A model generated the notes under the pieces. That model saw nothing but the letters and a program-made list of their open reading frames with translations, had not been told where the DNA came from and did not search any database. Positions 1 through 64,000 of a DNA stretch of 64,000 nt are shown here, piece after piece; the first letter of the stretch is position 1, and every line of letters starts with the position of its first letter. The stretch covers positions 496,001 through 560,000 of the forward strand of contig NZ_FRAM01000001.1 of the NCBI RefSeq assembly GCF_900142325.1, read 5' to 3'. Position numbers and translations under genes: made by a program. This DNA comes from Epilithonimonas mollis. Lineage in GTDB: Bacteria; Bacteroidota; Bacteroidia; Flavobacteriales; Weeksellaceae.

Positions 1-1100
1 GTCGCCGCCAATGTTATAAATCCAGCTCCTGAAACACCCGCTGCATCTTTCGAGCTAAGCATCGCCACCAAAAGCAAACCAAGCTGATGTTCCAGAGTCA
101 AGTCAATGTTGCAGGCCTGAGCGATAAAAAGTGCTGCCAAAGTCATATAAATGTTGGTTCCGTCAAGGTTGAAAGAATAACCTGTAGGAACGACTAAACC
201 GACAACACCTTTGTCACAGCCTGCGTTTTCCATTTTTTTCATCAGTCCGGGAAGTGCAGGCTCAGAAGAACTTGTTCCCAAAACCAATAAAATCTCGTCC
301 TTAAGATATTTCAGAAATTTGAAAATACTGAATCCGTTATACGACGCCACACTTCCCAAAATCAAAATAACAAACAGCGCCGAAGTCACATAAAATGTTC
401 CGACAAGCATTGCCAGATTTTTCAGAGATTCTACACCGTATTTTCCAATCGTGAAAGCCATTGCTCCGAAAGCACCGACGGGAGCTAGTTTCATCAGAAT
501 TTCTACAATCTTAAAAATCGGAATCGTCAAAGTCTGGAGAAAATCCTGAATTGGCTGACTTTTATCGGATGTGATGGCCAAAGCAACTCCGAACAGAATA
601 GCTACCAATAAAACCTGCAGAATATTATCACCCGTCAAAGGACTGAAAAGCGTTTCCGGAATGATGTTGAAAATAAAACTGACCATCGAATTGTCATGGG
701 CGGCTTTGACATATTTCTCGATTTCTGCGCCGTTGAGAGTATTCGGGTCTATATTGAGACCTTTTCCCGGCTGAACAAGATGACTGACTATCATCCCGAT
801 GATCAATGCTAAAGTAGAAAATGTAAAGAAATAAATAAAAGCTTTCCCTGCAACTCTCCCAACTTTTTTGAGGTCGCTCATTGCGGCAATTCCGGTAGAA
901 ACGGTCAGGAAAATCACTGGCGCAATGATCATTTTCACCAGTCTGATAAATCCATCACCTAAAGGTTTCATTTTCTCGCCCAACTCAGGATAGAAATATC
1001 CGAGGGAAACACCGAAGACGATTGCGATTAATACCTGAATATAAAGATGCTTATAGAGTTTTTTAGATTTTATTGGGTTTTGTTCAATGTCGAGATTCAT
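1..1100 (-). CDS. Dicarboxylate/amino acid:cation symporter (DAACS family), C-terminus beyond window
   Basis: Translating the minus strand from the ATG at 1100 ([14 protein letters not shown]) gives an uninterrupted frame to base 1. It reads as a GltP/DctA-type secondary transporter of the inner membrane, which takes up glutamate, aspartate or C4-dicarboxylates with Na+ or H+. Visible hallmarks are several hydrophobic helices, the serine-rich re-entrant loop ([13 protein letters not shown]), the helix-7 stretch [19 protein letters not shown], and the second hairpin near the edge ([20 protein letters not shown]). About 366 residues are present; the family usually has 400-450, so only the C-terminus is missing. 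It lies 39 bp downstream of the phosphatase gene on the same strand, so the two may be co-transcribed. The exact substrate cannot be read from sequence. Confidence 0.9.
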
Positions 1101-1139
1101 AAGAATGGCTTGTCTTACAAATTTAGAATTGTTTATGAA

Positions 1140-1580
1140 TTATATCATGTTGTTCTTTATTTTTTCTGCGATTATTTCGCAAGATTCATCCAGCATTTTA
1201 TAAACTTTATCAAAACCGTCGATTCCTCCAAAATAAGGGTCAGGAACTTCGAGTTCGTTATCGAGAATCAATCTGATTTTATGTTTCTGAGAATCATCCG
1301 CCATTTTCAGAAGATCTTTATAATTATTTTTATCCATACAGAAAATCAGATCAAATTCATCAAAATCTGATTTCTTGATTGGTCTTGATTTCTGCATCGA
1401 GATGTCGATTCCGTTTTTGAAAGCAGTTTTTACCGAACGTTCGTCCGGGCCATTTCCTTCGTGGTAATTTATAGTTCCTGCGCTGTCGATGAAATAACTG
1501 TCATCAAGCTTAGATTTCAAAATTCCTTCAGCCAAAGGACTTCTGCAAATATTTCCGAGACAAACCATTAGTATTTTCAT
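1140..1580 (-). CDS. Low-molecular-weight protein tyrosine phosphatase
   Basis: A 146-residue cytoplasmic phosphatase of the LMW-PTP family, which hydrolyses phosphotyrosine through a cysteine-phosphate intermediate. The P-loop CLGNICRSP (C7-x5-R13-S14) sits at the very N-terminus, as it must, and the general-acid loop DPYFGG lies near residue 114. Length is standard. The ATG at 1580 places the P-loop at the expected distance. Neighbours are dnaA upstream (80 bp, with a terminator between) and the symporter downstream. Bacterial members often act on tyrosine kinases of polysaccharide export, but no such kinase is in view, so the substrate is unknown. Confidence 0.93.
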   Translation of the reverse strand: MKILMVCLGNICRSPLAEGILKSKLDDSYFIDSAGTINYHEGNGPDERSVKTAFKNGIDISMQKSRPIKKSDFDEFDLIFCMDKNNYKDLLKMADDSQKHKIRLILDNELEVPDPYFGGIDGFDKVYKMLDESCEIIAEKIKNNMI

Positions 1581-1620
1581 AATTTCAAAAATTGTAAAGT
1601 GTAATAACTTTAAATTTATT

Positions 1621-1652
1621 AAAAAAAAAAGGATTTAAAAAAATTTAAATCC
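1621..1652 (-). terminator. Rho-independent terminator of dnaA
   Basis: On the minus strand, nine bases after the dnaA stop, a GGATTTAAA/TTTAAATCC stem with a short A-loop is followed by a run of ten Ts. Confidence 0.75.
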
Positions 1653-1660
1653 CTGTATTG

Positions 1661-3115
1661 TTATTGAGCAATCTTATCTTTCAGATCCTTGATGTATTTC
1701 TTCAATTCCTTATCGATTTTGGACACATCCCGGATCGTGTCACAGGCGTACATTACTGTTGAATGGTCTTTCCCGCCCATTTCTTCACCGATTTTCGTAA
1801 ACGTAGCATTTGTATATTCTTTTGCGAAATACATTGCTAATTGTCTTGGCAAAGCGATTTCTCTTTTTCGGGTTTTAGACAGCAATTGCTCTCTTTGAAT
1901 CCCGAAATAATCGCATACAACTTCCTGAATGTAAGGAATATTGATGGTTTTCTTCTGAGTTGTCGCTAACTTATTGATTGTATCTTTTAAAAGATCCAGG
2001 CTGAAGTCGGATTTATAAACTGTAGAATAGGCGATCACTGCATTCACAACGCCAATTAGCTCTCTGACACCGTTGGTTTTCACTTCCGAAGCAAGATAGT
2101 CCAGCATGTCGTCCGTCAATTCGATCCCGTCACGGCTTAATTTATCAACGATAATTTTTCTTCTTGTCTCAAAATTCGGCGATTTGATTTCTGCAGAAAG
2201 TCCCCATTTGAAACGGGAAATAATTCTCTCCTGTGTATCCAGAATATCAGCTGGTGCTTTATCAGACGTCAGGATAATCTGTTTGCCATTTTGATGAAGG
2301 TAATCAAAAATATGAAAGAAACTGTCTTGCGTCGCAGCTTTACCGGACAAGAACTGAATATCATCGATAATCAAAACATCAATCATCTGATAATAATGCT
2401 GAAAATCGGTTTTATTCTGAGACTTCGCAGCCTTTACAAAATCCTGTATAAATTTTTCTGAAGACTGGTACAAAACCACTTTTTCCGGATAAGTAGCTTT
2501 CACTTCCAGCCCGATTGCCTGAGCAAGATGTGTTTTCCCAACGCCATAACCTCCATATACAAATAATGGATTGAAAGCCGTTGAACCTGGTCTTTTTGCG
2601 ATAGATTTTGCAACTGTGCAGGCAAATTTATTGCTTTCTCCTTCTACAAAATTATCAAAAGACTGATCTGCTTTCAGATTAGAATCAATATTGATTTTTT
2701 TAATTCCGGGAACAACAAAAGGATTGATATTATTTTCCTTAATAACCGGACGAGCTTCTTGTATTTTCGGCGTTTGTGTAGAAATCCCCTTCACGTTCAC
2801 AGTAATAGGCTTTTCTTTTCCGGAAGGTTTATTTTCCATCACAGAATACCACAATTTTACTCCTTTACCGATATTTTTTTTAAGCGCAGCAGACAGTAAA
2901 GACAAGTAATTGTCCTCGATATATTCTTTGTAAAAATCACTGGGAACAAGCAACGTGAGATTATTGTTCACCAAAGAAATTGGCTGAACTTTATCAAATA
3001 ACAAGTCGAAAGAGTTTTCTAACTTTTTGAGGTCTGTGTTATCCTCCGCTGCGTTTAGATTATCCCTCATAAACTGAAGGCATCTATCCCAGATCAATAC
3101 TAAATTTTCATTCAT
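1661..3115 (-). CDS. dnaA: Chromosomal replication initiator protein DnaA
   Basis: DnaA is the AAA+ ATPase that binds DnaA boxes at oriC and opens the duplex. The 484-residue product shows domain I (MNENLVLIWDRCLQFM), a variable linker, the AAA+ core with Walker A GGYGVGKTH (about residue 188) and Walker B VLIIDDIQF (about residue 252), and domain IV with the DnaA-box reading signature GGKDHSTVMYACDTIR near residue 448. Length is typical of Bacteroidota. The start at 3115 is the only ATG that includes domain I. It is divergent from a thioesterase gene. The 136-bp upstream gap is AT-rich but contains no sequence I recognise as a DnaA box, so oriC is not evident here. Confidence 0.98.
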   Translation of the reverse strand: MNENLVLIWDRCLQFMRDNLNAAEDNTDLKKLENSFDLLFDKVQPISLVNNNLTLLVPSDFYKEYIEDNYLSLLSAALKKNIGKGVKLWYSVMENKPSGKEKPITVNVKGISTQTPKIQEARPVIKENNINPFVVPGIKKINIDSNLKADQSFDNFVEGESNKFACTVAKSIAKRPGSTAFNPLFVYGGYGVGKTHLAQAIGLEVKATYPEKVVLYQSSEKFIQDFVKAAKSQNKTDFQHYYQMIDVLIIDDIQFLSGKAATQDSFFHIFDYLHQNGKQIILTSDKAPADILDTQERIISRFKWGLSAEIKSPNFETRRKIIVDKLSRDGIELTDDMLDYLASEVKTNGVRELIGVVNAVIAYSTVYKSDFSLDLLKDTINKLATTQKKTINIPYIQEVVCDYFGIQREQLLSKTRKREIALPRQLAMYFAKEYTNATFTKIGEEMGGKDHSTVMYACDTIRDVSKIDKELKKYIKDLKDKIAQ

Positions 3116-3221
3116 TTTGCTGCTGCTATTTCCGGTGGGATTTTTAGTTTTTTAAGAAGACAACAAATATCTAATTATTAATTTTCATAAAAAAATTTTT
3201 TCGCTATTGATTATTAAAAAA

Positions 3222-3229
3222 TATATTTG
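3222..3229 (+). promoter_or_regulatory. -7 element TATATTTG upstream of the thioesterase gene
   Basis: TATATTTG matches the Bacteroidota -7 consensus TAnnTTTG and lies 22 nt before the ATG at 3252. No clear TTTG is present at the -33 position, so this is a weaker call than the other promoters in the window. Confidence 0.4.
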
Positions 3230-3251
3230 TATGAATTATTAACGACTTAAA

Positions 3252-3662
3252 ATGATACATACAACCAACTCAATACGAGTGCGTTACGGAGAAACAGACC
3301 CGATGAAATACGTCTATTACGGGAACTACGCAGAATATTTTGAAGTAGCAAGAGTTGAGCTTTTCCGCAAGCTTGGGATGTCTTATGACGAAATTGAAAA
3401 GAAAGGGATTTTTCTTCCCGTTTCTGAATATAAAATTAAGTATTTGAAACCAGCACTTTATGACCAGCTTTTGGAAATTCATACTTATATCAGAAAAATT
3501 CCGGGTGTGAAAATCGAGTTCGATTATGAAATTTATAATCAAGATAAAATCAAAATCACAGAAGCTTCTACAACCCTATTTTTTCTGGATGCTGAAACCA
3601 ATAAAATTGTAAGATGTCCTGATTTTCTTCTGGATCTGATCAAGGAAAATTGGAAGGAATAA
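3252..3662 (+). CDS. Acyl-CoA thioesterase, hotdog fold (YbgC/4HBT-like)
   Basis: A 136-residue single-domain hotdog thioesterase of the 4-hydroxybenzoyl-CoA/YbgC type, which hydrolyses acyl-CoA thioesters in the cytoplasm. The N-terminal signature IRVRYGETDPMKYVYYGNYAEYF carries the catalytic Asp (here in ETDPM) and the conserved Y-x-N-Y. The rest has the family pattern (FEVARVELFRKLG, then FDYEIYN and ITEASTTLFFLDAET). Length is standard. It is divergent from dnaA with its own -7-like element. The acyl substrate cannot be told from sequence; a role in lipid turnover is only inferred from the family. Confidence 0.9.
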   Translation: MIHTTNSIRVRYGETDPMKYVYYGNYAEYFEVARVELFRKLGMSYDEIEKKGIFLPVSEYKIKYLKPALYDQLLEIHTYIRKIPGVKIEFDYEIYNQDKIKITEASTTLFFLDAETNKIVRCPDFLLDLIKENWKE

Positions 3663-3713
3663 ATTGTGTCACTCTGATATTTTTCAATATATTCGGAATT
3701 AAAATAAATTTAA

Positions 3714-5468
3714 ATGAAAAATTTACTCTTAATAATTTCTATTTCGGTCGTATCTCTATTGTCTGCGCAGCAAAAAACCTACTGCAATCCTATTAATATA
3801 GATTACGGCTACACACCTTTCGAGGTTTTTTCCAGGCAAGGAAAACACCGGGCAACAGCCGATCCTGTAATTGTCAATTTCCAGAAAAAGCTTTTCCTGT
3901 TTTCCACAAATCAGGAAGGTTATTGGTATTCTGACAACATGCTGGATTGGAAATTTGTCCACAGAAAATTTCTTTTAGATAATAAATATACGCATGATCT
4001 GAACGCTCCAGCAGTTTGGGCGATGAAAGATACGCTTTACGTTTTCGGCTCCACTTGGGAACAGGATTTCCCGATTTGGAAAAGCACAAACCCAACAAAA
4101 GACGATTGGAAAATCGCTGTTGATACTTTGAAAGTCGGCGCATGGGATCCGGCTTTTCATTATGATGAAGACAAAGACAAGCTGTATCTTTATTGGGGTT
4201 CCAGCAACGAATGGCCACTTCTCGGAACCGAAGTCAAAACAAAAACTCTGCAGTCGGAAGGTTTTGTAAAGCCAGTTATCCGACTAAAACCTGAAGACCA
4301 TGGCTGGGAAAGATTTGGAGAATATAATGACAATGTTTTTCTTCAGCCTTTTGTGGAAGGCGCATGGATGACTAAGTATAAAGACAAATATTATCTTCAA
4401 TATGGTGCACCCGCTACGGAATTCAGTGGTTATTCTGATGGTGTATACGTTTCCAAAAATCCTTTGGAAGGCTTTGAATATCAGCAGCACAATCCGTTTT
4501 CCTATAAACCTGGAGGTTTTGCGAGAGGCGCAGGGCACGGAGCAACCTTCGAAGATAATTTTGGAAACTGGTGGCACGTTTCGACGATTTTCATTTCGAC
4601 AAAAAATAATTTTGAAAGACGATTAGGAATCTGGCCAACAGGTTTTGATAAAGATGATGTAATGTACACCAACACAGCTTACGGCGATTATCCAACTCTT
4701 TTGCCGCAATTTGCCCAGGGAAAAGATTTTTCAAAAGGATTATTTCCTGGGTGGATGCTTTTAAATTACAATAAACCTGTTCAGGTTTCATCGACTTTGG
4801 GCGGTTATCATTCTAATTATGCTGTGGATGAAGACATCAAAACATACTGGTCTGCCAAGACCGGAAATTCCGGTGAATGGTTCCAGACGGATCTAGGGGA
4901 AGTTTCTACTATTAATGCGATTCAGGTTAATTATGCTGACCAAGATGCAGAGTTTATGGGAAAAACGCTTGGCAAGATGCATCAATACAAAATCTATGGT
5001 TCTAACGATGGCAAAAACTGGAAAGTAATTGTCGACAAATCTAAAAATCAAACCGATGTTCCTCACGATTACATCGAACTTCAAACGCCTGTGAAAGCAA
5101 GATTCCTGAAAATGGAAAATCTGAAAATGCCGACAGGAAAATTTGCATTAAGCGGACTCCGGGTATTTGGAAAAGGAGCAGGCAAAGCACCTGGAAAAGT
5201 TCAGAATTTTGTTTCATTAAGAGCCGACCCGAAAAAATATGGCGAAAGAAGAAGCATCTGGTTCAAATGGCAACAGAATTCTGATGCTGACGGATATGTC
5301 ATCTATTGGGGAAAATCACCGGATAAATTATATGGAAGCATAATGGTTTATGGCAAGAATGAGTATTTCTTTACGGGTGCTGACAGAACAGATGCTTATT
5401 ATTTCCAGATTGAAGCATTTAATGCAAATGGAATTTCGGAGAGAACCGAGGTTGTAAAATCGGAATAA
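3714..5468 (+). CDS. Secreted GH43-type glycoside hydrolase with F5/8C (discoidin) and FN3-like domains
   Basis: A 584-residue secreted enzyme. A signal peptide (LLLIISISVVSLLSAQQ) is followed by a five-bladed propeller region of the GH43 kind (RATADPVIVNF, WYSDNMLDWKFV, GAWDPAFHYDED), then a discoidin-like carbohydrate-binding domain at about residues 360-487 (YAVDEDIKTYWSA, GEWFQTDLGE, YKIYGSNDGKNWKVI, RFLKMENL) and a C-terminal fibronectin-III-like domain. GH43 enzymes cleave arabinan or xylan side chains by inversion with an Asp base and a Glu acid; D in ADPV is a candidate base. There is no T9SS tail, so it is probably periplasmic or surface-anchored otherwise. It stands alone rather than in a SusC/D locus. 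Sugar specificity is not predictable. Confidence 0.85.
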   Translation: MKNLLLIISISVVSLLSAQQKTYCNPINIDYGYTPFEVFSRQGKHRATADPVIVNFQKKLFLFSTNQEGYWYSDNMLDWKFVHRKFLLDNKYTHDLNAPAVWAMKDTLYVFGSTWEQDFPIWKSTNPTKDDWKIAVDTLKVGAWDPAFHYDEDKDKLYLYWGSSNEWPLLGTEVKTKTLQSEGFVKPVIRLKPEDHGWERFGEYNDNVFLQPFVEGAWMTKYKDKYYLQYGAPATEFSGYSDGVYVSKNPLEGFEYQQHNPFSYKPGGFARGAGHGATFEDNFGNWWHVSTIFISTKNNFERRLGIWPTGFDKDDVMYTNTAYGDYPTLLPQFAQGKDFSKGLFPGWMLLNYNKPVQVSSTLGGYHSNYAVDEDIKTYWSAKTGNSGEWFQTDLGEVSTINAIQVNYADQDAEFMGKTLGKMHQYKIYGSNDGKNWKVIVDKSKNQTDVPHDYIELQTPVKARFLKMENLKMPTGKFALSGLRVFGKGAGKAPGKVQNFVSLRADPKKYGERRSIWFKWQQNSDADGYVIYWGKSPDKLYGSIMVYGKNEYFFTGADRTDAYYFQIEAFNANGISERTEVVKSE

Positions 5469-5495
5469 ATAATTAAGATTTTCGGACAGAAATTC

Positions 5496-5530
5496 AAGCT
5501 TTCGCAGTTAATCTTCGAAAGCTTTTTTAT
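5496..5530 (+). terminator. Terminator after the GH43 gene
   Basis: AAGCTTTCG (5496-5504) pairs with CGAAAGCTT (5516-5524) and is followed by a T-run. The rest of the gap up to 5699 is very AT-rich, with nothing recognisable in it. Confidence 0.8.
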
Positions 5531-5699
5531 TTTTTAAGATTATTATTTCGAAAAATTAAATTTCCATTAATTCAACATTTTTAAAAATTAGATTAATATT
5601 TATTAATAAACTTAAATTTTAAAAGAAAAATACGCAACAATTTTTCATTAATAGAAATAATTTTATAAATTTATAATCAATTAACCGTATTAAAACAGA

Positions 5700-6827
5700 A
5701 TGGAGTTTTTTCTGAATTCAGAAGATAATGATGACCGAGCAATTTTCATTACCGGAAATTTTAACAAATGGAATCCAAAAGATTCAAAATTCAAACTGGA
5801 AAAACTGGATGATCATAATTATTACATTCAGATTGCTGATGAAAAACTGGCTGACATTATCGAATATAAGTTTACAAAAGGCGGCTGGGAAAATGTAGAA
5901 ATTGATAAATATGATAACATAACACCCAACAGAAAAGTCAGTAAGGACAAAAAGAAAACCCGGGATTGTGTAGAAAAATGGAGACTGAATTGGGGACCTT
6001 TCAAAAAAGAATTTTTCCCGATTGTGGAATTGGTGGATGATGAATTTTACATTCCTCAGTTGGACAGAACAAGAAAAGTCTGGGCGCTTTTGCCTTATGA
6101 CTATTATAATTCGGAAAAAAAATACCCGGTCTTGTATTTGCAGGATGCCCAGAATTTATTCAATGAAGGTTCTGAATTCGGGAATTGGGAAATCGACAAA
6201 AAACTGGCCTTGCTTGCGGAATATGGGCGGGGTGAATTGATTGTAATTGCTGTAGAACATGGCAATGGCGACAGAATCAAAGAATATATTTTCGATAATG
6301 AAGATGTGACGAAAAATGCTGAGGGTAAAAAGTATTTAAGATTCATCACGGACACTTTGAAACCTTGGATTGATAAAAATTACAGAACAAAGAAAGACAG
6401 AGAAAACACAGGTATCGGCGGAAGTTCATTGGGTGGTCTGATCAGTATTTATGGTGGTTTCCTATATCCTGAAGTGTATTCAAAATTGTTGATTTTTTCG
6501 CCGTCACTTTGGGTAGAACCGGAAAATGATTTCCCAATGATAAACTTCACAAATCCTTATAAGATTAAAGTTTATCTATATGGAGGAAGATTGGAAGGTT
6601 CCAGAATGGTGGGAAGAATCCGCCTATTTGAAAAAGTACTGAGAAAGCTGACGACTCAGAAATCTTTTGATTTTGAAGTCAGAACCAATATTAATGATAA
6701 AGGAACGCATCAGGAATTTTTCTGGTCACAGGAATTTCCTAGAGCTGTGGAATGGCTTTTCATCGATAGTTTAGAAAGTCCGGTGAAAGCCAAAAACGAA
6801 CTAGAAAAGAACGAAACCAATGATTAA
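5700..6827 (+). CDS. Esterase D-type alpha/beta hydrolase with N-terminal CBM48/E-set-like domain
   Basis: A 375-residue protein without a signal peptide, so probably cytoplasmic. The first ~95 residues resemble an early-set/CBM48 module (AIFITGNFNKWNP, EYKFTKGGWENVE). The rest is a PF00756-type esterase (VWALLPYDYY, YPVLYLQDAQNLF, then the nucleophile elbow GGSSLGG, and H in GTHQEFFW as candidate catalytic His). Related enzymes hydrolyse enterobactin-like esters, feruloyl esters or S-formylglutathione; this one's substrate is unknown. Its stop overlaps the next start by 8 bp, so it is translationally coupled to the aminopeptidase. It opens the run of ligase and peptidase genes that ends at 14671. 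Confidence 0.85.
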   Translation: MEFFLNSEDNDDRAIFITGNFNKWNPKDSKFKLEKLDDHNYYIQIADEKLADIIEYKFTKGGWENVEIDKYDNITPNRKVSKDKKKTRDCVEKWRLNWGPFKKEFFPIVELVDDEFYIPQLDRTRKVWALLPYDYYNSEKKYPVLYLQDAQNLFNEGSEFGNWEIDKKLALLAEYGRGELIVIAVEHGNGDRIKEYIFDNEDVTKNAEGKKYLRFITDTLKPWIDKNYRTKKDRENTGIGGSSLGGLISIYGGFLYPEVYSKLLIFSPSLWVEPENDFPMINFTNPYKIKVYLYGGRLEGSRMVGRIRLFEKVLRKLTTQKSFDFEVRTNINDKGTHQEFFWSQEFPRAVEWLFIDSLESPVKAKNELEKNETND

Positions 6828-8223
6828 AATTTATAATAAAAAAGAAAAAACGACTCAGAATATATTCCTGTTCAGCGAAGACGATTGGGAACAGGAAAAA
6901 TCGAACCATCCGAATGTTGAATTGTTTTTCAACGGAAAAAAGAATGAAATTTTCATCAAAACTAATTCAGATGAAATCAGTTTTTTCATTGGAATCGGTA
7001 AAGATTCAAAAGGTTTTGAAATCCAAGCAATAGCAAACAAATTTGCAAATGATTACAAGAAAAATATTCAATCTGTTCCGACTTCCGTTGTTTCAAAATT
7101 AGGATTGGATTTGACGGAAGAATTTGTGAAAGGTTTGTTTTTAGGAACTTATCTCTACCCTTTTGAAAAATCGCATCCGTTTTGGCAGGAGAATTTCGAA
7201 CTTTATTTTGAGAACATTTCTGATAATGAAGCTAAAAATTTAGCCTTAAAAACCGAAGCACTTTGCAACGGACAATTTGCCGGAATGGAATGGCTGAACA
7301 AACCTGCTAATCACAAAAAAGTGCATCAGATTTCAGATTTTCTGAAATCAACGGCAGAGAAATATGGTTTAAACTACAAATCATTCAACAGAGAAGAATC
7401 GATAAAAGAAGGTTTAGGTGCATTTGTGGCTGTAAATCAGGGAAGTTCGCAGGAAGCCGCTTTTACGATCCTGGAATACAATTGCGGAAAAGCCGATGCA
7501 AAAACTTTTGGATTGGTAGGGAAATGCGTTTTGTTCGACACAGGCGGAATCTCCATCAAACCATCGGACAATATGCATTATATGAAAAGCGATATGGGCG
7601 GCGCGAGTGCTGTTATAGGTGCGTTAATTACTGCTTCTGAACTGAAATTACCTGTCAATATCATCGCCATTCTTCCGATTACTGATAATGCTGTATCGGA
7701 AAATGCATATTTGCCAAGCGACGTTGTTACAGCCTATAACGGAAAAACAATCGAAGTCCTGAACACCGATGCAGAAGGCAGACTGACTTTGGCAGACGGA
7801 CTTTCGTACTTGTCAAAAAACTATAATACCGATGTTTTGATAGATTTGGCAACACTCACTGGAAGTTCTGTGCGGATGTTCGGCTACACTTGTGGTGCTT
7901 ATTTTTCAAACAATGATGAGCTGAAAAAGAAACTGGAACGATCAGCCGACAAAACCAATCAGCGACTTTGGAATTTGCCACTTTGGGATATCTGGAAAGA
8001 CGATTTCACTTCGGATGTTGCGGATTTTAAAAACATCTCGATGAAACCTTTCGGAGATTGCATTATTGCAGGAAAATTTCTGGAACAGTTTATAGAACGT
8101 CATGAGAATTGGGCACATCTGGATATTGCCGGCGTTGCTTTTGGAAATGTTGGTTATGCCAATGATAAAGCGGCAACGGGTTATGGCATCCAGCTATTAT
8201 TAGATGTTTTGGAAAATTATTAA
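6820..8223 (+). CDS. Leucyl aminopeptidase family protein (M17)
   Basis: A 467-residue cytoplasmic metallo-aminopeptidase of family M17, which removes N-terminal residues from peptides with two metal ions. The catalytic C-terminal half keeps the ligands and catalytic residues of the family: K and D in GKCVLFDTGG (about 234-243), KP in SIKPSD, D in MKSDMGGAS, and the NTDAEGR signature (about 313-319) with its D, E and R. The N-terminal half is divergent, as usual. Length is normal. It overlaps the esterase gene by 8 bp and is followed 60 bp later by an ATP-grasp gene. In this context it may process or degrade a product of the neighbouring ligases, although a housekeeping peptide-turnover role is equally possible. 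Confidence 0.93.
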   Translation: MIKIYNKKEKTTQNIFLFSEDDWEQEKSNHPNVELFFNGKKNEIFIKTNSDEISFFIGIGKDSKGFEIQAIANKFANDYKKNIQSVPTSVVSKLGLDLTEEFVKGLFLGTYLYPFEKSHPFWQENFELYFENISDNEAKNLALKTEALCNGQFAGMEWLNKPANHKKVHQISDFLKSTAEKYGLNYKSFNREESIKEGLGAFVAVNQGSSQEAAFTILEYNCGKADAKTFGLVGKCVLFDTGGISIKPSDNMHYMKSDMGGASAVIGALITASELKLPVNIIAILPITDNAVSENAYLPSDVVTAYNGKTIEVLNTDAEGRLTLADGLSYLSKNYNTDVLIDLATLTGSSVRMFGYTCGAYFSNNDELKKKLERSADKTNQRLWNLPLWDIWKDDFTSDVADFKNISMKPFGDCIIAGKFLEQFIERHENWAHLDIAGVAFGNVGYANDKAATGYGIQLLLDVLENY

Positions 8224-8283
8224 AATTAAAAAAGTAAATCATTGTAAATTTACTTCTACACCAATACAAATTTGAAATTAAAT

Positions 8284-9489
8284 ATGGAAAAAACGATTGT
8301 CTGCATTTCTTGCTATTACAAAGGCTACGACTTTATGGACGAGTGTAAAAAACTCGGCAATAAAGTCATTTTGATTACATCAGAGAACCTGAAAGAAAAG
8401 AACTGGCCTTGGCATGCTATAGATGAAGTATATTACATGCCAGAACTCGAGCCTTCCGTCTGGAATCTCGATCATCTGGTTCAGGGATTTGCTTATCTGA
8501 TGAAAAATCATCAGATTGACGCTGTTATCGCCTTGGATGATTATGATGTGGAAAAAGCAGCGATGATCCGGGAAACTTATCGTATCCCGGGAATGGGACA
8601 AACGACACACCGTTATTTCCGGGATAAGCTGGCAATGCGTCAGCAGGCTAAAGACAATGGCATTTCCGTACCTGAATTTTCTTCCATTTTCAATGATGCA
8701 AAACTTCACCAGTTCACACAAGATGTTCCCGGACCTTGGGTTTTGAAACCACGTTCCGAAGCTTCTTCAAGCGGAATCAAGAAAATAAATTCTGCAGAAG
8801 AACTTTGGCCGGCAGTGGAAAATCTTGGTGATGAACGGTATAAATTTCTTCTGGAATCATTCAAACCGGGTGATGTCTATCATGTGGATTGTCTGGTTTA
8901 TAATAAAGAAATTGTGTTTAGTTGTTATTCAAAATATCTTTCTCCGCCCATGAAGGTGTCGCACGAAGGTGGTGTTTTTCGCACTAAAACTTTGGAGAAA
9001 AATTCACAAGAAGCAAAAGGTCTGGAGAAAATCAACAAAGAAGTTCTGGAAAAATTCGGAATTCAGAATGGGGCAACTCACAGCGAATATATAAGAGGAA
9101 TTGATGGACAATATTATTTTCTGGAAACATCTTCAAGAGTTGGCGGCGCACACATTCCTGATATGGTAGAAGCAGCGACAGGCGTGAATATCTGGCGGGA
9201 ATGGGCAATTTTGGAAAATGCTTTGTTAACCGGCAATAAATATTCGGTAGAAGAATCTAAAAAATTATTTTCCGGACTCATCGTCGCTTTGGCAAAAGAA
9301 AAACATCCGGACACACACAATCTTCAAAATGAAGAAGTCGACAAATTCTTACCCATTGATTATCATATCGGTATTGTTTATAAAGCTGAAACTGCAGAAA
9401 AAGTGCAACAAAGATTGGATGAAGCCGCTTTAATTGTCACAGAACAAATCTTAAACATTCTGCCACCAAAAGACAAACCAACGAGCTAA
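8284..9489 (+). CDS. ATP-grasp domain protein (carboxylate-amine ligase type)
   Basis: A 401-residue ATP-grasp enzyme. These form amide or thioester bonds through an acyl-phosphate. An N-terminal Rossmann-like preATP-grasp domain (TIVCISCYYKGYDFM, VIALDDYDVEKAAMI) precedes the ATP-binding lobes: PWVLKPRSEASSSGI (about 153-167), the hinge FLLESF, and the metal-binding stretch HSEYIRGIDGQYYFLETSSR near residue 265. The organisation is of the carbamoyl-phosphate-synthase/D-Ala ligase-like group. An upstream TTG extends the frame by four codons, but the ATG at 8284 gives a clean N-terminus and is preferred. It is the first of three ATP-grasp genes in a co-directional cluster, which implies successive ligation steps. 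The substrate is unknown. Confidence 0.88.
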   Translation: MEKTIVCISCYYKGYDFMDECKKLGNKVILITSENLKEKNWPWHAIDEVYYMPELEPSVWNLDHLVQGFAYLMKNHQIDAVIALDDYDVEKAAMIRETYRIPGMGQTTHRYFRDKLAMRQQAKDNGISVPEFSSIFNDAKLHQFTQDVPGPWVLKPRSEASSSGIKKINSAEELWPAVENLGDERYKFLLESFKPGDVYHVDCLVYNKEIVFSCYSKYLSPPMKVSHEGGVFRTKTLEKNSQEAKGLEKINKEVLEKFGIQNGATHSEYIRGIDGQYYFLETSSRVGGAHIPDMVEAATGVNIWREWAILENALLTGNKYSVEESKKLFSGLIVALAKEKHPDTHNLQNEEVDKFLPIDYHIGIVYKAETAEKVQQRLDEAALIVTEQILNILPPKDKPTS

Positions 9490-9519
9490 TTATTAACTGA
9501 TACTGACAACTAAAAAAAG

Positions 9520-9567
9520 ATGCCACAAATAACACATACAGATTACTATTCACATATCCTTGGATGA
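9520..9567 (+). other. Possible shifted N-terminus or 15-codon leader of the esterase at 9564
   Basis: ATG at 9520 opens MPQITHTDYYSHILG and ends at a TGA whose bases overlap the ATG of the next frame (ATGA at 9564-9567). From memory, relatives of the downstream esterase begin with a similar HTDYYS-type stretch that runs directly into the LQVEITGHFG region. If so, a single missing base just before 9564 has split the N-terminus. The alternative is a short leader translationally coupled through the ATGA overlap. Confidence 0.5.
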
Positions 9568-10232
9568 GCCTTCAGGTCGAGATCACAGGACATTTCGGAT
9601 ATCCGATTATTATGTTTCCCACTTCGCAGGGTTCTTATACTCAGAATGCCGATTTCCATTTGAACGGAAGCATTTCGCACTTTACAAATAATGGAATTTT
9701 GAAGTTATTTAATATTCAAACCATCGATAAATTCAGTTTTTATGACAAAGGAATTTCGCCTTATGAAAGAATCACAAATTATGAAATGTACGTTCAGTTT
9801 TTGGTCCAGGAATTCATTCCTTATATTCAAAGAACGCACAACACACATCGTATAGGCATTGCAGGCGCAAGTTTTGGAGGTTATCACGCCGCGAATTTTG
9901 CATTCCGGTTTCCTGATTTGGTTTCGCATCTTTTCTGCCTGTCAGGTGCTTTTTCTATCAGAAGTTTTATGGATGGCTATCAGGATCAATTGATTTATTT
10001 CAATTGTCCAGACGAATTTGTTAAAAATGACGAAGCTTGGAAATACAAGCATATGCACATTGTACTCAGCACATCTGACCGTGATATTTGCCTGGAGCCA
10101 ACCAGAAAAATGGCAGGAATCTTAACCGAAAAAGGAATTAACCATTGGTACGATGAGCAAAAATGGATAGACCACGATTGGGTGCTTTGGCGAATGGTTT
10201 TCCCGAAATTCATCGGAACTTTCTTTGGTTAA
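9564..10232 (+). CDS. Esterase family protein (PF00756-like alpha/beta hydrolase), start uncertain
   Basis: A 222-residue compact alpha/beta hydrolase. It has the strand motif YPIIMFPTSQG, the nucleophile elbow GASFGG (about 101-106), and a C-terminal WIDHDWVLW that supplies a candidate catalytic His. There is no signal peptide. The ATG at 9564 overlaps the stop of a short frame starting at 9520, so the protein may lack about 15 residues through a one-base shift; the catalytic core is intact either way. It sits between two ATP-grasp genes. A role in releasing or hydrolysing an ester or acyl intermediate of that pathway is inferred from position only. Confidence 0.82.
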   Translation: MSLQVEITGHFGYPIIMFPTSQGSYTQNADFHLNGSISHFTNNGILKLFNIQTIDKFSFYDKGISPYERITNYEMYVQFLVQEFIPYIQRTHNTHRIGIAGASFGGYHAANFAFRFPDLVSHLFCLSGAFSIRSFMDGYQDQLIYFNCPDEFVKNDEAWKYKHMHIVLSTSDRDICLEPTRKMAGILTEKGINHWYDEQKWIDHDWVLWRMVFPKFIGTFFG

Positions 10233-10307
10233 TCAATTAACTTTAAATAAATAAACATACAAACTTCAGACATCCAACATTGGACTTCTGACCAAAAACA
10301 AAACATT

Positions 10308-11258
10308 ATGGCAAAAAAAATTGGAATTTTATTCGGAATGGAAGACACTTTTCCGTGGGCTTTTATTGATAAAGTTAATGAACTCGGGAAAGGCGAATAT
10401 ATTGCAGAACCTGTTCAGATCGACAAGCTGGAACAAGGTGCAGATTATGGCTATGCTGTGATTATCGACAGGATTTCGCAGGATGTTCCTTTTTACAGAG
10501 CTTACCTTAAAAATGCTGCTGTGAATGGAACTTACGTCATCAACAATCCTTTTTGGTGGAGTGCAGATGAGAAATTTTTCAACAATGCATTGATGTCAAA
10601 AATCGGTATTCCGTTGCCGAAAACAGTTCTTTTGCCTTCTCACGAAAGACCAACCAACACATCAGAAACTTCTTTCAGAAATCTGAAATTCCCTCACGAT
10701 TGGGAATACATTTTCGACTATATCGGATTTCCGGCTTATATGAAACCGCATGATGGCGGCGGCTGGAGAAATGTTTACCGTGTTGAAAGTCCGGAAGATA
10801 TGTGGGCAAAACACTCTGAAACAGAGCAACTGGTGATGATGGTTCAGGAAGAAATTGTTTTCGAGGACTATTATAGAGTGTATTGTCTGGGCAGAAAATA
10901 TGTTCACATTATGCCTTACGAACCGAGAAATCCACATCATTTGAGATATGCAACCACGCATCAAACAGAAGGAAAAGAACTTGAAAAACTACTTAAAACC
11001 ATTACAGAATATACTCTGAAAATGAATGAAGCTTTGGGTTACGACTTCAACACAGTGGAATTCGCGGTGAGAGACGGCATTCCTTATGCGATTGATTTCT
11101 GTAATCCTGCGCCAGATGCAGACAGAAATTCTGTTGGTGAAGAAAATTTCCAATGGATTGTAGAACACGCCGCAAAACTGGCCATTGAAAAAGCAAAAGA
11201 TTACAAGCCTGGAAAAATCAATATCGAATGGGGGAAATTTGTAACCAATAAACTTTAA
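10308..11258 (+). CDS. ATP-grasp domain protein (glutathione synthase/RimK-like)
   Basis: A 316-residue second ATP-grasp ligase, distinct from the one at 8284. It begins with a short preATP-grasp domain (MAKKIGILFGMEDTFPWAFID) and shows the nucleotide-binding strand FPAYMKPHDGGGWRNVYRV (about 141-159), the hinge VMMVQEEIVF, and a Mg-site segment NTVEFAVRDGIPYAIDFCNP (about 248-267) with E and N in the expected places. Such enzymes join a carboxylate to an amine using ATP. It is 75 bp after the esterase and 127 bp before the GCS2-type ligase, all on the plus strand. The substrate is unknown; cytoplasmic. Confidence 0.87.
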   Translation: MAKKIGILFGMEDTFPWAFIDKVNELGKGEYIAEPVQIDKLEQGADYGYAVIIDRISQDVPFYRAYLKNAAVNGTYVINNPFWWSADEKFFNNALMSKIGIPLPKTVLLPSHERPTNTSETSFRNLKFPHDWEYIFDYIGFPAYMKPHDGGGWRNVYRVESPEDMWAKHSETEQLVMMVQEEIVFEDYYRVYCLGRKYVHIMPYEPRNPHHLRYATTHQTEGKELEKLLKTITEYTLKMNEALGYDFNTVEFAVRDGIPYAIDFCNPAPDADRNSVGEENFQWIVEHAAKLAIEKAKDYKPGKINIEWGKFVTNKL

Positions 11259-11385
11259 ACTATTATAGTCTTTATGTCAGTTTAGAGCAAGCAAAAAAGG
11301 ATTTCCGTTCAAGTCTGGCTGCGTGAAATTCTTCTTAAAATTATAAATATAACTAACTACTAACTAATTAACACAAAAGAAAAAA

Positions 11386-12489
11386 ATGCACAGATTTACC
11401 ATAGGCGTTGAAGAAGAATATCAGATCATCGATGCGGAAAGCCGCGATTTGGTTTCTCACGTTTCCAAAATAATAGAAGGAGGAAAAGCAGTTCTCAGCG
11501 AAAATCTGAAACACGAGATGCACGAGTCCGTTGTTGAAATGGAAACAGGCATCTGTGAAAATATTCAGCAGGCTCGTCAGGAACTGACCGACCTGCGAAG
11601 ACATCTTGTGAAAACAGCCCACGAGCAAGGCTTGCGAGTTTCCGGAGGCGGAACGCATCCTTTTTCCCACTGGAAAGATAATGTCATCACAAAAGACGCA
11701 CGTTATGACAAAATCGTCAGCGATATGGGCGATGTGGCGAGGTCGAATCTGATTTTCGGTTTACACGTTCACATCGGAATTCCTGACCGTGAAGAGGGAA
11801 TTAGAATCCAAAATGTGATGCGTTATTTTTTACCACACGTTTACGCATTATCCACCAACTCTCCTTTCTGGGTTGGAAGACTGACAGGTTTTAAATCCTA
11901 CAGGCAGGAAGTTTTTGCCAAATTCCCAAGAACCGGATTACCTAGCTATTTCGGGAGTGTCGCAGAATTCGACGCGTACGTCAATCTGATGGTTAAAACC
12001 GGAACGATTGATAATGCTAAAAAAATATGGTGGGACTTACGCGTTCATCCTTTTTATCCTACAATTGAATTCAGGATTTGCGATATGCCGATGACAATTG
12101 ACGAAACCGTTTGTCTTGCGGCGATTATGCAGTCTTTGGTCGCAAAAATCTACAAAATGCATCAGCAAAATACGAGCTACAGAAGTTATAGAAGATTACT
12201 TTTAACCGAAAATAAATGGCGAGCCTCAAAGGATGGAATCGATGCACATTTGATTGACTTCGGGAAAGAAGCAAGTGTTCCTTATCGTGAACTTTTGGAA
12301 GAATTGCTGGCTTTCATTGATGATGTTGTGGACGATTTGGGTTGCAGAAATGAAGTAGAATATGCTAGAGAAATCTGCAAGATGGGAACTGGTGCAGACA
12401 GACAACTGAAAGTCTTTAACGAAAGTGGCGGCGATTTGAAAAAAGTAGTGGATTATATGATTTACGAAACAGAGAAAGGACTTCTGTGA
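11386..12489 (+). CDS. Carboxylate-amine ligase, GCS2/YbdK family
   Basis: A 367-residue enzyme of the glutamate-cysteine ligase 2 (GCS2, YbdK-like) family, which belongs to the glutamine-synthetase fold and makes gamma-glutamyl or similar amides with ATP. Visible family features are GVEEEYQIID (residues 6-15), HEMHESVVEMETG (about 43-55), RVSGGGTHPFSHW, GLHVHIGIPD with metal-binding His residues, and EFRICDMPM. Length is typical (about 370). Bacterial YbdK proteins have only weak glutathione-type activity, and the true product is usually unknown. With three ATP-grasp genes and an amidotransferase beside it, it probably adds one residue to a peptide-like product. Confidence 0.93.
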   Translation: MHRFTIGVEEEYQIIDAESRDLVSHVSKIIEGGKAVLSENLKHEMHESVVEMETGICENIQQARQELTDLRRHLVKTAHEQGLRVSGGGTHPFSHWKDNVITKDARYDKIVSDMGDVARSNLIFGLHVHIGIPDREEGIRIQNVMRYFLPHVYALSTNSPFWVGRLTGFKSYRQEVFAKFPRTGLPSYFGSVAEFDAYVNLMVKTGTIDNAKKIWWDLRVHPFYPTIEFRICDMPMTIDETVCLAAIMQSLVAKIYKMHQQNTSYRSYRRLLLTENKWRASKDGIDAHLIDFGKEASVPYRELLEELLAFIDDVVDDLGCRNEVEYAREICKMGTGADRQLKVFNESGGDLKKVVDYMIYETEKGLL

Positions 12490-12556
12490 TTAATAATGAT
12501 CAGTAATAAATTATTGACAACCACTATTTAACTGTCAGAAATTTACAACCTATAAA

Positions 12557-12585
12557 TTGAATCAATTTTAAAATTCTTAATTTTG
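12557..12585 (+). promoter_or_regulatory. Promoter of Bacteroidota type before the amidotransferase
   Basis: TTG (12557-12559), 18 nt, then TAATTTTG (12578-12585), which matches TAnnTTTG. The expected start of transcription is only a few bases from the ATGs at 12595 and 12601, which favours a very short leader and suggests the last two genes of the cluster can be transcribed independently. Confidence 0.55.
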
Positions 12586-12594
12586 TGTAAATTT

Positions 12595-13437
12595 ATGAAT
12601 ATGAGTAAAAATGATGTAAGAATTGCGCTTCTTGATATGAATAATAATCATCCTAATCAAGGGATGAGAAATATAAAAGAACTTTCAAAAACCTTTCAGG
12701 ATCAGTCGGAATATGATGTTGCTGTAGAAATTTTTGATGTCCGATATAAAAATGAAATACCTCATCTTGAAGATTTTGACATTTTTATTTCGTCAGGCGG
12801 ACCAGGAAATCCACATCGTGAGGGTTATGAATGGGAAAACAGATACGCCGACTTTTTGGATCATATCTGGGAACATAACAGAATCAACGATAATAAGAAA
12901 TACCTGTTTCTGGTCTGTCATTCTTTTCAGTTGGCGGTTATCCATTTTGGAATTGCCAATGTCTGCAAACGCAAGTCCTACTCTTTCGGTGTGATGCCAA
13001 TTCATAAATCTGAAGAAGGGGATAACGAATTTCTTTTCAAAAACCTTCCCGACCCTTTCTATGGTGTAGATTCCAGAGCATACCAATGTATCGAACCAAA
13101 CCAACAAAAAATCGAGGAATTGGGAATGAAAGTCGTAGCATTGGAAAAAATCCGACCCGCCGTTCATTTGGAAAGAGCCGTGATGGCAGTTCGTTTTTCT
13201 GATGAGATCTTCGGCACACAATTTCATCCGGAAGCCGATCCAATTGGCTTTTTGAAAAATCTTGAAAATGAAAAAAACAAGCAAGCGATGATAGAAACTT
13301 TCGGCATGGAAAAATACCTGGAAACCATTGACCGAATGAATGACGAAGATAAAATTATCCTGACGCAGGCACAGATCATCCCGAGATTTTTACAACTCGC
13401 TGCTGAACAAATTACCAAAAAATTAGTATTTGATTAA
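12595..13437 (+). CDS. Type 1 glutamine amidotransferase
   Basis: A 280-residue class I amidotransferase, which releases ammonia from glutamine with a Cys-His-Glu triad. The nucleophile region reads FLVCHSFQLAVIHFG (Cys near residue 108; the more usual form is GxCxGxQ), and the His-Glu pair is in FGTQFHPEADPIGF (about 207-220). The upstream part has SGGPGNPHREG, the oxyanion strand region. An upstream TTG extends the frame by four codons, but ATG 12595 (or 12601) is preferred. It has no fused synthase, so its ammonia or glutamine-handling partner is probably a neighbouring ligase. Some relatives instead hydrolyse gamma-glutamyl amides, so a catabolic role is possible. Confidence 0.88.
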   Translation: MNMSKNDVRIALLDMNNNHPNQGMRNIKELSKTFQDQSEYDVAVEIFDVRYKNEIPHLEDFDIFISSGGPGNPHREGYEWENRYADFLDHIWEHNRINDNKKYLFLVCHSFQLAVIHFGIANVCKRKSYSFGVMPIHKSEEGDNEFLFKNLPDPFYGVDSRAYQCIEPNQQKIEELGMKVVALEKIRPAVHLERAVMAVRFSDEIFGTQFHPEADPIGFLKNLENEKNKQAMIETFGMEKYLETIDRMNDEDKIILTQAQIIPRFLQLAAEQITKKLVFD

Positions 13438-13489
13438 TAGTTGTCCACAAATAAAACTAAAACCAATACATACAGCCAAAACACAAATT

Positions 13490-14671
13490 ATGATTCCAAA
13501 ATACAGAACACAATTCAATACAGAATTTTCTCAGGAAAAATATCAAAAGACAAACGAAATAATAAAACAGAAATGCGGTCACGAAGCCGCTTTTCGACTT
13601 TCTGAAAGTCCGATTTTCCTTACTCAGGATTTTTGGCAAAAACTGAATGATACATCTCAGTCGATTATTTCTCAGATCAGGGAAATGTCTGAAGGAGAAT
13701 TGACAAAAGCAATTCCAGCCAATTGCAATGTTCCAAATGATACAAAAAAACCGCATTTTTTAGCCATTGATTTCGGGATTTGCAAGGATGACAAGGGAGA
13801 TATTATTCCGCAACTGATAGAGCTTCAGGCTTTTCCGAGTTTATTTGGTTTCCAGAAATTATTTGAGGAAGTGATTACCGAAGTTTATCCTTTTTTGAAC
13901 AGATTGAAAAGTTCCATTCCGCAAAATGAATACATCGAAAAGTTAAAGCAAGTCATTATAGGAGATGAAAATCCTGAAAATGTGATCCTGCTTGAGATCT
14001 ATCCTGAAAGACAGAAAACTGCGATTGATTTTGTTTTGACAGAGCAATATCTTGGAATCCGAACGGTTTGCCTGACAAAAATCAAGAAGCAGGGCGAAAA
14101 ATTATTCTACGAAAACAATGGCAAATTAATTCAGATTAATCGCATTTATAACCGCGTAATTTTTGACGAACTGGATAAAATCGAAGGCCTTGAAATAGAG
14201 TTTGACTTCCGGGAACATGTTGACGTAGAATGGATCACACACCCTAACTGGTTTTTCAAAATATCAAAATATATCCTGCCAAAACTTAAGCACGAATATG
14301 TTCCGAAAAGTTATTTCCTTTCTGATTTTCCTGAAACCGAAACATTGGAAAACTTTGTTCTGAAGCCTCTTTTTTCTTTTGCCGGAAGTGGTGTAAACCT
14401 GAATCCAACAAAGGAAACAATCAATAAAATTACAGATAAAAATAATTATATCCTTCAAAGAAAAGTATCTTACGCACCACTTTTTGAGGACATTAATGGA
14501 GATTTTTCTAAAGCTGAGATCCGATTGCTTTTTGCCTGGGATCAGGAAAAAGAAAACCCCGAGCTCATGATCAATCTTGTGAGAATGACAAAAGCGTCAA
14601 TGGTAAACGTAGATTTCAACAAAAAAGATGCAATCTGGATTGGCAGTTCTATGGCTTTTGTAGAAGCATAA
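13490..14671 (+). CDS. ATP-grasp-like ligase, divergent
   Basis: A 393-residue protein. Its C-terminal part carries an ATP-grasp signature: NFVLKPLFSFAGSGVNL (about 289-305), a hinge YILQRKV, the basic strand AEIRLLFAW, and a terminal NLVRMTKASMVNVDF. The N-terminal ~280 residues are not of a family I can name; PHFLAIDFGI and LIELQAFPSLFGFQ resemble the substrate-binding part of glutathionylspermidine-synthase-like proteins. A TTG frame extension overlaps the previous gene and is rejected in favour of ATG 13490. It is the third ATP-grasp gene and the last of the cluster, 52 bp after the amidotransferase, and convergent with recF (24 bp). Confidence 0.75.
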   Translation: MIPKYRTQFNTEFSQEKYQKTNEIIKQKCGHEAAFRLSESPIFLTQDFWQKLNDTSQSIISQIREMSEGELTKAIPANCNVPNDTKKPHFLAIDFGICKDDKGDIIPQLIELQAFPSLFGFQKLFEEVITEVYPFLNRLKSSIPQNEYIEKLKQVIIGDENPENVILLEIYPERQKTAIDFVLTEQYLGIRTVCLTKIKKQGEKLFYENNGKLIQINRIYNRVIFDELDKIEGLEIEFDFREHVDVEWITHPNWFFKISKYILPKLKHEYVPKSYFLSDFPETETLENFVLKPLFSFAGSGVNLNPTKETINKITDKNNYILQRKVSYAPLFEDINGDFSKAEIRLLFAWDQEKENPELMINLVRMTKASMVNVDFNKKDAIWIGSSMAFVEA

Positions 14672-14695
14672 GATTGTAGATAAGTATTACTAAAA

Positions 14696-15775
14696 TCAAA
14701 TCTCAAAAATCCGGCTTTCTTCATTGATCCGCTTTACCACATTTTCCGTGCGTTCTTTGTGCGTGTCAGTAATGAAAATCTGTCCGAATTTTTCTTTGTT
14801 GACCAATTCTATCAATTGAGAAACCCTGGTATCATCCAGTTTATCAAAGATATCGTCCAAAAGAAGAATCGGAGATTTCCCGGTCAATTCTTTAATCCTG
14901 TTGATCTGAGCCAGTTTCAAAGCAATTAAAAAAGATTTCTGCTGACCCTGTGAACCAATTTTCTTGATAGAATTCCCATTCATTTCAAACAGCAGGTCAT
15001 CCTTATGCGTCCCTTTTGATGTATAGGTCAAAACACGGTCCTTTTCGATGCTTTGGGATAAAAGACTGAAAAAATTCTCCGTTAAAAGATGGGATTCATA
15101 AATAACATTTACATTTTCTTTTCCGCCGGAAATGATTTCGTAATAATACTGAACAATTGGATTGAGTTTCCGGACAAAATCTTTTCTTTTTTCAAAAATC
15201 CTTGTTCCATAAGTGGAAACTGGCTCGTCATAGATCTCCAGCGAATCTTTATCAAAACTTCTGTTCTTCGCAAAATATTTCAGCAAGGCATTTCTCTGCT
15301 GAATCGTTTTCTGATACTGAATCAAATCAAAAAGATAAGATGAATCCGTCTGGGAAATCATTGCATCCAGAAACTTTCTTCGGCTCTCTCCGGAATCGGA
15401 AATCAGATTGGAATCGTACGGCGAAATCATTACACTTGGCAGATAACCGATATGATCGGCCAATCTGTCGTAGCTTTTATCATTCTTCCTGATGACTTTC
15501 TTGGAATCTTTTGGCTGAAGGATTTTGATGATATCTTCTTTTTCTTCATTCAGAATTTCTGATTGAATGACGAAAAAATCGAGACCTGTGTTTATATTAT
15601 TAAAATCAGAGTTTCCCAGAAAACTCTTACCAACAGAAAGGTAGTGCAACGCATCCAAAACATTGGTCTTACCTACCCCATTGTTCCCGACAAAACAATT
15701 GATCTGCGCCGAAAAATCAAAATTCAATTCTGAATGATTTTTAAAATTGATGAGTGAAAGCTTCTTGATGACCAT
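14696..15775 (-). CDS. recF: DNA replication and repair protein RecF
   Basis: RecF is an SMC/ABC-type ATPase that loads RecA at gaps with RecO and RecR. The 359-residue product has the N-terminal Walker A GNNGVGKTN (about 29-37) after the typical LSLINFKNHSELNFDF start, the signature SQGQQKSFLIALKLAQ near residue 275, and Walker B ILLLDDIFDKLD near 310. A TTG six codons upstream extends the frame but ATG 15775 (MVIKKLSL) is the natural start. It is not next to dnaA/dnaN here, which is usual for flavobacteria. It may be co-transcribed with the upstream outer-membrane protein gene (69 bp away). Confidence 0.97.
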   Translation of the reverse strand: MVIKKLSLINFKNHSELNFDFSAQINCFVGNNGVGKTNVLDALHYLSVGKSFLGNSDFNNINTGLDFFVIQSEILNEEKEDIIKILQPKDSKKVIRKNDKSYDRLADHIGYLPSVMISPYDSNLISDSGESRRKFLDAMISQTDSSYLFDLIQYQKTIQQRNALLKYFAKNRSFDKDSLEIYDEPVSTYGTRIFEKRKDFVRKLNPIVQYYYEIISGGKENVNVIYESHLLTENFFSLLSQSIEKDRVLTYTSKGTHKDDLLFEMNGNSIKKIGSQGQQKSFLIALKLAQINRIKELTGKSPILLLDDIFDKLDDTRVSQLIELVNKEKFGQIFITDTHKERTENVVKRINEESRIFEI

Positions 15776-15844
15776 TATAAGAGAAATTTGCAATTACAAA
15801 AGTCGTCTAAAAATAAAAGTTTTCAAAATTTATTACCAAATGAT

Positions 15845-17638
15845 TTAATTTCCAAAATTCACAAAATGCGGAACTTCGGCCGCAAAATTATGAATCGGCA
15901 TCATACTGTTCCGGTAGCTGTTAAATTCGAAAACAGGATTATTGTCAAACGGAACACGCGGATAATAAATAAAGGAAATTTGAATTCTATTGAACACCAG
16001 GTAAGGATTATTAATCAAAACACCGAGTCCGACTTTGGTATTCACATTGGTTTTCAGTAATTTTTCATCAGGAACACCAAGCCAGCCGAAAGCTGTCGTC
16101 AAATAGGGACTGAAATGGAAATTTTTCCATGTTTTATTAATGAAAAACTGAAGCTGGTATCTTAGAACCAATTTCTTCGTGCCGATATAATCATACGTGT
16201 AAACAGGAAACTCGTCCTGAGAAGAGAGACTGATACGGTCTTTGTAAGAATAATTATTCTGAGGATTTCCCAAAGCTAAAGTTGGCGAAAAGAAATGCCG
16301 GACTTTTGCAAACCTCCAGTCCATAAGATTGGTAAAATAAGTACCATCCAGGCGGAATGCGTCACGGTTGATCCTTTCCTCATTGAAAAACCTTCCGAAC
16401 TGTGCTTTAACATTAAAATATCCGATGTTTGTAAAATCACCATAAGCAGCAGAAACACCTGCATAAGGAACGACATCCTTACTCCTGGAAAGAAATCCTG
16501 CAGTAAAATTAAAAGAATTCCCATAAGGAATATCTTCCGGCAAATCATATTGGAAAACCTGCTGCTGAACAGAGAATTTTCTTTGAATGAATCCTGCAGA
16601 TGCTAAAAAGCTGTTATAGGAACGGAAAAATTTGTATTGATCTATTCCCGGACTGTCTTTATACTGATAATTTTGAAAACGACCGATTAAAGCGATGTTG
16701 CTGGAGATTCTTTCTTTCGGATTGGATGAAACTGGAATCTGATAGCCAGCCCAAAAATCCTGACTGTAAACTTTGATCTGAACTTCCGGGAATGATGTGA
16801 CATCTTCCATTGGCAAAGCTACATTACGCATAAAATATTCGAAGGTAAAGCCGCCGGCCCATTTTGTCAGCGGTGAGAAAAAATCCCGCCTTGCGCTAAG
16901 ATTGATCCTTTCATTCTTCAGGAAGTCTCGCTCGCCTAAAATCTGAGCATCGATGTAACTGCCAAATAAATTATTGGCAAGATAACTGCCGTAGAAATAA
17001 TCCTGTTTTTCTTTGGAATCATTTCGGTAAAGAAAATCAGTTTCATGACCAAGTCCGAGGAAATTTTCTTCTGTTACACCCAATCCGATTTTGCTTCCGG
17101 AATAACTTAATCTGGGTTTCAGACTCCAGGAATCCAGCACTTTAACAACAATATCAATTGAATCCGTGGTCGTGTTTGTCACCGCAATATTTACACGGTT
17201 TACAAAAGGCATCTCTCTTAGCAAACGTTCAGATTCGTAGAGTTTCTGAGCGTTATATTCTTCATCTTTTTTGAAAAGAAGATAATTATCAACGGTAGAA
17301 ATTCTCGTGTTGGAATGAAGATGGTTCGTGAACCAATCATACCATTTGGACTTTTCTTTTTTCTCTTTTGTGTTGTATCCGAATGGATCGATTGTTTCTA
17401 TTCTTATATTCCGGATAAACTTTCCGTCATAACTTTCCTGGGACTGTTTCGCAGTTCTGGAAGATACTGAAGCCGAATCCGCTTCGCGACGAAATATAAA
17501 ACGATGGATGAATTTTGTAAATTTTCTTTTATCCGAAAATTCCTCAATCTTATAATAGATCGAATCTTTTTTTTCCTGTGCCCTGACAAAGGAAAAAAAA
17601 CAAAAAAACGGAATGATCAAGAAAATCGATTTATTCAT
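15845..17638 (-). CDS. Outer-membrane beta-barrel protein with POTRA-like N-terminus (Omp85/BamA-like)
   Basis: A 597-residue protein with a signal peptide (KSIFLIIPFFCFFSFVRAQ). It has a POTRA-like segment (FIRNIRIETIDPFGYNT, then LYESERLLREMPFVNRVNIAV and DIVVKVLDSW) and about 400 residues of amphipathic strands ending in a short polar tail. This is the plan of Omp85-superfamily proteins, but with one or two POTRA units rather than five, so it is not BamA itself. Its role is unknown; related small members move proteins or lipids across the outer membrane. The start is the ATG at 17638; a TTG one codon earlier is ignored. It follows the UbiA-like gene by 29 bp and is probably in its operon. 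Confidence 0.8.
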   Translation of the reverse strand: MNKSIFLIIPFFCFFSFVRAQEKKDSIYYKIEEFSDKRKFTKFIHRFIFRREADSASVSSRTAKQSQESYDGKFIRNIRIETIDPFGYNTKEKKEKSKWYDWFTNHLHSNTRISTVDNYLLFKKDEEYNAQKLYESERLLREMPFVNRVNIAVTNTTTDSIDIVVKVLDSWSLKPRLSYSGSKIGLGVTEENFLGLGHETDFLYRNDSKEKQDYFYGSYLANNLFGSYIDAQILGERDFLKNERINLSARRDFFSPLTKWAGGFTFEYFMRNVALPMEDVTSFPEVQIKVYSQDFWAGYQIPVSSNPKERISSNIALIGRFQNYQYKDSPGIDQYKFFRSYNSFLASAGFIQRKFSVQQQVFQYDLPEDIPYGNSFNFTAGFLSRSKDVVPYAGVSAAYGDFTNIGYFNVKAQFGRFFNEERINRDAFRLDGTYFTNLMDWRFAKVRHFFSPTLALGNPQNNYSYKDRISLSSQDEFPVYTYDYIGTKKLVLRYQLQFFINKTWKNFHFSPYLTTAFGWLGVPDEKLLKTNVNTKVGLGVLINNPYLVFNRIQISFIYYPRVPFDNNPVFEFNSYRNSMMPIHNFAAEVPHFVNFGN

Positions 17639-17667
17639 CAATATTTTATTTTAGCCAATCTGCAATA

Positions 17668-18429
17668 TCAATTTACAAGCCAATAAATTAAAAGCCCTAC
17701 CATAGGCAATCCACTGCAACTTTCCACCATAAAGGAAAAGTACGATTCGTTATTATCATTTTCTGAAAAATAAATTAATATAAATGTGATTATTGTTGTA
17801 AAAAGAAAGCAAACCGCAAATCCAAAGTTAAGATAAAAAACGCTCAGCAGGCAAGAAATAAAAACTAATATGTAAGCAATAGCTTTTGTCCATCCGACAC
17901 CAATCAGAATTGGAAAAGTAATAACATCATCACTGTTCATATCCCTGATATCAAATGGTAAAACCAAAGCTGTGACGAACAGCCAGGTAATAATGAAAAT
18001 TTCCCAGTCAAAGTCCGGAAGAATCAGCCAGGAGTTAATCAAAGCCCAGGTCAAACCAACATAAAAAATCTTGAATAATGGAATCTTCCGAATAAATTTT
18101 TCAAGAAAAAAAGAATTGTAAAGCAAGCCAAGAATAACAATAATCGCCCATTTCAAAAGTCGGATTTCATTATGATTTTTCAGAATAAGAATCACACTTA
18201 TAATTCCACATATAAAATTGAAAATCAGTATTTTGAAGAATATTTTTCTGTCATACTGATACTTAGTGTAAAGATAACCGCTAAAATAAGTAATAAAAAT
18301 CAAAAGCAAACTAGGCCAGCGGAATATGTTTTGCTCCAGCATGAAAAAAGCAGCCAGACCAGTTCCCATCAAAGAAACATATATCTGACTGTCAATGACA
18401 TATTTTTTTGCTAAATTTAAAATCGACAT
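17668..18429 (-). CDS. Polytopic membrane protein, UbiA prenyltransferase-like
   Basis: A 253-residue inner-membrane protein with about seven to eight hydrophobic helices. The segment FDIRDMNSDDVITFPILIG resembles the second Asp-rich motif of UbiA-family prenyltransferases (DxxxD). The first motif, normally NxxxDxxxD, is not clear; TKYQYDRK is in the right area but lacks the Asn. It may therefore be a divergent or inactive relative. The ATG at 18429 leaves only 55 bp to the divergent macroglobulin gene if that starts at 18485. It is likely co-transcribed with the downstream outer-membrane protein. Confidence 0.65.
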   Translation of the reverse strand: MSILNLAKKYVIDSQIYVSLMGTGLAAFFMLEQNIFRWPSLLLIFITYFSGYLYTKYQYDRKIFFKILIFNFICGIISVILILKNHNEIRLLKWAIIVILGLLYNSFFLEKFIRKIPLFKIFYVGLTWALINSWLILPDFDWEIFIITWLFVTALVLPFDIRDMNSDDVITFPILIGVGWTKAIAYILVFISCLLSVFYLNFGFAVCFLFTTIITFILIYFSENDNNESYFSFMVESCSGLPMVGLLIYWLVN

Positions 18430-18484
18430 TTTATTTTAACAAATGTCGGAAAAAACTATCTTACACTCTAGAAAAAATAAACTT

Positions 18485-21400
18485 ATGAACTCTATAAAGT
18501 CAGTTTCAGTATTCTTGCTGATGCTTATCACTATAAATTTTTCTGCACAAAATTATTATGACCAGCAATGGAAAAAAGTCGAGGACAATTATAAAAAAGG
18601 AACTTACAAATCCAATCTCCCGGTCATTCTCGAAATACAAAGTCAGGCTGTGAAAGATAACAATTCAATTCAGTTGATTAAATCTCTGAAAGCGGAATTC
18701 AGTATCACCAAACAGACTTATGATGATGTCAAAAATGATGAAAAGTCTGTTTTTTTCGCAAAACTTAAAAGTACGGAAGCCAAGTTGAAAGGCGACGAAA
18801 AGCAATTGTTTTATCTTCTGACTTTGGAATTTATCAATGATTATTATCAGAACAATTCCTGGAAAATTAATCAAAAAACTAACATTGACAATGCAGACTT
18901 GTCGCAAATAGAAACCTGGAGCAAGCTGGATTTCAAAAACTATTTATCCAAAAATTATTCGGAATTAGAAAAAGACAATGCTGCTTTGAGAAAAATACAG
19001 ATGAAAAAATACAGCGAAATATTTGATGTGACGGACAATTTCGAATATTTCCCAACTCTTGCCGACTGGTACAATTATAATTATCTTGAGTTTCTTAACA
19101 ATCAGAACTTTTTCACACCGAATGAACTGAAAGTCAATACCAAGAGAATAAATGAAATTTATAACTCGGAAATTGCATCGCTTTCGGGAAATGCTCAGTT
19201 GTATTTCAGACATCAAAAAATCAATTATAATTGTGAATTAAATAATTGCAAAGACAAATTGGCTCACCTTGAAAAATTGGTTCAAGACGAATCTGCAAAA
19301 GGTGACTACAAAGTTTTGATTATTGATGATATAATAGAGATTCTTCAGGAAAAACAGGATTTCAAGCAAGCTTTGATTTGGGCAAATAATGCAAAGGAAA
19401 TGTTTCCGAAATCGAAGTTCATCAATAATATCAAGAACAAAGAAAATCAAATCAAAAATCCTCAATTGAATTTGTTTTATGAAAATGAAACACAAAGCAA
19501 CAAGCCGATTCATATTGTTGCCGAAGGAAAAAATATCAAAAACTTTTCATTAAATATTTATAAAGCTGATGACAATGCCGGTTTTCTGAATTATGTTTTT
19601 GATTCTTATAAAACACCATTTGCGAAAGTCAGAAAATCGTTGATAAGAAAAGACCAATTCACTTTGCCCGAATCTTCGGACTTCAAAACGCATAAAACTT
19701 CTTTGGAGCTGAAAGCACTTCCGCAGGGGATTTATCTGGCAGAATATATTGTTGAAAATTCAGTACAGGAAAATTATTATTTCATCGTTTCAGATTCTAA
19801 AATTGTCTTTTCTAAAAAAGATGACGCAAATCCAAAAGCGAATATCCTGAAACTCGTTAATAACGAAAACGGAAAAGCTTTTGCGAATGAAACTCTTGAA
19901 ATCACAGAATATGTTCGAGGAAAACAAATCGTAAAACATTCGGTTAAAACCGATGCATCGGGGAATTTCCAAATTCCGAATTCTGACAACAAAGACTACT
20001 ACAGAAATTTCCTCATTAATAACGGGAACAATTTCTCAATGATAAATGTTTATGGTTATGATAATTACAATAACCGAAACAAGTCTCAAAACCAGGAATC
20101 AGCCCAAATTTTCCTTGACAGAAAAATCTACAGACCTGGACAAATTGTTTATTTTAAAGTTATAGCAACAGGAATCAACGGTGAAACTCAGAAAGTTAAA
20201 GTCCTTGAAAAGGTTCCTTTGAATATCACTTTACAAGATGCCAACGGCGAAGAACTGCAAACTCTGAAACTGACAACCAATGAATTCGGTTCTGTTAGTG
20301 GCAGTTTTACGCTTCCAAAAAACAAACTGAATGGAAACTTTAACATCCAAGTCAAAGAAAGCGACAATACTTCAGGTTACAACATTTCCGGGTATATGGA
20401 TTTCCAGGTTGAGGAATATAAACGTCCCAAGTTTGAAGTGACTTTTGAACCGATTAAAGACGAATATAAGTATGGTCAAACTATTGAACTGAAAGGAAAA
20501 GCGATGATGTTCTCAGGCGTTCCTCTTAGCAACTCAACAGTGAATTATGAAATCAAAAAACAGAATATCCGTTGGAGATATTTCTGGTGGTATCCGCGCG
20601 GAAATGACAATGAAAATTCGATTTTGGGTAATGTGAAAACCAACGATAAAGGAGAATTTACCATCAAAATCGAGTTGAAAAAAGATGAAACGCTGGAAGG
20701 CATTCAGATTGATAATTATGCTATCAACGCTTCTGTGACAGACATCAACGGCGAAACGCAATCTGCGAATACGAATGTAAAAGTCGCTTCGGTTTCTCAC
20801 TATATCACAGCGAACGACGCTTCGACAGGGCTCAGCATGACAGAATATTTTTCTGATGAAACTGTAAAACTGAACGTTGAAACCAAAAATTACAACGACC
20901 AAGTTCTGCCAAAATCTTACAACGTAAAATTGGAAAAACTGCAAGAACCAAAACAGATTTTCAGAGAGAATTTTGCTTCTGTTGTTCAGGATTTGCCGAA
21001 ACTTTCTAAAGAAGAATTTGCACAGAAATTCCCGCACGACAGGTTTGATAAAAATGATGATGTGAAGAACTGGAAGGTGGAAAAAGTTATTCTTGATAAA
21101 ATACAAAACACTTCGACTCCGCTCAGTGTGACAAAAAATTCAACAACCGACAACCAACAACCAACAACCAAATTAGATTTGGGAAAACTGGAAGCCGGAA
21201 TCTACAAACTTCAATTGTATAATATCGAAGGAAAAGACACGATAAAAACGGAGCAATTCTTCAAAGTTTGGGACAAAAAATCGTTGGGTCAAAATCAAAA
21301 TCCGTTTTTGGAAGTGATTAAACCAACTCAGGATTTTAAACGTGGCGAAAAAGCAAAAGTCTTTGTTTATTCGGCCGTTCCGGATGCTTTGGTCAATATT

Positions 21401-24400
21401 TTCATTCAAAATGGAAAAGGAGAAACGGTTACTGAAATTAAATCTTTCAAGAACGGAATTTTGGAATATGAAACGATGATTCCGAAAGACGAAAGTATCA
21501 CGAGAGTGAATTTGCAGTTCCAATTGGTTGCTTTTAATGATGTAAAAACGGAATCGGTTGATTTGAAAATTGCGGATAGTAAAGATGATTTGAAAATCGA
21601 AACCGTGACTTTCCGGGACAAATTACAGCCTGGGCAAAAAGAAAAATGGACAATAAAAATTTCTGGCGCTGATAAGGAAAAAATCAATGCGGAAGTTTTG
21701 GCGAATATGTATGATAAATCGCTTGACCAATTTGCTGTGAATTCTTGGAGTTGGCAGAAATTCTATTCGCCTTTCTACCAAAGTTCTTATGAATTAAGAA
21801 ATGGCTTGGAGCAGCAATATTATAATAAGAGATTCGAGTTTTTGAAGAATTATAATATTAATTCGCCTCAGTTTAATTGGTTTGATGGTAGACTTTATAA
21901 TAGTAGTGTTAGAGCTGCTGGATTGAATATTGTTCAAGAAGCAGCACCAGCAGCAGATATAGTTATTAGAGGCGTAGCTTCTATACAAGATAGAGAAAAA
22001 ACAAAAGATATGGAAGATGATGAAGAAGGAATGGAGAAGAGAACTGTTTCAATGAAAGTTGGTTCATACACTGTTGTTACAAAACAAGAAAATTTAGAAA
22101 AAATCCCTATCCGTCAAAACCTTAACGAAACGGCATTTTTCTACCCCAATCTTCTCACAGACAAAGATGGAAATGTTTCATTCGAGTTCACTTCCCCGGA
22201 AGCTTTGACACAATGGAAACTAATGTTTTTGGCTCATACCAAAGATGCAAGAACAGCAATTTTGGAAAAATCTGTAGTAACACAAAAAGAGTTCTCTATT
22301 ACTCCAAATTACCCAAGATTCTTGCGAGAAGGCGACGAACTTAATCTTCAAACTAAAATCTCAAGTTTGGTCAATCAAAAATTAACTGGCGTTGCACAAT
22401 TGCAGATTTTGGACGCTTTTACGAATGAAGATATTTCGGATAAATTCGGAATTACCACATTGACCGCGGTTTCCGGATATAATAAAGAGCAATCTTTTTC
22501 TTTGGATGCAAATGGAAATACATCCGCAATGTGGAAATTGAAAGTGCCGAATAATGTTTCTTCAATTATTATTAAAATCGTTGCTAACACTTCGACTCCG
22601 CTCAGTGCAAGAGGTAATTTCTCTGACGGTGAACAAAAAGCAATCGCAGTTCTTCCGAACAGAATGTTGGTAACAAATGCGCTTCCAATTTTTGTTAAAG
22701 AAGGACAAACGAAAACTTTTACTTTGGAGAATTTGAAAAATTCCAACTCTAAAACTCTGACTAATATTTCCAACACTTTGGAATTGACTACGAATCCGAT
22801 TTGGGAGATTATGTTTGCGCTGCCAAGTTTAAAAGATGACACTAATAATTCTGCGGATGTTGTTTTCAACAAATGGTTTGCAGCTGTTTTGGCTTCAGAA
22901 ATTTTTAAAGCGAATCCGAAACTTAAAACCGTTTTTGATGAATACCAATCCAAAGGTTTGTTGATTTCGAATCTTGAAAAAAATCAGGAACTGAAACAAT
23001 TGTTACTGGATGAAACGCCTTGGGTTTTAGAATCGAAAAACGAAACAGAACAAATGCAGAAACTCGCCAGATTATTCGATGCGAATACGATGCGAAATTC
23101 CATCAATGATGATTGGTCAGAACTGGCAAAACTTCAAAATCCTGACGGTGGATTCAGCTGGTATCAAGGTTATCCGAGCTCTTATTACACTTCGCTTTAC
23201 ATATTGAAAAATCTGGGCAGAATCAATGAGTGGCTGAAAGGAAATGTGGCAGATTATCAAAGTTCTGAGCAAAAAGAAATGGTCAAAAAACTGGTTTCGT
23301 ATGTGGATAATGAAGTCAATAAATATTGGTCTTCCTCCATAAATAAAACCAAAGATAATGTGGTCAATAATTTTGTATTGGATTATCTGGACACAAGAAA
23401 TTACTGGGAAAAGGAATATGTTTTGAAAAATGAAGGTGCTAAATTAAAGTCAGCTGTCATCTCAAAAGCTAAAACCGAAAAAATCACTGACTTTACATTT
23501 TTCGGGTTGCATCGTTTGGCAATTTTGTTTAATAATTATGGATTAAAAGATGTGTCCAAAAAATTCCTGACTTATCTTAAAGAAACGTCAACAGAAACAG
23601 AAACTCAAGGTGTTTACTGGAAACAAAATCTGAATGACTGGGGCTGGTATTCTTCCAAAACGGTCAATCACGCAGGTGCTTTGGAAGCGTTCCAGAAACT
23701 GACGCCACAAGATGAAAATTTCATCGAAGAGATGAAAATCTGGCTGATTACTCAGAAAGAAGTGAATTCGTGGGGAAGTTCTCGTGGAACGGCAGAAGTA
23801 ATTTTTACCATTCTGAATTCCGGAAAATCCTGGACAAATGCAGAATCGGACAAAGCAGAAATTACTTGGGGCGGAAAACAACTGAATCCACAAACGCAAG
23901 CAACCGGTTATGTTAAACAATCGATTAATTCTGATAAAATCAACAAAGATTTAGGAACAGTTGTCATCAAAAAAGAAAGCGCAGGAATTGTTCAGGGTGG
24001 ATTATTCTGGCAATATTATGAAGACCTTGACAAAATCAAATCTTCGGAAAATTATATTTCGATTTCTAAGGAATTATACAAAAAAGTAAAGACCGAGAAT
24101 GGTGAACAATTGATCAAAATCAATGAAAATTCGCCTATCAAAGTTGGAGATAAAGTGACTGTAAGAATGATTCTAAACACCGACAGAAATATGGAATTTA
24201 TCCATTTGAAAGATATGCGTGCTGCAGGTTTCGAACCATTGAATGTGATTTCCGGTTATGAGTGGAAAAATAATCTGGGTTATTATCAATCTACAAAAGA
24301 TGCATCTACCAATTTCTATATCGAATATATGCCGAAAGGGAAATATGTTTTTGAATATGATTATGTAGCGAATGCCAGCGGAACATTCTCAAACGGAATC

Positions 24401-24475
24401 ACCACGCTTGAAAACTATTATGCACCGCAGATGAATGCACATACGCAGGGAACAAAGCTGAACATTACAGAATAA
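18485..24475 (+). CDS. Alpha-2-macroglobulin family protein (no thioester motif)
   Basis: A protein of about 1996 residues with a signal peptide (MNSIKSVSVFLLMLITINFSAQ), predicted to be periplasmic or surface exposed. It has a long N-terminal helical region, then MG domains (FLDRKIYRPGQIVYFKVIA is the MG2 hallmark), a likely bait/ANA region near 1150-1200, the A2M domain (NETAFFYPNLLTDKDGNVSF, about 1210) and an all-alpha thioester-domain-like region (DDWSELAKLQNPDGGFSWYQG). The CxEQ thioester is absent. Family members trap proteases. A start at 18443 is possible, but it puts 14 polar residues before the signal peptide, so 18485 is preferred. Three REP-like repeats are translated within it. 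Confidence 0.93.
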   Translation: MNSIKSVSVFLLMLITINFSAQNYYDQQWKKVEDNYKKGTYKSNLPVILEIQSQAVKDNNSIQLIKSLKAEFSITKQTYDDVKNDEKSVFFAKLKSTEAKLKGDEKQLFYLLTLEFINDYYQNNSWKINQKTNIDNADLSQIETWSKLDFKNYLSKNYSELEKDNAALRKIQMKKYSEIFDVTDNFEYFPTLADWYNYNYLEFLNNQNFFTPNELKVNTKRINEIYNSEIASLSGNAQLYFRHQKINYNCELNNCKDKLAHLEKLVQDESAKGDYKVLIIDDIIEILQEKQDFKQALIWANNAKEMFPKSKFINNIKNKENQIKNPQLNLFYENETQSNKPIHIVAEGKNIKNFSLNIYKADDNAGFLNYVFDSYKTPFAKVRKSLIRKDQFTLPESSDFKTHKTSLELKALPQGIYLAEYIVENSVQENYYFIVSDSKIVFSKKDDANPKANILKLVNNENGKAFANETLEITEYVRGKQIVKHSVKTDASGNFQIPNSDNKDYYRNFLINNGNNFSMINVYGYDNYNNRNKSQNQESAQIFLDRKIYRPGQIVYFKVIATGINGETQKVKVLEKVPLNITLQDANGEELQTLKLTTNEFGSVSGSFTLPKNKLNGNFNIQVKESDNTSGYNISGYMDFQVEEYKRPKFEVTFEPIKDEYKYGQTIELKGKAMMFSGVPLSNSTVNYEIKKQNIRWRYFWWYPRGNDNENSILGNVKTNDKGEFTIKIELKKDETLEGIQIDNYAINASVTDINGETQSANTNVKVASVSHYITANDASTGLSMTEYFSDETVKLNVETKNYNDQVLPKSYNVKLEKLQEPKQIFRENFASVVQDLPKLSKEEFAQKFPHDRFDKNDDVKNWKVEKVILDKIQNTSTPLSVTKNSTTDNQQPTTKLDLGKLEAGIYKLQLYNIEGKDTIKTEQFFKVWDKKSLGQNQNPFLEVIKPTQDFKRGEKAKVFVYSAVPDALVNIFIQNGKGETVTEIKSFKNGILEYETMIPKDESITRVNLQFQLVAFNDVKTESVDLKIADSKDDLKIETVTFRDKLQPGQKEKWTIKISGADKEKINAEVLANMYDKSLDQFAVNSWSWQKFYSPFYQSSYELRNGLEQQYYNKRFEFLKNYNINSPQFNWFDGRLYNSSVRAAGLNIVQEAAPAADIVIRGVASIQDREKTKDMEDDEEGMEKRTVSMKVGSYTVVTKQENLEKIPIRQNLNETAFFYPNLLTDKDGNVSFEFTSPEALTQWKLMFLAHTKDARTAILEKSVVTQKEFSITPNYPRFLREGDELNLQTKISSLVNQKLTGVAQLQILDAFTNEDISDKFGITTLTAVSGYNKEQSFSLDANGNTSAMWKLKVPNNVSSIIIKIVANTSTPLSARGNFSDGEQKAIAVLPNRMLVTNALPIFVKEGQTKTFTLENLKNSNSKTLTNISNTLELTTNPIWEIMFALPSLKDDTNNSADVVFNKWFAAVLASEIFKANPKLKTVFDEYQSKGLLISNLEKNQELKQLLLDETPWVLESKNETEQMQKLARLFDANTMRNSINDDWSELAKLQNPDGGFSWYQGYPSSYYTSLYILKNLGRINEWLKGNVADYQSSEQKEMVKKLVSYVDNEVNKYWSSSINKTKDNVVNNFVLDYLDTRNYWEKEYVLKNEGAKLKSAVISKAKTEKITDFTFFGLHRLAILFNNYGLKDVSKKFLTYLKETSTETETQGVYWKQNLNDWGWYSSKTVNHAGALEAFQKLTPQDENFIEEMKIWLITQKEVNSWGSSRGTAEVIFTILNSGKSWTNAESDKAEITWGGKQLNPQTQATGYVKQSINSDKINKDLGTVVIKKESAGIVQGGLFWQYYEDLDKIKSSENYISISKELYKKVKTENGEQLIKINENSPIKVGDKVTVRMILNTDRNMEFIHLKDMRAAGFEPLNVISGYEWKNNLGYYQSTKDASTNFYIEYMPKGKYVFEYDYVANASGTFSNGITTLENYYAPQMNAHTQGTKLNITE
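20820..20842 (+). repeat. REP-like dispersed repeat inside the macroglobulin gene, copy 1
   Basis: CTTCGACAGGGCTCAGCATG followed by ACA. This CTTCGAC...GCTCAG...TGACA pattern is, to my knowledge, a dispersed repeat family common between genes in Bacteroidota. Here it is read in frame as ASTGLSMT. Confidence 0.6.
21109..21133 (+). repeat. REP-like dispersed repeat inside the macroglobulin gene, copy 2
   Basis: CACTTCGACTCCGCTCAGTG followed by TGACA, a full-length copy read in frame as TSTPLSVT. It is followed directly by a CAACAACC/CAACCGACAACC low-complexity stretch (about 21136-21172) that encodes STTDNQQPTTK. Confidence 0.7.
22588..22610 (+). repeat. REP-like dispersed repeat inside the macroglobulin gene, copy 3
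   Basis: CACTTCGACTCCGCTCAGTG followed by CAA. It is identical to copy 2 over its first 20 bases and is read in the same frame as TSTPLSA. Confidence 0.7.
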
Positions 24476-24500
24476 TTTAAACTTTAAAATGTTAAAAAAA

Positions 24501-24535
24501 CAATCAAATGAGGTCATTTGGTTGTTTTTTTTTAT
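24501..24535 (+). terminator. Terminator of the macroglobulin gene
   Basis: CAATCAAATG (24501-24510) pairs with CATTTGGTTG (24515-24524) with one G-T pair, followed by nine Ts. This supports ATG 24563, not the TTG within this hairpin, as the start of the next gene. Confidence 0.8.
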
Positions 24536-24562
24536 TTTTATCAGCTGATGAATGCAAACAAT

Positions 24563-25015
24563 ATGAAAGTACCTAATATTATATTATCAATAATATTTAT
24601 CGGTATGATTTCCTGTTCTTTAAATAAAACTGAAACAACACCGATGAGCCAGGCGTCTACTGTTGAATTCGAAGAGGTAAACCATGTGAATGTAAAACTG
24701 ATTGATTCTGAATACCGGATTCTGAAATCGCAGGCAGAGATCAACAGTATTTATAAAGTAATCAATCAGAATAATCCTTTGCCCAGAAAGAATCCTATTC
24801 CGTCTTATGATGAGAATGAATCCTATATCGTAATTCAGCCAAAAATTGAGAAATCGGATTTTTCTGTATCCAGAATCTTACAGACGGGACAAAAACTTAA
24901 TATTGACATTGAAACCTTTGACAACCCTGAATTCAAGAAAAAAAACAATCCGGCAAGTATAATCAAAATAAATAAAAGCAACAGCTTTGAACAATTAGAA
25001 ATTAAAACAACTTAA
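24563..25015 (+). CDS. Lipoprotein, possibly PrcB-like
   Basis: A 150-residue lipoprotein. MKVPNIILSIIFIGMISC gives a clear lipobox ending in Cys. An earlier ATG at 24548 and a TTG at 24518 are in frame but fall before the signal peptide. The mature part (DSEYRILKSQAEINSIYKVI, then SYIVIQPKIEKSDFSVSRIL and SIIKINKSNSFEQLEI) loosely recalls the PrcB C-terminal family, which partners secreted proteases. This resemblance is weak. Only 11 bp separate it from the T9SS metalloprotease gene, so the two are probably expressed together, and a chaperone or inhibitor role toward that protease is an inference. Confidence 0.7.
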   Translation: MKVPNIILSIIFIGMISCSLNKTETTPMSQASTVEFEEVNHVNVKLIDSEYRILKSQAEINSIYKVINQNNPLPRKNPIPSYDENESYIVIQPKIEKSDFSVSRILQTGQKLNIDIETFDNPEFKKKNNPASIIKINKSNSFEQLEIKTT

Positions 25016-25026
25016 ATATTTTAACA

Positions 25027-27249
25027 ATGAATAAAAAATTACTTATTTCCGCAGCAGTAGTTTTCTCAGGAATGCTATTCTCGCAGAAAAATTACTGGAA
25101 GCAGGTATCAGGTATCAGCAGCAGGACTGCTGTTTATGATAAAACGGCTGCTCCTGTAAAATACCATTTATACCAGGTGAATGTTGATGAAATCAAGGCT
25201 GATCTTTCAAAAGCACCTGAACGTTTTTCCAACGATGAATCTTTGATATTAAAATTCCCAACCACAGAAGGGAAATTAGTGGATTATGTGATTCAGGAAG
25301 CGTCTGTCATGGATCCTGTTTTACAGGCAAAATATTCTGATATCAGATCGTATGTCGGCTATGAAAAAGGAAATACAGGGAACTCAATCCGTTTCAGTAT
25401 ATCGCCTTATGACGGTATTAATGTAATGTATTTCAATGCTGGAAAAACGGCATATCTTGATACATACACCAAAGATAAATCAACTTATATTATTTATAAC
25501 CGTGAGGATCTGTTATCTGACAATGAAAAATTTGTTTGCGGATACAAGGATTCCGGTGCTGAACCATCTCTTGCGCCCAATGAAGCTTCTCTTGTACAGG
25601 ACGGGCAGTGGAGAAACTACAGGTTAGCGTTATCTTCCACTGTTGAATATTCTAACTATCATATCAACAGAGCCGGTTTAAGCGGTGGAACTACAGAACA
25701 GAAAAAAGCGGCTGTTCTTGCAGCTATGAACACATCCATGACCAGAGTCAACGGAATCTATGAGAAAACAATCTCTCTTACAATGACTATGATCGCTAAC
25801 AATGATCTTTTGATTTCTGTTGATGTGGATGCTTATGGACCAGGGTTTACAAATAATGACGGAGAAATTCTTCTTGATGAAAATCAGGCATTTATTGATC
25901 AGACTATAGGTAGCTCAGCTTATGACATAGGACACATTTTCAGTACAGGCGGCGGCGGTATTGCACAGCTTAGATCGCCTTGTACAGGCAGTAAAGCAAG
26001 AGGTGTTACAGGCAGAGGCGCACCTATCAATGATGCTTTTGATATTGATTATGTAGCGCACGAGATGGGACATCAGTGGGGCGCACAACATACGTTTGAT
26101 AACTCATGTGGAAATAACAGAACTGCAGCAACTTCTGTAGAACCAGGCAGCGGAAGCACGATTATGGCTTATGCAGGAATCTGTGCTCCGAATATTCAAT
26201 CCCGTAGTGATGCTTATTTCCATGTTGTAAGTGTGAACCAAATGTACAGCAATATCACGACTGGAACTGGAGCTGGCTGTGCCGTTAAAACACCAAACAA
26301 TAATCGTGTTCCGGTTATTGAGCCATTAACTAGTTATAGTATTCCAAACGGAACTGCATTCGTACTTTCTGCAAATGCAACAGACCCGGATGGCGATGCT
26401 TTAACTTACCTTTGGGAGCAGACCAACACAAAAAACTCAACCACTTCCACCGCTCCGAGTTCTACACAAACTACTGGCGCTGTCTTCAGATCGTATTTTC
26501 CTAAAACTACCAATGAACGTTATTTTCCTGTAATGACTGCTGTTTCCGCAGGAAATCTTGCACCAACGTGGGAGGTAATCCCGACTGTGGCCAGAACGCT
26601 TAACTTCTCAGTTTTCGTAAATGATAATAAAGCTACAGGAAATCAGGCGGCGAGAGCCAATATGTCAGTAAATACAACCAGTTCAGGACCTTTTAAAGTT
26701 ACATCACAGACCGCTGCAGCAAACTATGTTGGTGGATCTCAGCTGAATGTGACCTGGGACGTTGCGGGAACAACAGAAGCACCAATCAGCACTCAGAACG
26801 TTAAGATCCTTATATCTTCTGATAATGGATTAACATTCCCGGTTGTTCTGGCAGAAAGTGTTCCTAATAACGGAAGTGCAGTTATCACTTTACCAAATGA
26901 AGATAACAGCAACGCAAGAATAATGGTCAAAGCGGTTGGAAATATTTATTTTGCAGTTAATTCAGCAAGATTTAACATCAGTAAAAACATGGCAGTGAAT
27001 GAATCTGCACTTAGCAAAAGCTTTGCAATCTATCCTAATCCTGCTAAAGGTGAAGTGAACATCTCATTAACGAAAGTTTACAAAGGTGCAACTTATCAGA
27101 TAATTGACCTTTCGGGGAAACTAATCTCCGGCGGAAATCTTGAAAATGAAAAAACACAAATCAATATCTCCCGTCTTAAAACAGGAACCTACAGAATGGT
27201 TGTTTCCAGCAACGGAGAAACAACGAGTAAAAATCTTATTGTAAAATAA
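25027..27249 (+). CDS. Reprolysin-like zinc metalloprotease with T9SS type A sorting domain
   Basis: A 740-residue secreted protease. A signal peptide (LLISAAVVFSGMLFSQ) is followed by a propeptide and then a metzincin catalytic domain with HEMGHQWGAQH (about 345-355, three His zinc ligands and the catalytic Glu). Next comes a Met-turn candidate (STIMAYAGIC) and Ig-like domains. The last ~75 residues form a type A T9SS C-terminal domain (FAIYPNPAKGEVNISL, YQIIDLSGKLI, YRMVVSS, KNLIVK), so the enzyme crosses the outer membrane by the Por system. Close relatives are annotated as reprolysin-family M12B-like. It ends at a bidirectional terminator. Confidence 0.93.
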   Translation: MNKKLLISAAVVFSGMLFSQKNYWKQVSGISSRTAVYDKTAAPVKYHLYQVNVDEIKADLSKAPERFSNDESLILKFPTTEGKLVDYVIQEASVMDPVLQAKYSDIRSYVGYEKGNTGNSIRFSISPYDGINVMYFNAGKTAYLDTYTKDKSTYIIYNREDLLSDNEKFVCGYKDSGAEPSLAPNEASLVQDGQWRNYRLALSSTVEYSNYHINRAGLSGGTTEQKKAAVLAAMNTSMTRVNGIYEKTISLTMTMIANNDLLISVDVDAYGPGFTNNDGEILLDENQAFIDQTIGSSAYDIGHIFSTGGGGIAQLRSPCTGSKARGVTGRGAPINDAFDIDYVAHEMGHQWGAQHTFDNSCGNNRTAATSVEPGSGSTIMAYAGICAPNIQSRSDAYFHVVSVNQMYSNITTGTGAGCAVKTPNNNRVPVIEPLTSYSIPNGTAFVLSANATDPDGDALTYLWEQTNTKNSTTSTAPSSTQTTGAVFRSYFPKTTNERYFPVMTAVSAGNLAPTWEVIPTVARTLNFSVFVNDNKATGNQAARANMSVNTTSSGPFKVTSQTAAANYVGGSQLNVTWDVAGTTEAPISTQNVKILISSDNGLTFPVVLAESVPNNGSAVITLPNEDNSNARIMVKAVGNIYFAVNSARFNISKNMAVNESALSKSFAIYPNPAKGEVNISLTKVYKGATYQIIDLSGKLISGGNLENEKTQINISRLKTGTYRMVVSSNGETTSKNLIVK

Positions 27250-27270
27250 GCACCAGATCACTGATAACAA

Positions 27271-27300
27271 AAAACCAACTTCTATTGAAGTTGGTTTTTT
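27271..27300. terminator. Bidirectional terminator between the protease and porin genes
   Basis: AAAACCAACTTC (27271-27282), loop TATT, then GAAGTTGGTTTT with T-runs on both strands. It lies between convergent genes and can serve both. Confidence 0.85.
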
Positions 27301-27303
27301 AAT

Positions 27304-27894
27304 TTATAAGCCAAATTGCAATCCAATCTGCAATCCGTTATTGCGCAATTGCTTATCACTGTTATTCCAGCTTGTGGAACCGTTTTTCTTGATATCGGTA
27401 AAGCCTGCAAGATATCTTACACCAATGGCCATATTGTTAAATTTGTAACCCAGTCCCAGACCGACACTCAGGTCAAATTGATTATAGGCGTCCTTATCTT
27501 TCTCTATGATCGTTTTGTTGTCAGTTTCATATTTGTTTTTATTGCTAACCAAAAAACCCAGTTGAGGACCTGCTTCCAGATAGAATTTAGGAATAGGTTC
27601 AAACTGAAACATAATCGGCATCGCAATATAATCCAGATTGAGAGTATGCGATGTTTTCCCGTTTTCGTACTTCACGCCCATGTTGTTGTAAATCAATTCC
27701 GGCTGAATACTGAAAACAGAATTGACCTGCGCATGCATATAAGCACCTGCATAATAGCCAATTTTAGAATTCGTATCACTCCAACCGTTCTCCTTGCTTA
27801 CTGTAGAGATATTAACACCGCCCTTGACTCCGAAAGACTGAGAATAAACCATTGACACGGTAACTAACCCTAAAATTCCAAAAAATCTCTTCAT
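27304..27894 (-). CDS. Outer-membrane beta-barrel (porin family) protein
   Basis: A 196-residue protein with a signal peptide (FFGILGLVTVSMVYSQ), followed by alternating amphipathic strands of a small OmpA/OmpX-type barrel (FGVKGGVNIST, KIGYYAGAYMHAQVN, FSIQPELIYNNMGVKY, FYLEAGPQLGFLVS, LSVGLGLGYKF) and a terminal GLQIGLQFGL strand that ends in Leu. It matches the PF13568-like family of Bacteroidota outer-membrane proteins. No plug or enzymatic motif is seen and the function is unknown. It is monocistronic, between the bidirectional terminator and a 159-bp AT-rich gap. Confidence 0.88.
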   Translation of the reverse strand: MKRFFGILGLVTVSMVYSQSFGVKGGVNISTVSKENGWSDTNSKIGYYAGAYMHAQVNSVFSIQPELIYNNMGVKYENGKTSHTLNLDYIAMPIMFQFEPIPKFYLEAGPQLGFLVSNKNKYETDNKTIIEKDKDAYNQFDLSVGLGLGYKFNNMAIGVRYLAGFTDIKKNGSTSWNNSDKQLRNNGLQIGLQFGL

Positions 27895-28053
27895 ATACTT
27901 CCTTTTGTTTTGGCAAAAGTATAAATTATGAAATAAAAAAAGATAAAATAAAAGTCAATAATTTAATACTATTATATTAATATTAATTTTCCCGGTAATT
28001 TTTTATGAAATTTAAAAGAACTATGACTGAAAAAAAAAAATTGTATTTGGGTT

Positions 28054-28911
28054 TTATTTGGTAATATAGTTTTCCAGCATATACTCAGTAAGCGGATTGA
28101 GTGACTTATGATTTTCGGGGTTGATTCCATCCGCTGTGAAAAATTCCACAACATTCTTATGTTTGGAGTACCAGATATTTTTTATCGAAGTAATTGTATC
28201 CGGTCTCATAATTTTCTTAAAATGATCCACCTTTTTCATATCAATTGCTACCAGTCCGTCTCTTGTATCATTACAATCTTCAGGGATGTATTCATTTCCA
28301 TTCCAATACATACATTGTTTCAAGTCCAATATTTCCGGTTTTTCCTTTGGAATATTTATTAATTTCTGAGGCACATAAATGACAGACTGACTAGCAGAAA
28401 CCTGCTCAAAAGGCTTTTGTTTCAAAATCATGGTATCTGTTTCTGATATTTTTTGAGGTTCAGCTTCAGCTTTATAAAACTTATTTCTTATAAAAAAACT
28501 TCCCAATATTAAAACCCCTATGATCCCGAAATTACTGTGTTTTGTCAAAAATTCCGGAATCTTCAGCAGTGGTTTATTGATGACATTTATAACCACTTTT
28601 GAGATCGACTCTTTTACGGAATACTCCACAGTTTTCCATTCTGCACAGTATTCTTTAAAATTATTATAGCCCAAATAGACGCTCAGGTCGTCAAGTATCA
28701 AAGGTTTTATATTGTAATCTTCATCATTTTTAACCAAATGATTATAATATGTTTCAAATGTTCTATAGCTCAAAATTATCTTAAAATCATCCAGTAAAGT
28801 CCTTTCTAAAAATTTGAGAATTCCGCTAAAAGATTTTTCCGTGGTTTCGGCAGAAGCCTTTTCAAAAACATCCTCGATTAACTTTCTTTTCTCAGGTAAA
28901 AATTTTGACAT
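28054..28911 (-). CDS. Single-pass membrane protein of unknown function, likely target of the adjacent two-component system
   Basis: A 285-residue protein not assigned to a named family. Residues 1-120 are predicted soluble and helical (EKRKLIEDVFEKA, LSYRTFETYYNHLVKN, LDDLSVYLGYNNFKEYC), with a fold reminiscent of a DNA-binding or protein-binding helical domain. One membrane segment follows (NFGIIGVLILGSFFIRNKF, about 125-143). The C-terminal ~140 residues, on the other side of the membrane, carry CMYWNGNEYIPEDCND with two Cys that could form a disulfide. The promoter has a TACGGA palindrome and a TAATTTTC -7-like element, the same arrangement as the operon at 32000, so the response regulator at 31206 probably controls it. 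Confidence 0.75.
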   Translation of the reverse strand: MSKFLPEKRKLIEDVFEKASAETTEKSFSGILKFLERTLLDDFKIILSYRTFETYYNHLVKNDEDYNIKPLILDDLSVYLGYNNFKEYCAEWKTVEYSVKESISKVVINVINKPLLKIPEFLTKHSNFGIIGVLILGSFFIRNKFYKAEAEPQKISETDTMILKQKPFEQVSASQSVIYVPQKLINIPKEKPEILDLKQCMYWNGNEYIPEDCNDTRDGLVAIDMKKVDHFKKIMRPDTITSIKNIWYSKHKNVVEFFTADGINPENHKSLNPLTEYMLENYITK

Positions 28912-28929
28912 ATAAATGATTATTAGTTG

Positions 28930-28937
28930 GAAAATTA
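28930..28937 (-). promoter_or_regulatory. -7-like element TAATTTTC of the 28054-28911 gene
   Basis: It differs from TAnnTTTG only at the last base. It begins 23 nt past the edge of the palindrome at 28960 and is 19 nt from the start codon. There is no TTTG at the -33 position, as expected for an activator-dependent promoter. Confidence 0.5.
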
Positions 28938-28959
28938 TAATTTTTCTAAAAATCCTCTT

Positions 28960-28973
28960 TACGGATTTCCGTA
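28960..28973. promoter_or_regulatory. Palindromic operator, copy 1 (TACGGATTTCCGTA)
   Basis: A perfect 6-bp dyad TACGGA/TCCGTA with a 2-bp centre, centred near -40 of the minus-strand promoter. An identical 14-mer occurs at 31932-31945 on the other side of the two-component genes with the same 23-nt offset to its -7 element. Confidence 0.7.
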
Positions 28974-29281
28974 TTTCAATTAAAAAAGTTTCCAGAAAAT
29001 TTCTAAAAACTTTCTCACCCTCGCTTTCAATTCGTCCGCATCTTTGCTTCAGAAATCAGTGATAAACAAAACATTACAAAACAAAGTTACAAAACTGATC
29101 TCAAAAAACAACCTGATAAAGCGGAGGAAAATCTCTGATTTGGGAAGCAGTTATTTCTCTTCCGTTTTTGAAGGTCTCTTCCCAAAAATTTAAGAAGCGC
29201 TTCTTTTTCAAACTGTGGAAACCTGCTCGTGATCTGTTTCGCGAGGAAGAACACGAATGTCAATTTTTAAATTTTAAAATC
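28974..29281 (+). other. Non-coding leader region before the small secreted protein gene
   Basis: No convincing gene in about 300 bp. CATCTTTG at 29039-29046 is one base off the -7 consensus and may be the promoter. A perfect 9-bp inverted repeat, TTTGGGAAG (29139-29147) and CTTCCCAAA (29178-29186), could form a hairpin in the long 5' leader. A frame starting at a TTG at 29168 reads through here but has no signal of coding before ATG 29282. Confidence 0.4.
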
Positions 29282-29449
29282 ATGTTAAACTTACTTTTAA
29301 TATTTTTGGGATTAATTTCAAATCCTTCCGGCACGACGACTTCAAACTGTGGAAATGACGGGAATACGCCCGGAATTGTAAACCCGAATCCGGGTGGTAC
29401 CGGTGGAGACGACGGACATCCAGTCCCTCCAAAAATTATCGGCGGATAA
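29282..29449 (+). CDS. Small secreted Gly/Pro/Asn-rich protein
   Basis: A 55-residue product. A hydrophobic N-terminus (MLNLLLIFLGLIS) is followed by a short mature part rich in Gly, Asn, Pro and Thr (NCGNDGNTPGIV, NPNPGGTGGDDGHPVPP) with one Cys. It does not match a family I know. It is directly upstream of the histidine kinase, separated by a terminator, on the same strand. Coding is supported by the signal-peptide-like start and the terminator soon after the stop, but short length keeps confidence moderate. It could be a signal peptide sensed by the neighbouring kinase; that is conjecture. Confidence 0.5.
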   Translation: MLNLLLIFLGLISNPSGTTTSNCGNDGNTPGIVNPNPGGTGGDDGHPVPPKIIGG

Positions 29450-29476
29450 TCGATTCCATCATTAACTGATGAAAAT

Positions 29477-29512
29477 AATTAGCGAAGGAATATTCTTTCG
29501 CTAATTTTTTTT
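29477..29512 (+). terminator. Terminator between the small protein and the kinase
   Basis: AATTAGCGAA (29477-29486) pairs with TTCGCTAATT (29497-29506), followed by a T-run of eight. The kinase ATG is only 8 nt further on. Either the kinase is transcribed by read-through, or this acts as an attenuator. Confidence 0.75.
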
Positions 29513-29519
29513 AAATTCG

Positions 29520-31193
29520 ATGAAAACTAAAAACTTGAAAATTTTTACATTTTTACTACTCATATTCATTTATTCTTGTGAAAATAAAATACCGCAGGAT
29601 AAAGAAATTATTAATCCTTTTTATGAAAAAGCATTTGAATACAGAGAAAAGGGCAATGTAGACAGTTCGTTCTCATATTTTTATAAAGCCAAAGATTTTT
29701 TCCTTCAGCAGAAGGACAGCTTGGGTGCTGCCAAATGCATGGTGAACATGGCCATTATACAGGAAAAATACGGTGATTATTTCGGCAGTCAGGAAACAGG
29801 CATTTCTGCAATTCATTATCTGAATAAAAAAGACAGTACAAACAGAATATATTTATCCATTAATTATAACACATTAGGAATTATATCCAGCAAGCTGGAA
29901 AATTACAAAAAGGCTATAGAATTTTATAAACAGGCTCTGCTTTTCACTGATAATCCCGATGATAAGATCATCTACCAAAATAATCTCGCCAACAACTACA
30001 GGAGAGATAATGACTATCCGGAAGCTTTAGAAATTTATAAATCCATTATAAATGAAAGCAAAAAAAACAAAATCGGTTATGCAAGAACGCTCACGAATCT
30101 TGCCCTTACCAAATGGCTTCAAAACCAGAATTATAATCCAATCCCGGAATTTCAGCATGCCTTAAAAATAAGATCAAAAGAACATGACAACTGGGGTCTG
30201 AACTCCAGTTATGCACACTTTGCTGATTATTATACCAATAAACAGCCAGATTCTGCACTGACTTATGCCAGAAAGATGTACGACATTTCTAAAAAATTAA
30301 AAAGTCCTGACGATAAGGCTGAAGCGCTGCAGAAATTAATTTCTCTGGAAACTCCAAAAAATTCCAAACAATACTTCAATATTTATCAAAAGCTTAATGA
30401 CAGCCTCCAGACATCACGAAATAAGGCAAAGAATCAGTTCGCATTAATCCGCTATGAGACAGAGAAAAACAAAGCCGATTTTCTGAAAGCGAAGGCAGAA
30501 AGTACGCAAAAGCAAACTAAAATCTTTGTTAGAAATATCATTCTTACAGCATTAATTATTTTCATCATTTTTGTATATTTTTATTATCAAAGAAGGCAAA
30601 AAAGACTTCAGCAGGAAAAACTTTTGGAAGTAAAAAATACAGAACTCAAATATTCCAAAAAAGTGCATGACCGCGTTGCTAATAGAATTTACCAACTCCT
30701 GTCGCAAGTAGAAAACACGGATAAAATTGACAAAGAATCACTTTTATTCGGTTTAGAAAATGTGTACGAAATTTCCAGAGATATTTCTTACGACAATAAA
30801 GACATCAGTGAAAACCAGGCTTTTTCTGAACAGCTTCATCATATGCTGAATTCTTATTCGTCAAACGCTGTGAAAATAATTTTTAATGGAAATAATGAAA
30901 ATCTATGGCAGGATGTCAATTTTCAGAGCAAAATGGAAATCTATCTGGTTCTACAGGAATTGATGACCAATATGAAAAAACACAGCCGGGCAAGCATTGT
31001 TTCCCTCAAATTCTCTAAAGAAAATTCGGTAATAAATATCTCATATACAGATAACGGAACAGGAATAAAGAAACATTCTCCGAAAAATGGTTTGCAAAAT
31101 ATGGAAAACCGTATGAATGCTATAAAAGGAACAATTATTTTTGACACAGAAACAAATAATCTATTGAAAATCAACATTTCATTTCCTGTTTAA
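29520..31193 (+). CDS. TPR-containing sensor histidine kinase (lipoprotein, LytS/NarX-like)
   Basis: A 557-residue sensor kinase typical of Bacteroidota. A lipobox (LLLIFIYSC, Cys20) is followed by a periplasmic region of tetratricopeptide repeats to about residue 300 (AFEYREKGNVDSSFSYFYKA, YKKAIEFYKQALLF, YPEALEIYKSI). One membrane helix (IILTALIIFIIFVYFYY, about 339-355) leads to a short coiled coil, a HisKA_3-like helix with the phospho-acceptor His in KVHDRVANRIYQLL (about 382), and an HATPase with N-box ELMTNMKKHS and G-box DNGTGIKKH, GLQNMENRM. It pairs with the response regulator 12 bp downstream. The signal is unknown. Confidence 0.92.
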   Translation: MKTKNLKIFTFLLLIFIYSCENKIPQDKEIINPFYEKAFEYREKGNVDSSFSYFYKAKDFFLQQKDSLGAAKCMVNMAIIQEKYGDYFGSQETGISAIHYLNKKDSTNRIYLSINYNTLGIISSKLENYKKAIEFYKQALLFTDNPDDKIIYQNNLANNYRRDNDYPEALEIYKSIINESKKNKIGYARTLTNLALTKWLQNQNYNPIPEFQHALKIRSKEHDNWGLNSSYAHFADYYTNKQPDSALTYARKMYDISKKLKSPDDKAEALQKLISLETPKNSKQYFNIYQKLNDSLQTSRNKAKNQFALIRYETEKNKADFLKAKAESTQKQTKIFVRNIILTALIIFIIFVYFYYQRRQKRLQQEKLLEVKNTELKYSKKVHDRVANRIYQLLSQVENTDKIDKESLLFGLENVYEISRDISYDNKDISENQAFSEQLHHMLNSYSSNAVKIIFNGNNENLWQDVNFQSKMEIYLVLQELMTNMKKHSRASIVSLKFSKENSVINISYTDNGTGIKKHSPKNGLQNMENRMNAIKGTIIFDTETNNLLKINISFPV

Positions 31194-31205
31194 AAATAAA
31201 TACAT

Positions 31206-31871
31206 ATGTTTAAAAAAATTCTTATCGCCGAAGATCACGAAAGTTCTAACATCTCTGTTCAAAAAGCTGTACAAGACCTGAAAATATCAGACCCAAAATA
31301 TGTTAGTTACTGTGATGATGCGCTTGCAAGAGTGAAAATCGGACTTCATGAAAATAATACCTTTGAGTTGTTAATTACAGATCTTTCTTTTGATGAGGAT
31401 TATAGAAAACAAAATATTAATACGGGACAGGAATTAATCTCAGCGATCAGAGCAATCCAGCCCAATATAAAAATCATTGTTTTTTCTTCCGAAAAAAAAG
31501 AAGTTATTATTGAAAAACTTTTTACAGATCAACATGTGAACGGATATGTAAAAAAAGGACGGGATGATGTAAAGGATTTAAAAAAAGCAATAAAGGCGGT
31601 CTTTAATAATGAAAAACATATCACTTATGATCTAAAAACCAATAGTCCGGAAAGAAACTCTTTTGAATTTTCTGAATATGATACACTAATTGTCTCTTTA
31701 TTAGCCACGGGAATGCTTCTCAAAAACATCCCGGCGTATTTGAAAGAGAATAACTTCAAACGTTCCAGTATGAGTGCTGTAGAAAAAAGATTAAAAGACA
31801 TCAAAGAATCTTTGGATATCAAAAGTAATGAACAGCTGATTGCTTTTTGCAAAGATTTCGGAATTATCTAA
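31206..31871 (+). CDS. Response regulator with C-terminal LuxR-like helix-turn-helix
   Basis: A 221-residue response regulator. The receiver domain (about 1-125) has the acidic pair in IAEDHE, the phospho-acceptor Asp in LLITDLSFDED (about 59), the Ser/Thr in IIVFSSEKKE and the Lys in GYVKKGRDD. The C-terminal ~70 residues (FSEYDTLIVSLLATGMLLK, SAVEKRLKDIKESL, NEQLIAFCKDFGII) fit a NarL/LuxR-type DNA-binding domain of a divergent kind seen in Bacteroidota. It is co-transcribed with the kinase. I propose it binds TACGGA(TT/AA)TCCGTA, found on both flanks of the gene pair. Confidence 0.9.
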   Translation: MFKKILIAEDHESSNISVQKAVQDLKISDPKYVSYCDDALARVKIGLHENNTFELLITDLSFDEDYRKQNINTGQELISAIRAIQPNIKIIVFSSEKKEVIIEKLFTDQHVNGYVKKGRDDVKDLKKAIKAVFNNEKHITYDLKTNSPERNSFEFSEYDTLIVSLLATGMLLKNIPAYLKENNFKRSSMSAVEKRLKDIKESLDIKSNEQLIAFCKDFGII

Positions 31872-31896
31872 TTGATTAAAATAAACACTTTTTATT

Positions 31897-31927
31897 AAAA
31901 ACTTTCAAGATTTTGAAAGTTTTTTTG
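31897..31927 (+). terminator. Terminator after the response regulator
   Basis: AAAACTTTCAA (31898-31908), loop GATT, TTGAAAGTTTT (31913-31923), then Ts. It separates the two-component genes from the regulated operon. Confidence 0.85.
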
Positions 31928-31931
31928 CTTT

Positions 31932-31945
31932 TACGGATTTCCGTA
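31932..31945. promoter_or_regulatory. Palindromic operator, copy 2 (TACGGATTTCCGTA)
   Basis: Identical to the 14-mer at 28960-28973. It is centred about 40 nt upstream of the expected transcription start, overlapping the -33 slot, as for an activator that touches the polymerase. Confidence 0.75.
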
Positions 31946-31967
31946 AATAAAAAATAGATAGCCGAGG

Positions 31968-31975
31968 TACTTTTG
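31968..31975 (+). promoter_or_regulatory. -7 element TACTTTTG of the 32000-36783 operon
   Basis: An exact TAnnTTTG match 23 nt after the palindrome and 25 nt before the ATG at 32000. There is no TTTG at the -33 position. Confidence 0.7.
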
Positions 31976-31999
31976 GATAGTTAAATAAATAAAATAACA

Positions 32000-32332
32000 A
32001 TGGGAAAATTCATTATTACAAAAAGAAAAGATGGGGAATATCAATTCAACCTCAAGACCGGCAACGGAGAAATCATCTTAACAAGCGAAGGTTACGTTTC
32101 AAAATCCGGGTGTACAAACGGAATAGAATCAGTGAAAACCAATTCACAAATTGATTCGAGATTTGAAAGACGAATGGCTGTAAACAATAAAGATTATTTC
32201 GTTTTGAAAGCTGGAAATGGTGAAATCATTGGAAAAAGCCAGTTATATTCTACAAAACAAGGAATGGAAGACGGAATCGATTCTGTAAAAAAAAATGCAC
32301 CAAATGCTGAAACGACCGACGAAACAAACTAA
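32000..32332 (+). CDS. YegP family protein (DUF1508, two repeats)
   Basis: A 110-residue small cytoplasmic protein made of two DUF1508 repeats. Repeat 1 is FIITKRKDGEYQFNLKTGNG...EGYVSKSGCTNGIESVK. Repeat 2 is VNNKDYFVLKAGNGEIIGKS...YSTKQGMEDGIDSVKKNA. This is the arrangement of E. coli YegP, whose biochemical role is not established. It is the first gene of a seven-gene operon behind the TACGGA promoter and ends 6 bp before the nuclease-like gene, so it is presumably induced with the rest of the set. Confidence 0.92.
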   Translation: MGKFIITKRKDGEYQFNLKTGNGEIILTSEGYVSKSGCTNGIESVKTNSQIDSRFERRMAVNNKDYFVLKAGNGEIIGKSQLYSTKQGMEDGIDSVKKNAPNAETTDETN

Positions 32333-32338
32333 TTGACT

Positions 32339-33409
32339 ATGGAACTCAAATTAAAACTGGAACAGCTTCATCAGCGTGTGAAAGGTCTTAAAGATCAGAT
32401 ACAAACGGAAGAAGCCACAAAGACTGCATTTGTAATGCCATTCATTCAGATTCTTGGATATGATATTTTTAATCCGACGGAAGTGGTTCCGGAATTCATT
32501 GCTGATATAGGAACTAAGAAAGGAGAGAAAGTCGATTTTGTCATCAAGAAAGATGATGAACATATTCTTATTATAGAATGCAAAAACTGGAAAGAAAATG
32601 CAGATGCGCATAATTCTCAACTTCATCGTTATTATCACGTTTCCAAAGCAAGATTTGGTATTTTGACCAATGGAATCATTTATAATTTCTACACTGATCT
32701 GGAAAAACCGAACATCATGGATGAGAAGCCGTTTTTCACCATCAATCTGGATGATCTGAAGGATAGTTCTATCAAGGTTCTTGAGAATTTTACAAAATCC
32801 GGCTACAATCTGGAATCGATTTTGGATTCTGCGGAAGCTTTGAAATACATCAAAGCCATCAGAAAAGAATTTGAAAAAGAAATCGAAAATCCTTCTGATG
32901 AAATCGTAAAATTACTGGTCAACCGATTCTTTGACAGACCTCTTACAGCAAGCAGAATGATCACTTTTAAGGAATATACGAAGAAGGCTCTGAGCATCTC
33001 AATTTCAGAATCAATCAGCTCAAGACTGAAGTCTGCTTTAGTCATAAATGACAGTATTGAAACCGAAAAAACAACTATTCCTACACCTAATATTGACCAG
33101 AATACCGACACTCCCAAAGTCATAACAACGGATGAAGAATTGGAAGCTTTTCAAATTGTAAAAGCCATTTTGAGAGAAAAAATATCGGCAGAAAGAATTG
33201 CTTACAGAGACACGCAATCTTATTTTGGGATTTTATTGGATGACAATAACAGAAAACCAATTTGCAGATTTCATTTCGGAACCAATAGAAAGCTGATGGA
33301 AATTTTCCATAATGGAAAAGATTCCGGAGAGAAAATAAATCTTAATTCGCTTGACGAGATTTATAATCACAGATCTGAACTTCATCAAACCATCGAAAAT
33401 TATAGCTAA
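32339..33409 (+). CDS. HsdR-N/type I restriction endonuclease-like nuclease domain protein
   Basis: A 356-residue protein whose first ~150 residues match the HsdR N-terminal nuclease fold (PD-(D/E)xK): FVMPFIQILGYDIFNPTEVVPEF, then D in KVDFVIKKD and the E-x-K of ILIIECKNWK (about 65-84), followed by HRYYHVSKARFGILTNGIIY. There is no helicase region; type I HsdR is about 1000 residues, so this is a stand-alone nuclease-type domain with a C-terminal part of unknown fold. Such proteins are widespread in Bacteroidota and have no shown role. A TTG two codons upstream is not used; ATG 32339 is the start. It is second in the regulated operon. Confidence 0.88.
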   Translation: MELKLKLEQLHQRVKGLKDQIQTEEATKTAFVMPFIQILGYDIFNPTEVVPEFIADIGTKKGEKVDFVIKKDDEHILIIECKNWKENADAHNSQLHRYYHVSKARFGILTNGIIYNFYTDLEKPNIMDEKPFFTINLDDLKDSSIKVLENFTKSGYNLESILDSAEALKYIKAIRKEFEKEIENPSDEIVKLLVNRFFDRPLTASRMITFKEYTKKALSISISESISSRLKSALVINDSIETEKTTIPTPNIDQNTDTPKVITTDEELEAFQIVKAILREKISAERIAYRDTQSYFGILLDDNNRKPICRFHFGTNRKLMEIFHNGKDSGEKINLNSLDEIYNHRSELHQTIENYS

Positions 33410-33414
33410 TCATT

Positions 33415-33693
33415 ATGAAAAAACTACTTTTTATGCTATTGACCTTAGGAATATTAATCCCGGCAATTTACAAATCATCGACCAGTAATACTTCAATCAC
33501 CGAACATTTTGTCAAGAAACAGAAGAAGAAAAATTCTTCTAAAAGTAAGAAATCATCAAAATCGAGTTCAAAGAAAAAAGGCTGTACTTACAACGGTTAT
33601 CCTTTAGAAGTTGGACCGAGAGGCGGTTGTTACTATTGGTCGGGAAACACTAAGGAATATGTAGACAGAAGTTATTGTTCCGGATGTAATTAA
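33415..33693 (+). CDS. Small secreted basic, Cys-containing protein
   Basis: A 92-residue protein with a signal peptide (KKLLFMLLTLGILIPAIYKSS), a Lys/Ser linker (about 35-56, KKQKKKNSSKSKKSSKSSSKK), and a compact 35-residue end with three cysteines visible near GCTYNGYPLEVGPRGGCYYW and YVDRSYCSGC. The terminal module (YNGxxLxxGPRGGCYY...YVDRSYC) recurs in other secreted flavobacterial and phage proteins to my knowledge, but has no assigned function. The basic tract suggests contact with nucleic acid or a polyanionic surface. It is third in the regulated operon, 5 bp after the nuclease gene. Confidence 0.8.
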   Translation: MKKLLFMLLTLGILIPAIYKSSTSNTSITEHFVKKQKKKNSSKSKKSSKSSSKKKGCTYNGYPLEVGPRGGCYYWSGNTKEYVDRSYCSGCN

Positions 33694-33695
33694 TT

Positions 33696-34139
33696 ATGGA
33701 AACAACCAATACTACAAATGGTTTCAAACATCTGGAAATCATTTACAAGACTTTTTTTTCATTTTGTGCCTTGTGCTGTTTCATCGCCGTTCTTCCGCTT
33801 CCGCTACCCTATTATACCTTTCTCAGGATCATCGTTTTTATAGCTGCAGGGATTATAGTGTACTATTTCGGAAGGCAGAGAGACTTTCATTGGATTCTGG
33901 TATTCGGGACCATTCAGATTTTATTCAATCCGATCCTTCCGGTTCATTTTTATTTAAAGAGTATCTGGATTCCGATTGATATTGTTACCGGTATTTTGTT
34001 CCTGCTGCTTGTTGTCATCAGAAGAAAAAAGAAGAGACAACCCGAAGAAATTGCTCAGGAGACTATATCGCAACCAAAAACATACAGCAGAGACAGAATT
34101 ATCAAAACTTCATCAAAAAACAATCATAACAATGAATGA
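33696..34139 (+). CDS. Small integral membrane protein (DUF6804-like)
   Basis: A 147-residue protein with four membrane helices between about residues 13 and 110 (FFSFCALCCFIAVLPLPLPYY, LRIIVFIAAGIIVYYF, WILVFGTIQILFNPI, IWIPIDIVTGILFLLLVVI). The pattern LPYYxFLR...FNPIxPxHxxxxIWxPID matches what I recall of DUF6804. A charged tail follows. No enzymatic motif is visible. Its last 8 bp overlap the TerB-like gene. Confidence 0.8.
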   Translation: METTNTTNGFKHLEIIYKTFFSFCALCCFIAVLPLPLPYYTFLRIIVFIAAGIIVYYFGRQRDFHWILVFGTIQILFNPILPVHFYLKSIWIPIDIVTGILFLLLVVIRRKKKRQPEEIAQETISQPKTYSRDRIIKTSSKNNHNNE

Positions 34140-34542
34140 AACTATAGAAACAACCGAAAGTCTGAAAGCACATTTTCTAAGACTTTATCAAATGGCGATC
34201 TGTGATGACAATTTTAGTTCTCTCGAACTGAAAGCGCTCTACAAATCTGCAGAAGACAGAGGCATTTCTCAGAAAAAGCTGGACGAGATTCTTTTAAATC
34301 CTGTGAATTCCAAAATTACAATTCCGGAAAGCATTGAAGAAAAAATCGATTATCTCTATGATTTAACCGTCATGATATGGGCAGATGGAGAAGTTTCTCC
34401 CAATGAAAGAACTTCTTTGGAAAAGTATGTTTTGATGTTCGGATTTATGGAAGAAAATGCATTACAAATCGTGGATTATCTTATCGATTCTGTAAAAGAA
34501 GGGAAAAGCAAAACTGACATTTTTAACGATTTAAAAAACTAG
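34132..34542 (+). CDS. TerB-like (tellurite resistance TerB family) protein
   Basis: A 136-residue all-helical cytoplasmic protein. Two acidic helical repeats, FLRLYQMAICDDNFSSLELKALYKSAEDRG and LYDLTVMIWADGEVSPNERTSLEKYV, show the TerB pattern of a DG/DD turn with acidic residues followed by E. TerB proteins bind metal or membranes and appear in stress and phage-related ter systems. A much longer frame from a TTG at 33976 overlaps the previous gene by 160 bp and is rejected; ATG 34132 overlaps it by only 8 bp, typical of coupling. It is fifth in the operon. Confidence 0.82.
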   Translation: MNETIETTESLKAHFLRLYQMAICDDNFSSLELKALYKSAEDRGISQKKLDEILLNPVNSKITIPESIEEKIDYLYDLTVMIWADGEVSPNERTSLEKYVLMFGFMEENALQIVDYLIDSVKEGKSKTDIFNDLKN

Positions 34543-34545
34543 ATC

Positions 34546-35883
34546 ATGACCAGTAATATCAAAAATATCTTCAGATTAAAACCCGTACCTGCTGAAAAGG
34601 AAGAATCTCCACTTAAAATTGTTGAAACCGTTAATAATGGAGAATCTACTGAAGAAAGCAGAAAAAGAACTTATCACGAATCTGGCTATAGAGACAGTTC
34701 TCTCAACAATGGGAATCATACAGCGCTGTCAATCTGCCTGGATGCGATCTATTCCAAATTCCAGAATGAGGAAAAAGAATTGGCCGACAAACAAAACAAG
34801 TTGAAAGAACCTTATATCAACGAACAGAAAAATAAAGAAACCGAAATCAAAGGCCTCACCGTTTCTCTGGATAATAAGGAAGAACAGATCAAAGAAGTTC
34901 AGCAAAATATCGATGCTGTTCAGAATAAAATTGAGACTTTGAAATTTGAGATCAATGATATTCCCAGAAATCCGGAAATCTATCACATCAATGCCAGCAA
35001 AGGTGCTTCTACTAAGTTCTGGATCGGACTGTTGCTTTTGATTCCAATAAGCTTATATCTGTTTACATTTTACATTTCTACCTCTTTTTCAGCTTTTTTC
35101 AAGACTTTTGACCCGAACGTCAGTATTATGCAAAGTGTACTGGATGCGCAGGCTTTTAACAAAGCTTGGGACGAAGGTCCTTTGGAAGGCGCTTTTGTAA
35201 CATTGATTCCTTTTGTATTCCTGGGATTGGGTTATTTGATTCATATGTTCGGAGAAACTAAAAGCTGGCTGAATTATGTAAAAATGCTCCTTCTTTTTGT
35301 AGTGACTTTTGCTTTTGATGCCATTCTTGCCTATGAGATCGAATCCAAACTTTATGAACTTAATAAAACTTTTGATTCTCCGCCTTTTGACCTGTCAATT
35401 GCTTTTACAAAGAATCAGTTTTGGGGAATCATTTTTGCGGGATTTGTAGTGTATATTATTTGGGGACTGGTTTTCGATTTCATTATGAAAGAACATAAAG
35501 AAAAGGATAAAATCAAGAACGAGCAGATTAAAAAACAGAAAGACATTCTCATTCATCAGGACAGAATCTCTGGTTTTGAAAAACAGTTGGAAGAAATCAA
35601 AAACAACATCACCAGCATCAAAGAATTGATTATCAAAGCTAAAGGCAGAATAGAAGAGCTTCAGAATATTATTGATGGGGTTATCATTCCGACAAAAGAA
35701 TATAAATCTTATGCATCTGAATATGTTCAGGGCTGGATCACTTTTATCAATGAAAAATTAGCCATTTCTCATCCTGTAAAACAGGAAATAATTGAAGAAT
35801 GCAAAAATCAATACAATTATAACCTCAACAAAGTAGGCGCCAATTCTGACACCCAAAATTCAGTTTACGTTTCTGTCCTGTAA
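34546..35883 (+). CDS. Four-TM membrane protein with two flanking coiled coils
   Basis: A 445-residue protein. The N-terminal ~150 residues are cytoplasmic, with a coiled coil at about 70-140 (EEKELADKQNKLKEPYINEQ, then KEEQIKEVQQNIDAVQNKIE). Four membrane helices follow near 156-178, 217-233, 243-260 and 293-312. A second long coiled coil (about 313-380) leads to a C-terminal helical tail. I do not recognise the family. It could be an effector, an anchor for the nuclease or TerB-like protein, or a mechanosensor. It starts 3 bp after the TerB-like gene and is followed 12 bp later by the VWA-like lipoprotein. Confidence 0.78.
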   Translation: MTSNIKNIFRLKPVPAEKEESPLKIVETVNNGESTEESRKRTYHESGYRDSSLNNGNHTALSICLDAIYSKFQNEEKELADKQNKLKEPYINEQKNKETEIKGLTVSLDNKEEQIKEVQQNIDAVQNKIETLKFEINDIPRNPEIYHINASKGASTKFWIGLLLLIPISLYLFTFYISTSFSAFFKTFDPNVSIMQSVLDAQAFNKAWDEGPLEGAFVTLIPFVFLGLGYLIHMFGETKSWLNYVKMLLLFVVTFAFDAILAYEIESKLYELNKTFDSPPFDLSIAFTKNQFWGIIFAGFVVYIIWGLVFDFIMKEHKEKDKIKNEQIKKQKDILIHQDRISGFEKQLEEIKNNITSIKELIIKAKGRIEELQNIIDGVIIPTKEYKSYASEYVQGWITFINEKLAISHPVKQEIIEECKNQYNYNLNKVGANSDTQNSVYVSVL

Positions 35884-35895
35884 AAACTAATACTT

Positions 35896-36783
35896 ATGAA
35901 ATATATATATTATCTAATGACTTTGTCATTATTTTTAATTCAATGCAAAAAAAGCGAACCGAAGGCTGGGGCAACCCAAAACACCGATTCGATAGTGAAC
36001 AACAAAAACATTAATGTCAGCATTCTGATAGATCTTTCTGATAGAATCGATCCGGTAAAATATCCGAATCCATCCATGGAATATTATCAGCGAGACCTGG
36101 AATATATCAAAGCTATAAAAACTGGTTTTACAGATCATTTAAAAAGCAAAAAGGTCATTCAGCTGGATGATCAGATGCAGATTTTTTTTAATCCGGAACC
36201 TTCTGATCCTGCAATTAACGAGTTTGCAAAACAATTGAAAGTTTCATTTGACAAAAACACTTCAAAAGAAAATATTAAACTTGTGGACGAAAAGTACACT
36301 ATCCTCCCGGGAAAAATCTACCAATCCGCTATTGAGGATAAAAAATATGTTGGTTCAGATATCTGGGGATTTTTTAAAAACAAAGTCAAAGATTATTGTA
36401 TAAAAGACAAACACAGAAATGTACTTTTTATTTTGACAGATGGCTATATGTTTCACAAGGATTCGAAATTTACAGAAGGAACCAAAACTTCTTATCTGAC
36501 GCCGGAACTCGTAAGATCACTAAAACTCAACACACCAGACTTCAGGACCAAAATTGATGATAAAGGGTTAGGTTTCATTAAAGCCAATGACAATCTGAAG
36601 AATCTGGAAGTCATCGTCATCGGAATCAATCCAGAAAAAGGAAATCCTTTTGAAGACGATGTTATCAAAACCTATTGGGAAAATTGGCTAAATCAAATGA
36701 ACATCAGGAATTACCAGGTTAAAGATGCTGATCTGCCAACAAATCTGGAACCGATCATTAAAAATATAATTCTGAATAAATAA
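35896..36783 (+). CDS. Lipoprotein with VWA-like domain
   Basis: A 295-residue lipoprotein (MKYIYYLMTLSLFLIQC, Cys17 lipobox). The mature part has a von Willebrand A-like plan: ISILIDLSDR (a MIDAS-like D-x-S in the first strand, about 45-52), then VLFILTDGYM (about 176-185, with the second MIDAS Asp) and LEVIVIGINPE later. VWA domains bind partners through a metal ion. It is the last gene of the operon, and combinations of VWA and TerB proteins occur in stress and anti-phage modules, which guides the interpretation of the operon. Confidence 0.8.
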   Translation: MKYIYYLMTLSLFLIQCKKSEPKAGATQNTDSIVNNKNINVSILIDLSDRIDPVKYPNPSMEYYQRDLEYIKAIKTGFTDHLKSKKVIQLDDQMQIFFNPEPSDPAINEFAKQLKVSFDKNTSKENIKLVDEKYTILPGKIYQSAIEDKKYVGSDIWGFFKNKVKDYCIKDKHRNVLFILTDGYMFHKDSKFTEGTKTSYLTPELVRSLKLNTPDFRTKIDDKGLGFIKANDNLKNLEVIVIGINPEKGNPFEDDVIKTYWENWLNQMNIRNYQVKDADLPTNLEPIIKNIILNK

Positions 36784-36811
36784 TTAAAAAAGATTCAAGT
36801 CCGGGCTTTTT

Positions 36812-36847
36812 TACAAAAAAACAACCAGCTGAATTTCAACTGGTTGT
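36812..36847 (-). terminator. Terminator of tRNA-Gln (minus strand)
   Basis: ACAACCAG and TGAA (36821-36833) pair with TTCA and CTGGTTGT (36835-36847). On the minus strand the hairpin is followed by TTTTTTT. On the plus strand only a short T-run follows, so it may also weakly end the 32000-36783 operon. Confidence 0.75.
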
Positions 36848-36859
36848 AATTTTACAATG

Positions 36860-36930
36860 TAGACCCACAGGGATTCGAACCCCGACAGGCGGTACCAAAA
36901 ACCGAAGTGCTACCGTTACACCATGGGTCT
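36860..36930 (-). tRNA. tRNA-Gln (anticodon TTG)
   Basis: The minus strand gives a 71-nt cloverleaf. Acceptor AGACCCA pairs with TGGGTCT, the anticodon loop TTTTGGT has TTG at positions 34-36, and the T-arm CGGGGTTCGAATCCCTG has the TTCGAAT loop. The discriminator is A and there is no encoded CCA. The anticodon stem has one mismatched pair at its base. Confidence 0.95.
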
Positions 36931-36946
36931 GTCGTTTATTGTGGTG

Positions 36947-36977
36947 CAAATTTATAGCTTTTTTTTAAACTTCCAAA
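36947..36977 (-). promoter_or_regulatory. Promoter of tRNA-Gln
   Basis: On the minus strand TTTG (36974-36977), exactly 19 nt, then TAAATTTG (36947-36954), 16 nt before the tRNA. It is the clearest match in the window to the Bacteroidota housekeeping promoter and serves as a reference for the other sites. Confidence 0.8.
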
Positions 36978-37030
36978 CTATTTCTGAAAAAAAATTAATA
37001 ATTTTAAAAAATAATTTTTCGCTCAAGCTA

Positions 37031-38059
37031 ATGTTAATCGACCTTTCCAAAGAATCCGACACCAACCGAATCCCATCTAATGAATTTGAAACCAAAGTTT
37101 TAGACTTTATAAAAGAATGGAATTCTGACACAAAAACTGTAAAGGTACAAACTTCAGGATCGACAGGAATACCTAAAATTTTTAATATTGAAAAGTCAAA
37201 AATGATGAATTCCGCTGACATGACATGTGATTTTCTTGGCTTGAAAAAAGGCGACCAGGCTCTGCTCTGTCTTCCCGTTGAATATATCTCCGGAAAAATG
37301 ATGGTTGTGAGAAGTATTTCAAGGCAATTAAAACTGAAAATTGTTGAACCGTCAACCAATCCTTTGGAAAACCTTGAAGAAGAAGTAGATTTTTGTGCGA
37401 TGACACCTCTGCAGGTCGAAAACTCTCTGGAGCAACTACATTTATTAAAAAATTTGATTATCGGTGGCGCAACAGTTTCAGAAACTTTAAAAAGTAAAAT
37501 TTCTCAAACGCTAAAATCCTCAGATTATCGGATTCGAATCTTTGAAACTTACGGCATGAGCGAAACTCTTTCTCATATTGCTTTAAAGGAAATCTATCCG
37601 AAGCAGCAGGAATGGTTTAATGTTTTTGAAGGGATTGATATTTCTGCGGACGAAAGAGGATGTCTCAAAATTTTTGCACCAAAGCTGAATCCGGAGCTTT
37701 TGCAGACCAACGATCTGGTTGAGATCAATGGTAATAAGCAATTCCGATTTCTTGGAAGAGTTGACAATGTAATCAATTCCGGAGGTGCAAAAATTTTTCC
37801 TGAAGAATTGGAAAGACTGGTGAAACAAAAAATTACGAACGAAAGTGTTTTTCTCGGAATCGATGACGAAAAGCTGGGACAGAAACTGCTTCTAATTATT
37901 GAAGGTGAGGAATCAGAATCGCTGTATCAAAAACTATCATCCGTAAACTATAAATTCAGCTTTCATAAGCCGAAAGGAATTATTTTTGTGGAACAGATCC
38001 CCAGAACGCCAAACGGAAAAGTAAACCGTCAGGAACTGAAAAAACGGATTATAAATTAA
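37031..38059 (+). CDS. menE: AMP-binding acyl-CoA ligase, MenE-like (o-succinylbenzoate-CoA ligase)
   Basis: A 342-residue short ANL-superfamily adenylate-forming ligase, as expected for MenE of Bacteroidota, which activates o-succinylbenzoate with ATP and CoA in menaquinone synthesis. Visible are the P-loop VQTSGSTGIPK (about 39-49), IFETYGMSET (about 170-179), FLGRVDNVINSGGAKIFP (hinge with D and GG) and the catalytic Lys in RTPNGKVNRQEL near the C-terminus. A frame extension toward 36923 would run through the tRNA and is rejected. The gene overlaps nothing and is followed 4 bp later by arfB. Other acyl substrates cannot be excluded. Confidence 0.85.
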   Translation: MLIDLSKESDTNRIPSNEFETKVLDFIKEWNSDTKTVKVQTSGSTGIPKIFNIEKSKMMNSADMTCDFLGLKKGDQALLCLPVEYISGKMMVVRSISRQLKLKIVEPSTNPLENLEEEVDFCAMTPLQVENSLEQLHLLKNLIIGGATVSETLKSKISQTLKSSDYRIRIFETYGMSETLSHIALKEIYPKQQEWFNVFEGIDISADERGCLKIFAPKLNPELLQTNDLVEINGNKQFRFLGRVDNVINSGGAKIFPEELERLVKQKITNESVFLGIDDEKLGQKLLLIIEGEESESLYQKLSSVNYKFSFHKPKGIIFVEQIPRTPNGKVNRQELKKRIIN

Positions 38060-38063
38060 AAAA

Positions 38064-38456
38064 ATGAAAGATTTTTCTGCCGAGATCAGCTACAAGACTT
38101 CGCGCTCATCCGGAGCGGGCGGACAAAACGTAAACAAGGTGGAAACCGCTGTAACAGGGATCTGGAACGTGATGGAAAGCCAGTCGTTTACTTTTGACGA
38201 AAAACTCAGAATCTCAGAAAAACTTAAAAACAGAATCAATTCCGAAGGTTTGCTCCAGATGACTTCATCTGAAAGCAGGACCCAGCTTAAAAATAAGAAA
38301 ACCGTAACAGAAAAGATGCTGGAAATGGTTGAAAAGTCACTGTTTATTCAGAAAAAACGCATCGCCACAAAACCTTCAAAAGGTCAGATCCAGAAACGTA
38401 TCGACAACAAAAAGAAATTGTCCGAGAAAAAAGAAAACAGGAAATTCAGGTTCTGA
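38064..38456 (+). CDS. arfB: Alternative ribosome-rescue peptidyl-tRNA hydrolase ArfB
   Basis: A 130-residue release-factor-like protein of the YaeJ/ArfB type, which frees peptides from ribosomes stalled without a stop codon. The catalytic GGQ is at residues 19-21 in SRSSGAGGQNVNKVET. The C-terminal basic tail (KRIATKPSKGQIQKRIDNKKKLSEKKENRKFRF) inserts into the empty mRNA channel in known members. There is no codon-recognition domain. It starts 4 bp after the menE-like gene and its 3' end overlaps that of the convergent DUF922 gene by 11 bp. Confidence 0.92.
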   Translation: MKDFSAEISYKTSRSSGAGGQNVNKVETAVTGIWNVMESQSFTFDEKLRISEKLKNRINSEGLLQMTSSESRTQLKNKKTVTEKMLEMVEKSLFIQKKRIATKPSKGQIQKRIDNKKKLSEKKENRKFRF

Positions 38457-38979
38457 AATCTGAAAGCAGTTCTATTTCCAAATCTATTTTTTGAGAATAT
38501 TCTAATTGTTTGTCACGGATCCTTCCATGGTTGGTCACCGTTTCATAATCCTGCTGATAGACTTTATAAGCATCATAGATCTCTGCATAATATGTCTGAA
38601 GCGTTTTTGCATCCATCGTTTTATTGCGGATCTGCTTCCTGAATCTCCTTGCAAATAATTCCGCAATATCAAAATGGCTTTGCTCATGCATAAGGACCAT
38701 ATCCGTCTTATGATCACTGTGAACCCAGGATTTGGACGGGATAAAGAAAGATTCGATCTTAACTTCGCCTGATGTAAATTTTCTGGTAGGACTGTTTAGT
38801 AAATATGAAATTCCGCAGAAGGTTGTTGCAGCAGCTTTGGAAATATTCGGCTGTGTCTTGGACTGGAAATCTTCCCACGTCAGTTTCCGGTTTTCATTCC
38901 AGAAAATTTTATCCTGAGCCTTCGCTGATCCGATAATAAAGAAAAAAGTAAGTGCTAAAAACGATCGTAACATATCCAT
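38446..38979 (-). CDS. DUF922-type secreted protein, putative Zn-dependent protease
   Basis: A 177-residue exported protein. A signal peptide (LRSFLALTFFFIIGSAKAQ) precedes a DUF922-like domain with a metalloprotease-type motif MHEQSHFDIAEL (about residue 95), in which HExxH is followed by FD. The central part has the family pattern (WNENRKLTWEDFQ, ATTFCGISY). Activity has not been shown for the family to my knowledge. Two Met starts (38979 and 38973) are equivalent. It is convergent with arfB and shares 11 bp with it. Confidence 0.85.
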   Translation of the reverse strand: MDMLRSFLALTFFFIIGSAKAQDKIFWNENRKLTWEDFQSKTQPNISKAAATTFCGISYLLNSPTRKFTSGEVKIESFFIPSKSWVHSDHKTDMVLMHEQSHFDIAELFARRFRKQIRNKTMDAKTLQTYYAEIYDAYKVYQQDYETVTNHGRIRDKQLEYSQKIDLEIELLSDFRT

Positions 38980-39051
38980 TAGATGATTTTTTTCAATAAA
39001 TGTTAATTTATAACTGTAAAACTTGTATTTTTACCGCCCTGCATTTTTAAA

Positions 39052-39531
39052 ATGGAAAAAGAGATAAAAATCAATTTTGAAGTAATCGAGAGTTACGATC
39101 ATCTTACCGATATAGAAAAAACACTTTTCGACAAAGCCCAGGCAATCCGGCAACAGGCATATGCGCCCTATTCCAACTTCCTTGTTGGCTGTGCCGTTCT
39201 TCTGGAAAATGGCGAAATAATTACCGGGAGTAATCAGGAAAATGCTGCGTATCCGTCCGGACTTTGTGCAGAAAGAACTACGATTTTCTGGACTTCTGCA
39301 AATTATCCGGATGTAAAAATCAAAAAACTTTTTGTGATCGGCGCACCAAAAGAAGCACTCACCTCAACCCCAATTCCGCCATGTGGTGCCTGCAGACAAT
39401 CGATTCTCGAATATGAGGCCAAGCAAAAAGAAGGTATCGAAATTTATTTTGCATCGTTGAACGGCGAAATCTATAAAACAAAATCAATCAGAGATCTTTT
39501 ACCGTTCTCGTTTGATTCCAGTTTTTTATAA
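39052..39531 (+). CDS. cdd: Cytidine deaminase
   Basis: A 159-residue enzyme that deaminates cytidine to uridine in pyrimidine salvage. The zinc site is complete: Cys and the catalytic Glu in LCAERTTIFW (the usual HAE is CAE, as in tetrameric enzymes), and two further Cys in PPCGACRQSILEY. The substrate loop APYSNFLVGCAVL is also conserved. Length is that of the tetrameric class. It is monocistronic, closed by the terminator at 39539. Confidence 0.96.
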   Translation: MEKEIKINFEVIESYDHLTDIEKTLFDKAQAIRQQAYAPYSNFLVGCAVLLENGEIITGSNQENAAYPSGLCAERTTIFWTSANYPDVKIKKLFVIGAPKEALTSTPIPPCGACRQSILEYEAKQKEGIEIYFASLNGEIYKTKSIRDLLPFSFDSSFL

Positions 39532-39538
39532 TAAAGCA

Positions 39539-39564
39539 AACCATTCAGTCATGAATGGTTTTTT
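39539..39564 (+). terminator. Terminator after cytidine deaminase
   Basis: AACCATTC (39539-39546), loop AGTCAT, GAATGGTT (39553-39560), followed by Ts. Confidence 0.85.
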
Positions 39565-39609
39565 ATATAAGCTGAGTTAATTTATAGAGTCAAATAGTCA
39601 TATTGGAAT

Positions 39610-39617
39610 TATATTTG
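39610..39617 (+). promoter_or_regulatory. -7 element TATATTTG of the small acidic protein gene
   Basis: An exact TAnnTTTG match 29 nt before the ATG at 39646. No clear -33 TTTG is seen. Confidence 0.5.
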
Positions 39618-39645
39618 TGTTCATCATCAAACTAAAAATAATATT

Positions 39646-39942
39646 ATGACACCAGAAGACAACATCGACGAACAAAACAGAAAACTGAGAGAAATGGATT
39701 ATGACTCTAGTGAAGATATTTTTAATCAGGAAGATATGGTTCCGCTGGACGGTAACGGAAATCCAATACTGACAGAAACTCCGGATGATGATGATAAAAT
39801 TGACAAAGGGCTGGACATTCCGGGTGTTGAAGATGACGATGATATGGAAGAAATAGGTTCCGAAGACGAAGAAAATAATTACTGGAGCACCAGCGACAAT
39901 GATGATGATCACGAAGAACAAAATGATGATGTGCTGGGCTGA
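39646..39942 (+). CDS. Small highly acidic protein
   Basis: A 98-residue soluble protein of low complexity, with about a third Asp and Glu (PDDDDKIDKG, VEDDDDMEEIGSEDEEN). It has no signal peptide or known domain. The segment DMVPLDGNGNPIL resembles a Ca-binding-like loop, but that is weak. A -7 element upstream and a normal codon pattern support a real gene, and similar short acidic proteins are common in this group. The function is unknown; a charge-based chaperone or DNA-mimic role would be speculation. Confidence 0.75.
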   Translation: MTPEDNIDEQNRKLREMDYDSSEDIFNQEDMVPLDGNGNPILTETPDDDDKIDKGLDIPGVEDDDDMEEIGSEDEENNYWSTSDNDDDHEEQNDDVLG

Positions 39943-39983
39943 TTATTTATTTCAGACTATTATTTAGATTTAATATAAATAAC

Positions 39984-40015
39984 TTTGTTTTAATCTCATT
40001 TTTTAAATAGTTTTG
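39984..40015 (+). promoter_or_regulatory. Promoter of the 40037 secreted protein
   Basis: TTTG (39984-39987), 20 nt, TAGTTTTG (40008-40015), followed by C as usual. The ATG is 22 nt further on. Confidence 0.7.
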
Positions 40016-40036
40016 CACGATACTATTTAATTAATA

Positions 40037-40519
40037 ATGAAAAAAATAATACTCGGAGGAATCTTGTCTTTTGGAGGTTTTCTTACTGTTAGTGCGCAAT
40101 GCAAAACAGTTTCTGCAATCACAGAAAATTTTGACTCATGGAAAGAGGTTGATAAATGCTGGTCGATCCGGAAAGGTGAAGCTATGCTTTATGCAAGTGA
40201 CAACAAGATCATATTCTATTCGATGACCAATCCTAAAGAAAATATGTATCTTGTGACACCAAAAATCAAGGCCGGAAATTATATTTTAAGTGTAGATGTG
40301 ACGGATAATGGTGGTGAAACAACACTGGAAATCCTGTCTGTTCAAAATTCAAATCCTAAAACTTTCCTAACAATCGCAAAACCTGAAAAAATAGGGAAAG
40401 ACAAAAAAGTCTTCAATATTTCTTTGAAAAAAGATAGCAATATAGGCCTGAAAGTAATGCTGAATGGTGTGCATCAGGCAGTGTACTTAGACAATTTATC
40501 TTTGAAACCAAGAAAGTAA
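40037..40519 (+). CDS. Secreted protein of unknown function (beta-sandwich-like)
   Basis: A 160-residue exported protein (signal IILGGILSFGGFLTVSAQ). The mature part looks like a small carbohydrate-binding-like jelly-roll similar to cleaved-adhesin domains (ITENFDSWKEVDKCWSI, NMYLVTPKIKAGNYILSVDV, AVYLDNLSL), but it lacks both an enzyme domain and a T9SS tail. Cys pairs near the start of the mature protein may form a disulfide. It has a good promoter and its own terminator, so it is monocistronic. Confidence 0.8.
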   Translation: MKKIILGGILSFGGFLTVSAQCKTVSAITENFDSWKEVDKCWSIRKGEAMLYASDNKIIFYSMTNPKENMYLVTPKIKAGNYILSVDVTDNGGETTLEILSVQNSNPKTFLTIAKPEKIGKDKKVFNISLKKDSNIGLKVMLNGVHQAVYLDNLSLKPRK

Positions 40520-40525
40520 AATATG

Positions 40526-40560
40526 AACCTTCAGACAGTCTGGAGGTTTTCTTTTTATTT
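40526..40560 (+). terminator. Terminator after the 40037 gene
   Basis: AACCTTCAGA pairs with TCTGGAGGTT (one G-T pair), followed by a T-rich tail. Confidence 0.8.
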
Positions 40561-40627
40561 AAAAATGATTTTATATCCAACTATACTCTATTTTCCCCAA
40601 ATTTGCCTGAAATTACAATACTAATTA

Positions 40628-41593
40628 ATGGAAAAGAAAAATATAGCAATCATTGGATTGGGAGGTGTTGGCGGTTATTTCGGTTTTAAAATCAATCAGT
40701 TTAATGACAAACAAAATCAGTTTGATATTACCTTTGTTGCCAGAGGTCAGACCTATGATGTTGTCAGAGAAAACGGCTTAACTTTACTTTCTCCGGAACA
40801 CCAGGACAGTATTACAAAACCTGGTCAGATTGTTCAGACTATCTCAGAAATCAGTACTCCTGATCTGATTTTGATCTGCGTAAAAGAATATGATCTGGAA
40901 CATGTTTGCCTAAACCTGAAAAAGACGATTTCCCCAAAAACAATCCTTCTTCCGTTAATGAATGGTGTAGACATCTATGACAGGATCAGAAAGATCATTC
41001 GGGAAAATACAATTTTGCCAGCCTGTGTTTATGTTGCCTCTCATATCAAGCAAAAAGGAGTCGTGGAACACAAAGGCAAAGCCGGCAAGCTGATATTCGG
41101 TAAAGATCCTGCTAATCTTACTGAAGATATAGATTGGATTGTTCAATTGATAAAAGACAGCGGAATTGATTCTGACTTTAAAGAGAATTCTTTTGCAGAT
41201 ATCTGGACCAAGTTCTTTTTTGTAGCCAGTTTCGGATTGGTAACGGCAAAATACAACTCATCCATCGGAACAGTCTGCAACGATACCATTCAGAAACAGG
41301 AAGCAACTCAGATAATGCTGGAATTAAAAATGATCGCTGACAAAAAACAAATCGATTTGCCCTATAATATCATTGGAAAGACATTCGAAAAAGCATCTAC
41401 TTTTCCACCAGAAACTCCGACTTCTCTGCAGCTCGATATTAACCTAAAAAAGCAAAATAGCGAACTCACATTATTCGCAGGTTCAATTATTCAGTATGCC
41501 AATGAACTCGGGATAGCAACACCTTTTACAGAAAAAATCTATCAAGAATTAAAACAGAAGATTCAGGAATTATCCACTCAAATCAGTCTATAA
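40628..41593 (+). CDS. panE: 2-dehydropantoate 2-reductase-like (ketopantoate reductase family)
   Basis: A 321-residue NADPH-dependent reductase that makes pantoate for coenzyme A. The dinucleotide-binding motif GLGGVGGYFG is at residues 10-19, with the typical VKEYDLEHVC (Lys) and PLMNGVDIYDRI (Asn) segments and a C-terminal helical domain containing DIWTKFFFVASFGLVTAKYNSSIG and SLQLDINLKKQNSEL. Length is normal. It is monocistronic. Some Bacteroidota carry several paralogues, so pantothenate synthesis is the best but not the only reading. Confidence 0.88.
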   Translation: MEKKNIAIIGLGGVGGYFGFKINQFNDKQNQFDITFVARGQTYDVVRENGLTLLSPEHQDSITKPGQIVQTISEISTPDLILICVKEYDLEHVCLNLKKTISPKTILLPLMNGVDIYDRIRKIIRENTILPACVYVASHIKQKGVVEHKGKAGKLIFGKDPANLTEDIDWIVQLIKDSGIDSDFKENSFADIWTKFFFVASFGLVTAKYNSSIGTVCNDTIQKQEATQIMLELKMIADKKQIDLPYNIIGKTFEKASTFPPETPTSLQLDINLKKQNSELTLFAGSIIQYANELGIATPFTEKIYQELKQKIQELSTQISL

Positions 41594-41661
41594 CATCTTT
41601 CCATTTATTTATAACGGATTGGTATCTATTTTTCAGAAATTTGTAAATCAATTCTACAAAA

Positions 41662-44190
41662 ATGGAAAAACATCATCATAATCCCGACAAACTTCATCCA
41701 AACCAACGTACTTCTCCAAGCTCAGTCTATTATTGTCCGATGGAATGCGAAGGCGAAAAACTCTATTTCCAGCAAGGCAGATGTCCGGTTTGTAATATGT
41801 TCCTTGTGCCGATAGAAGAACGTGAAGACCACAGAAACAAGCCACAAACCTACTCAAAAACCAATCTTCCCGGTGGTTTCAAAGACAAAATCGGAGATTA
41901 TTTTTGTCCGATGTTTTGTGAAGGCGATAAAACTTATGCATCAGATTCCGGTTGTCCGGTTTGTCATATGCACCTGGAAGAGATCACACAGGAGTTGGTT
42001 GATCGTTCACAGTTGACAATTGATAGCCATCAAGGAAATCATAAAACCATCAGCCATCAACTATCAACCGACAACCAGGGAAAATATTATTGTCCGATGT
42101 TCTGCGAAGGCGACAAGGTTTATGATTCCAATGTCGGTTGTCCCGTCTGCGGAATGGATCTGGTGATGATTCCCATAAAAGGCGAAAAGCACGAAGACAA
42201 AACCTACCAAACTTTACAGAGAAAGTTCTGGACAGCCTTAGGATTTACAGTTCCTGTTTTCATTTTATCAATGGGCGGGATGTTCATCCATTGGCCTTTT
42301 TCCCTTCAAATCCAGGGGATTTTGGAATTGATTCTCACCTTGCCCGTTCTGTTTTATGCCGGTTGGTTTGTGATGAAACGTGGCTGGATTTCCTTCAAAA
42401 CGTGGAATCTCAATATGTTTTCGTTGATTGCTTTGGGCGTTGCTTCAGCAATGATTTTTAGCTTAACAGCCTTATTTGTTTCTGATATTTTACCCCACGA
42501 GTTGTCTCACGGCGGAAAGACTCCACTCTACTACGAATCCGTTTGTGTGATTCTGACCCTGGTGATAATGGGACAAATGATGGAAGCCAGAGCGCATCAG
42601 AAAACCGGAAAAGCCATTGAAGCGTTGATGAATCTATCGCCTGATACAGCAAATTTGATCGTTGAAGGCAATGAGAAAAAAGTATCACTTGCAGAAGTAA
42701 AAATCAATGATATCTTAAGAGTAAAACCCGGAGAAAAAATCCCGGTTGACGGTAGAATCATCGAAGGAAACTCTAATATCGATGAATCGATGATTACAGG
42801 AGAACCAATTCCTGTAGAGAAAAAATCCGGTGACAGAGTTAGTTCCGGAACAATCAACGGCAATGGAAGTTTCCTGATGGCAACTGAAAAGGTCGGCGAT
42901 GAAACTCTGCTTTCTCAAATTATCAAACTGGTCAACGAAGCCAGCCGAAGCAAAGCACCAATTCAGAAATTAGCAGATAAAATGGCAAAGATTTTTGTTC
43001 CGGCGGTCATTGCGATTTCGGTGCTGACATTTATTTTGTGGTTTATTTTCGGAGGTGAGAATAAGTTGATCTATGCTTTTGTGAATGCTGTGGCCGTTTT
43101 AATTGTCGCTTGTCCGTGCGCACTCGGCTTAGCAACTCCAATGAGTCTGATGGTCGGAATCGGGAAAGGTGCGCAGAACGGAATATTAATCAAGAACGCA
43201 GAAGCGCTGGAAGAAATGCACAAAATCAATGTGCTGATAACCGATAAAACAGGAACGTTGACCCAAGGAAAACCAAGTCTTGACCATATTGAATCATTAG
43301 AAAACATTGATAGAAATGAAATCTTAAAACTCGCCGGTTCATTAAACCAAAATTCTGAACATCCTTTATCCAATGCCGTTTTGAATCAGTTCAGAATTGA
43401 AAGCCTACAGTTTGAGAATGTCAAAAGCTTTGAGAATATTTCAGGAAAAGGTGTGAGAGGAATTATTAATCAGGAAGAAATAGAACTGGGGAACGAAACT
43501 TTACTGAAACATTTCAACATCAGCATTCCTGATTCATTAAAACAAAAAGTTATTCAAAGTCAAGCGATGGCGAAGACCATTTCTTACCTCGCAAAAGCTG
43601 GTAAAGTGATTGGATTCCTCAGTTTTTCAGATCAGATCAAATCGACATCCAAACAAGCCATCGATTATCTCCATTCCCGAAACATCGAAGTGATCATGAT
43701 GACCGGCGACAACGAACATACGGCAAAAGCAGTCGCCACAGAACTCGGAATCAAAAACTTCAAAGCCAGTTGCCTTCCCGAGGACAAGATGAACGAAATC
43801 AAAAAACTTCAGTCTGAAGGAAAAATTGTAGCAATGACCGGCGACGGCATCAATGATGCGCCTGCGTTAGCACAAGCCAACATCGGCATCGCAATGGGGA
43901 CAGGAACAGACGTTGCCATAGAAAGTGCTGAAATTACCTTACTGAGAGGCGACATCCTTGGTGTTGCAAAAGCTAAAATACTGAGCGAGAAACTTCTGAA
44001 GAATATCAAGGAGAACTTATTCTTTGCATTTATTTATAACGTCTTGGGAATTCCGTTAGCTGCAGGATTGCTCTACCCTTTCTTCGGGATTCTGCTGAGT
44101 CCGATGATTGCAGCCGCGGCGATGAGTTTCAGTTCTGTTTCCGTGATCCTGAATTCTTTGAGATTGAATAATGCTAAATTAGATGTTTAG
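41662..44190 (+). CDS. Copper-type (P1B) heavy-metal translocating ATPase with three N-terminal metal-binding modules
   Basis: An 842-residue inner-membrane pump that exports Cu+ (or similar soft metals) with ATP. The N-terminus has three heavy-metal-binding modules of the form YYCPMxCEGxKxY...CPVCxM at about 30-55, 79-105 and 135-160, not CxxC ferredoxin-like domains. The core has eight TM helices, [11 protein letters not shown] (CPC at 484-486), the phosphorylated DKTGTLT (528-534), and GDGINDAP (727-734). The N-terminal His-rich start ([15 protein letters not shown]) is also metal-binding. It is monocistronic, without visible copZ or regulator. The linker between modules 2 and 3 contains a low-complexity repeat. 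Confidence 0.95.
42001..42078 (+). repeat. Low-complexity repeat inserted between metal-binding modules 2 and 3
   Basis: Bases encoding the linker [12 protein letters not shown] to LSTDNQGK are made of variants of AACTATCAACC and GCCATCAA (e.g. CATCAACTATCAACCGACAA). The same CAACCGACAACC phrase occurs at about 21140 beside a REP-like copy. Confidence 0.5.
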
Positions 44191-44336
44191 TTTAACACAA
44201 ACGCACGAAGATATATTCGTTTTAGATTATGCTTTAAGGCACAAGGAAAACAGGAATGTTTTTTTGTTTTAATAAATGAATGCTTTGTGCTTAAATTATT
44301 GCTTTTATAATTACCCTTTGTGCCTTTATGTTAAAC
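44190..44336. repeat. Intergenic inverted-repeat element (CACAAAG-type)
   Basis: GTTTAACA (44190-44197) at one end and TGTTAAAC (44329-44336) at the other form a perfect 8-bp terminal inverted repeat. Inside, AAGGCACAAGG (44236-44246) faces CCTTTGTGCCTT (44315-44326). The element starts at the last base of the pump gene's stop codon. No gene is present. Confidence 0.5.
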
Positions 44337-44369
44337 AAAAACGGCACCGAGGAAAACTCCTGATGCCGT
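44336..44369 (-). terminator. Terminator of the TonB-dependent receptor
   Basis: ACGGCA (44341-44346) with an inner AGGA/TCCT pairs with TGCCGT (44364-44369). On the minus strand it is followed by TTTTTG. Confidence 0.75.
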
Positions 44370-44404
44370 CTCAAAACAAATATAAAAACCTTAAAATCGT
44401 CTGA

Positions 44405-47203
44405 TTAAAAAGAAACCGTCAGCCTGCTGAACACATACCGTCCGTTTTGTCCGAACTGGGATGTTGAACGGGAATAGATGAACTGGTCATTATTCGTGGA
44501 TGCTGTCACGTTTTTGGTTGGATAAATATCAAATAAATTATTGGCGCCAATTGTCAGATTGAAATTTTTGCTGATGTCATAACCAATCGATAGATCTGTG
44601 ATGATTTTATCCGTTATCAATTGATGCTCAAACGGATTTCCGTTGATACTATCCGCACCATAAACTTTGCCGAAATAAGTATTTCTCAAATAGAAATTGA
44701 AATTATTCCAATTAACATTATTTGACAAACTCGCTTTCACTTTTGGAACAGCATCTTCCAGATACACTCGTGACCTTTCTCCAAAATATGTATTCTCTAA
44801 TCCTGCATTTTTCAACAAATCAGAAGCGTGAATGTCGCCTACTTTCCTGGTCTTGTTAAAATTAATGGCAAAGTCATTGTTTAATTTGATTGCACCTGTT
44901 CTGTAACTGTGACTGATGACCACATCCAGACCTTTGGTTTCCGTATCGATGGAATTGGCAAAGAACTGAGCTGCGTTCACATCTGCTTTGATAAACTCTT
45001 CATTGACCAAACTTTGAGGTGAACCTGACGCTGGATTAGTAAACTTTGTAAATTGGTCGGTCAAAACAATCCTGTCATCGATTCTGATGAAATAAGCATC
45101 AGCCGTAATATTCAGATTAAGCGATGGAATCTTATAAGTGAATCCTGCACTCACGGATTTGGAGGTCTCCTGCTTGAGTTTATTAATTCCCAAACCTTTT
45201 GCAATTGGAGAATCATTACTGAAAGTTCCAACTTCTACCAGTGATGGCTGAGGGTTTGGATTCTCTGGCGTTGGCGGAAGTGTAGTAAACAATGTAGATG
45301 TTGTGTTATAATAAATCTGGTGAATAGACGGCGCGCGGAAACCTGTGGAACCTGCAAATCTGAAATTAAGATCATCTGACAATTTGATTCTTGATGCCAG
45401 TTTATAATTGAAGGTCGAACCAAAATCCGAATAATTCTCATATCTGATCGCCGCATCTACCAAAAACCAATTGGTAAAATTGAACTCTACATCACCATAA
45501 ACCGCATAAGCGTTTCTACTTTTATTAACTTGGTTCTCAGCTCTGAAACCTGAAAAAACCTGTGAACCTCCCGGCAATGTTGCCCCAAAAAAGTCCGTTG
45601 GGTTAACAGAAGTCCCTGTCCGTATATTGCCGTTTACATCATAAGCGGTGTAAGAAGCTTCTTCGCCCGGATTTTCTTTAAAGTTCTCGTAACGCTGCTC
45701 TGCCCCGAAAGCGAAATTCACACCTTGTAATAAATCAAATTTTTTACTGAAATCCAGGTTGACAGTATTCTGCAAAAACTGCAATCCTCCGGCTTTGAAA
45801 GAATTAGGAGAGTTGAATCTCAAACTGGTATTTCCCGTATTCTCAATCGTATAATCAAAACTGTTTTGCCCGAACGTGTTGCTGAAGTCTACATTCCACC
45901 CCTCCCATTGGCCTTTCACACCGGCTGCTAAAGACACATCCTGTATCAATGTGTGGATCTCCGGCAGATAACCGTCAATATGGAGTCCTGTGAAGGTTCT
46001 GGCTTCTCTGGGTCTCCTGTAGAATCCGCCGGACTGCCCGTCTCTGACCGAATAACCTCCGAATGTGTAAACTTTCCAGTCGTCATTCAAAGGCACTTCT
46101 GCATTCAGGAATAACTGATGGTTACTGAGTTTGGACTGGCCCACCTGCATATTGAAATCTTTTCTGGTCTGGCCTCTGTACGCCAGTTCGTCATCACTGA
46201 CATTTGCCCCCAATAAACTTTGCAAAGCCGTAATGGTTGACGCATTTTGGATACTTGACTGAAAAGCGGAATCAAAGTAATTCACGCCTTGTGCATACTG
46301 ATGGATCAGATTTACAAAGTCCTGCTCACCGGCCGTGCCTTTCAGTTGATTGATGTTATTAAAATAAGAAGACAAATTAACCCCGTTTTCCGCCGCTCTT
46401 TTTTCAATGGCATTATAGGCATTGTAGATATTTCCGCTTTCTGTTCCTGCTCTTCTCGTTGGATCACGGAATTGCGAAGACCAGGTTAAATTATAGAACC
46501 CTCCTTTTGTCCCGATTTTATTGCCATAGTTTAAGTCCAACTGATACTGCTGTCCGTCGTAATTCCCATTATGGTCATTGGCCGCAGGCGTGAGGTAACC
46601 TCCGTAATTCAGCTGTCCTGTCAGTTTTCCTGTGTCTCTCTTCAGTTGTAGATTCATCACACCGGCAATGGCATCAGAACCATATTGCGCAGAAGCACCG
46701 TCTCTCAAAACCTCGATTCTGCTAAGAGCAAAAGCCGGAATGGCGTTCAGGTCTGTACCGACTGTTCCTCTTCCCGGCGCACCGTTGACATTCACCAGTG
46801 CCGAGTTATGCCGCCTTTTTCCATTAACCAGAACCAAAGTCTGATCTGGTCCCAGGCCTCTCAACTGTGCAGGATCTGAGTGATCCGACCCATCAGCGTT
46901 CGTCTGAATCGTGGATGTGAAGGAAGGCGCAATCGTATTAAGGATTTGATTGATATTCGTCTGTGGCAGACTTTGCTGGATATCTTTCAGGTTGAAAACA
47001 TCCACAGGAACCGGACTGTCTGCTCTGGAACGTCCGCCACTTCTGGAACCAACCAGCACCACCTCTTCGATTTCTTTGTTCGAAACGGTGTCCCGTACAG
47101 GTCTGGTCTCCTGAGCCTGAGCCTGGGAAATACCCGAAAAGAAAATGACAGCTGCCGAAAGCACCAGCACTTTTCCCGGTTTGATAATAATTTTAGAATC
47201 CAT
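44405..47203 (-). CDS. TonB-dependent outer-membrane receptor
   Basis: A 932-residue outer-membrane transporter driven by TonB. After a signal peptide (VLVLSAAVIFFSGISQAQAQ) come a TonB-box-like stretch (EIEEVVLVGSR), the plug domain (QSLPQTNINQILNTIAPSF, AQLRGLGPDQTLVLVNGKRR, IEVLRDGASAQYGSDAIAGV) and a large barrel ending in F (FSRLTVSF). The start is ATG 47203; a longer frame reads through the riboswitch terminator and is rejected. It is under a SAM-I riboswitch, so its cargo should be linked to methionine, sulfur or cobalamin-like metabolism. It is not a SusC type and has no SusD neighbour. Confidence 0.95.
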   Translation of the reverse strand: MDSKIIIKPGKVLVLSAAVIFFSGISQAQAQETRPVRDTVSNKEIEEVVLVGSRSGGRSRADSPVPVDVFNLKDIQQSLPQTNINQILNTIAPSFTSTIQTNADGSDHSDPAQLRGLGPDQTLVLVNGKRRHNSALVNVNGAPGRGTVGTDLNAIPAFALSRIEVLRDGASAQYGSDAIAGVMNLQLKRDTGKLTGQLNYGGYLTPAANDHNGNYDGQQYQLDLNYGNKIGTKGGFYNLTWSSQFRDPTRRAGTESGNIYNAYNAIEKRAAENGVNLSSYFNNINQLKGTAGEQDFVNLIHQYAQGVNYFDSAFQSSIQNASTITALQSLLGANVSDDELAYRGQTRKDFNMQVGQSKLSNHQLFLNAEVPLNDDWKVYTFGGYSVRDGQSGGFYRRPREARTFTGLHIDGYLPEIHTLIQDVSLAAGVKGQWEGWNVDFSNTFGQNSFDYTIENTGNTSLRFNSPNSFKAGGLQFLQNTVNLDFSKKFDLLQGVNFAFGAEQRYENFKENPGEEASYTAYDVNGNIRTGTSVNPTDFFGATLPGGSQVFSGFRAENQVNKSRNAYAVYGDVEFNFTNWFLVDAAIRYENYSDFGSTFNYKLASRIKLSDDLNFRFAGSTGFRAPSIHQIYYNTTSTLFTTLPPTPENPNPQPSLVEVGTFSNDSPIAKGLGINKLKQETSKSVSAGFTYKIPSLNLNITADAYFIRIDDRIVLTDQFTKFTNPASGSPQSLVNEEFIKADVNAAQFFANSIDTETKGLDVVISHSYRTGAIKLNNDFAINFNKTRKVGDIHASDLLKNAGLENTYFGERSRVYLEDAVPKVKASLSNNVNWNNFNFYLRNTYFGKVYGADSINGNPFEHQLITDKIITDLSIGYDISKNFNLTIGANNLFDIYPTKNVTASTNNDQFIYSRSTSQFGQNGRYVFSRLTVSF

Positions 47204-47227
47204 ATTTTTAAATTTTACGTTTATAAC

Positions 47228-47262
47228 AAAAAAAAACTTCTTCCAGATAAATCTGAAAGAAG
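47228..47262 (-). terminator. Riboswitch-controlled intrinsic terminator
   Basis: On the minus strand CTTCTTTCAGA pairs with TCTGGAAGAAG (plus-strand arms 47237-47247 and 47252-47262), followed by nine Ts. It lies between the SAM aptamer and the receptor start, as a classical attenuator does. Confidence 0.85.
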
Positions 47263-47305
47263 CCATATAAGGAACGATCTAGTCCAACTAATAAAAACTT
47301 TTTCC

Positions 47306-47405
47306 ACTTATCTTTCCTTTCTTCAAAGGCTGAATGTGACACCTTACCAAGCGGCAGGTTGTCAAGACTTCACTGGGTCAGTTCCCTCGGTCTTTCTTAA
47401 TAAGT
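47306..47405 (-). ncRNA. SAM-I (S-box) riboswitch aptamer
   Basis: The minus strand reads ACTTATTAAGA, then GACCGAGGGAACTGACCC, AGTGAAGTCTTGACAACCTG, and AAGGTGTCACATTC, closing with GATAAGT. This is the order of the S-box consensus: P1 (ACTTAT/ATAAGT), the GAGGGA...CCC...UGAA P2, the G(G/A)CAACC P3 start and the GGTG..AATTC segment. The aptamer binds S-adenosylmethionine and then favours the downstream terminator, so the receptor should be expressed when SAM is low. Confidence 0.87.
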
Positions 47406-47430
47406 ATGACAGCAATTGATGTTCACAGTG

Positions 47431-47463
47431 CAAAAGTAATTTGAAAAGAATGATCTATCCAAA
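47431..47463 (-). promoter_or_regulatory. Promoter of the riboswitch-receptor transcript
   Basis: On the minus strand TTTG (47460-47463), 21 nt, TACTTTTG (47431-47438) followed by CAC. Transcription would begin about 20 nt before the aptamer. Confidence 0.7.
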
Positions 47464-47567
47464 TTAATTTCATACTAATTTGGTATGATAAATATCATAT
47501 CCGTTTTATAATAACTTCAACCTGCTGATATGATGAAGACTGGCATAGAAATTAATGAATAAATCAA

Positions 47568-48299
47568 ATGAAGACGACTAAAAAAGATTATCATATCGGC
47601 TGTTCCGGTTTTTATAATACCGACTGGAAGGGTTCACTATATCCGGCCGATGCTCAGAATAAGGATTTTTTGAATTTATACTCGAAGGCTTATAACACTG
47701 TAGAGATCAACAGTACTTTTTACCGCAAGCCTACTGCAAAAACCCTCCAGAAATGGAAGGATGAAACACCGGATGATTTCAGATTCATCATCAAAATCCC
47801 GAAAATCATTTCCCATTCCGGTTATTCGGAAAGTAAAAAAGAGGAATTTGAAAATTTTTGCAATGATATAAATGAAAATATCGAGATGAAGCTGGCAGGA
47901 TTTCTCATTCAGTTTCCTGCATCTTTTCATTGTACGGAAGATAACATCCAATGGCTGACAGATACTTTATCTGACCACTATCTTTTAGCCGTGGAATTCC
48001 GCCATGCTTCCTGGTGGAATGATGAGATCTATAAGCTATTCAGAAAACACCAGTGGATTTTTTGTGGTGTGAGTTTTCCCGGCAAACTTTCAGAAGATGT
48101 CATGGTTACCAATTCCAAAATCGGGTATTACCGTTTGCATGGGAAACCTGTACTGTATAAATCGTCCTATTCTGAGGAATTCCTGGACGATCTTGCCCAT
48201 AAGATTAAAGAAACGGACAAAGACTTCTATATTTTGTTCAACAATACCTGGGGAACTTCTGCTATAGAAAATTCATTATACCTGAAACAGATTCTCTAA
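47568..48299 (+). CDS. DUF72 domain-containing protein
   Basis: A 243-residue protein of the DUF72 (YecE) family, a TIM-barrel fold without a confirmed reaction. Family traits seen are YHIGCSGFYNTDWKGSLYP at the start, FLNLYSKAYNTVEINSTFYR, KWKDETPDDFRFIIKIPKIISH, LAVEFRHASWW and YYRLHGKP, and the late FILFNNTWGTSAIENS. There is no signal peptide. Its upstream gap holds two dyads (CATAC/GTATG at about 47471-47488 and ATGAT/ATCAT near 47492), possibly operators. It is monocistronic. Confidence 0.92.
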   Translation: MKTTKKDYHIGCSGFYNTDWKGSLYPADAQNKDFLNLYSKAYNTVEINSTFYRKPTAKTLQKWKDETPDDFRFIIKIPKIISHSGYSESKKEEFENFCNDINENIEMKLAGFLIQFPASFHCTEDNIQWLTDTLSDHYLLAVEFRHASWWNDEIYKLFRKHQWIFCGVSFPGKLSEDVMVTNSKIGYYRLHGKPVLYKSSYSEEFLDDLAHKIKETDKDFYILFNNTWGTSAIENSLYLKQIL

Positions 48300-48389
48300 T
48301 CATAATTAAGATACGTTATCAATTTTTCAAACTAAGAACTGGTGGTCATTGATGATCAAAAGTGGTCGGTGCTGATCCAGTTTTTATAC

Positions 48390-48487
48390 AATCCTTCGGA
48401 TCAGCTTCGGGTCTCCTTCGGGTCTTGTTCGGAAAAAACATTCTTTTTCCGAAGAGGATCCGAAGGATTGCCGAATGAGACCCGAAG
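48390..48487. repeat. Palindromic repeat cluster (TTCGG family)
   Basis: AATCCTTCGGATC (48390-48402) is the exact inverse of GATCCGAAGGATT (48457-48469). CTTCGGGTCTC is the inverse of GAGACCCGAAG (48477-48487). At the centre TTCGGAAAAA (48428-48437) pairs with TTTTTCCGAA (48444-48453). The 328-bp gap 48300-48627 has no gene; an overlapping open frame at 48342-48791 is only this repeat plus an out-of-frame part of the sirtuin. Confidence 0.7.
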
Positions 48488-48603
48488 AAACCCTAACAAA
48501 ATCCCTTCATTTTCTGATTTCAATCTGATATCAATTTTTGAAATTTATAAATGTTTTGATCAAAAATCAATATCGGGGAAACAAGTCATCCGCGCAAAAT
48601 ATT

Positions 48604-48611
48604 TAACTTTG
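48604..48611 (+). promoter_or_regulatory. -7 element TAACTTTG of the sirtuin gene
   Basis: An exact TAnnTTTG match 16 nt before the ATG at 48628. The -33 region is not clear. Confidence 0.5.
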
Positions 48612-48627
48612 AGAAAACAACAGCACT

Positions 48628-49323
48628 ATGAAAAAGAAACTCGTCGTACTCTCCGGGGCAGGCATCTCTGCAGAAAGCGGCATCAAAACATTCCGGGATT
48701 ACAATGGACTCTGGGAAAATCACCGGATCGAAGATGTGGCTTCGCCCGAGGGTTTTGCCAGAAATCCACAGTTGGTTCTGGATTTTTATAATGCGAGAAG
48801 ACGGCAGCTGAAAGAGGTAGAACCCAATACGGCGCACAAATTGCTTGCAGAATTGGAGGATTTTTTCGATGTCCATATCATCACACAGAACGTGGACGAC
48901 CTCCACGAACGTGGCGGCTCTGCCAAAATCACTCATCTTCATGGGGAGCTTACCAAGGCAAAATCAATCAGAGAAAACAGCGAGATCGTTGATTATATTG
49001 ACGATATCAAAGTTGGAGATTTGCACCCGGACGGTTCACAACTCCGCCCGCACATCGTCTGGTTTGGCGAGATGGTTCCCGAGATGGATAAAGCGATTGA
49101 TATGGCTTCGCAGGCAGATTTGTTTCTGGTTATCGGCACATCCATGCAGGTCTATCCTGCAGCGTCGGTCATCCGGTACGTCCCTATGCATTGTGAGATA
49201 TTTGTCATCGATCCGGATATGGAAAATCCAAATGCTTTCACGAACAATGAAAACCATTTCAAAACTTCGGCAACAGAAGGAATGAAGCTGCTGAAGGATT
49301 TATTAATTAAAAAATATCAATGA
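48628..49323 (+). CDS. NAD-dependent protein deacylase (sirtuin, CobB-like)
   Basis: A 231-residue sirtuin that removes acyl groups from lysines using NAD+. It shows GAGISAESGIKTFRDYNGLW (NAD site, about 11-30), TQNVDDLHERGG and the catalytic His in HLHGEL (about 104-107). YNARRRQL carries the Y-x-x-R pair that prefers succinyl or malonyl groups in SIRT5/CobB types. The usual zinc-binding cysteines between HLHGEL and PHIVWFGE are absent: the segment SIRENSEIVDYIDDIKVGDL has no Cys. Late motifs VIGTSMQVYPAASV are intact. It is monocistronic. Confidence 0.92.
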   Translation: MKKKLVVLSGAGISAESGIKTFRDYNGLWENHRIEDVASPEGFARNPQLVLDFYNARRRQLKEVEPNTAHKLLAELEDFFDVHIITQNVDDLHERGGSAKITHLHGELTKAKSIRENSEIVDYIDDIKVGDLHPDGSQLRPHIVWFGEMVPEMDKAIDMASQADLFLVIGTSMQVYPAASVIRYVPMHCEIFVIDPDMENPNAFTNNENHFKTSATEGMKLLKDLLIKKYQ

Positions 49324-49466
49324 AACCACAAAAGTCACAAAAGCTTTGGACTGAATCAATATTATAAAAGTAACAAAGCTTATATTGGCTTTAATATGAG
49401 AAATTCAAAAAATTCAAAGCCCTTCTTTTGTGACTTTTGACTATGTCGAATCTTTGATTTGTGGTT
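49324..49466. repeat. Intergenic inverted-repeat element (CACAAAAG-type)
   Basis: AACCACAAA (49324-49332) faces TTTGTGGTT (49458-49466), and CAAAAGTCACAAAAG (49329-49343) faces its exact inverse CTTTTGTGACTTTTG (49425-49439). The element fills the gap between the sirtuin and the next gene. Its composition resembles that of the element at 44190-44336. Confidence 0.6.
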
Positions 49467-49487
49467 AACAATTAAAAAATATAAACT

Positions 49488-51005
49488 ATGCAGGTAGAAA
49501 TCAGAAAACTGAACATTGATGATTATGACGAACTGGCAGAAGCGATGCAGAAAGCCTATCCCGATATCGACGATAATGTCTGGAGCAAGCGGAATATCCA
49601 GAAGCTGACGTCCATCTTTTCAGAAGGTCAGATCTGCATTCTGGTCGACGGAAAACTGGCTGCCGCTGCATTATCGATCATTGTCCAGTACGAGTTGTAC
49701 GGCGACCAGCATACCTATCAGGAAATTACCGGAAACGAGTCTTTCAATACGCACAGCAACGTCGGGAATGTGCTGTATGGCATCGAGGTCTTCGTGGATC
49801 CGGAATTCAGGGCACTGAGACTGGGAAGAAGATTGTATGATGCGAGGAAAGAACTGTGTGAAATACTGAATCTGAAATCCATCATCATTGGCGGCAGGAT
49901 CCCGAATTACCATCTTTACAGTAAGGAACTGACACCCCGGGAGTATATCACCAAAGTGAGGAATAAGGAAATCTATGACCCTGTACTGAGTTTCCAGATC
50001 GGAAATAATTTTTCGCCGGTCAAAATCCTGAAAGGCTATCTGAAAGGCGACTCTGAGTCCAAAGAATACGCGGTTCTCCTGCAGTGGAACAATATCTACT
50101 ACACCGCCAAGAAAAACACCATGCAGGACAGTGTGATTCGTCTTGGTCTGGTGCAATGGCAGATGCGGCCTTTGAAAGACATTGAGGACTTCTACAAGCA
50201 GGTGGAGTTTTTCGTAGATGCGGTAGCTGGTTACCAGTCAGACTTCTGCTTATTTCCTGAGCTGTTCAACACGCCTCTGCTGGCCCCTTTCAACCATCTG
50301 AACGAACGGGAATCTATGGAAAAGCTCTCTGAACTGACGGAAGAAATCAAAGAAAAAATCTCTGAATTTGCTGTCAGTTATAATGTCAATATCATCTCCG
50401 GAAGCATGCCGATCCTGGAAGAAGGAAAGCTCTACAATGTCAGCTATCTGCTCCACAGAGACGGGAAAATCGATGAATACAGAAAAGTACACATCACACC
50501 CAACGAGAAGAAATATTACGGAATGACGGGTGGCGATGAGATCAAGGTCTTTGATACAGATTGTGGAAAAATCGGGGTGATTATCTGTTATGATGTCGAG
50601 TTTCCGGAATTACCGAGATTGCTGGCAGACCAGGGAATGAAGATTCTCTTCGTCCCTTATCTCACCGATACCCAAAATGCCTACACCAGGGTGCGCCATT
50701 GCGCCGCAGCAAGAGCGATTGAGAATGAATGTTATGTCGCCATCGCAGGCTGTGTGGGGAATCTTCCGGGTGTTAATAATATGGACATCCAGTACGGGCA
50801 GGCCACGGTTTTCACGCCCTCTGATTTTGCTTTTCCTTCCAATGCCATAAAGGGTGAAGCCACACCAAACACGGAAATGACGATTATTGTGGATGTGGAT
50901 CTGAACCTGCTGAAAGAACTTCATTACAACGGTGCTGTGAAAACAATGACCGACAGAAGGCAGGATCTGTATGATGTGATCCTGAGAAATCAGGAGCAGA
51001 GTTAA
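49488..51005 (+). CDS. Fused GNAT acetyltransferase and carbon-nitrogen hydrolase (nitrilase superfamily)
   Basis: A 505-residue two-domain protein. Residues 1 to about 160 form a GNAT domain (EIRKLNIDDYDELAEAM, GIEVFVDPEFRALRLGRRLY, the last carrying the acetyl-CoA loop). From about 213 (VIRLGLVQWQMRPL) a nitrilase-type amidohydrolase follows with its Glu-Lys-Cys triad: E in LFPELFN (about 257), K in EYRKVHITP (about 332), and C367 in VIICYDVEFPE. Such fusions are found across Bacteroidota; the substrate is not known. It is cytoplasmic and probably monocistronic, as a DUF4197 gene follows after 59 bp. Confidence 0.93.
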   Translation: MQVEIRKLNIDDYDELAEAMQKAYPDIDDNVWSKRNIQKLTSIFSEGQICILVDGKLAAAALSIIVQYELYGDQHTYQEITGNESFNTHSNVGNVLYGIEVFVDPEFRALRLGRRLYDARKELCEILNLKSIIIGGRIPNYHLYSKELTPREYITKVRNKEIYDPVLSFQIGNNFSPVKILKGYLKGDSESKEYAVLLQWNNIYYTAKKNTMQDSVIRLGLVQWQMRPLKDIEDFYKQVEFFVDAVAGYQSDFCLFPELFNTPLLAPFNHLNERESMEKLSELTEEIKEKISEFAVSYNVNIISGSMPILEEGKLYNVSYLLHRDGKIDEYRKVHITPNEKKYYGMTGGDEIKVFDTDCGKIGVIICYDVEFPELPRLLADQGMKILFVPYLTDTQNAYTRVRHCAAARAIENECYVAIAGCVGNLPGVNNMDIQYGQATVFTPSDFAFPSNAIKGEATPNTEMTIIVDVDLNLLKELHYNGAVKTMTDRRQDLYDVILRNQEQS

Positions 51006-51064
51006 TATCACGCCATTTTTAACATCCGTATGATCTTATCATCTAAGTTTTATAAAAATATCTA

Positions 51065-51871
51065 ATGAGAAAAAATTATTTAATTGCTGCCGGATTGCTG
51101 ATGTCAATCTCTGCACAGGCACAGATTTTTGATGCCCTGAAAAATGCCGTAAAAGATAAAACAGGCGTTGACCTCAGCAAAGAAAAAACCTATACAAAGG
51201 CTTCCAACAATACGGATACAAGCCCAAACACAGCAGCCAGCTCCGGCATCAACCTTGGCAACCTGACCTCTACCCAGATCTCATCAGGTTTAAAAGAAGC
51301 CCTGAATCTTGGTGTAAAAGAAGGGGTTCAAAAACTGGGCGTAACCGACGGATTTTATAAAAATGACCTGGTAAAGATCCTGATGCCGGAAAAATTAAGA
51401 AAAATCGACGCTACACTCAGAAGCCTGGGAATGGGCAGCCTGGCAGACCAGGGTGTAAAATTGCTGAACAGAGCAGCAGAAGATGCCGTAACGGAAGCTG
51501 CGCCGATCTTTGCCAACGCCATAACATCTATGACGATAACGGATGCAAAAAACATTCTTTTAGGAAACAATACGGCTGCAACAAACTATCTGCAGAGCAA
51601 GACCCAGACGCAGCTTTTCACGGCCTTCCAGCCGAAGGTGCAGGCGTCTCTCGGGAAAGTGGGCGCAGATACAGTCTGGAAGAATATCATTTCCAGATAC
51701 AACTCTTTGACAGGACAAGCCGTAACCACCGACCTGAATGAATATGTGACTACAGAAACCATTAATGGTGTTTTCAAAATGGTAGCTGAAAAAGAAACAG
51801 GGATCCGGAATAACCCCGCACTAAGAACAACTTCGGTTCTTGAAAAAGTTTTTGGCGCGGTTAAGAAATAA
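51065..51871 (+). CDS. DUF4197 domain-containing exported protein
   Basis: A 268-residue protein with a signal peptide (YLIAAGLLMSISAQAQ) and an all-alpha DUF4197 domain over most of its length. Typical segments are ISSGLKEALNLGVKEGVQKL, YKNDLVKILMPEKLRKIDATLRSLGMG, LLNRAAEDAVTEAAPIFANAI and MTITDAKNILLGNNTAATNYL. The region 40-75 is a Thr/Ser/Asn-rich linker. The function of the family is unknown; it is periplasmic by signal peptide. It lies 110 bp upstream of the DUF2383 gene. Confidence 0.9.
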   Translation: MRKNYLIAAGLLMSISAQAQIFDALKNAVKDKTGVDLSKEKTYTKASNNTDTSPNTAASSGINLGNLTSTQISSGLKEALNLGVKEGVQKLGVTDGFYKNDLVKILMPEKLRKIDATLRSLGMGSLADQGVKLLNRAAEDAVTEAAPIFANAITSMTITDAKNILLGNNTAATNYLQSKTQTQLFTAFQPKVQASLGKVGADTVWKNIISRYNSLTGQAVTTDLNEYVTTETINGVFKMVAEKETGIRNNPALRTTSVLEKVFGAVKK

Positions 51872-51981
51872 GCTGGTCGGGATACTACCGCCCATTCATC
51901 AGTTATATTTTGCTCACAACTATACAATTCTCCGGAGAGGCACTATTATTGCAAGTTTTCCTCTAAATAATAGATATAAAA

Positions 51982-52443
51982 ATGGAAAATAAAAAAACAA
52001 TCGCAGTGCTGAATGATCTGCTGAACATTGTAAACGACAGAATGGAAGGATTTGAAAAAGTCGAAGGAAAGATCTGGGAAAAGAACCATGACCTGCAGGA
52101 TAATTATGAACACATGACTTCCCAGACCAAGGTGATGAAAAATGAACTTATCAACCTGATAACGGAACGCGGCGGAACGCCGGATGATTCCACATCCCTG
52201 TCCGGAACGCTGCACAGGGCATGGATCGACATCAAAAATTCTTTCCTGGTGGACGGCATGGAAACCTATACGCTGGAGAATGTACTCTTCGGGGAAAATG
52301 CTGCTATTCAGACCTATCAGGAAGCTCTCGACACCGGAGATCTGGACAAAGACAGCAAGGAAATCGTAACGGAACAGCTGAAAAAAATAAAAGATGCCAG
52401 CCACGAGTTCAAGGGCATCCTTGACAATATAAAAGAAAATTAA
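51982..52443 (+). CDS. PA2169 family four-helix-bundle protein (DUF2383)
   Basis: A 153-residue soluble helical protein of the DUF2383/PA2169 family, a ferritin-like four-helix bundle (LNDLLNIVNDRMEGFEKV, KNELINLITERGGTPDDSTSL, LHRAWIDIKNSFLVDGMETY, LENVLFGENAAIQTYQEAL). The repeated DxxE-type acidic positions fit a metal-binding bundle, although ligands are not proven. Members are linked to general stress response and starvation. It fits with the nearby DUF892 protein and SDRs. It is convergent with the 52518 gene, with a hairpin just after its stop. Confidence 0.9.
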   Translation: MENKKTIAVLNDLLNIVNDRMEGFEKVEGKIWEKNHDLQDNYEHMTSQTKVMKNELINLITERGGTPDDSTSLSGTLHRAWIDIKNSFLVDGMETYTLENVLFGENAAIQTYQEALDTGDLDKDSKEIVTEQLKKIKDASHEFKGILDNIKEN

Positions 52444-52468
52444 AAAAAACAGGAGAAAATTCTCCTGT
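52441..52468 (-). terminator. Terminator of the 52518 gene
   Basis: ACAGGAGAA (52449-52457) pairs with TTCTCCTGT (52460-52468). On the minus strand it is followed by TTTTTTTT. The T-run overlaps the last bases of the convergent DUF2383 gene. Confidence 0.75.
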
Positions 52469-52517
52469 TCCTGCAAAAATCAAATATTTAAAATTACTCT
52501 AAATTCAATATAACAGG

Positions 52518-53048
52518 TCAGTAGTTTTTTTCATCCACTGTAAAAACCAGGTTACCCTTTATAACAAACAGCGAATGAAAAACATCGTCTTTCCGGAATC
52601 TCATGCCATAACTGACATGTCCATCCGAATGGCCTGATCCCAGCAGGGACATGAGTTCCTGTGATCCCAGATTATCGATCTTCCTGGAGCTGTCCTCAAA
52701 AATCCCCTTTACAAAAGTTAAAGAATTATCCTTTTCCATCAGATCAATGTGTTTTTTCCATCTGGAAAATGCATGTTGCGGGTTTTCTGTAGTCTGAAAA
52801 ACATAGATTTCTCCTATCCTTCCATCATTGGTGTGGTGCTCTTCTATTCCCACATTATGATCCTCCAGCTCATACACCATCTGCTGAATCCCTAAAGGTG
52901 ACCGGCTCACAGCAGGCTCTACAGACATGAACTTCCTGAAAGTCTCAATATCCTGCTTATAAAAATCAGAATAGCGCAGCAGATGCCCATGATCCTGACC
53001 AAAGCAAAAACTGCAGAAAAGTATAAAGGGAAAGAAAAATCTTGTCAT
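52518..53048 (-). CDS. Exported protein of unknown function
   Basis: A 176-residue protein with a signal peptide (RFFFPFILFCSFCFGQ). The mature part has no domain I can name. It is rich in His and acidic residues near its start (GIEEHHTNDGRIGEI) and contains LGSQELMSLLGSGHSDGHVSYGMRFRKDD with a His-rich loop. It is probably periplasmic. It follows the 53077 gene by 28 bp on the same strand, and both may be transcribed from the Crp/Fnr-type promoter at 53738-53783. A role in the stress island is possible only by location. Confidence 0.7.
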   Translation of the reverse strand: MTRFFFPFILFCSFCFGQDHGHLLRYSDFYKQDIETFRKFMSVEPAVSRSPLGIQQMVYELEDHNVGIEEHHTNDGRIGEIYVFQTTENPQHAFSRWKKHIDLMEKDNSLTFVKGIFEDSSRKIDNLGSQELMSLLGSGHSDGHVSYGMRFRKDDVFHSLFVIKGNLVFTVDEKNY

Positions 53049-53076
53049 AACATTATTACTTTTAACAGCACAACTT

Positions 53077-53694
53077 TCAGTAATCTATCAGTCCGTCCGT
53101 CATGCTTTTCCACTGTATCTTAGTCAACCTCAATGAGCCGCCGATAAAAACTATAAAATTCCTGATCTTACCAAAGAAGTCCGTTTTGGAAAAATTAGGG
53201 ATCTCATTTCGTCCATAGACGCCGGCTTTGATCCAGTCAGCGCCTTTGCATATTACAAAGGAAGACGAAGATTTCCGTGAAAAAAAATGGGCAATGTGAT
53301 TGCTTTTACTATCAGGGATCTTTGACGGCCTGCACATTATCAGGTATCTTTCTAGTCCGTTTTCATAAGTCTGATGATCTATTTTCACAATCTCTACCCA
53401 GTCAAACCCTTTGGCCTGTAGATCACCCGGCCCGGGAATATCGATCCGGACGAAATCACCAACTTTCGGCATTCTGTCCACAAAAGAGCCGGTACTGTCG
53501 AAGAGTTTGAAATCTGCCGACCATCCTCCACAATAATCCTTCCAGCGGTTGATGGAGAAGAAACGTTCTTTCAGTATCTCAAAATTCTGCGCAGCCACTT
53601 CCGAAGAGGAAAAATATTTCCTGCTTTCCGTATCGTGGTATGCACCTTTCACCTGATAAGGAATTCCCGGAATCGGTTTCGCTTTCATATTCAT
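53077..53694 (-). CDS. Conserved hypothetical protein with C-terminal membrane-like segment
   Basis: A 205-residue protein not matched to a named family. A central stretch PKVGDFVRIDIPGPGDLQAKGFDWVEIVKID looks like a small beta domain. The N-terminal part (KYFSSSEVAAQNFEILKERFFSINRWKDY) is helical. A hydrophobic segment near residue 180 (IRNFIVFIGGSLRL) could touch the membrane. Its promoter carries an 18-bp Crp/Fnr-type dyad TTATGACCTGAGTCATAA with the -7 element TAAATTTG exactly 20 nt downstream. Regulation by one of the Crp/Fnr proteins at 60-61.6 kb is therefore likely. Confidence 0.72.
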   Translation of the reverse strand: MNMKAKPIPGIPYQVKGAYHDTESRKYFSSSEVAAQNFEILKERFFSINRWKDYCGGWSADFKLFDSTGSFVDRMPKVGDFVRIDIPGPGDLQAKGFDWVEIVKIDHQTYENGLERYLIMCRPSKIPDSKSNHIAHFFSRKSSSSFVICKGADWIKAGVYGRNEIPNFSKTDFFGKIRNFIVFIGGSLRLTKIQWKSMTDGLIDY

Positions 53695-53737
53695 TATTAT
53701 CTTTATAATTCTTAAATATCCTTTTTACAGGCTTTTT

Positions 53738-53783
53738 CAAATTTATAATAACACAGACCAAAGAATTATGACCTGAGTCATAA
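53738..53783 (-). promoter_or_regulatory. Crp/Fnr-type operator and -7 element, site 1
   Basis: TTATGACCTGAGTCATAA (53766-53783), then 20 nt, then TAAATTTG (minus-strand 53738-53745). The dyad is centred about 41 nt upstream of the expected start, the class II activator position. There is no TTTG at -33. Confidence 0.7.
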
Positions 53784-53787
53784 TCAC

Positions 53788-53813
53788 GAAAAAAGAGCAA
53801 TTAATTGCTCTTT
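53788..53813 (-). terminator. Terminator of the 53801 gene, overlapping its stop
   Basis: The palindrome AAAGAGCAATT/AATTGCTCTTT contains the last codons of the gene. On the minus strand it is followed by TTTTTTC. Confidence 0.75.
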
Positions 53814-54196
53814 ATTTTCAGTTCTTTTCCCGTCAGCACAAAATGAAGATTCTGAAGCTGGTGGATATAATGACATCTGATATAGTTTCCGAAGTATAAA
53901 AAACCCTCAAGAATCTTATCCTTGGAAAGATCAAAATCGTATTTACCAAACTCCGGCATGTCGTACCGGATCCTGGAATCTGAACGGTAACTTTCCTTGA
54001 ATCCGAATTTTGACAGCCATTCGCTGGTTAGTCTGACAGGCTTCAACTGCTGGGAATCAATCGGGATTTTATTTGTTCCCTTCTGAATCTGAACCAGCGA
54101 AAGATTTGCATCCTTTTCCAGATTGAGCCCTACTACGGGAACAATATCATTTTCATATTGAAGAAGATTATAAAGTCTGAGTTCCTGAACTTCCAT
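53801..54196 (-). CDS. Conserved hypothetical protein (phage-associated-like)
   Basis: A 131-residue protein. The C-terminal end YIRCHYIHQLQNLHFVLTGKELKI matches a short signature frequently found in small flavobacterial proteins (YVHQLQNLYFALTGEEL, as I recall it), but the function is not known. The start is ATG 54196. A small beta-rich N-terminus (VQELRLYNLLQYENDIVPVVG) precedes it. It has its own terminator. It lies between the DUF892 gene and the 53077 gene without an obvious promoter of the -7/-33 type. Confidence 0.75.
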   Translation of the reverse strand: MEVQELRLYNLLQYENDIVPVVGLNLEKDANLSLVQIQKGTNKIPIDSQQLKPVRLTSEWLSKFGFKESYRSDSRIRYDMPEFGKYDFDLSKDKILEGFLYFGNYIRCHYIHQLQNLHFVLTGKELKIKSN

Positions 54197-54239
54197 AAAT
54201 GATAAAATTAATGATTAGGATAAATTACAGATGTTATAT

Positions 54240-54824
54240 TTATTTTGCCTTCACTGCTTTTGAGTTAAGGTTGATGTCGGCAAGACTGCTCAGCAGCTCG
54301 TCGCATTTTTTTTCTTCCTCAAGCGTTTTAAGAAGAATTTTCAGAACATCAGATTCCTGCAGGATCTTGGCATATGCCGCAAGCGTTCCGTAGGTTGCGA
54401 TCTCATAATGCTCTACTTTCTGTGCCGCTGCAATAATTCCTGCATCCCTCACAGTTCCAGGTTCTGTCTCTTCGATGATGCTATTACCTTCATCCAGCAG
54501 GCCCTGCATGGCATCGCATTTTTTAGCCTGTGCTTTTTTGCCTAATGCTTTGAAGCATTCTTCCAGGCGTGTAACATGGTTTTCTGTTTCAGCAAGGTGT
54601 TTATCAATAGCTGTTTTCAGCTTTTCGTTGGTTGCGTTCTTCATCATTTTCGGCAGGGCTTTCACCAATGCTTTTTCTGCCCAGTAGATGTCCTTCAGGC
54701 TATCTTCGAACAGATCATTAAGATCCTTGGCAGCATCTTTTTTTGCCGGTGTTTTCTTGGTTGCAGTTGTGCTTTTAGCTGCTGTCTTTGGTTTTGCAGC
54801 CGTAGATGATTTTGTAGTTGCCAT
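54240..54824 (-). CDS. DUF892 (YciE/YciF-like) ferritin-like protein with basic tail
   Basis: A 194-residue protein. The first ~33 residues are an Ala/Lys/Thr-rich, histone H1-like tail (STAAKPKTAAKSTTATKKT). The rest is a DUF892 helical bundle: LNDLFEDSLKDIYWAEKALVKALPKM, KLKTAIDKHLAETENHVTRLEECF, VEHYEIATYGTLAAYAK, LEEEKKCDEL. It has the conserved acidic/His metal-ligand positions (E in WAEKAL, E-x-x-H in ETENHV, VEHYE). YciE-type proteins are general stress proteins of unknown exact role; the basic tail suggests DNA binding. It is monocistronic. Confidence 0.92.
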   Translation of the reverse strand: MATTKSSTAAKPKTAAKSTTATKKTPAKKDAAKDLNDLFEDSLKDIYWAEKALVKALPKMMKNATNEKLKTAIDKHLAETENHVTRLEECFKALGKKAQAKKCDAMQGLLDEGNSIIEETEPGTVRDAGIIAAAQKVEHYEIATYGTLAAYAKILQESDVLKILLKTLEEEKKCDELLSSLADINLNSKAVKAK

Positions 54825-55018
54825 AATTTTTTATGATTTAATGTTAATTAATACGAATACAATAATTATTACAAGTATCAAGCCAAAATAAATCAATTAA
54901 AATTATTTAAATTGATTTTATTCGCAATTAAATTACTTTATTTTTAAACATAACGCACTTGAAATCATTTTAAAACAACTTCTGAAAATAAACGAAAAAT
55001 TAAGGTCCGACTAGGCCA

Positions 55019-55678
55019 TTACGGCGTTTCGTCGTGGGGCATATCCACAGGCTTGGATTCGGGTGAGCCTTTTTCTCTCAGCCATACCGACAGGAGAACA
55101 ATGGATGCTACAGCCAAAAATTCGCTTTGCCAGTTCTGAAAGGATTCGAACCAGAATCTGGACTCCAAAAGATAATCCGATGCACTGATAGTTGATTTAT
55201 GTTTTACAATCTGTTGCGTATTATATTCTTTATAGCTACCATAAAAATGCAGTAAAAAGCTGATTAAAAACAAGATCCCAAAAGCAAGCGAAAGAGAATG
55301 TTTGTAGATGCGCAGCCAAATCCCTCCTTTTTTCACAGGCCATGGCGCGCGGGTGTGTGATTCCGGCTCTTTGTCCACCTCTTCTTTGCCTTCCAGGGAT
55401 TTGGATTCGCTGGAACCTTTTTGCCTCAGTGAGACCGTCAGCAGGATATACAGCATCATTTGGAGGAACTCACTTTCCCAGTTTTCAAAAGTTGCCTGTA
55501 TGAAATGCCCGCTCTGAGCGTATTGCCAAAAGCTCATTGCCGCATGCCCCTCTTCATCAAGCTCTTTATTCTCGGTACTCCAGCCTGTTAAGAACTGGCC
55601 GGCCCAAAAAATAAACATCAGCAAAATCAAAACTATACTCAGGCTGTTCCTGTAAAAGAAATTATGCTTAGATCTCAT
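55019..55678 (-). CDS. DUF6766-like membrane protein with an internal duplication
   Basis: A 219-residue membrane protein with about four helices arranged as two similar halves. Half 1 has FIQATFENWESEFLQMMLYILLTVSLRQKGSSESK, half 2 has WFESFQNWQSEFLAVASIVLLSVWLREKGSPESK, with the phrase NWxSEFL...LSxxLRxKGSxESK in common. This fits a DUF6766-type protein, whose role is unknown. It ends the five-gene minus-strand run from 60116. Its start follows the FAD-Rieske gene stop by 13 bp, so co-expression is likely. Confidence 0.85.
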   Translation of the reverse strand: MRSKHNFFYRNSLSIVLILLMFIFWAGQFLTGWSTENKELDEEGHAAMSFWQYAQSGHFIQATFENWESEFLQMMLYILLTVSLRQKGSSESKSLEGKEEVDKEPESHTRAPWPVKKGGIWLRIYKHSLSLAFGILFLISFLLHFYGSYKEYNTQQIVKHKSTISASDYLLESRFWFESFQNWQSEFLAVASIVLLSVWLREKGSPESKPVDMPHDETP

Positions 55679-55691
55679 AACTGTATTAAAA

Positions 55692-57209
55692 TCAAATATC
55701 CTTTTCTCTTATTTTTGTCAGATTAGTGACCGAAGGGGCAGTCAGAACTTTACCGTTGACGCTGAAACGAGAGCCATGGCAAGGGCAATCCCAGGAGATC
55801 TCTGCACTGTTCCAGCGCACATCGCATTTAGCATGCGGACAGGCGCTTTTCAGCAAGTGCATGCCACCACCTTTTTCTTTATAGACGGCATAGGATTCGC
55901 CTTCGTACTTTACAACTTTTCCTTCGCCCTCACTGATCTCTGCTAAAGAGGAAATTCTTTCCACAAATAATTTATCTTTAATGAAATCGGTTGCAACAGT
56001 GATATTTTCTTTTACAAATTCTGTGAAGCCTGCAATCGGCGTTATTCTTGACGGACTGAAAAGCCTGAAGTATTTACTGTTGCCCGTAAGAATCAGCTCG
56101 GAAATAATCCTGGAAGACAAGGTTCCGAAAATCATCCCGTTTCCCCTGAAACCTGTGGCTGTGAAAACGCGGAATGTTCCCGGCAATTTGCCGATGTAAG
56201 GCAGACTGTCCACAGGTTCATAATACTGGCTGGACCAGCTGTATCTCACGACATCCACATCGAAATACCGGCGGATATAGTTCTCGAGATTTGAAAAGCA
56301 GGCTCCTGTATCTTCGGAATGTCCGGTTTTATGATCTTCGCCTCCGGCAATCAACAGTTTTTCGCCATTCATCTCCTGTACCCGGTAATAATGGTAAGGA
56401 TCCATGAGGTCATAGCCCAACACTTCCGGGTAGTTTCCATCCTTCAGGGTGAAGGCCATCGCATAACTTCTGTAAGGCGCATTGGTAAAATGAAGCATAC
56501 TGATCCCGGGTGGAATATGCGTCGCATACACCAGGTTTTTTGCTTTGATAATGCCTTTTGAAGTGGTAATTGTTATATCTCCATCCTTTTCAGAATGGCT
56601 TTCACAGAAACAATTCTCCACCACCGTCCCGCCCAAACTAAGAAAGCTGCGGCACAATGCATCGATATATTTTATGGGATGAAACTGTGCCTGGCCAGGT
56701 ATCTCAACAGCCTTTATAAATGGAATCGGAAACGAAATCTGGTGGATCAGATTCATTTCACAACCGACCTTGCCGGCAGCTTCCAGTATGTCATCCAGCT
56801 CTTTTGCCTCCTTTTCATCCAGAGCAAACAATTGCCCCGTCCTCTTCTCAAAATCACAGCTGATATGGTTCTCACTGATATTTTTTTCGATAATTCCGAT
56901 GGCATCCTCTGCAGATTCAAAAAGAAGCTTAGCATCATCCAGCCCAAACTTACTGATGGCCTCGGAATAAGTTGTGTCCAGAAAATTATTGATATGTGCC
57001 GTGGTTCCGCCTGTGGTTCCGAATCCGACGTTTGCAGCTTCTATGAGAATGCATTTTTTTCCGGATTTTTGAAGTTCATAAGCGGTCGATACTCCCGTGA
57101 TACCGCCGCCAACAACAGCAACATCATATTCAGTTTCAAACCTGAAGGCATCGGGAAAAGATCTAATCTCCTCCTGCCAGATACTTTTTCTTATACCGTC
57201 TCTGTTCAT
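55692..57209 (-). CDS. FAD-dependent oxidoreductase with C-terminal Rieske [2Fe-2S] domain
   Basis: A 505-residue two-domain enzyme. The DAO-type domain has VAVVGGGITGVSTAYEL (GxGxxG at 34-39) and ILIEAANVGFGTTGGTTAHI. Near residue 350 it shows GKLPGTFRVFTATGFRGNGM. The C-terminal 75 residues carry a Rieske cluster site: CPHAKCD (Cys and His about 455-460) and CPCHGSRF (about 477-484). This fusion is widespread and has been linked to amino-acid or glycine-betaine-like oxidation with membrane electron transfer, but the substrate is not known. It lies between alpha-amylase and the DUF6766 gene, in an operon. Confidence 0.93.
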   Translation of the reverse strand: MNRDGIRKSIWQEEIRSFPDAFRFETEYDVAVVGGGITGVSTAYELQKSGKKCILIEAANVGFGTTGGTTAHINNFLDTTYSEAISKFGLDDAKLLFESAEDAIGIIEKNISENHISCDFEKRTGQLFALDEKEAKELDDILEAAGKVGCEMNLIHQISFPIPFIKAVEIPGQAQFHPIKYIDALCRSFLSLGGTVVENCFCESHSEKDGDITITTSKGIIKAKNLVYATHIPPGISMLHFTNAPYRSYAMAFTLKDGNYPEVLGYDLMDPYHYYRVQEMNGEKLLIAGGEDHKTGHSEDTGACFSNLENYIRRYFDVDVVRYSWSSQYYEPVDSLPYIGKLPGTFRVFTATGFRGNGMIFGTLSSRIISELILTGNSKYFRLFSPSRITPIAGFTEFVKENITVATDFIKDKLFVERISSLAEISEGEGKVVKYEGESYAVYKEKGGGMHLLKSACPHAKCDVRWNSAEISWDCPCHGSRFSVNGKVLTAPSVTNLTKIREKDI

Positions 57210-57227
57210 AGCTTATTATTTTAATCA

Positions 57228-58700
57228 TTAATTTTTAATCCATACACTTACTGAAGCGGGGTTTACCCAAAAAGTTCCTTTACCGCTTTCATCTAACCTG
57301 ATCGTTTCTTTGCGAAAGCCCAGCAAATCAATAAATGTTGCGAAAGCATTCTCTTTTCCAAGATGCATGTCTTTGTATCCTTCTTCGCTGTTAGAGATCA
57401 AGACTACGCAACCTCTATGGGTCTCGTCGCCTTTTCTGATCCAGGCGATACAATTGGGATGATCGAAATAATTGATCTGCTCACCATAGGCAAACTCCTG
57501 ACGGGCTTTCATGAGATCAGGCAGAATTTCTACTTTAGGCATTATGATCTTCTGATCTTCACCATCAATATTTTTATCGACATATTCCACCCCGAAAAGG
57601 TCTGGATAGAACACGCACGGATAGGCATTTTCTGATAATAAAATAATGGCATAGGCAATCGGTCTGAACCAATCTTCCACGGTTGACTCCAAAGCCTGGA
57701 GCTTTTGGGTGTCGTGATTCCCGACAAATGAAACCGAACATTCCGGATTGCAGTTCAGGAAAGTTCCGTTCAGGATTTCGCTAAGATTATAATGCTCCTT
57801 TTCCTGTGATGCCCTGAAAAAATTAAAATGCAGCGGCACATCAAAAGAGCAAATCCTGTGATCCATTTTCTCGGAAAATCCTGAGATCTTATCCACATTA
57901 TCTTTCCAAAACTCGCCAACCAGAAAAAAACCACTATCAATTTCTTGTTTGATATAATCGATCCATTCTTTCAGAAAATCAGTTGAGATATGTTTGAGTG
58001 CGTCCAGTCTGAGCCCGTCTACGTTTGTGGTATCAATGTACCATCTGATCCACCTTTTGAGCTCGTCTACCACAAAAGGATTCCTGAACTCTACATCAGC
58101 GCCCATCAGATAGTCGTAGTTGCCGAACTGGTGACTGACATGCTGATTCCATTCGGTTCCATATTCATTATGAATTTTGAATATGCCGTTCTGCTCGCCA
58201 TCACCTGTTTGTATTTTATCAATCCCGCTGAAACATTGATGATCCCATATAAACTGAGAATATTTCCCATCTCTGCCTGGAAATGTGAATCGGGTCATGG
58301 CATCTGCCTGAAACTGATCACTGATCACTTGGTTTCTGTTATATTCATTGACTTTATGAACAGTAACTGTTTCCTGTTCATCCGCGCCCATGCGATGATT
58401 CAACACCACATCTGCGTAGACTTCCATTCCCAGTTCATGGGCTTTTTCTATTGCTTTGAGATAGTCTTGCTTTGTGCCGTAACGGGTTGGGATTCCGCCT
58501 TTCTGATTAAATTCTCCCAGATCATAAAGATCGTACACATCATAGCCACGACCATCATATCCCGATGCACATTTTACAGCCGGCGGAAACCAGATCGAAG
58601 TGAAGCCCAAGCTTTTTAAATAGTCTGCTTTATCAATAAACTCATTCCATAGTTTTCCCGGATGATACCAATGAAAAAACTGCAAAATAACCCCATTCAT
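57228..58700 (-). CDS. Cytoplasmic alpha-amylase (GH13)
   Basis: A 490-residue GH13 enzyme without a signal peptide, as in the AmyA type that cleaves cytoplasmic malto-oligosaccharides. Catalytic elements are visible: DVVLNHRMG (region I), GLRLDALKHI (nucleophile Asp, about 233-237), FLVGEFWKD (acid Glu, about 262), and SFVGNHDTQ (transition-state Asp, about 327). The C-terminal beta domain is present. It is fourth in the stress operon, 17 bp after the SDR and 18 bp before the oxidoreductase. Release of stored glycogen, or feeding trehalose synthesis, under stress is an inference. Confidence 0.95.
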   Translation of the reverse strand: MNGVILQFFHWYHPGKLWNEFIDKADYLKSLGFTSIWFPPAVKCASGYDGRGYDVYDLYDLGEFNQKGGIPTRYGTKQDYLKAIEKAHELGMEVYADVVLNHRMGADEQETVTVHKVNEYNRNQVISDQFQADAMTRFTFPGRDGKYSQFIWDHQCFSGIDKIQTGDGEQNGIFKIHNEYGTEWNQHVSHQFGNYDYLMGADVEFRNPFVVDELKRWIRWYIDTTNVDGLRLDALKHISTDFLKEWIDYIKQEIDSGFFLVGEFWKDNVDKISGFSEKMDHRICSFDVPLHFNFFRASQEKEHYNLSEILNGTFLNCNPECSVSFVGNHDTQKLQALESTVEDWFRPIAYAIILLSENAYPCVFYPDLFGVEYVDKNIDGEDQKIIMPKVEILPDLMKARQEFAYGEQINYFDHPNCIAWIRKGDETHRGCVVLISNSEEGYKDMHLGKENAFATFIDLLGFRKETIRLDESGKGTFWVNPASVSVWIKN

Positions 58701-58717
58701 ATTTTAAAATCATTTAA

Positions 58718-59479
58718 TTAACCATTCACGATCAAGCCACCATTCGGATGAAGCACCTGTCCTGTGATCTGCGAAGAAGCTTTGGTTGCCAGAAACAGGA
58801 AGCTTGCAGCAACTTCTTCAGGTGTTGCATTTCTTTCCAGCGGTGGCTTGTTTGGATCTTCCTCTTCTTCGCCAAAGGTTTCCTTGGTGAGAGGTGTGGC
58901 AACCGGACCGGGCGCGACTGCATTCACCCGAATCCCTTTCGGCTTTGACTGTAAAGCCAATGACCTGGTAAACGTCACGATAGCACCTTTCGTTGCTGAA
59001 TAATCCAGAAGCTGCTCATGACCCTGATATGCAGTTGCAGAAGTTGTATTGATAATACAGTCCCCTTTTTTAAGATTTGGGAATGCAGCCTGCGTAAGTA
59101 GAATCATCCCGATAATATTGGCATTGAAAGTGGTCCTGATATTTTCTTCTTTCAGTTCCATAATATCGTCTGCCGGAAACTGTATCCCCGCATTATTAAT
59201 CAGAATATCCAGTTTTCCAAATTTGGATATGGTTTTATCTACGGATTCTTTACAAAATTGAGAATCATTAACATCTCCGGAAAACAAGAGCACTTTTCTT
59301 CCTAATTCTTCGATTTGCGATTTGGTTTTTTCTGCTTCGTTGTCATCACTGTGGTAGATAATCGCAATATTAGCACCCTCTTTTGCAAAAAGTAGGGCTA
59401 CTGCTTTTCCGATGCCGCTATCTGCACCAGAGATCAGCACCGATTTGTCCTTTAATTGTAAAAAATTTTCCTTCGTCAT
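58718..59479 (-). CDS. SDR family oxidoreductase (general-stress, YhxC/YhdF-like)
   Basis: A 253-residue short-chain dehydrogenase. The Rossmann motif is SGADSGIGKAVALLFAKEG (TGxxxGIG variant with S-G-A-D-S), and the NNAG segment and catalytic S-Y-K are in TTSATAYQGHEQLLDYSATKGAI. The C-terminal end is normal (ITGQVLHPNGGLIVNG). The family includes general-stress NADP-dependent dehydrogenases of unknown substrate. It is the first intact gene of the minus-strand operon and follows the broken SDR by 6 bp. Confidence 0.93.
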   Translation of the reverse strand: MTKENFLQLKDKSVLISGADSGIGKAVALLFAKEGANIAIIYHSDDNEAEKTKSQIEELGRKVLLFSGDVNDSQFCKESVDKTISKFGKLDILINNAGIQFPADDIMELKEENIRTTFNANIIGMILLTQAAFPNLKKGDCIINTTSATAYQGHEQLLDYSATKGAIVTFTRSLALQSKPKGIRVNAVAPGPVATPLTKETFGEEEEDPNKPPLERNATPEEVAASFLFLATKASSQITGQVLHPNGGLIVNG

Positions 59480-59485
59480 ACTTTA

Positions 59486-60116
59486 TTATTTTTCGTTAAC
59501 GGGTTTCTGCATTTCTGACATTCTGTAGACTACCATACTATCCGTTGTCATGTTAGCCATTGCAACTGTAAACTTATTGTTAAGTCCCGATACTACTTTA
59601 TCTTCGCCATTCATCATGGCATGATAGCCATCCTTTGCCACATCAGCAGGATTTGCCAGATTCTCTGGATCTTCCATTATCTTGCTTCTGTTCATATTGG
59701 CCTTGTTGAAAAAATCTGTATCTGTAGGACCCGGCAAAAGTGCCATAACAGAAATTCCGGAATCCTTTAACTCTTCACGGATCGCTTCTGACCAGGACTG
59801 GACAAAAGCTTTTGTGCCGTGATAGACGGAATGCCATGGTCCGGGTGACTTGCTGGCGATGGAAGAAAGGTTAAGAATTTTTCCGCCAGCTTTGATCAGC
59901 CGGTCTTTTACAAATAATTTCGTTAAAATAATAACCGAAACAATGTTAAGATTTATAATATCAATTTCCCTGTGGATATCTGTCTCTTCAAACTTTCCGT
60001 GGACGCACTGTCCGGCATCATTGACTAGAATTTCCGGGCTGATTCCGTTAAGATTGAGTTCCGCAAACAAAGAGTAAACATCCCCCCGAACGACTGCCTT
60101 AATTTTTAGTGTTCAT
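59486..60116 (-). pseudogene. SDR family oxidoreductase disrupted by an internal deletion
   Basis: From 60070 downward the frame encodes the C-terminal ~190 residues of a YqjQ/DltE-like SDR (EILVNDAGQ, then the active-site YHGTKAFVQSWSEAI and later PGPTDTDFF). The N-terminal Rossmann half with TGxxxGxG is missing. The putative original start is ATG 60116, which gives MNTKN and then a stop. The frame after it, before the first in-frame Met-like codon, reads KIKAVVRGDVYSLFAELN, as expected inside an SDR. So about 50-60 codons are lost and the join is out of frame near 60095-60103. The remainder may still be translated from a TTG at 60070 but would not bind cofactor. Confidence 0.72.
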
Positions 60117-60394
60117 AACTTTAAATTTTTTATATTAATATTTTGGTGATAGATTATTTTTTCGTTACCAGTATTGAAAAAATAATCTGTAGTGAAGTGA
60201 TAATCCAAAGCTACATCGAATGACATTTATCATCTTATGATTCAAATCATAACTATAGCAGTAAAGTAATTTTCTTTAACAAAAATATCTTGTAATTATT
60301 TCATTTAAGCAGTCGTTCAGAAAATATTTGGAGTTATTTTTGAATAAAGAAACCATTCAAAATAAAAAAATCATAACTTTATTAAAATAATATT
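60117..60394. promoter_or_regulatory. Divergent control region between the SDR operon and the first Crp/Fnr gene
   Basis: Apart from operator site 3 (60206-60252) this AT-rich gap has no gene and no clear TAnnTTTG for the plus-strand Crp/Fnr gene; the closest is TAATTTTC at 60267-60274. Confidence 0.5.
60206..60252 (-). promoter_or_regulatory. Crp/Fnr-type operator and -7 element, site 3
   Basis: The dyad TTATGATTCAAATCATAA (60235-60252; 8-bp arms) is followed on the minus strand after 21 nt by TAGCTTTG (60206-60213), an exact TAnnTTTG. It would drive the operon that starts with the broken SDR. Confidence 0.65.
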
Positions 60395-60991
60395 ATGTTA
60401 ATTAAAGAAGAACTTTTGCTGGCTTATGGAGCAGAGATTGATTCGTTTGACCCGAATGATATTATATTCAACGAGGCTGATAAGCCCAGATATTATTACC
60501 AGATAATTTCCGGACGTATAAAACTGAATCACTATAATGAAGCAGGGAAAGAACTGATATTGGCAATATTACACAAAGGATTGAGTGTATGCGAGTTACT
60601 CCTGTTTATAGACAAAAGCTATCCAGTGAATGCAATAGTTCTGGAACCATCAAGGGTTATTAAACTTCCTAAAAAGAACTTCTTCCAAATGATGGATGAA
60701 AATCAGGAGATCTCCCGAGATGTCAATAAGTTTTTATCCGAAAGACTTTATTATAAATTCATAATGCTGGAAAATAATTCATCACTGAATGCGGAGGTAA
60801 GAATAAAAGGCGTAATGGATTATCATAAAAGTTTCTATACAGACCAGAGTGCGTTTTCTTTTGAAATCCCGCTCACAAGACAACAGCTTGCCTCTATCAC
60901 TGGGTTACGCGTGGAGACGGTGATCAGAACTATAAAGAATCTCGAAAAACACAACGTAGTAAAAATCAGAAACGGAAAAATTCTTTATTAG
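60395..60991 (+). CDS. Crp/Fnr family transcriptional regulator, paralogue 1
   Basis: A 198-residue regulator with an N-terminal cNMP-binding-like beta-roll (DIIFNEADKPRYYYQIISGRIKLNHYNEAGKELIL) and a C-terminal winged helix (ITRQQ-type: LTRQQLASITGLRVETVIRTIKNLEKHNVVKI). It lacks the Fe-S cysteines of FNR and the cAMP-binding Arg pattern is not clear. It is the convergent twin of the gene at 60996 (same length, about half of the residues identical by eye). Their stops are 4 bp apart. It probably binds the TTATGAynnnrTCATAA dyads. Confidence 0.92.
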   Translation: MLIKEELLLAYGAEIDSFDPNDIIFNEADKPRYYYQIISGRIKLNHYNEAGKELILAILHKGLSVCELLLFIDKSYPVNAIVLEPSRVIKLPKKNFFQMMDENQEISRDVNKFLSERLYYKFIMLENNSSLNAEVRIKGVMDYHKSFYTDQSAFSFEIPLTRQQLASITGLRVETVIRTIKNLEKHNVVKIRNGKILY

Positions 60992-60995
60992 AAGA

Positions 60996-61592
60996 TCAAT
61001 ATAGAATCTTTCTGTTATGGATTTTTACAATATTTTCCCGCTCCAGGTTTTTGAGCGTCCGAATCGTAGTTTCTACCCTAAGACCTGTGATACTTGCCAT
61101 TTGCTGCCTGGTGAGCGGAATCTGAAAGGAGAAAGGTTCCTGATCTGCCTGCAGGCTTTTCAGGTAATCCATCAGTGCCCTAAGCTTGGTTGCAGGATTT
61201 TTGGTAGAAAAAATCTGACCCATGACAAATTTAAAATACATCGAATCAGAAAAGCTCTGAATAATATTAATCCTGGTTTCAGGATAGTTTTCCAGCAAAG
61301 AGAAAAATTTATTTTTTGAAAGTCTCAGAATTGTACAGGGTGTTATTGCAACGGCATTCATCGGGTAAAGCTTATTCATGAAAAGCAAAAACTCGCCAAT
61401 GCTATGTCCGTTTGTGAGAATACTCTGGATCATTTCCCGTCCGTCTTCGTTGTAATTATTAAGCTTCACCTCACCTTCCACAATCTGGTAGTAGTAAAGT
61501 GGCGAACTGCCTTCTGAGAAAATAATATCGCCAACACTGTATTCTTTGACTTTTGCTCCGGATAATTTTATAATAGTTTCTTCTATAACCAT
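60996..61592 (-). CDS. Crp/Fnr family transcriptional regulator, paralogue 2
   Basis: A 198-residue protein closely similar to the convergent neighbour: DIIFSEGSSPLYYYQIVEGEVKLNNYNEDGREMIQSIL in the beta-roll and LTRQQMASITGLRVETTIRTLKNLERENIVKI in the helix-turn-helix. The recognition-helix region (SITGLRVET) is identical in both, so they may read the same operator. No Fe-S Cys cluster is present. The start is ATG 61592; a promoter with a Crp/Fnr-type dyad and TAATTTTG lies 290-340 nt upstream (site 2), leaving a long structured leader. Confidence 0.92.
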   Translation of the reverse strand: MVIEETIIKLSGAKVKEYSVGDIIFSEGSSPLYYYQIVEGEVKLNNYNEDGREMIQSILTNGHSIGEFLLFMNKLYPMNAVAITPCTILRLSKNKFFSLLENYPETRINIIQSFSDSMYFKFVMGQIFSTKNPATKLRALMDYLKSLQADQEPFSFQIPLTRQQMASITGLRVETTIRTLKNLERENIVKIHNRKILY

Positions 61593-62020
61593 ATTTCACT
61601 TACAGGCTTATGCTATCAAAAGCCTTTGACTCTTTAAAAAAATTCTGAAATCCTGCGATCTCAAGAATCCTAACGATGATTTAATTAATTGTTGATTCTG
61701 AATAATCCTAAACCATCATAATGACTTAAATGAAAAAATCAAGTCAAAAATTAATGTGAAAAATTAATACAGCTAATGTCCCTGACAGGAGACATTACTT
61801 GAAGTAATGGGACTTCTATTCCTGTTTGGAATAACGCCAGACTAAAGTTGAGAATAATAATTTCATAGTTTATTTTTTAATATCTCAAAATTATACAGAA
61901 CTTCCATAACAATTTATGACCTGAGTCATATTGAAATAATAACAACAATTCATGAAAAAACTTTAAATCCTTACTTCAGATCGGTAAAATGAATAACAAA
62001 TTGATTCGGACAAACACATA
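61593..62020 (-). ncRNA. Structured non-coding region: possible leader or small RNA
   Basis: The gap between the second Crp/Fnr gene and PEP carboxylase has no convincing protein gene. A promoter (site 2) would start a minus-strand transcript near 61880. That transcript begins with a possible 16-codon peptide (ATG 61866, MKLLFSTLVWRYSKQE, stop at 61816). It then enters a segment (61774-61825) with several perfect pairings: TAATGTC/GACATTA, CATTAC/GTAATG, GTCCC/GGGAC and ACAGGA/TCCTGT. Some of these exclude each other. It could be a regulated leader of the Crp/Fnr gene or a separate small RNA. Confidence 0.45.
61886..61931 (-). promoter_or_regulatory. Crp/Fnr-type operator and -7 element, site 2
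   Basis: TTATGACCTGAGTCATAT (61914-61931; one base from site 1), then exactly 20 nt, then TAATTTTG (minus-strand 61886-61893). The geometry is identical to site 1. Confidence 0.7.
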
Positions 62021-62052
62021 AAAAAAGCTAAAACAATTGTTTTAGCTTTTTT
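62021..62052. terminator. Terminator of PEP carboxylase (bidirectional)
   Basis: AAAAAAGCTAAAACAATT is followed by its exact inverse AATTGTTTTAGCTTTTTT, a 32-bp palindrome with T-runs on both strands, 31 bp after the ppc stop. Confidence 0.85.
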
Positions 62053-62083
62053 CACCATTTTAGAATTTGTAAATGATAGAATT

Positions 62084-64000
62084 TTATGCAGAGTTCCTGC
62101 TGGCATTGATATTTCCGAACAGAGATCGCATGACCAGTTTTTCATAAGCTTCGCGATTGCCTTCATTCTTTTGGATCTTCATCAATGCATATTGCTGAAT
62201 GCTTAGCAACGGAAGCACAATCCTTTCACGGATCTTGATGGATTTTCTGTTAATAGGCTCTTCCTGCATTAGGATTTTGTATCCTGTCAGCTCCAGCATC
62301 ATTTCTTTTGACAATGAGAACTCTGAAAAAAGAATATTCCAGAATTCGCCAAACTTTTCATGATTCCTCATGTAATAAGTCAATGGAAAATAGGTTTTAT
62401 TCATACTCATCATAGAGTTAAGAACGAGGGTTTTAAAGAAATCTGATCCTTTGTAAAGTTCTTTCACCTCTTCAAATCTGCCTTCATCTTTCAAGGCTTT
62501 TAAGGCAGACCCAAATCCAAAAAATCCGGGAACGTTTTGTTTCAGTTGTGCCCAGGATCCTACAAAAGGAATAGCTCTCAGGTCTTCAAACTTCAGTTCA
62601 GAACCTGCACCTCTTTTGCTGGGGCGGCTTCCTATATTCGTCCGTCCATAATATTCTAAAGTACTCATTTCCTGCAGATAAGGGACAAACATTGGATGTG
62701 CTTTCAGATCAGAATAAGTTTGATAGCTTTTTTCTGCTAGCTCAGAAATCAGTCCTCTTTCATGATCATTGAGATCTTTTTTGATGCTTTTAAAAACATC
62801 ATTTTCAATTCCGGCTGTCAATAACTGCTCAAAATTGAACTTTGCCTGATCCTTATTTCCAAAAACGCTTGTAATGGTTTGTCCTTGTATCGTCAGTTCG
62901 ATTTGATTATTAGCGATCGTATTGCCTTGGGAAGCATAAAAATCATGTGTTTTTCCGCCGCCTCTGGCCGGTGGCCCGCCTCTGCCATCGAAGAAAATTA
63001 CCTTTATTTCATTATCCTCGGAAACCTTCGTTAGTTTTTCTTTGGAAGTATAGATTTGCCAGTTTGCTTTCAGATAGCCGCCATCTTTGGTTCCGTCCGA
63101 AAAGCCAAGCATGATAAACTGCCTGCGATTACGTCTTTGCAGATGTTTTTTATAAACCGCATTACTATAAAGGGTTTTCATCACTTCTTCTGATTTGTCC
63201 AGGCCTTCCATGGTTTCGAACAACGGAACAATGTCTATATTCACTTCGTCATCAGAGTAACCACAAAGTTTCATCATGGCATACACATTCATGACATCCT
63301 TCACTTCATCGGAATTGGAGATGATGTAACGGTGCATACCTCTTTCTCCGTTTCTTTCCTGAATCATTTTTATATTATAGATACTCTTCAGAGTTTCGCA
63401 AGTCATTTCATCTTCAAAGTCATCAGGATTGAGAACTCTACCAGACTCCAAAAGATATATGATTTTCTCCTCGTTGGATTTTGAATCTGCTGTCATTCCG
63501 GATACTTTAACAAAAATATCATCAATAACTTTCTGATGAATTCTGCTGTCCTGACGAATGTCCAGAGTTGCAAAATGTGTCCCGAAGATCTTCACCCTGT
63601 CCCTGTAATCATCCAATACATCTCTGAATAAACCGTTATGCTGCTCCACAAGAATATTCTCAGCTTCATCCAGCTGCGAAATAATCTCTTCAGAAGAAAT
63701 TGTAATATCTTTCTGAAAAATAGATGCATACAGTTTTTTACTCAGTTTTTCCAAAATATCAGACACTCCCCGAAAACTAAGTCTTCTCCTTACATTTTTC
63801 AGATGTCCATAATAATCCTTCAGAATAGAAATCCTAAGTTCCTCTGCTACTTTCAGTGTTATGTCTGCGGTTACAAAAGGATTGCCGTCCCGGTCACCTC
63901 CTGGCCAGAAACCTAGCTGAACAATATCTGTACTTGGTGTAAAATTGGAAGTTCCGTAAACTTGCTTAATCTTCCTGTATAACTCGCCAATACTTTGATA
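62084..64000 (-). CDS. ppc: Phosphoenolpyruvate carboxylase, N-terminus beyond window
   Basis: The minus strand is open from base 64000 to the stop at 62084, 639 codons including the stop. The protein carboxylates PEP to oxaloacetate and so refills the TCA cycle. Visible parts are the sugar-phosphate/active-site loop GFWPGGDRDGNPFVT near the window edge, FATLDIRQDSRIH, and the glycine-rich loop FFDGRGGPPARGGGKTH in its Bacteroidota form. Further on are the C-terminal RPSKRGAGSELKFEDLRAIPF and GRTNIGSRPSK segments. The extreme C-terminus is RNSA where many enzymes end in NTG. An internal Met at 63766 is not the start. Confidence 0.95.
   Translation of the reverse strand, partial: YQSIGELYRKIKQVYGTSNFTPSTDIVQLGFWPGGDRDGNPFVTADITLKVAEELRISILKDYYGHLKNVRRRLSFRGVSDILEKLSKKLYASIFQKDITISSEEIISQLDEAENILVEQHNGLFRDVLDDYRDRVKIFGTHFATLDIRQDSRIHQKVIDDIFVKVSGMTADSKSNEEKIIYLLESGRVLNPDDFEDEMTCETLKSIYNIKMIQERNGERGMHRYIISNSDEVKDVMNVYAMMKLCGYSDDEVNIDIVPLFETMEGLDKSEEVMKTLYSNAVYKKHLQRRNRRQFIMLGFSDGTKDGGYLKANWQIYTSKEKLTKVSEDNEIKVIFFDGRGGPPARGGGKTHDFYASQGNTIANNQIELTIQGQTITSVFGNKDQAKFNFEQLLTAGIENDVFKSIKKDLNDHERGLISELAEKSYQTYSDLKAHPMFVPYLQEMSTLEYYGRTNIGSRPSKRGAGSELKFEDLRAIPFVGSWAQLKQNVPGFFGFGSALKALKDEGRFEEVKELYKGSDFFKTLVLNSMMSMNKTYFPLTYYMRNHEKFGEFWNILFSEFSLSKEMMLELTGYKILMQEEPINRKSIKIRERIVLPLLSIQQYALMKIQKNEGNREAYEKLVMRSLFGNINASRNSA

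Follow-up and report, generated by a model that had tools for sequence, protein, structure and literature searches.

The window (the whole stretch of 64,000 nucleotides that was analysed, from Epilithonimonas mollis) carries between 28.0 and 36.8 kb a divergent gene, a two-component system with a small protein gene directly before it, and a seven-gene operon, together with palindromes and promoter-like boxes. The features are as follows:

28054-28911, minus: A285, divergent protein of 285 aa with one hydrophobic stretch (by eye)
28937-28930, minus: -7-like box TAATTTTC, 22 nt from palindrome 1 and facing A285
28960-28973: palindrome 1, TACGGATTTCCGTA, exact 14-mer
29285-29449, plus: exported-looking small protein of 54 aa, directly before the TPR kinase
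29520-31193, plus: sensor kinase; TPR repeats and a weak HATPase by profile, the rest by eye
31100-31113: degenerate palindrome TATGGAAAACCGTA, inside the kinase gene
31136-31143, plus: -7 box TATTTTTG, 22 nt after the internal palindrome, facing the response regulator
31206-31871, plus: response regulator, NarL/RcsB-type fold (predicted structure, alignment)
31900-31926, plus: hairpin and T run resembling an intrinsic terminator, behind the regulator gene (by eye)
31932-31945: palindrome 2, TACGGATTTCCGTA, exact 14-mer
31968-31975, plus: -7 box TACTTTTG, 22 nt from palindrome 2
32000-32332, plus: DUF1508 (YegP-type) protein, first gene of the operon (profile match)
32339-33409, plus: HsdR_N / PD-(D/E)XK-type nuclease-like protein (profile match)
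33415-33693, plus: small exported-looking protein of 92 aa (by eye)
33696-34139, plus: hydrophobic protein of 147 aa (by eye)
34132-34542, plus: TerB-like protein, weak, under the Pfam cut-off (profile search)
34546-35883, plus: coiled-coil-like protein with hydrophobic stretches (sequence and profile search)
35896-36783, plus: lipoprotein-like protein of 295 aa, von Willebrand A-like by eye, the last gene of the block in relatives

A285 has no Pfam or NCBIfam match, and a homologue of it flanks 41 of 91 regulator loci. Searched with PADLOC, eight proteins of the block gave weak matches only, the best at 1.3e-5. Rfam found between 27900 and 37000 a tRNA over the gathering score (36860-36930, minus) and one sRNA match far under its own gathering score.

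In the kinase, the TPR_12 profile is matched above its cut-off with 65.9 bits and HATPase_c reaches 22.3 bits, under its cut-off of 26.4. Inspection by eye adds a lipoprotein-like N-terminus, one hydrophobic segment and a HisKA_3-like H-box (HDRVANRIY). Judged by eye from the sequence only, the TPR part lies between the leader and the hydrophobic segment, and is thus predicted to be outside the cytoplasm. The 54-aa protein presents an N-terminal hydrophobic run and a C-terminal end of the TGG..GHPxPPKIIGG type, both conserved in relatives. The regulator has a receiver domain with a phosphorylatable Asp (Response_reg, 30.8 bits against a cut-off of 30.2); Asp59 is invariant among 12 aligned homologues, as are E9, D10 and K117. 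A Pfam search gave no GerE match in the C-terminal domain, for which helices are predicted at 157-217 with a pLDDT of 88. Full-length Foldseek matches lead to RcsB, and the best PDB matches are RcsB, VraR, LiaR and EvgA, so that the modelled fold appears RcsB-like.

A palindrome at a fixed distance from the -7 box

An earlier note on this DNA had described two identical 14-mers, each at the same 23-nt offset from a -7-like element. Both copies are found where it had placed them and the offset is indeed the same, the letters counted between palindrome and box being 22 at both (28938-28959, minus; 31946-31967, plus), one fewer than it gave. The note would have given up its reading for a 14-mer that was frequent and unrelated to promoters; TACGGAWWTCCGTA is seldom found and goes with -7 boxes. 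The 3.70-Mb genome has 3 exact copies, two of them in the window, where base composition would predict about 0.06 for the whole genome (GC of 0.36 assumed).

The relaxed pattern TACGG-N4-CCGTA occurs 10 times in the E. mollis genome and the reversed pattern not once. Summed over 23 genomes of the genus the counts are 193 versus 12, and over the 16 other genomes of the same search 14 versus 26, so that in this set of 39 genomes only the genus shows the excess. Among 148 genomes, a control palindrome of matched composition, TACCG-N4-CGGTA combined with an identical spacer and box, gave 1 match versus 183 for the real site. The spacer is exactly 22 nt in 100 of the 114 palindrome/-7 pairs of the 23 genus genomes (21 nt in 4, 23 nt in 2, elsewhere in 8). 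With 31 bins, the binomial tail for a single one is about 1e-132, a value calculated as if the sites were independent, although they are not. Chance palindromes are ruled out by the spacer, the control palindrome and the co-occurrence described below, and a repeat element by the few copies (10 in this genome) and their ten unrelated-looking flanks.

The code is not carried by every palindrome: 4 of the 10 in this genome are without a -7 box at 22 nt. On the A285 side the box is imperfect here and in most relatives having the palindrome, TAnnTTT[GC] standing 22 nt away in 4 of 15. For the earlier proposal that the dyads drive both flanking units, the variable box facing A285 calls for a correction. 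The peptide and kinase genes (29285-31193) were not seen to have a composite site.

In Flavobacterium psychrophilum, the -7 box lies at -12 to -5 from the mapped starts (PMC9723704). Because of this position and of the 22-nt spacer, the centre of the palindrome would fall near -41.5, which is the geometry of a class II activator. The comparison of 183 distinct sites gave no strongly conserved -33 element, in agreement with the earlier suggestion that the palindrome occupies that slot; a weak G (51%) where the element would end may be its remnant.

The response regulator as probable owner of the site

Among the 148 genomes, 53 have a homologue that matches the regulator strongly (E < 1e-20), and 49 of these contain the composite site, versus 1 of the 95 others. 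Outside the genus the figures are 26/30 versus the same 1/95, and site presence also tracks the regulator within genera (G074 versus G030, G058 and G087; G088 versus G031, G059 and G075). The exact composite site is absent from four regulator-bearing genomes (G060, G064, G077 and G090), and G082 has the site and only a weak homologue. In 57 of 91 loci a palindrome follows the regulator at a distance of no more than 450 nt, and 53 of these 57 have the -7 box at 22 nt. Since the spacer is sharp, no -33 element is strongly conserved and site and regulator co-occur across the 148 genomes, the regulator at 31206-31871 is the likely owner of the dyad, with class II geometry, and the dyad its likely binding site. 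The earlier picture of a class II-type activator on the dyad at about -40 thus receives comparative support in its geometry and co-occurrence, with 22 in place of 23 as the offset.

Two other assignments have to be weighed. Another transcription factor could own the palindrome, the two-component system being merely one of its targets; sites do lie far from the regulator, and the genome has two regulator copies, which may share the site. Both copies have a site adjoining them, and the way in which site presence follows the regulator, within genera too, makes this assignment very improbable. Alternatively, the regulator itself could repress, a dimer at -48 to -35 blocking the polymerase until a signal relieves the block, as the palindrome covers the -33 place, where repressors bind too, and the weak G could be what is left of that element. 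Yet there is no strongly conserved -33 left to block, which makes the promoters look activator-dependent, the spacer hardly moves although the position of a repressor site is generally variable, and NarL/RcsB-type regulators at such a distance are typically activators. The geometry is compatible with repression too, which we consider quite unlikely.

The degenerate third copy inside the kinase gene had been overlooked by the earlier note. A palindrome-like match is found at this place in 54 of 91 regulator loci, with the -7 box at 22 nt in all 54, and TACGGN4CCGTA is perfect in 27 of the 91. Relatives keep this site, which precedes the regulator, against codon bias: its Arg codon is CGT in 54/61 versus 11% usage, and AAC (40/41) and ACG (26/27) are, like CGT, uncommon elsewhere in these kinase genes. 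It could be argued that the palindrome is a by-product of a conserved protein motif, ENR..GTI.F, as many loci, the window included, have MENR, VENR or AENR with an imperfect palindrome and only half of the 54 matches are perfect. Against this by-product speak the uncommon codons and the fact that the palindrome stays while the encoded residues change among relatives (TENR, TVSR, TGNR, TETR, TDSR), so that we hold it to be unlikely.

Targets of the putative regulon

In this genome, three unlinked protein-coding targets carry the site. One (L215) is a CBASS operon with HORMA/TRIP13, whose cyclase (3.7e-110), HORMA (1.1e-96), TRIP13 (4.1e-114) and 2TM effector (3.1e-127) genes were identified by PADLOC in this order. 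Another (L216) is Hachiman, with adjacent HamA (5.6e-108) and HamB (1.9e-286), and the last a DUF3644/PDC-S19 protein, a PADLOC defence candidate (1.2e-67). The earlier note had equated the regulon with the 28.0-36.8 kb block; this limit does not hold, as these unlinked operons carry the site too and the regulator has its own internal one. In relatives, the targets include Gabija, PARIS, SIR2-HerA and restriction genes, and also many lipoprotein-like genes; at one hotspot, the dyad and the -7 box are kept and the defence or candidate genes behind them differ. As a control for PADLOC, 105 of 354 ORFs of at least 90 aa were drawn randomly from 20 stretches of 20 kb, which had been chosen by round coordinates from 11 genomes; the two longest-running ORFs, both very long, were left out before alignment and 103 were scanned. 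Ten families had E <= 1e-20, with one member each (by name about four proteins), ten being an upper bound because the scan leaves members unnamed.

These targets also admit a general envelope-stress or competence-like regulon, with the defence genes as bystanders from islands that landed behind such promoters. Many targets look lipoprotein-like, secreted nuclease-like or HhH/DprA-SAM (partly by eye), many sites precede small lipoprotein-like or secreted proteins without a defence link, and the regulator fold resembles RcsB. A PADLOC match at E <= 1e-20 in the operon could be named for only 13 of 64 examined genus sites, a lower bound because batch scans leave family members unnamed. Two known defence systems and a PADLOC candidate as the unlinked targets here, and a hotspot that keeps its promoter while defence genes swap, speak against bystanders, and we regard this explanation as possible and rather doubtful.

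The computed site, spacer, co-occurrence, internal codon bias and likely identity of target genes are best read, and we say so with considerable confidence, as a two-component system that activates itself and controls defence and envelope operons at separate places in the genome. The TPR-domain kinase (29520-31193) would phosphorylate the regulator (31206-31871), which would bind (T)TACGG-N4-CCGTA(A) as a dimer centred near -41.5, stand in for the -33 element and, judging from the geometry, activate in class II mode rather than repress sigma-A promoters with TAnnTTTG 22 nt downstream. The internal site would let the regulator raise its own expression, and palindrome 2 would let it drive the operon 32000-36783. 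With its further copies elsewhere in the genome, the site would define a genome-wide regulon that includes anti-phage operons and many lipoprotein-like genes and for which we infer a role in defence: a single sensor may turn on, in concert, immune systems that lie far apart.

If the TPR sensor has a ligand or partner, the 54-aa protein is the best candidate for it. A bolder suggestion, to which we give rather low credence, is that it is secreted as a signal or bait read by the extracytoplasmic TPR domain and switches on the unlinked immune systems via one promoter code. This would be a peptide-controlled immune regulon in Gram-negative Bacteroidota, the promoter being a fixed socket for exchanged defence genes, and the peptide could report the density of neighbours, the lysis of cells or an attack by phage at the envelope.

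Such a system bears on the question of how the numerous defence systems of a bacterium are brought under joint control. With a promoter code of 44 nt that can be read, the regulon could be listed in the genomes of the group, and the code points to the operon 32000-36783, DUF6119 genes and HsdR_N-only genes as candidate defence systems. The kinase provides a sensor whose signal can be sought, and the sharp 22-nt rule a clean model for class II activation at TAnnTTTG promoters.

Comparison with known systems

The kinase resembles the FimS model of NCBIfam (NF053520; 44 bits over residues 87-385), far under the equivalog cut-off of 600. FimS/FimR of Porphyromonas gingivalis has a fimbrial role, and we know of no TACGG site for it. 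With RcsB and the NarL/FixJ response regulators, the regulator shares a receiver, a helical C-terminal domain and a class II-like site; it differs by a C-terminal domain unrecognised by Pfam, TACGG half-sites, TAnnTTTG promoters and defence operons in its putative regulon.

The RRNPP receptors (Rap, NprR, PlcR, PrgX) are TPR proteins, and their genes likewise lie beside a small exported peptide gene. Unlike these peptide receptors, described in PMC7564271, the protein studied here, characterised from its sequence, is a membrane kinase with a TPR part predicted outside the cytoplasm, a layout which sets it apart from cytoplasmic TPR regulators with a re-imported peptide.

Neither the 14-mer nor the combination of TPR kinase, LuxR regulator and palindrome was found in the open-licence PMC literature, and titles and abstract starts of the portion covered gave no description of such a system. 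To our knowledge, known defence regulators mostly belong to single systems. In Klebsiella pneumoniae, quorum sensing affects CBASS and restriction proteins, a signalling system acting on defence as proposed here, and the abstract of that study, unlike our case, names no promoter code or dedicated two-component system (PMC11233531). Finally, BrxR, presented in PMC9122589 as a regulatory element of a BREX system, likewise exerts transcriptional control of phage defence, whereas the two-component pair studied here appears to be shared by many unlinked systems.

The composite site and its geometry

The two-component locus of the window, in which a 14-nt palindrome, TACGGAWWTCCGTA, occurs twice, is arranged as follows.

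28054..28911 (-): A285, a divergent 285-aa protein
28960-28973: palindrome 1
29285-29449 (+): the peptide, a 54-aa exported-looking small protein
29520-31193 (+): sensor kinase with TPR repeats
31100-31143: internal site, within the kinase gene
31206-31871 (+): response regulator
next in order: terminator-like hairpin
31932-31945: palindrome 2
32000-36783: seven-gene operon

The window sequence confirms the coordinates that the earlier note gave for both palindromes; its equal offset to a -7-like box also stands, but the distance is 22 nt and not 23. Exact copies of the palindrome number three in this 3.70 Mb genome, versus about 0.06 expected at an assumed GC of 0.36. Its core, TACGG-N4-CCGTA, is present 10 times and the reversed pattern 0 times. 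For six of the ten cores (the window pair and, by contig and position, C4:759499, C4:966424, C6:35504 and C4:1516763), TAnnTTT[GC] follows on one side after a gap of exactly 22 nt; the other four lack it.

The same geometry dominates the genus. Searching its 23 genomes for TACGG-N4-CCGTA followed by TAnnTTTG within 10-40 nt gave 114 pairs, with a spacer of 22 nt in 100, 21 in 4, 23 in 2 and another length in 8, while the reversed pattern gave 0 pairs in the same search. With the same spacer and box, a control palindrome of the same composition matched once in the 148 genomes compared, versus 183 matches for the real composite site. A sequence profile was built on 183 distinct 44-mers from the loci, a separate set whose equal size is a coincidence. 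It showed a dyad with an additional T and A on its flanks and a spacer nearly without information, save for an A directly after the dyad and then, two places on, a G in 51%. Because the spacer holds almost no information, a strongly conserved -33 element is absent; the G could be its remnant. In Flavobacterium psychrophilum, according to PMC9723704, the TAnnTTTG box occupies positions -12 to -5 relative to mapped starts. Carried over by analogy, this numbering would put the dyad at about -48 to -35, with its centre at -41.5, a class II position.

Regulator and site across genomes

A strong homologue of the regulator (E < 1e-20) was found in 53 of the 148 genomes. At least one composite site is present in 49 of these 53 genomes versus 1 of the 95 others and, outside the genus, in 26 of 30 versus the same 1 of 95, Fisher values for this co-occurrence overstating independence because the genomes are kin. 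The single site-bearing genome among the 95, G082, has only a weak homologue; its two near-identical sites (G082:C3:433408 and 443843) lie about 34-45 kb from it. The contrast also holds within single genera: in G074 a strong homologue goes with five sites, whereas G030, G058 and G087, from the genus of G074, have weak homologues only and 0 sites.

We examined 91 regulator loci (the window, L046-L056 and the fetched stretches L057-L135; 90 are distinct, since L046 = L064). In 57 of them the regulator gene is followed by a palindrome at no more than 450 nt, and 53 of these palindromes have the -7 box at 22 nt. In the alignment of homologues, the acidic residues of the receiver domain and Asp59 are invariant; the predicted fold is NarL-type (pLDDT 88), with RcsB as top structural match. 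This genome has a second regulator copy, and the palindrome at C4:1516763 directly follows its gene. Behind that composite promoter (L057 from 5764, G000:C4:1516763) there is no clear gene; by eye, there is a short conserved stretch, a candidate small RNA, whose end is a terminator-like hairpin, and about a dozen relatives look alike.

The internal site, towards the 3' end of the kinase gene and ahead of the regulator, pairs a palindrome that has one mismatch with TATTTTTG, spaced 22 nt from it. Using a pattern that allowed A/G and C/T at the second and third letters and C/T within the last arm, we found a palindrome-like match at this place in 54 of 91 loci (perfect in 27), all 54 with a -7 at 22 nt. 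When the place was located independently of the DNA, through a protein motif, 61 loci matched, a few being plainly other frames or site-less kinases. Among these related loci, the codons at the motif were CGT for Arg in 54/61 (11% elsewhere in these kinase genes), AAC for Asn in 40/41 (29%) and ACG for Thr in 26/27 (12%), and the encoded residues differ between loci. Tail values computed for such counts are not true probabilities, given the kinship of the loci. Judged from sequence, this codon choice points to selection on the DNA and to a putative regulator-driven promoter for the regulator inside the kinase gene.

Genes behind the composite sites

The earlier note took the 28.0-36.8 kb block to be one regulon; the predicted regulon reaches beyond it, three unlinked targets of this genome itself lying behind composite sites (L214, L215 and L216). 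Of 100 spacer-22 sites in the genus, 33 are at a regulator locus, as read from the homologue search, and 67 elsewhere; 64 of the latter were fetched with up to ~6 kb downstream, leaving out two near a contig end and G018:C5. Two of the 64 turned out to belong with a regulator locus or with the genes that usually adjoin one: L219, and L225 as judged from its neighbour genes. A same-strand ORF starts within 300 nt of the site in 57/64. Genes were simple ORF picks; 105 operon genes were compared with PADLOC in two batches, and chosen genes were also scanned singly, giving matches within the limits set for 6/10, 6/10, 9/10 and 2/10, the last ten including the kinase, a non-target. At E <= 1e-20, at least 22 named genes matched at 13 or more of the 64 sites.

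PADLOC matches (E <= 1e-20) behind composite sites, by fetched stretch
L200: SIR2-HerA
L210, L226: DUF262-like
L214: DUF3644
L215: CBASS cyclase-HORMA-TRIP13-2TM
L216: Hachiman
L217: SEFIR + helicase
L221: SIR2-like protein, a TPR model being its only match at this limit
L223: Gabija A and B
L227: type II or DISARM-type methylase
L230: restriction-type helicase
L234: OLD/AriA ATPase
L254: PARIS AriA-AriB

The 103 control genes gave 10 families with one member each, which we read as about four proteins. Fisher values were 1.4e-4 for 22/105 versus 4/103 and 0.019 against the upper bound of ten, for same-operon genes that are dependent and sets drawn differently (lower limits of 50 aa versus 90 aa). 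Outside the genus, 4 of 10 downstream genes, hand-picked as likely-looking, matched at E <= 1e-20: a type I methylase, a CBASS cyclase, Lamassu LmuA and NsnA/PD-T4-2. By eye, many further sites precede small lipoprotein-like or secreted proteins, with DUF4177 among the matches, so that defence accounts for only part of the regulon. Searches of open-licence PMC papers gave, among the entries listed, no prior description of the system.

At a hotspot in five species (L214, L220, L234, L242, L254), the dyad, a spacer starting AATTGTAAGT and the -7 stand beside the same chromosomal neighbours and the gene behind them varies: this genome has DUF3644, two species have DUF6119, one has an OLD/AriA-like gene and one has PARIS, the second half of the spacer differing in this last. 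The genes exchanged behind the kept promoter are defence or candidate defence genes. The window operon is similar: in L061 palindrome 2 is followed by four other genes and then by one more composite site, which heads the remaining operon; in L066 the first two genes are replaced by two different ones.

A helix-hairpin-helix protein stands behind a composite promoter in L202 (4627-5958), with a similar gene in L256 and a DprA-like SAM match in L202; a link to DNA uptake is possible. The multi-gene operons after the composite promoters of L207, L233 and the window (32000-36783) gave no convincing PADLOC match for the genes scanned singly and are candidate defence or envelope systems of unknown kind.

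The peptide, the kinase and the A285 side

By an ORF filter, 36 of the 91 loci carry a gene of the peptide type; the 54 loci with an internal site account for 34 of these, and the 35 loci having neither internal site nor A285 match for 0. The filter retained no such ORF in 20 of the 54, at least three of which (L058, L061, L078) do show one. Summed over all pairings, 14 copies differ at 1032 first, 728 second and 2354 third codon positions, as expected for a protein. The form seen before many TPR kinases (in the window and in loci L047-L128) has a hydrophobic start, TGG-E/D-G and a PPK-type end; it also occurs in Sphingobacterium (L052) and a Chitinophagaceae MAG (L054). By eye, the versions of L123-L128 (family f3 of the order) have a lipoprotein-like leader. 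In the kinase, the TPR repeats precede a hydrophobic segment, and our boldest reading is that a putative extracytoplasmic TPR domain may read the peptide.

On the A285 side, a perfect palindrome is present in 15/91 loci, with TAnnTTT[GC] at 22 nt in 4 of the 15; elsewhere the palindrome is matched only approximately, for example by TATGGAAAACCGTA with TAATTTGG, or the boxes read CTATTTTG and CAATTTTG. Since these sites are imperfect and variable, control of A285 is less certain. In L071, L072, L074, L077 and L078, the -7 boxes of this side are shifted by one base to a TAnnTTGY form, which resembles the SM5 box described in PMC9723704.
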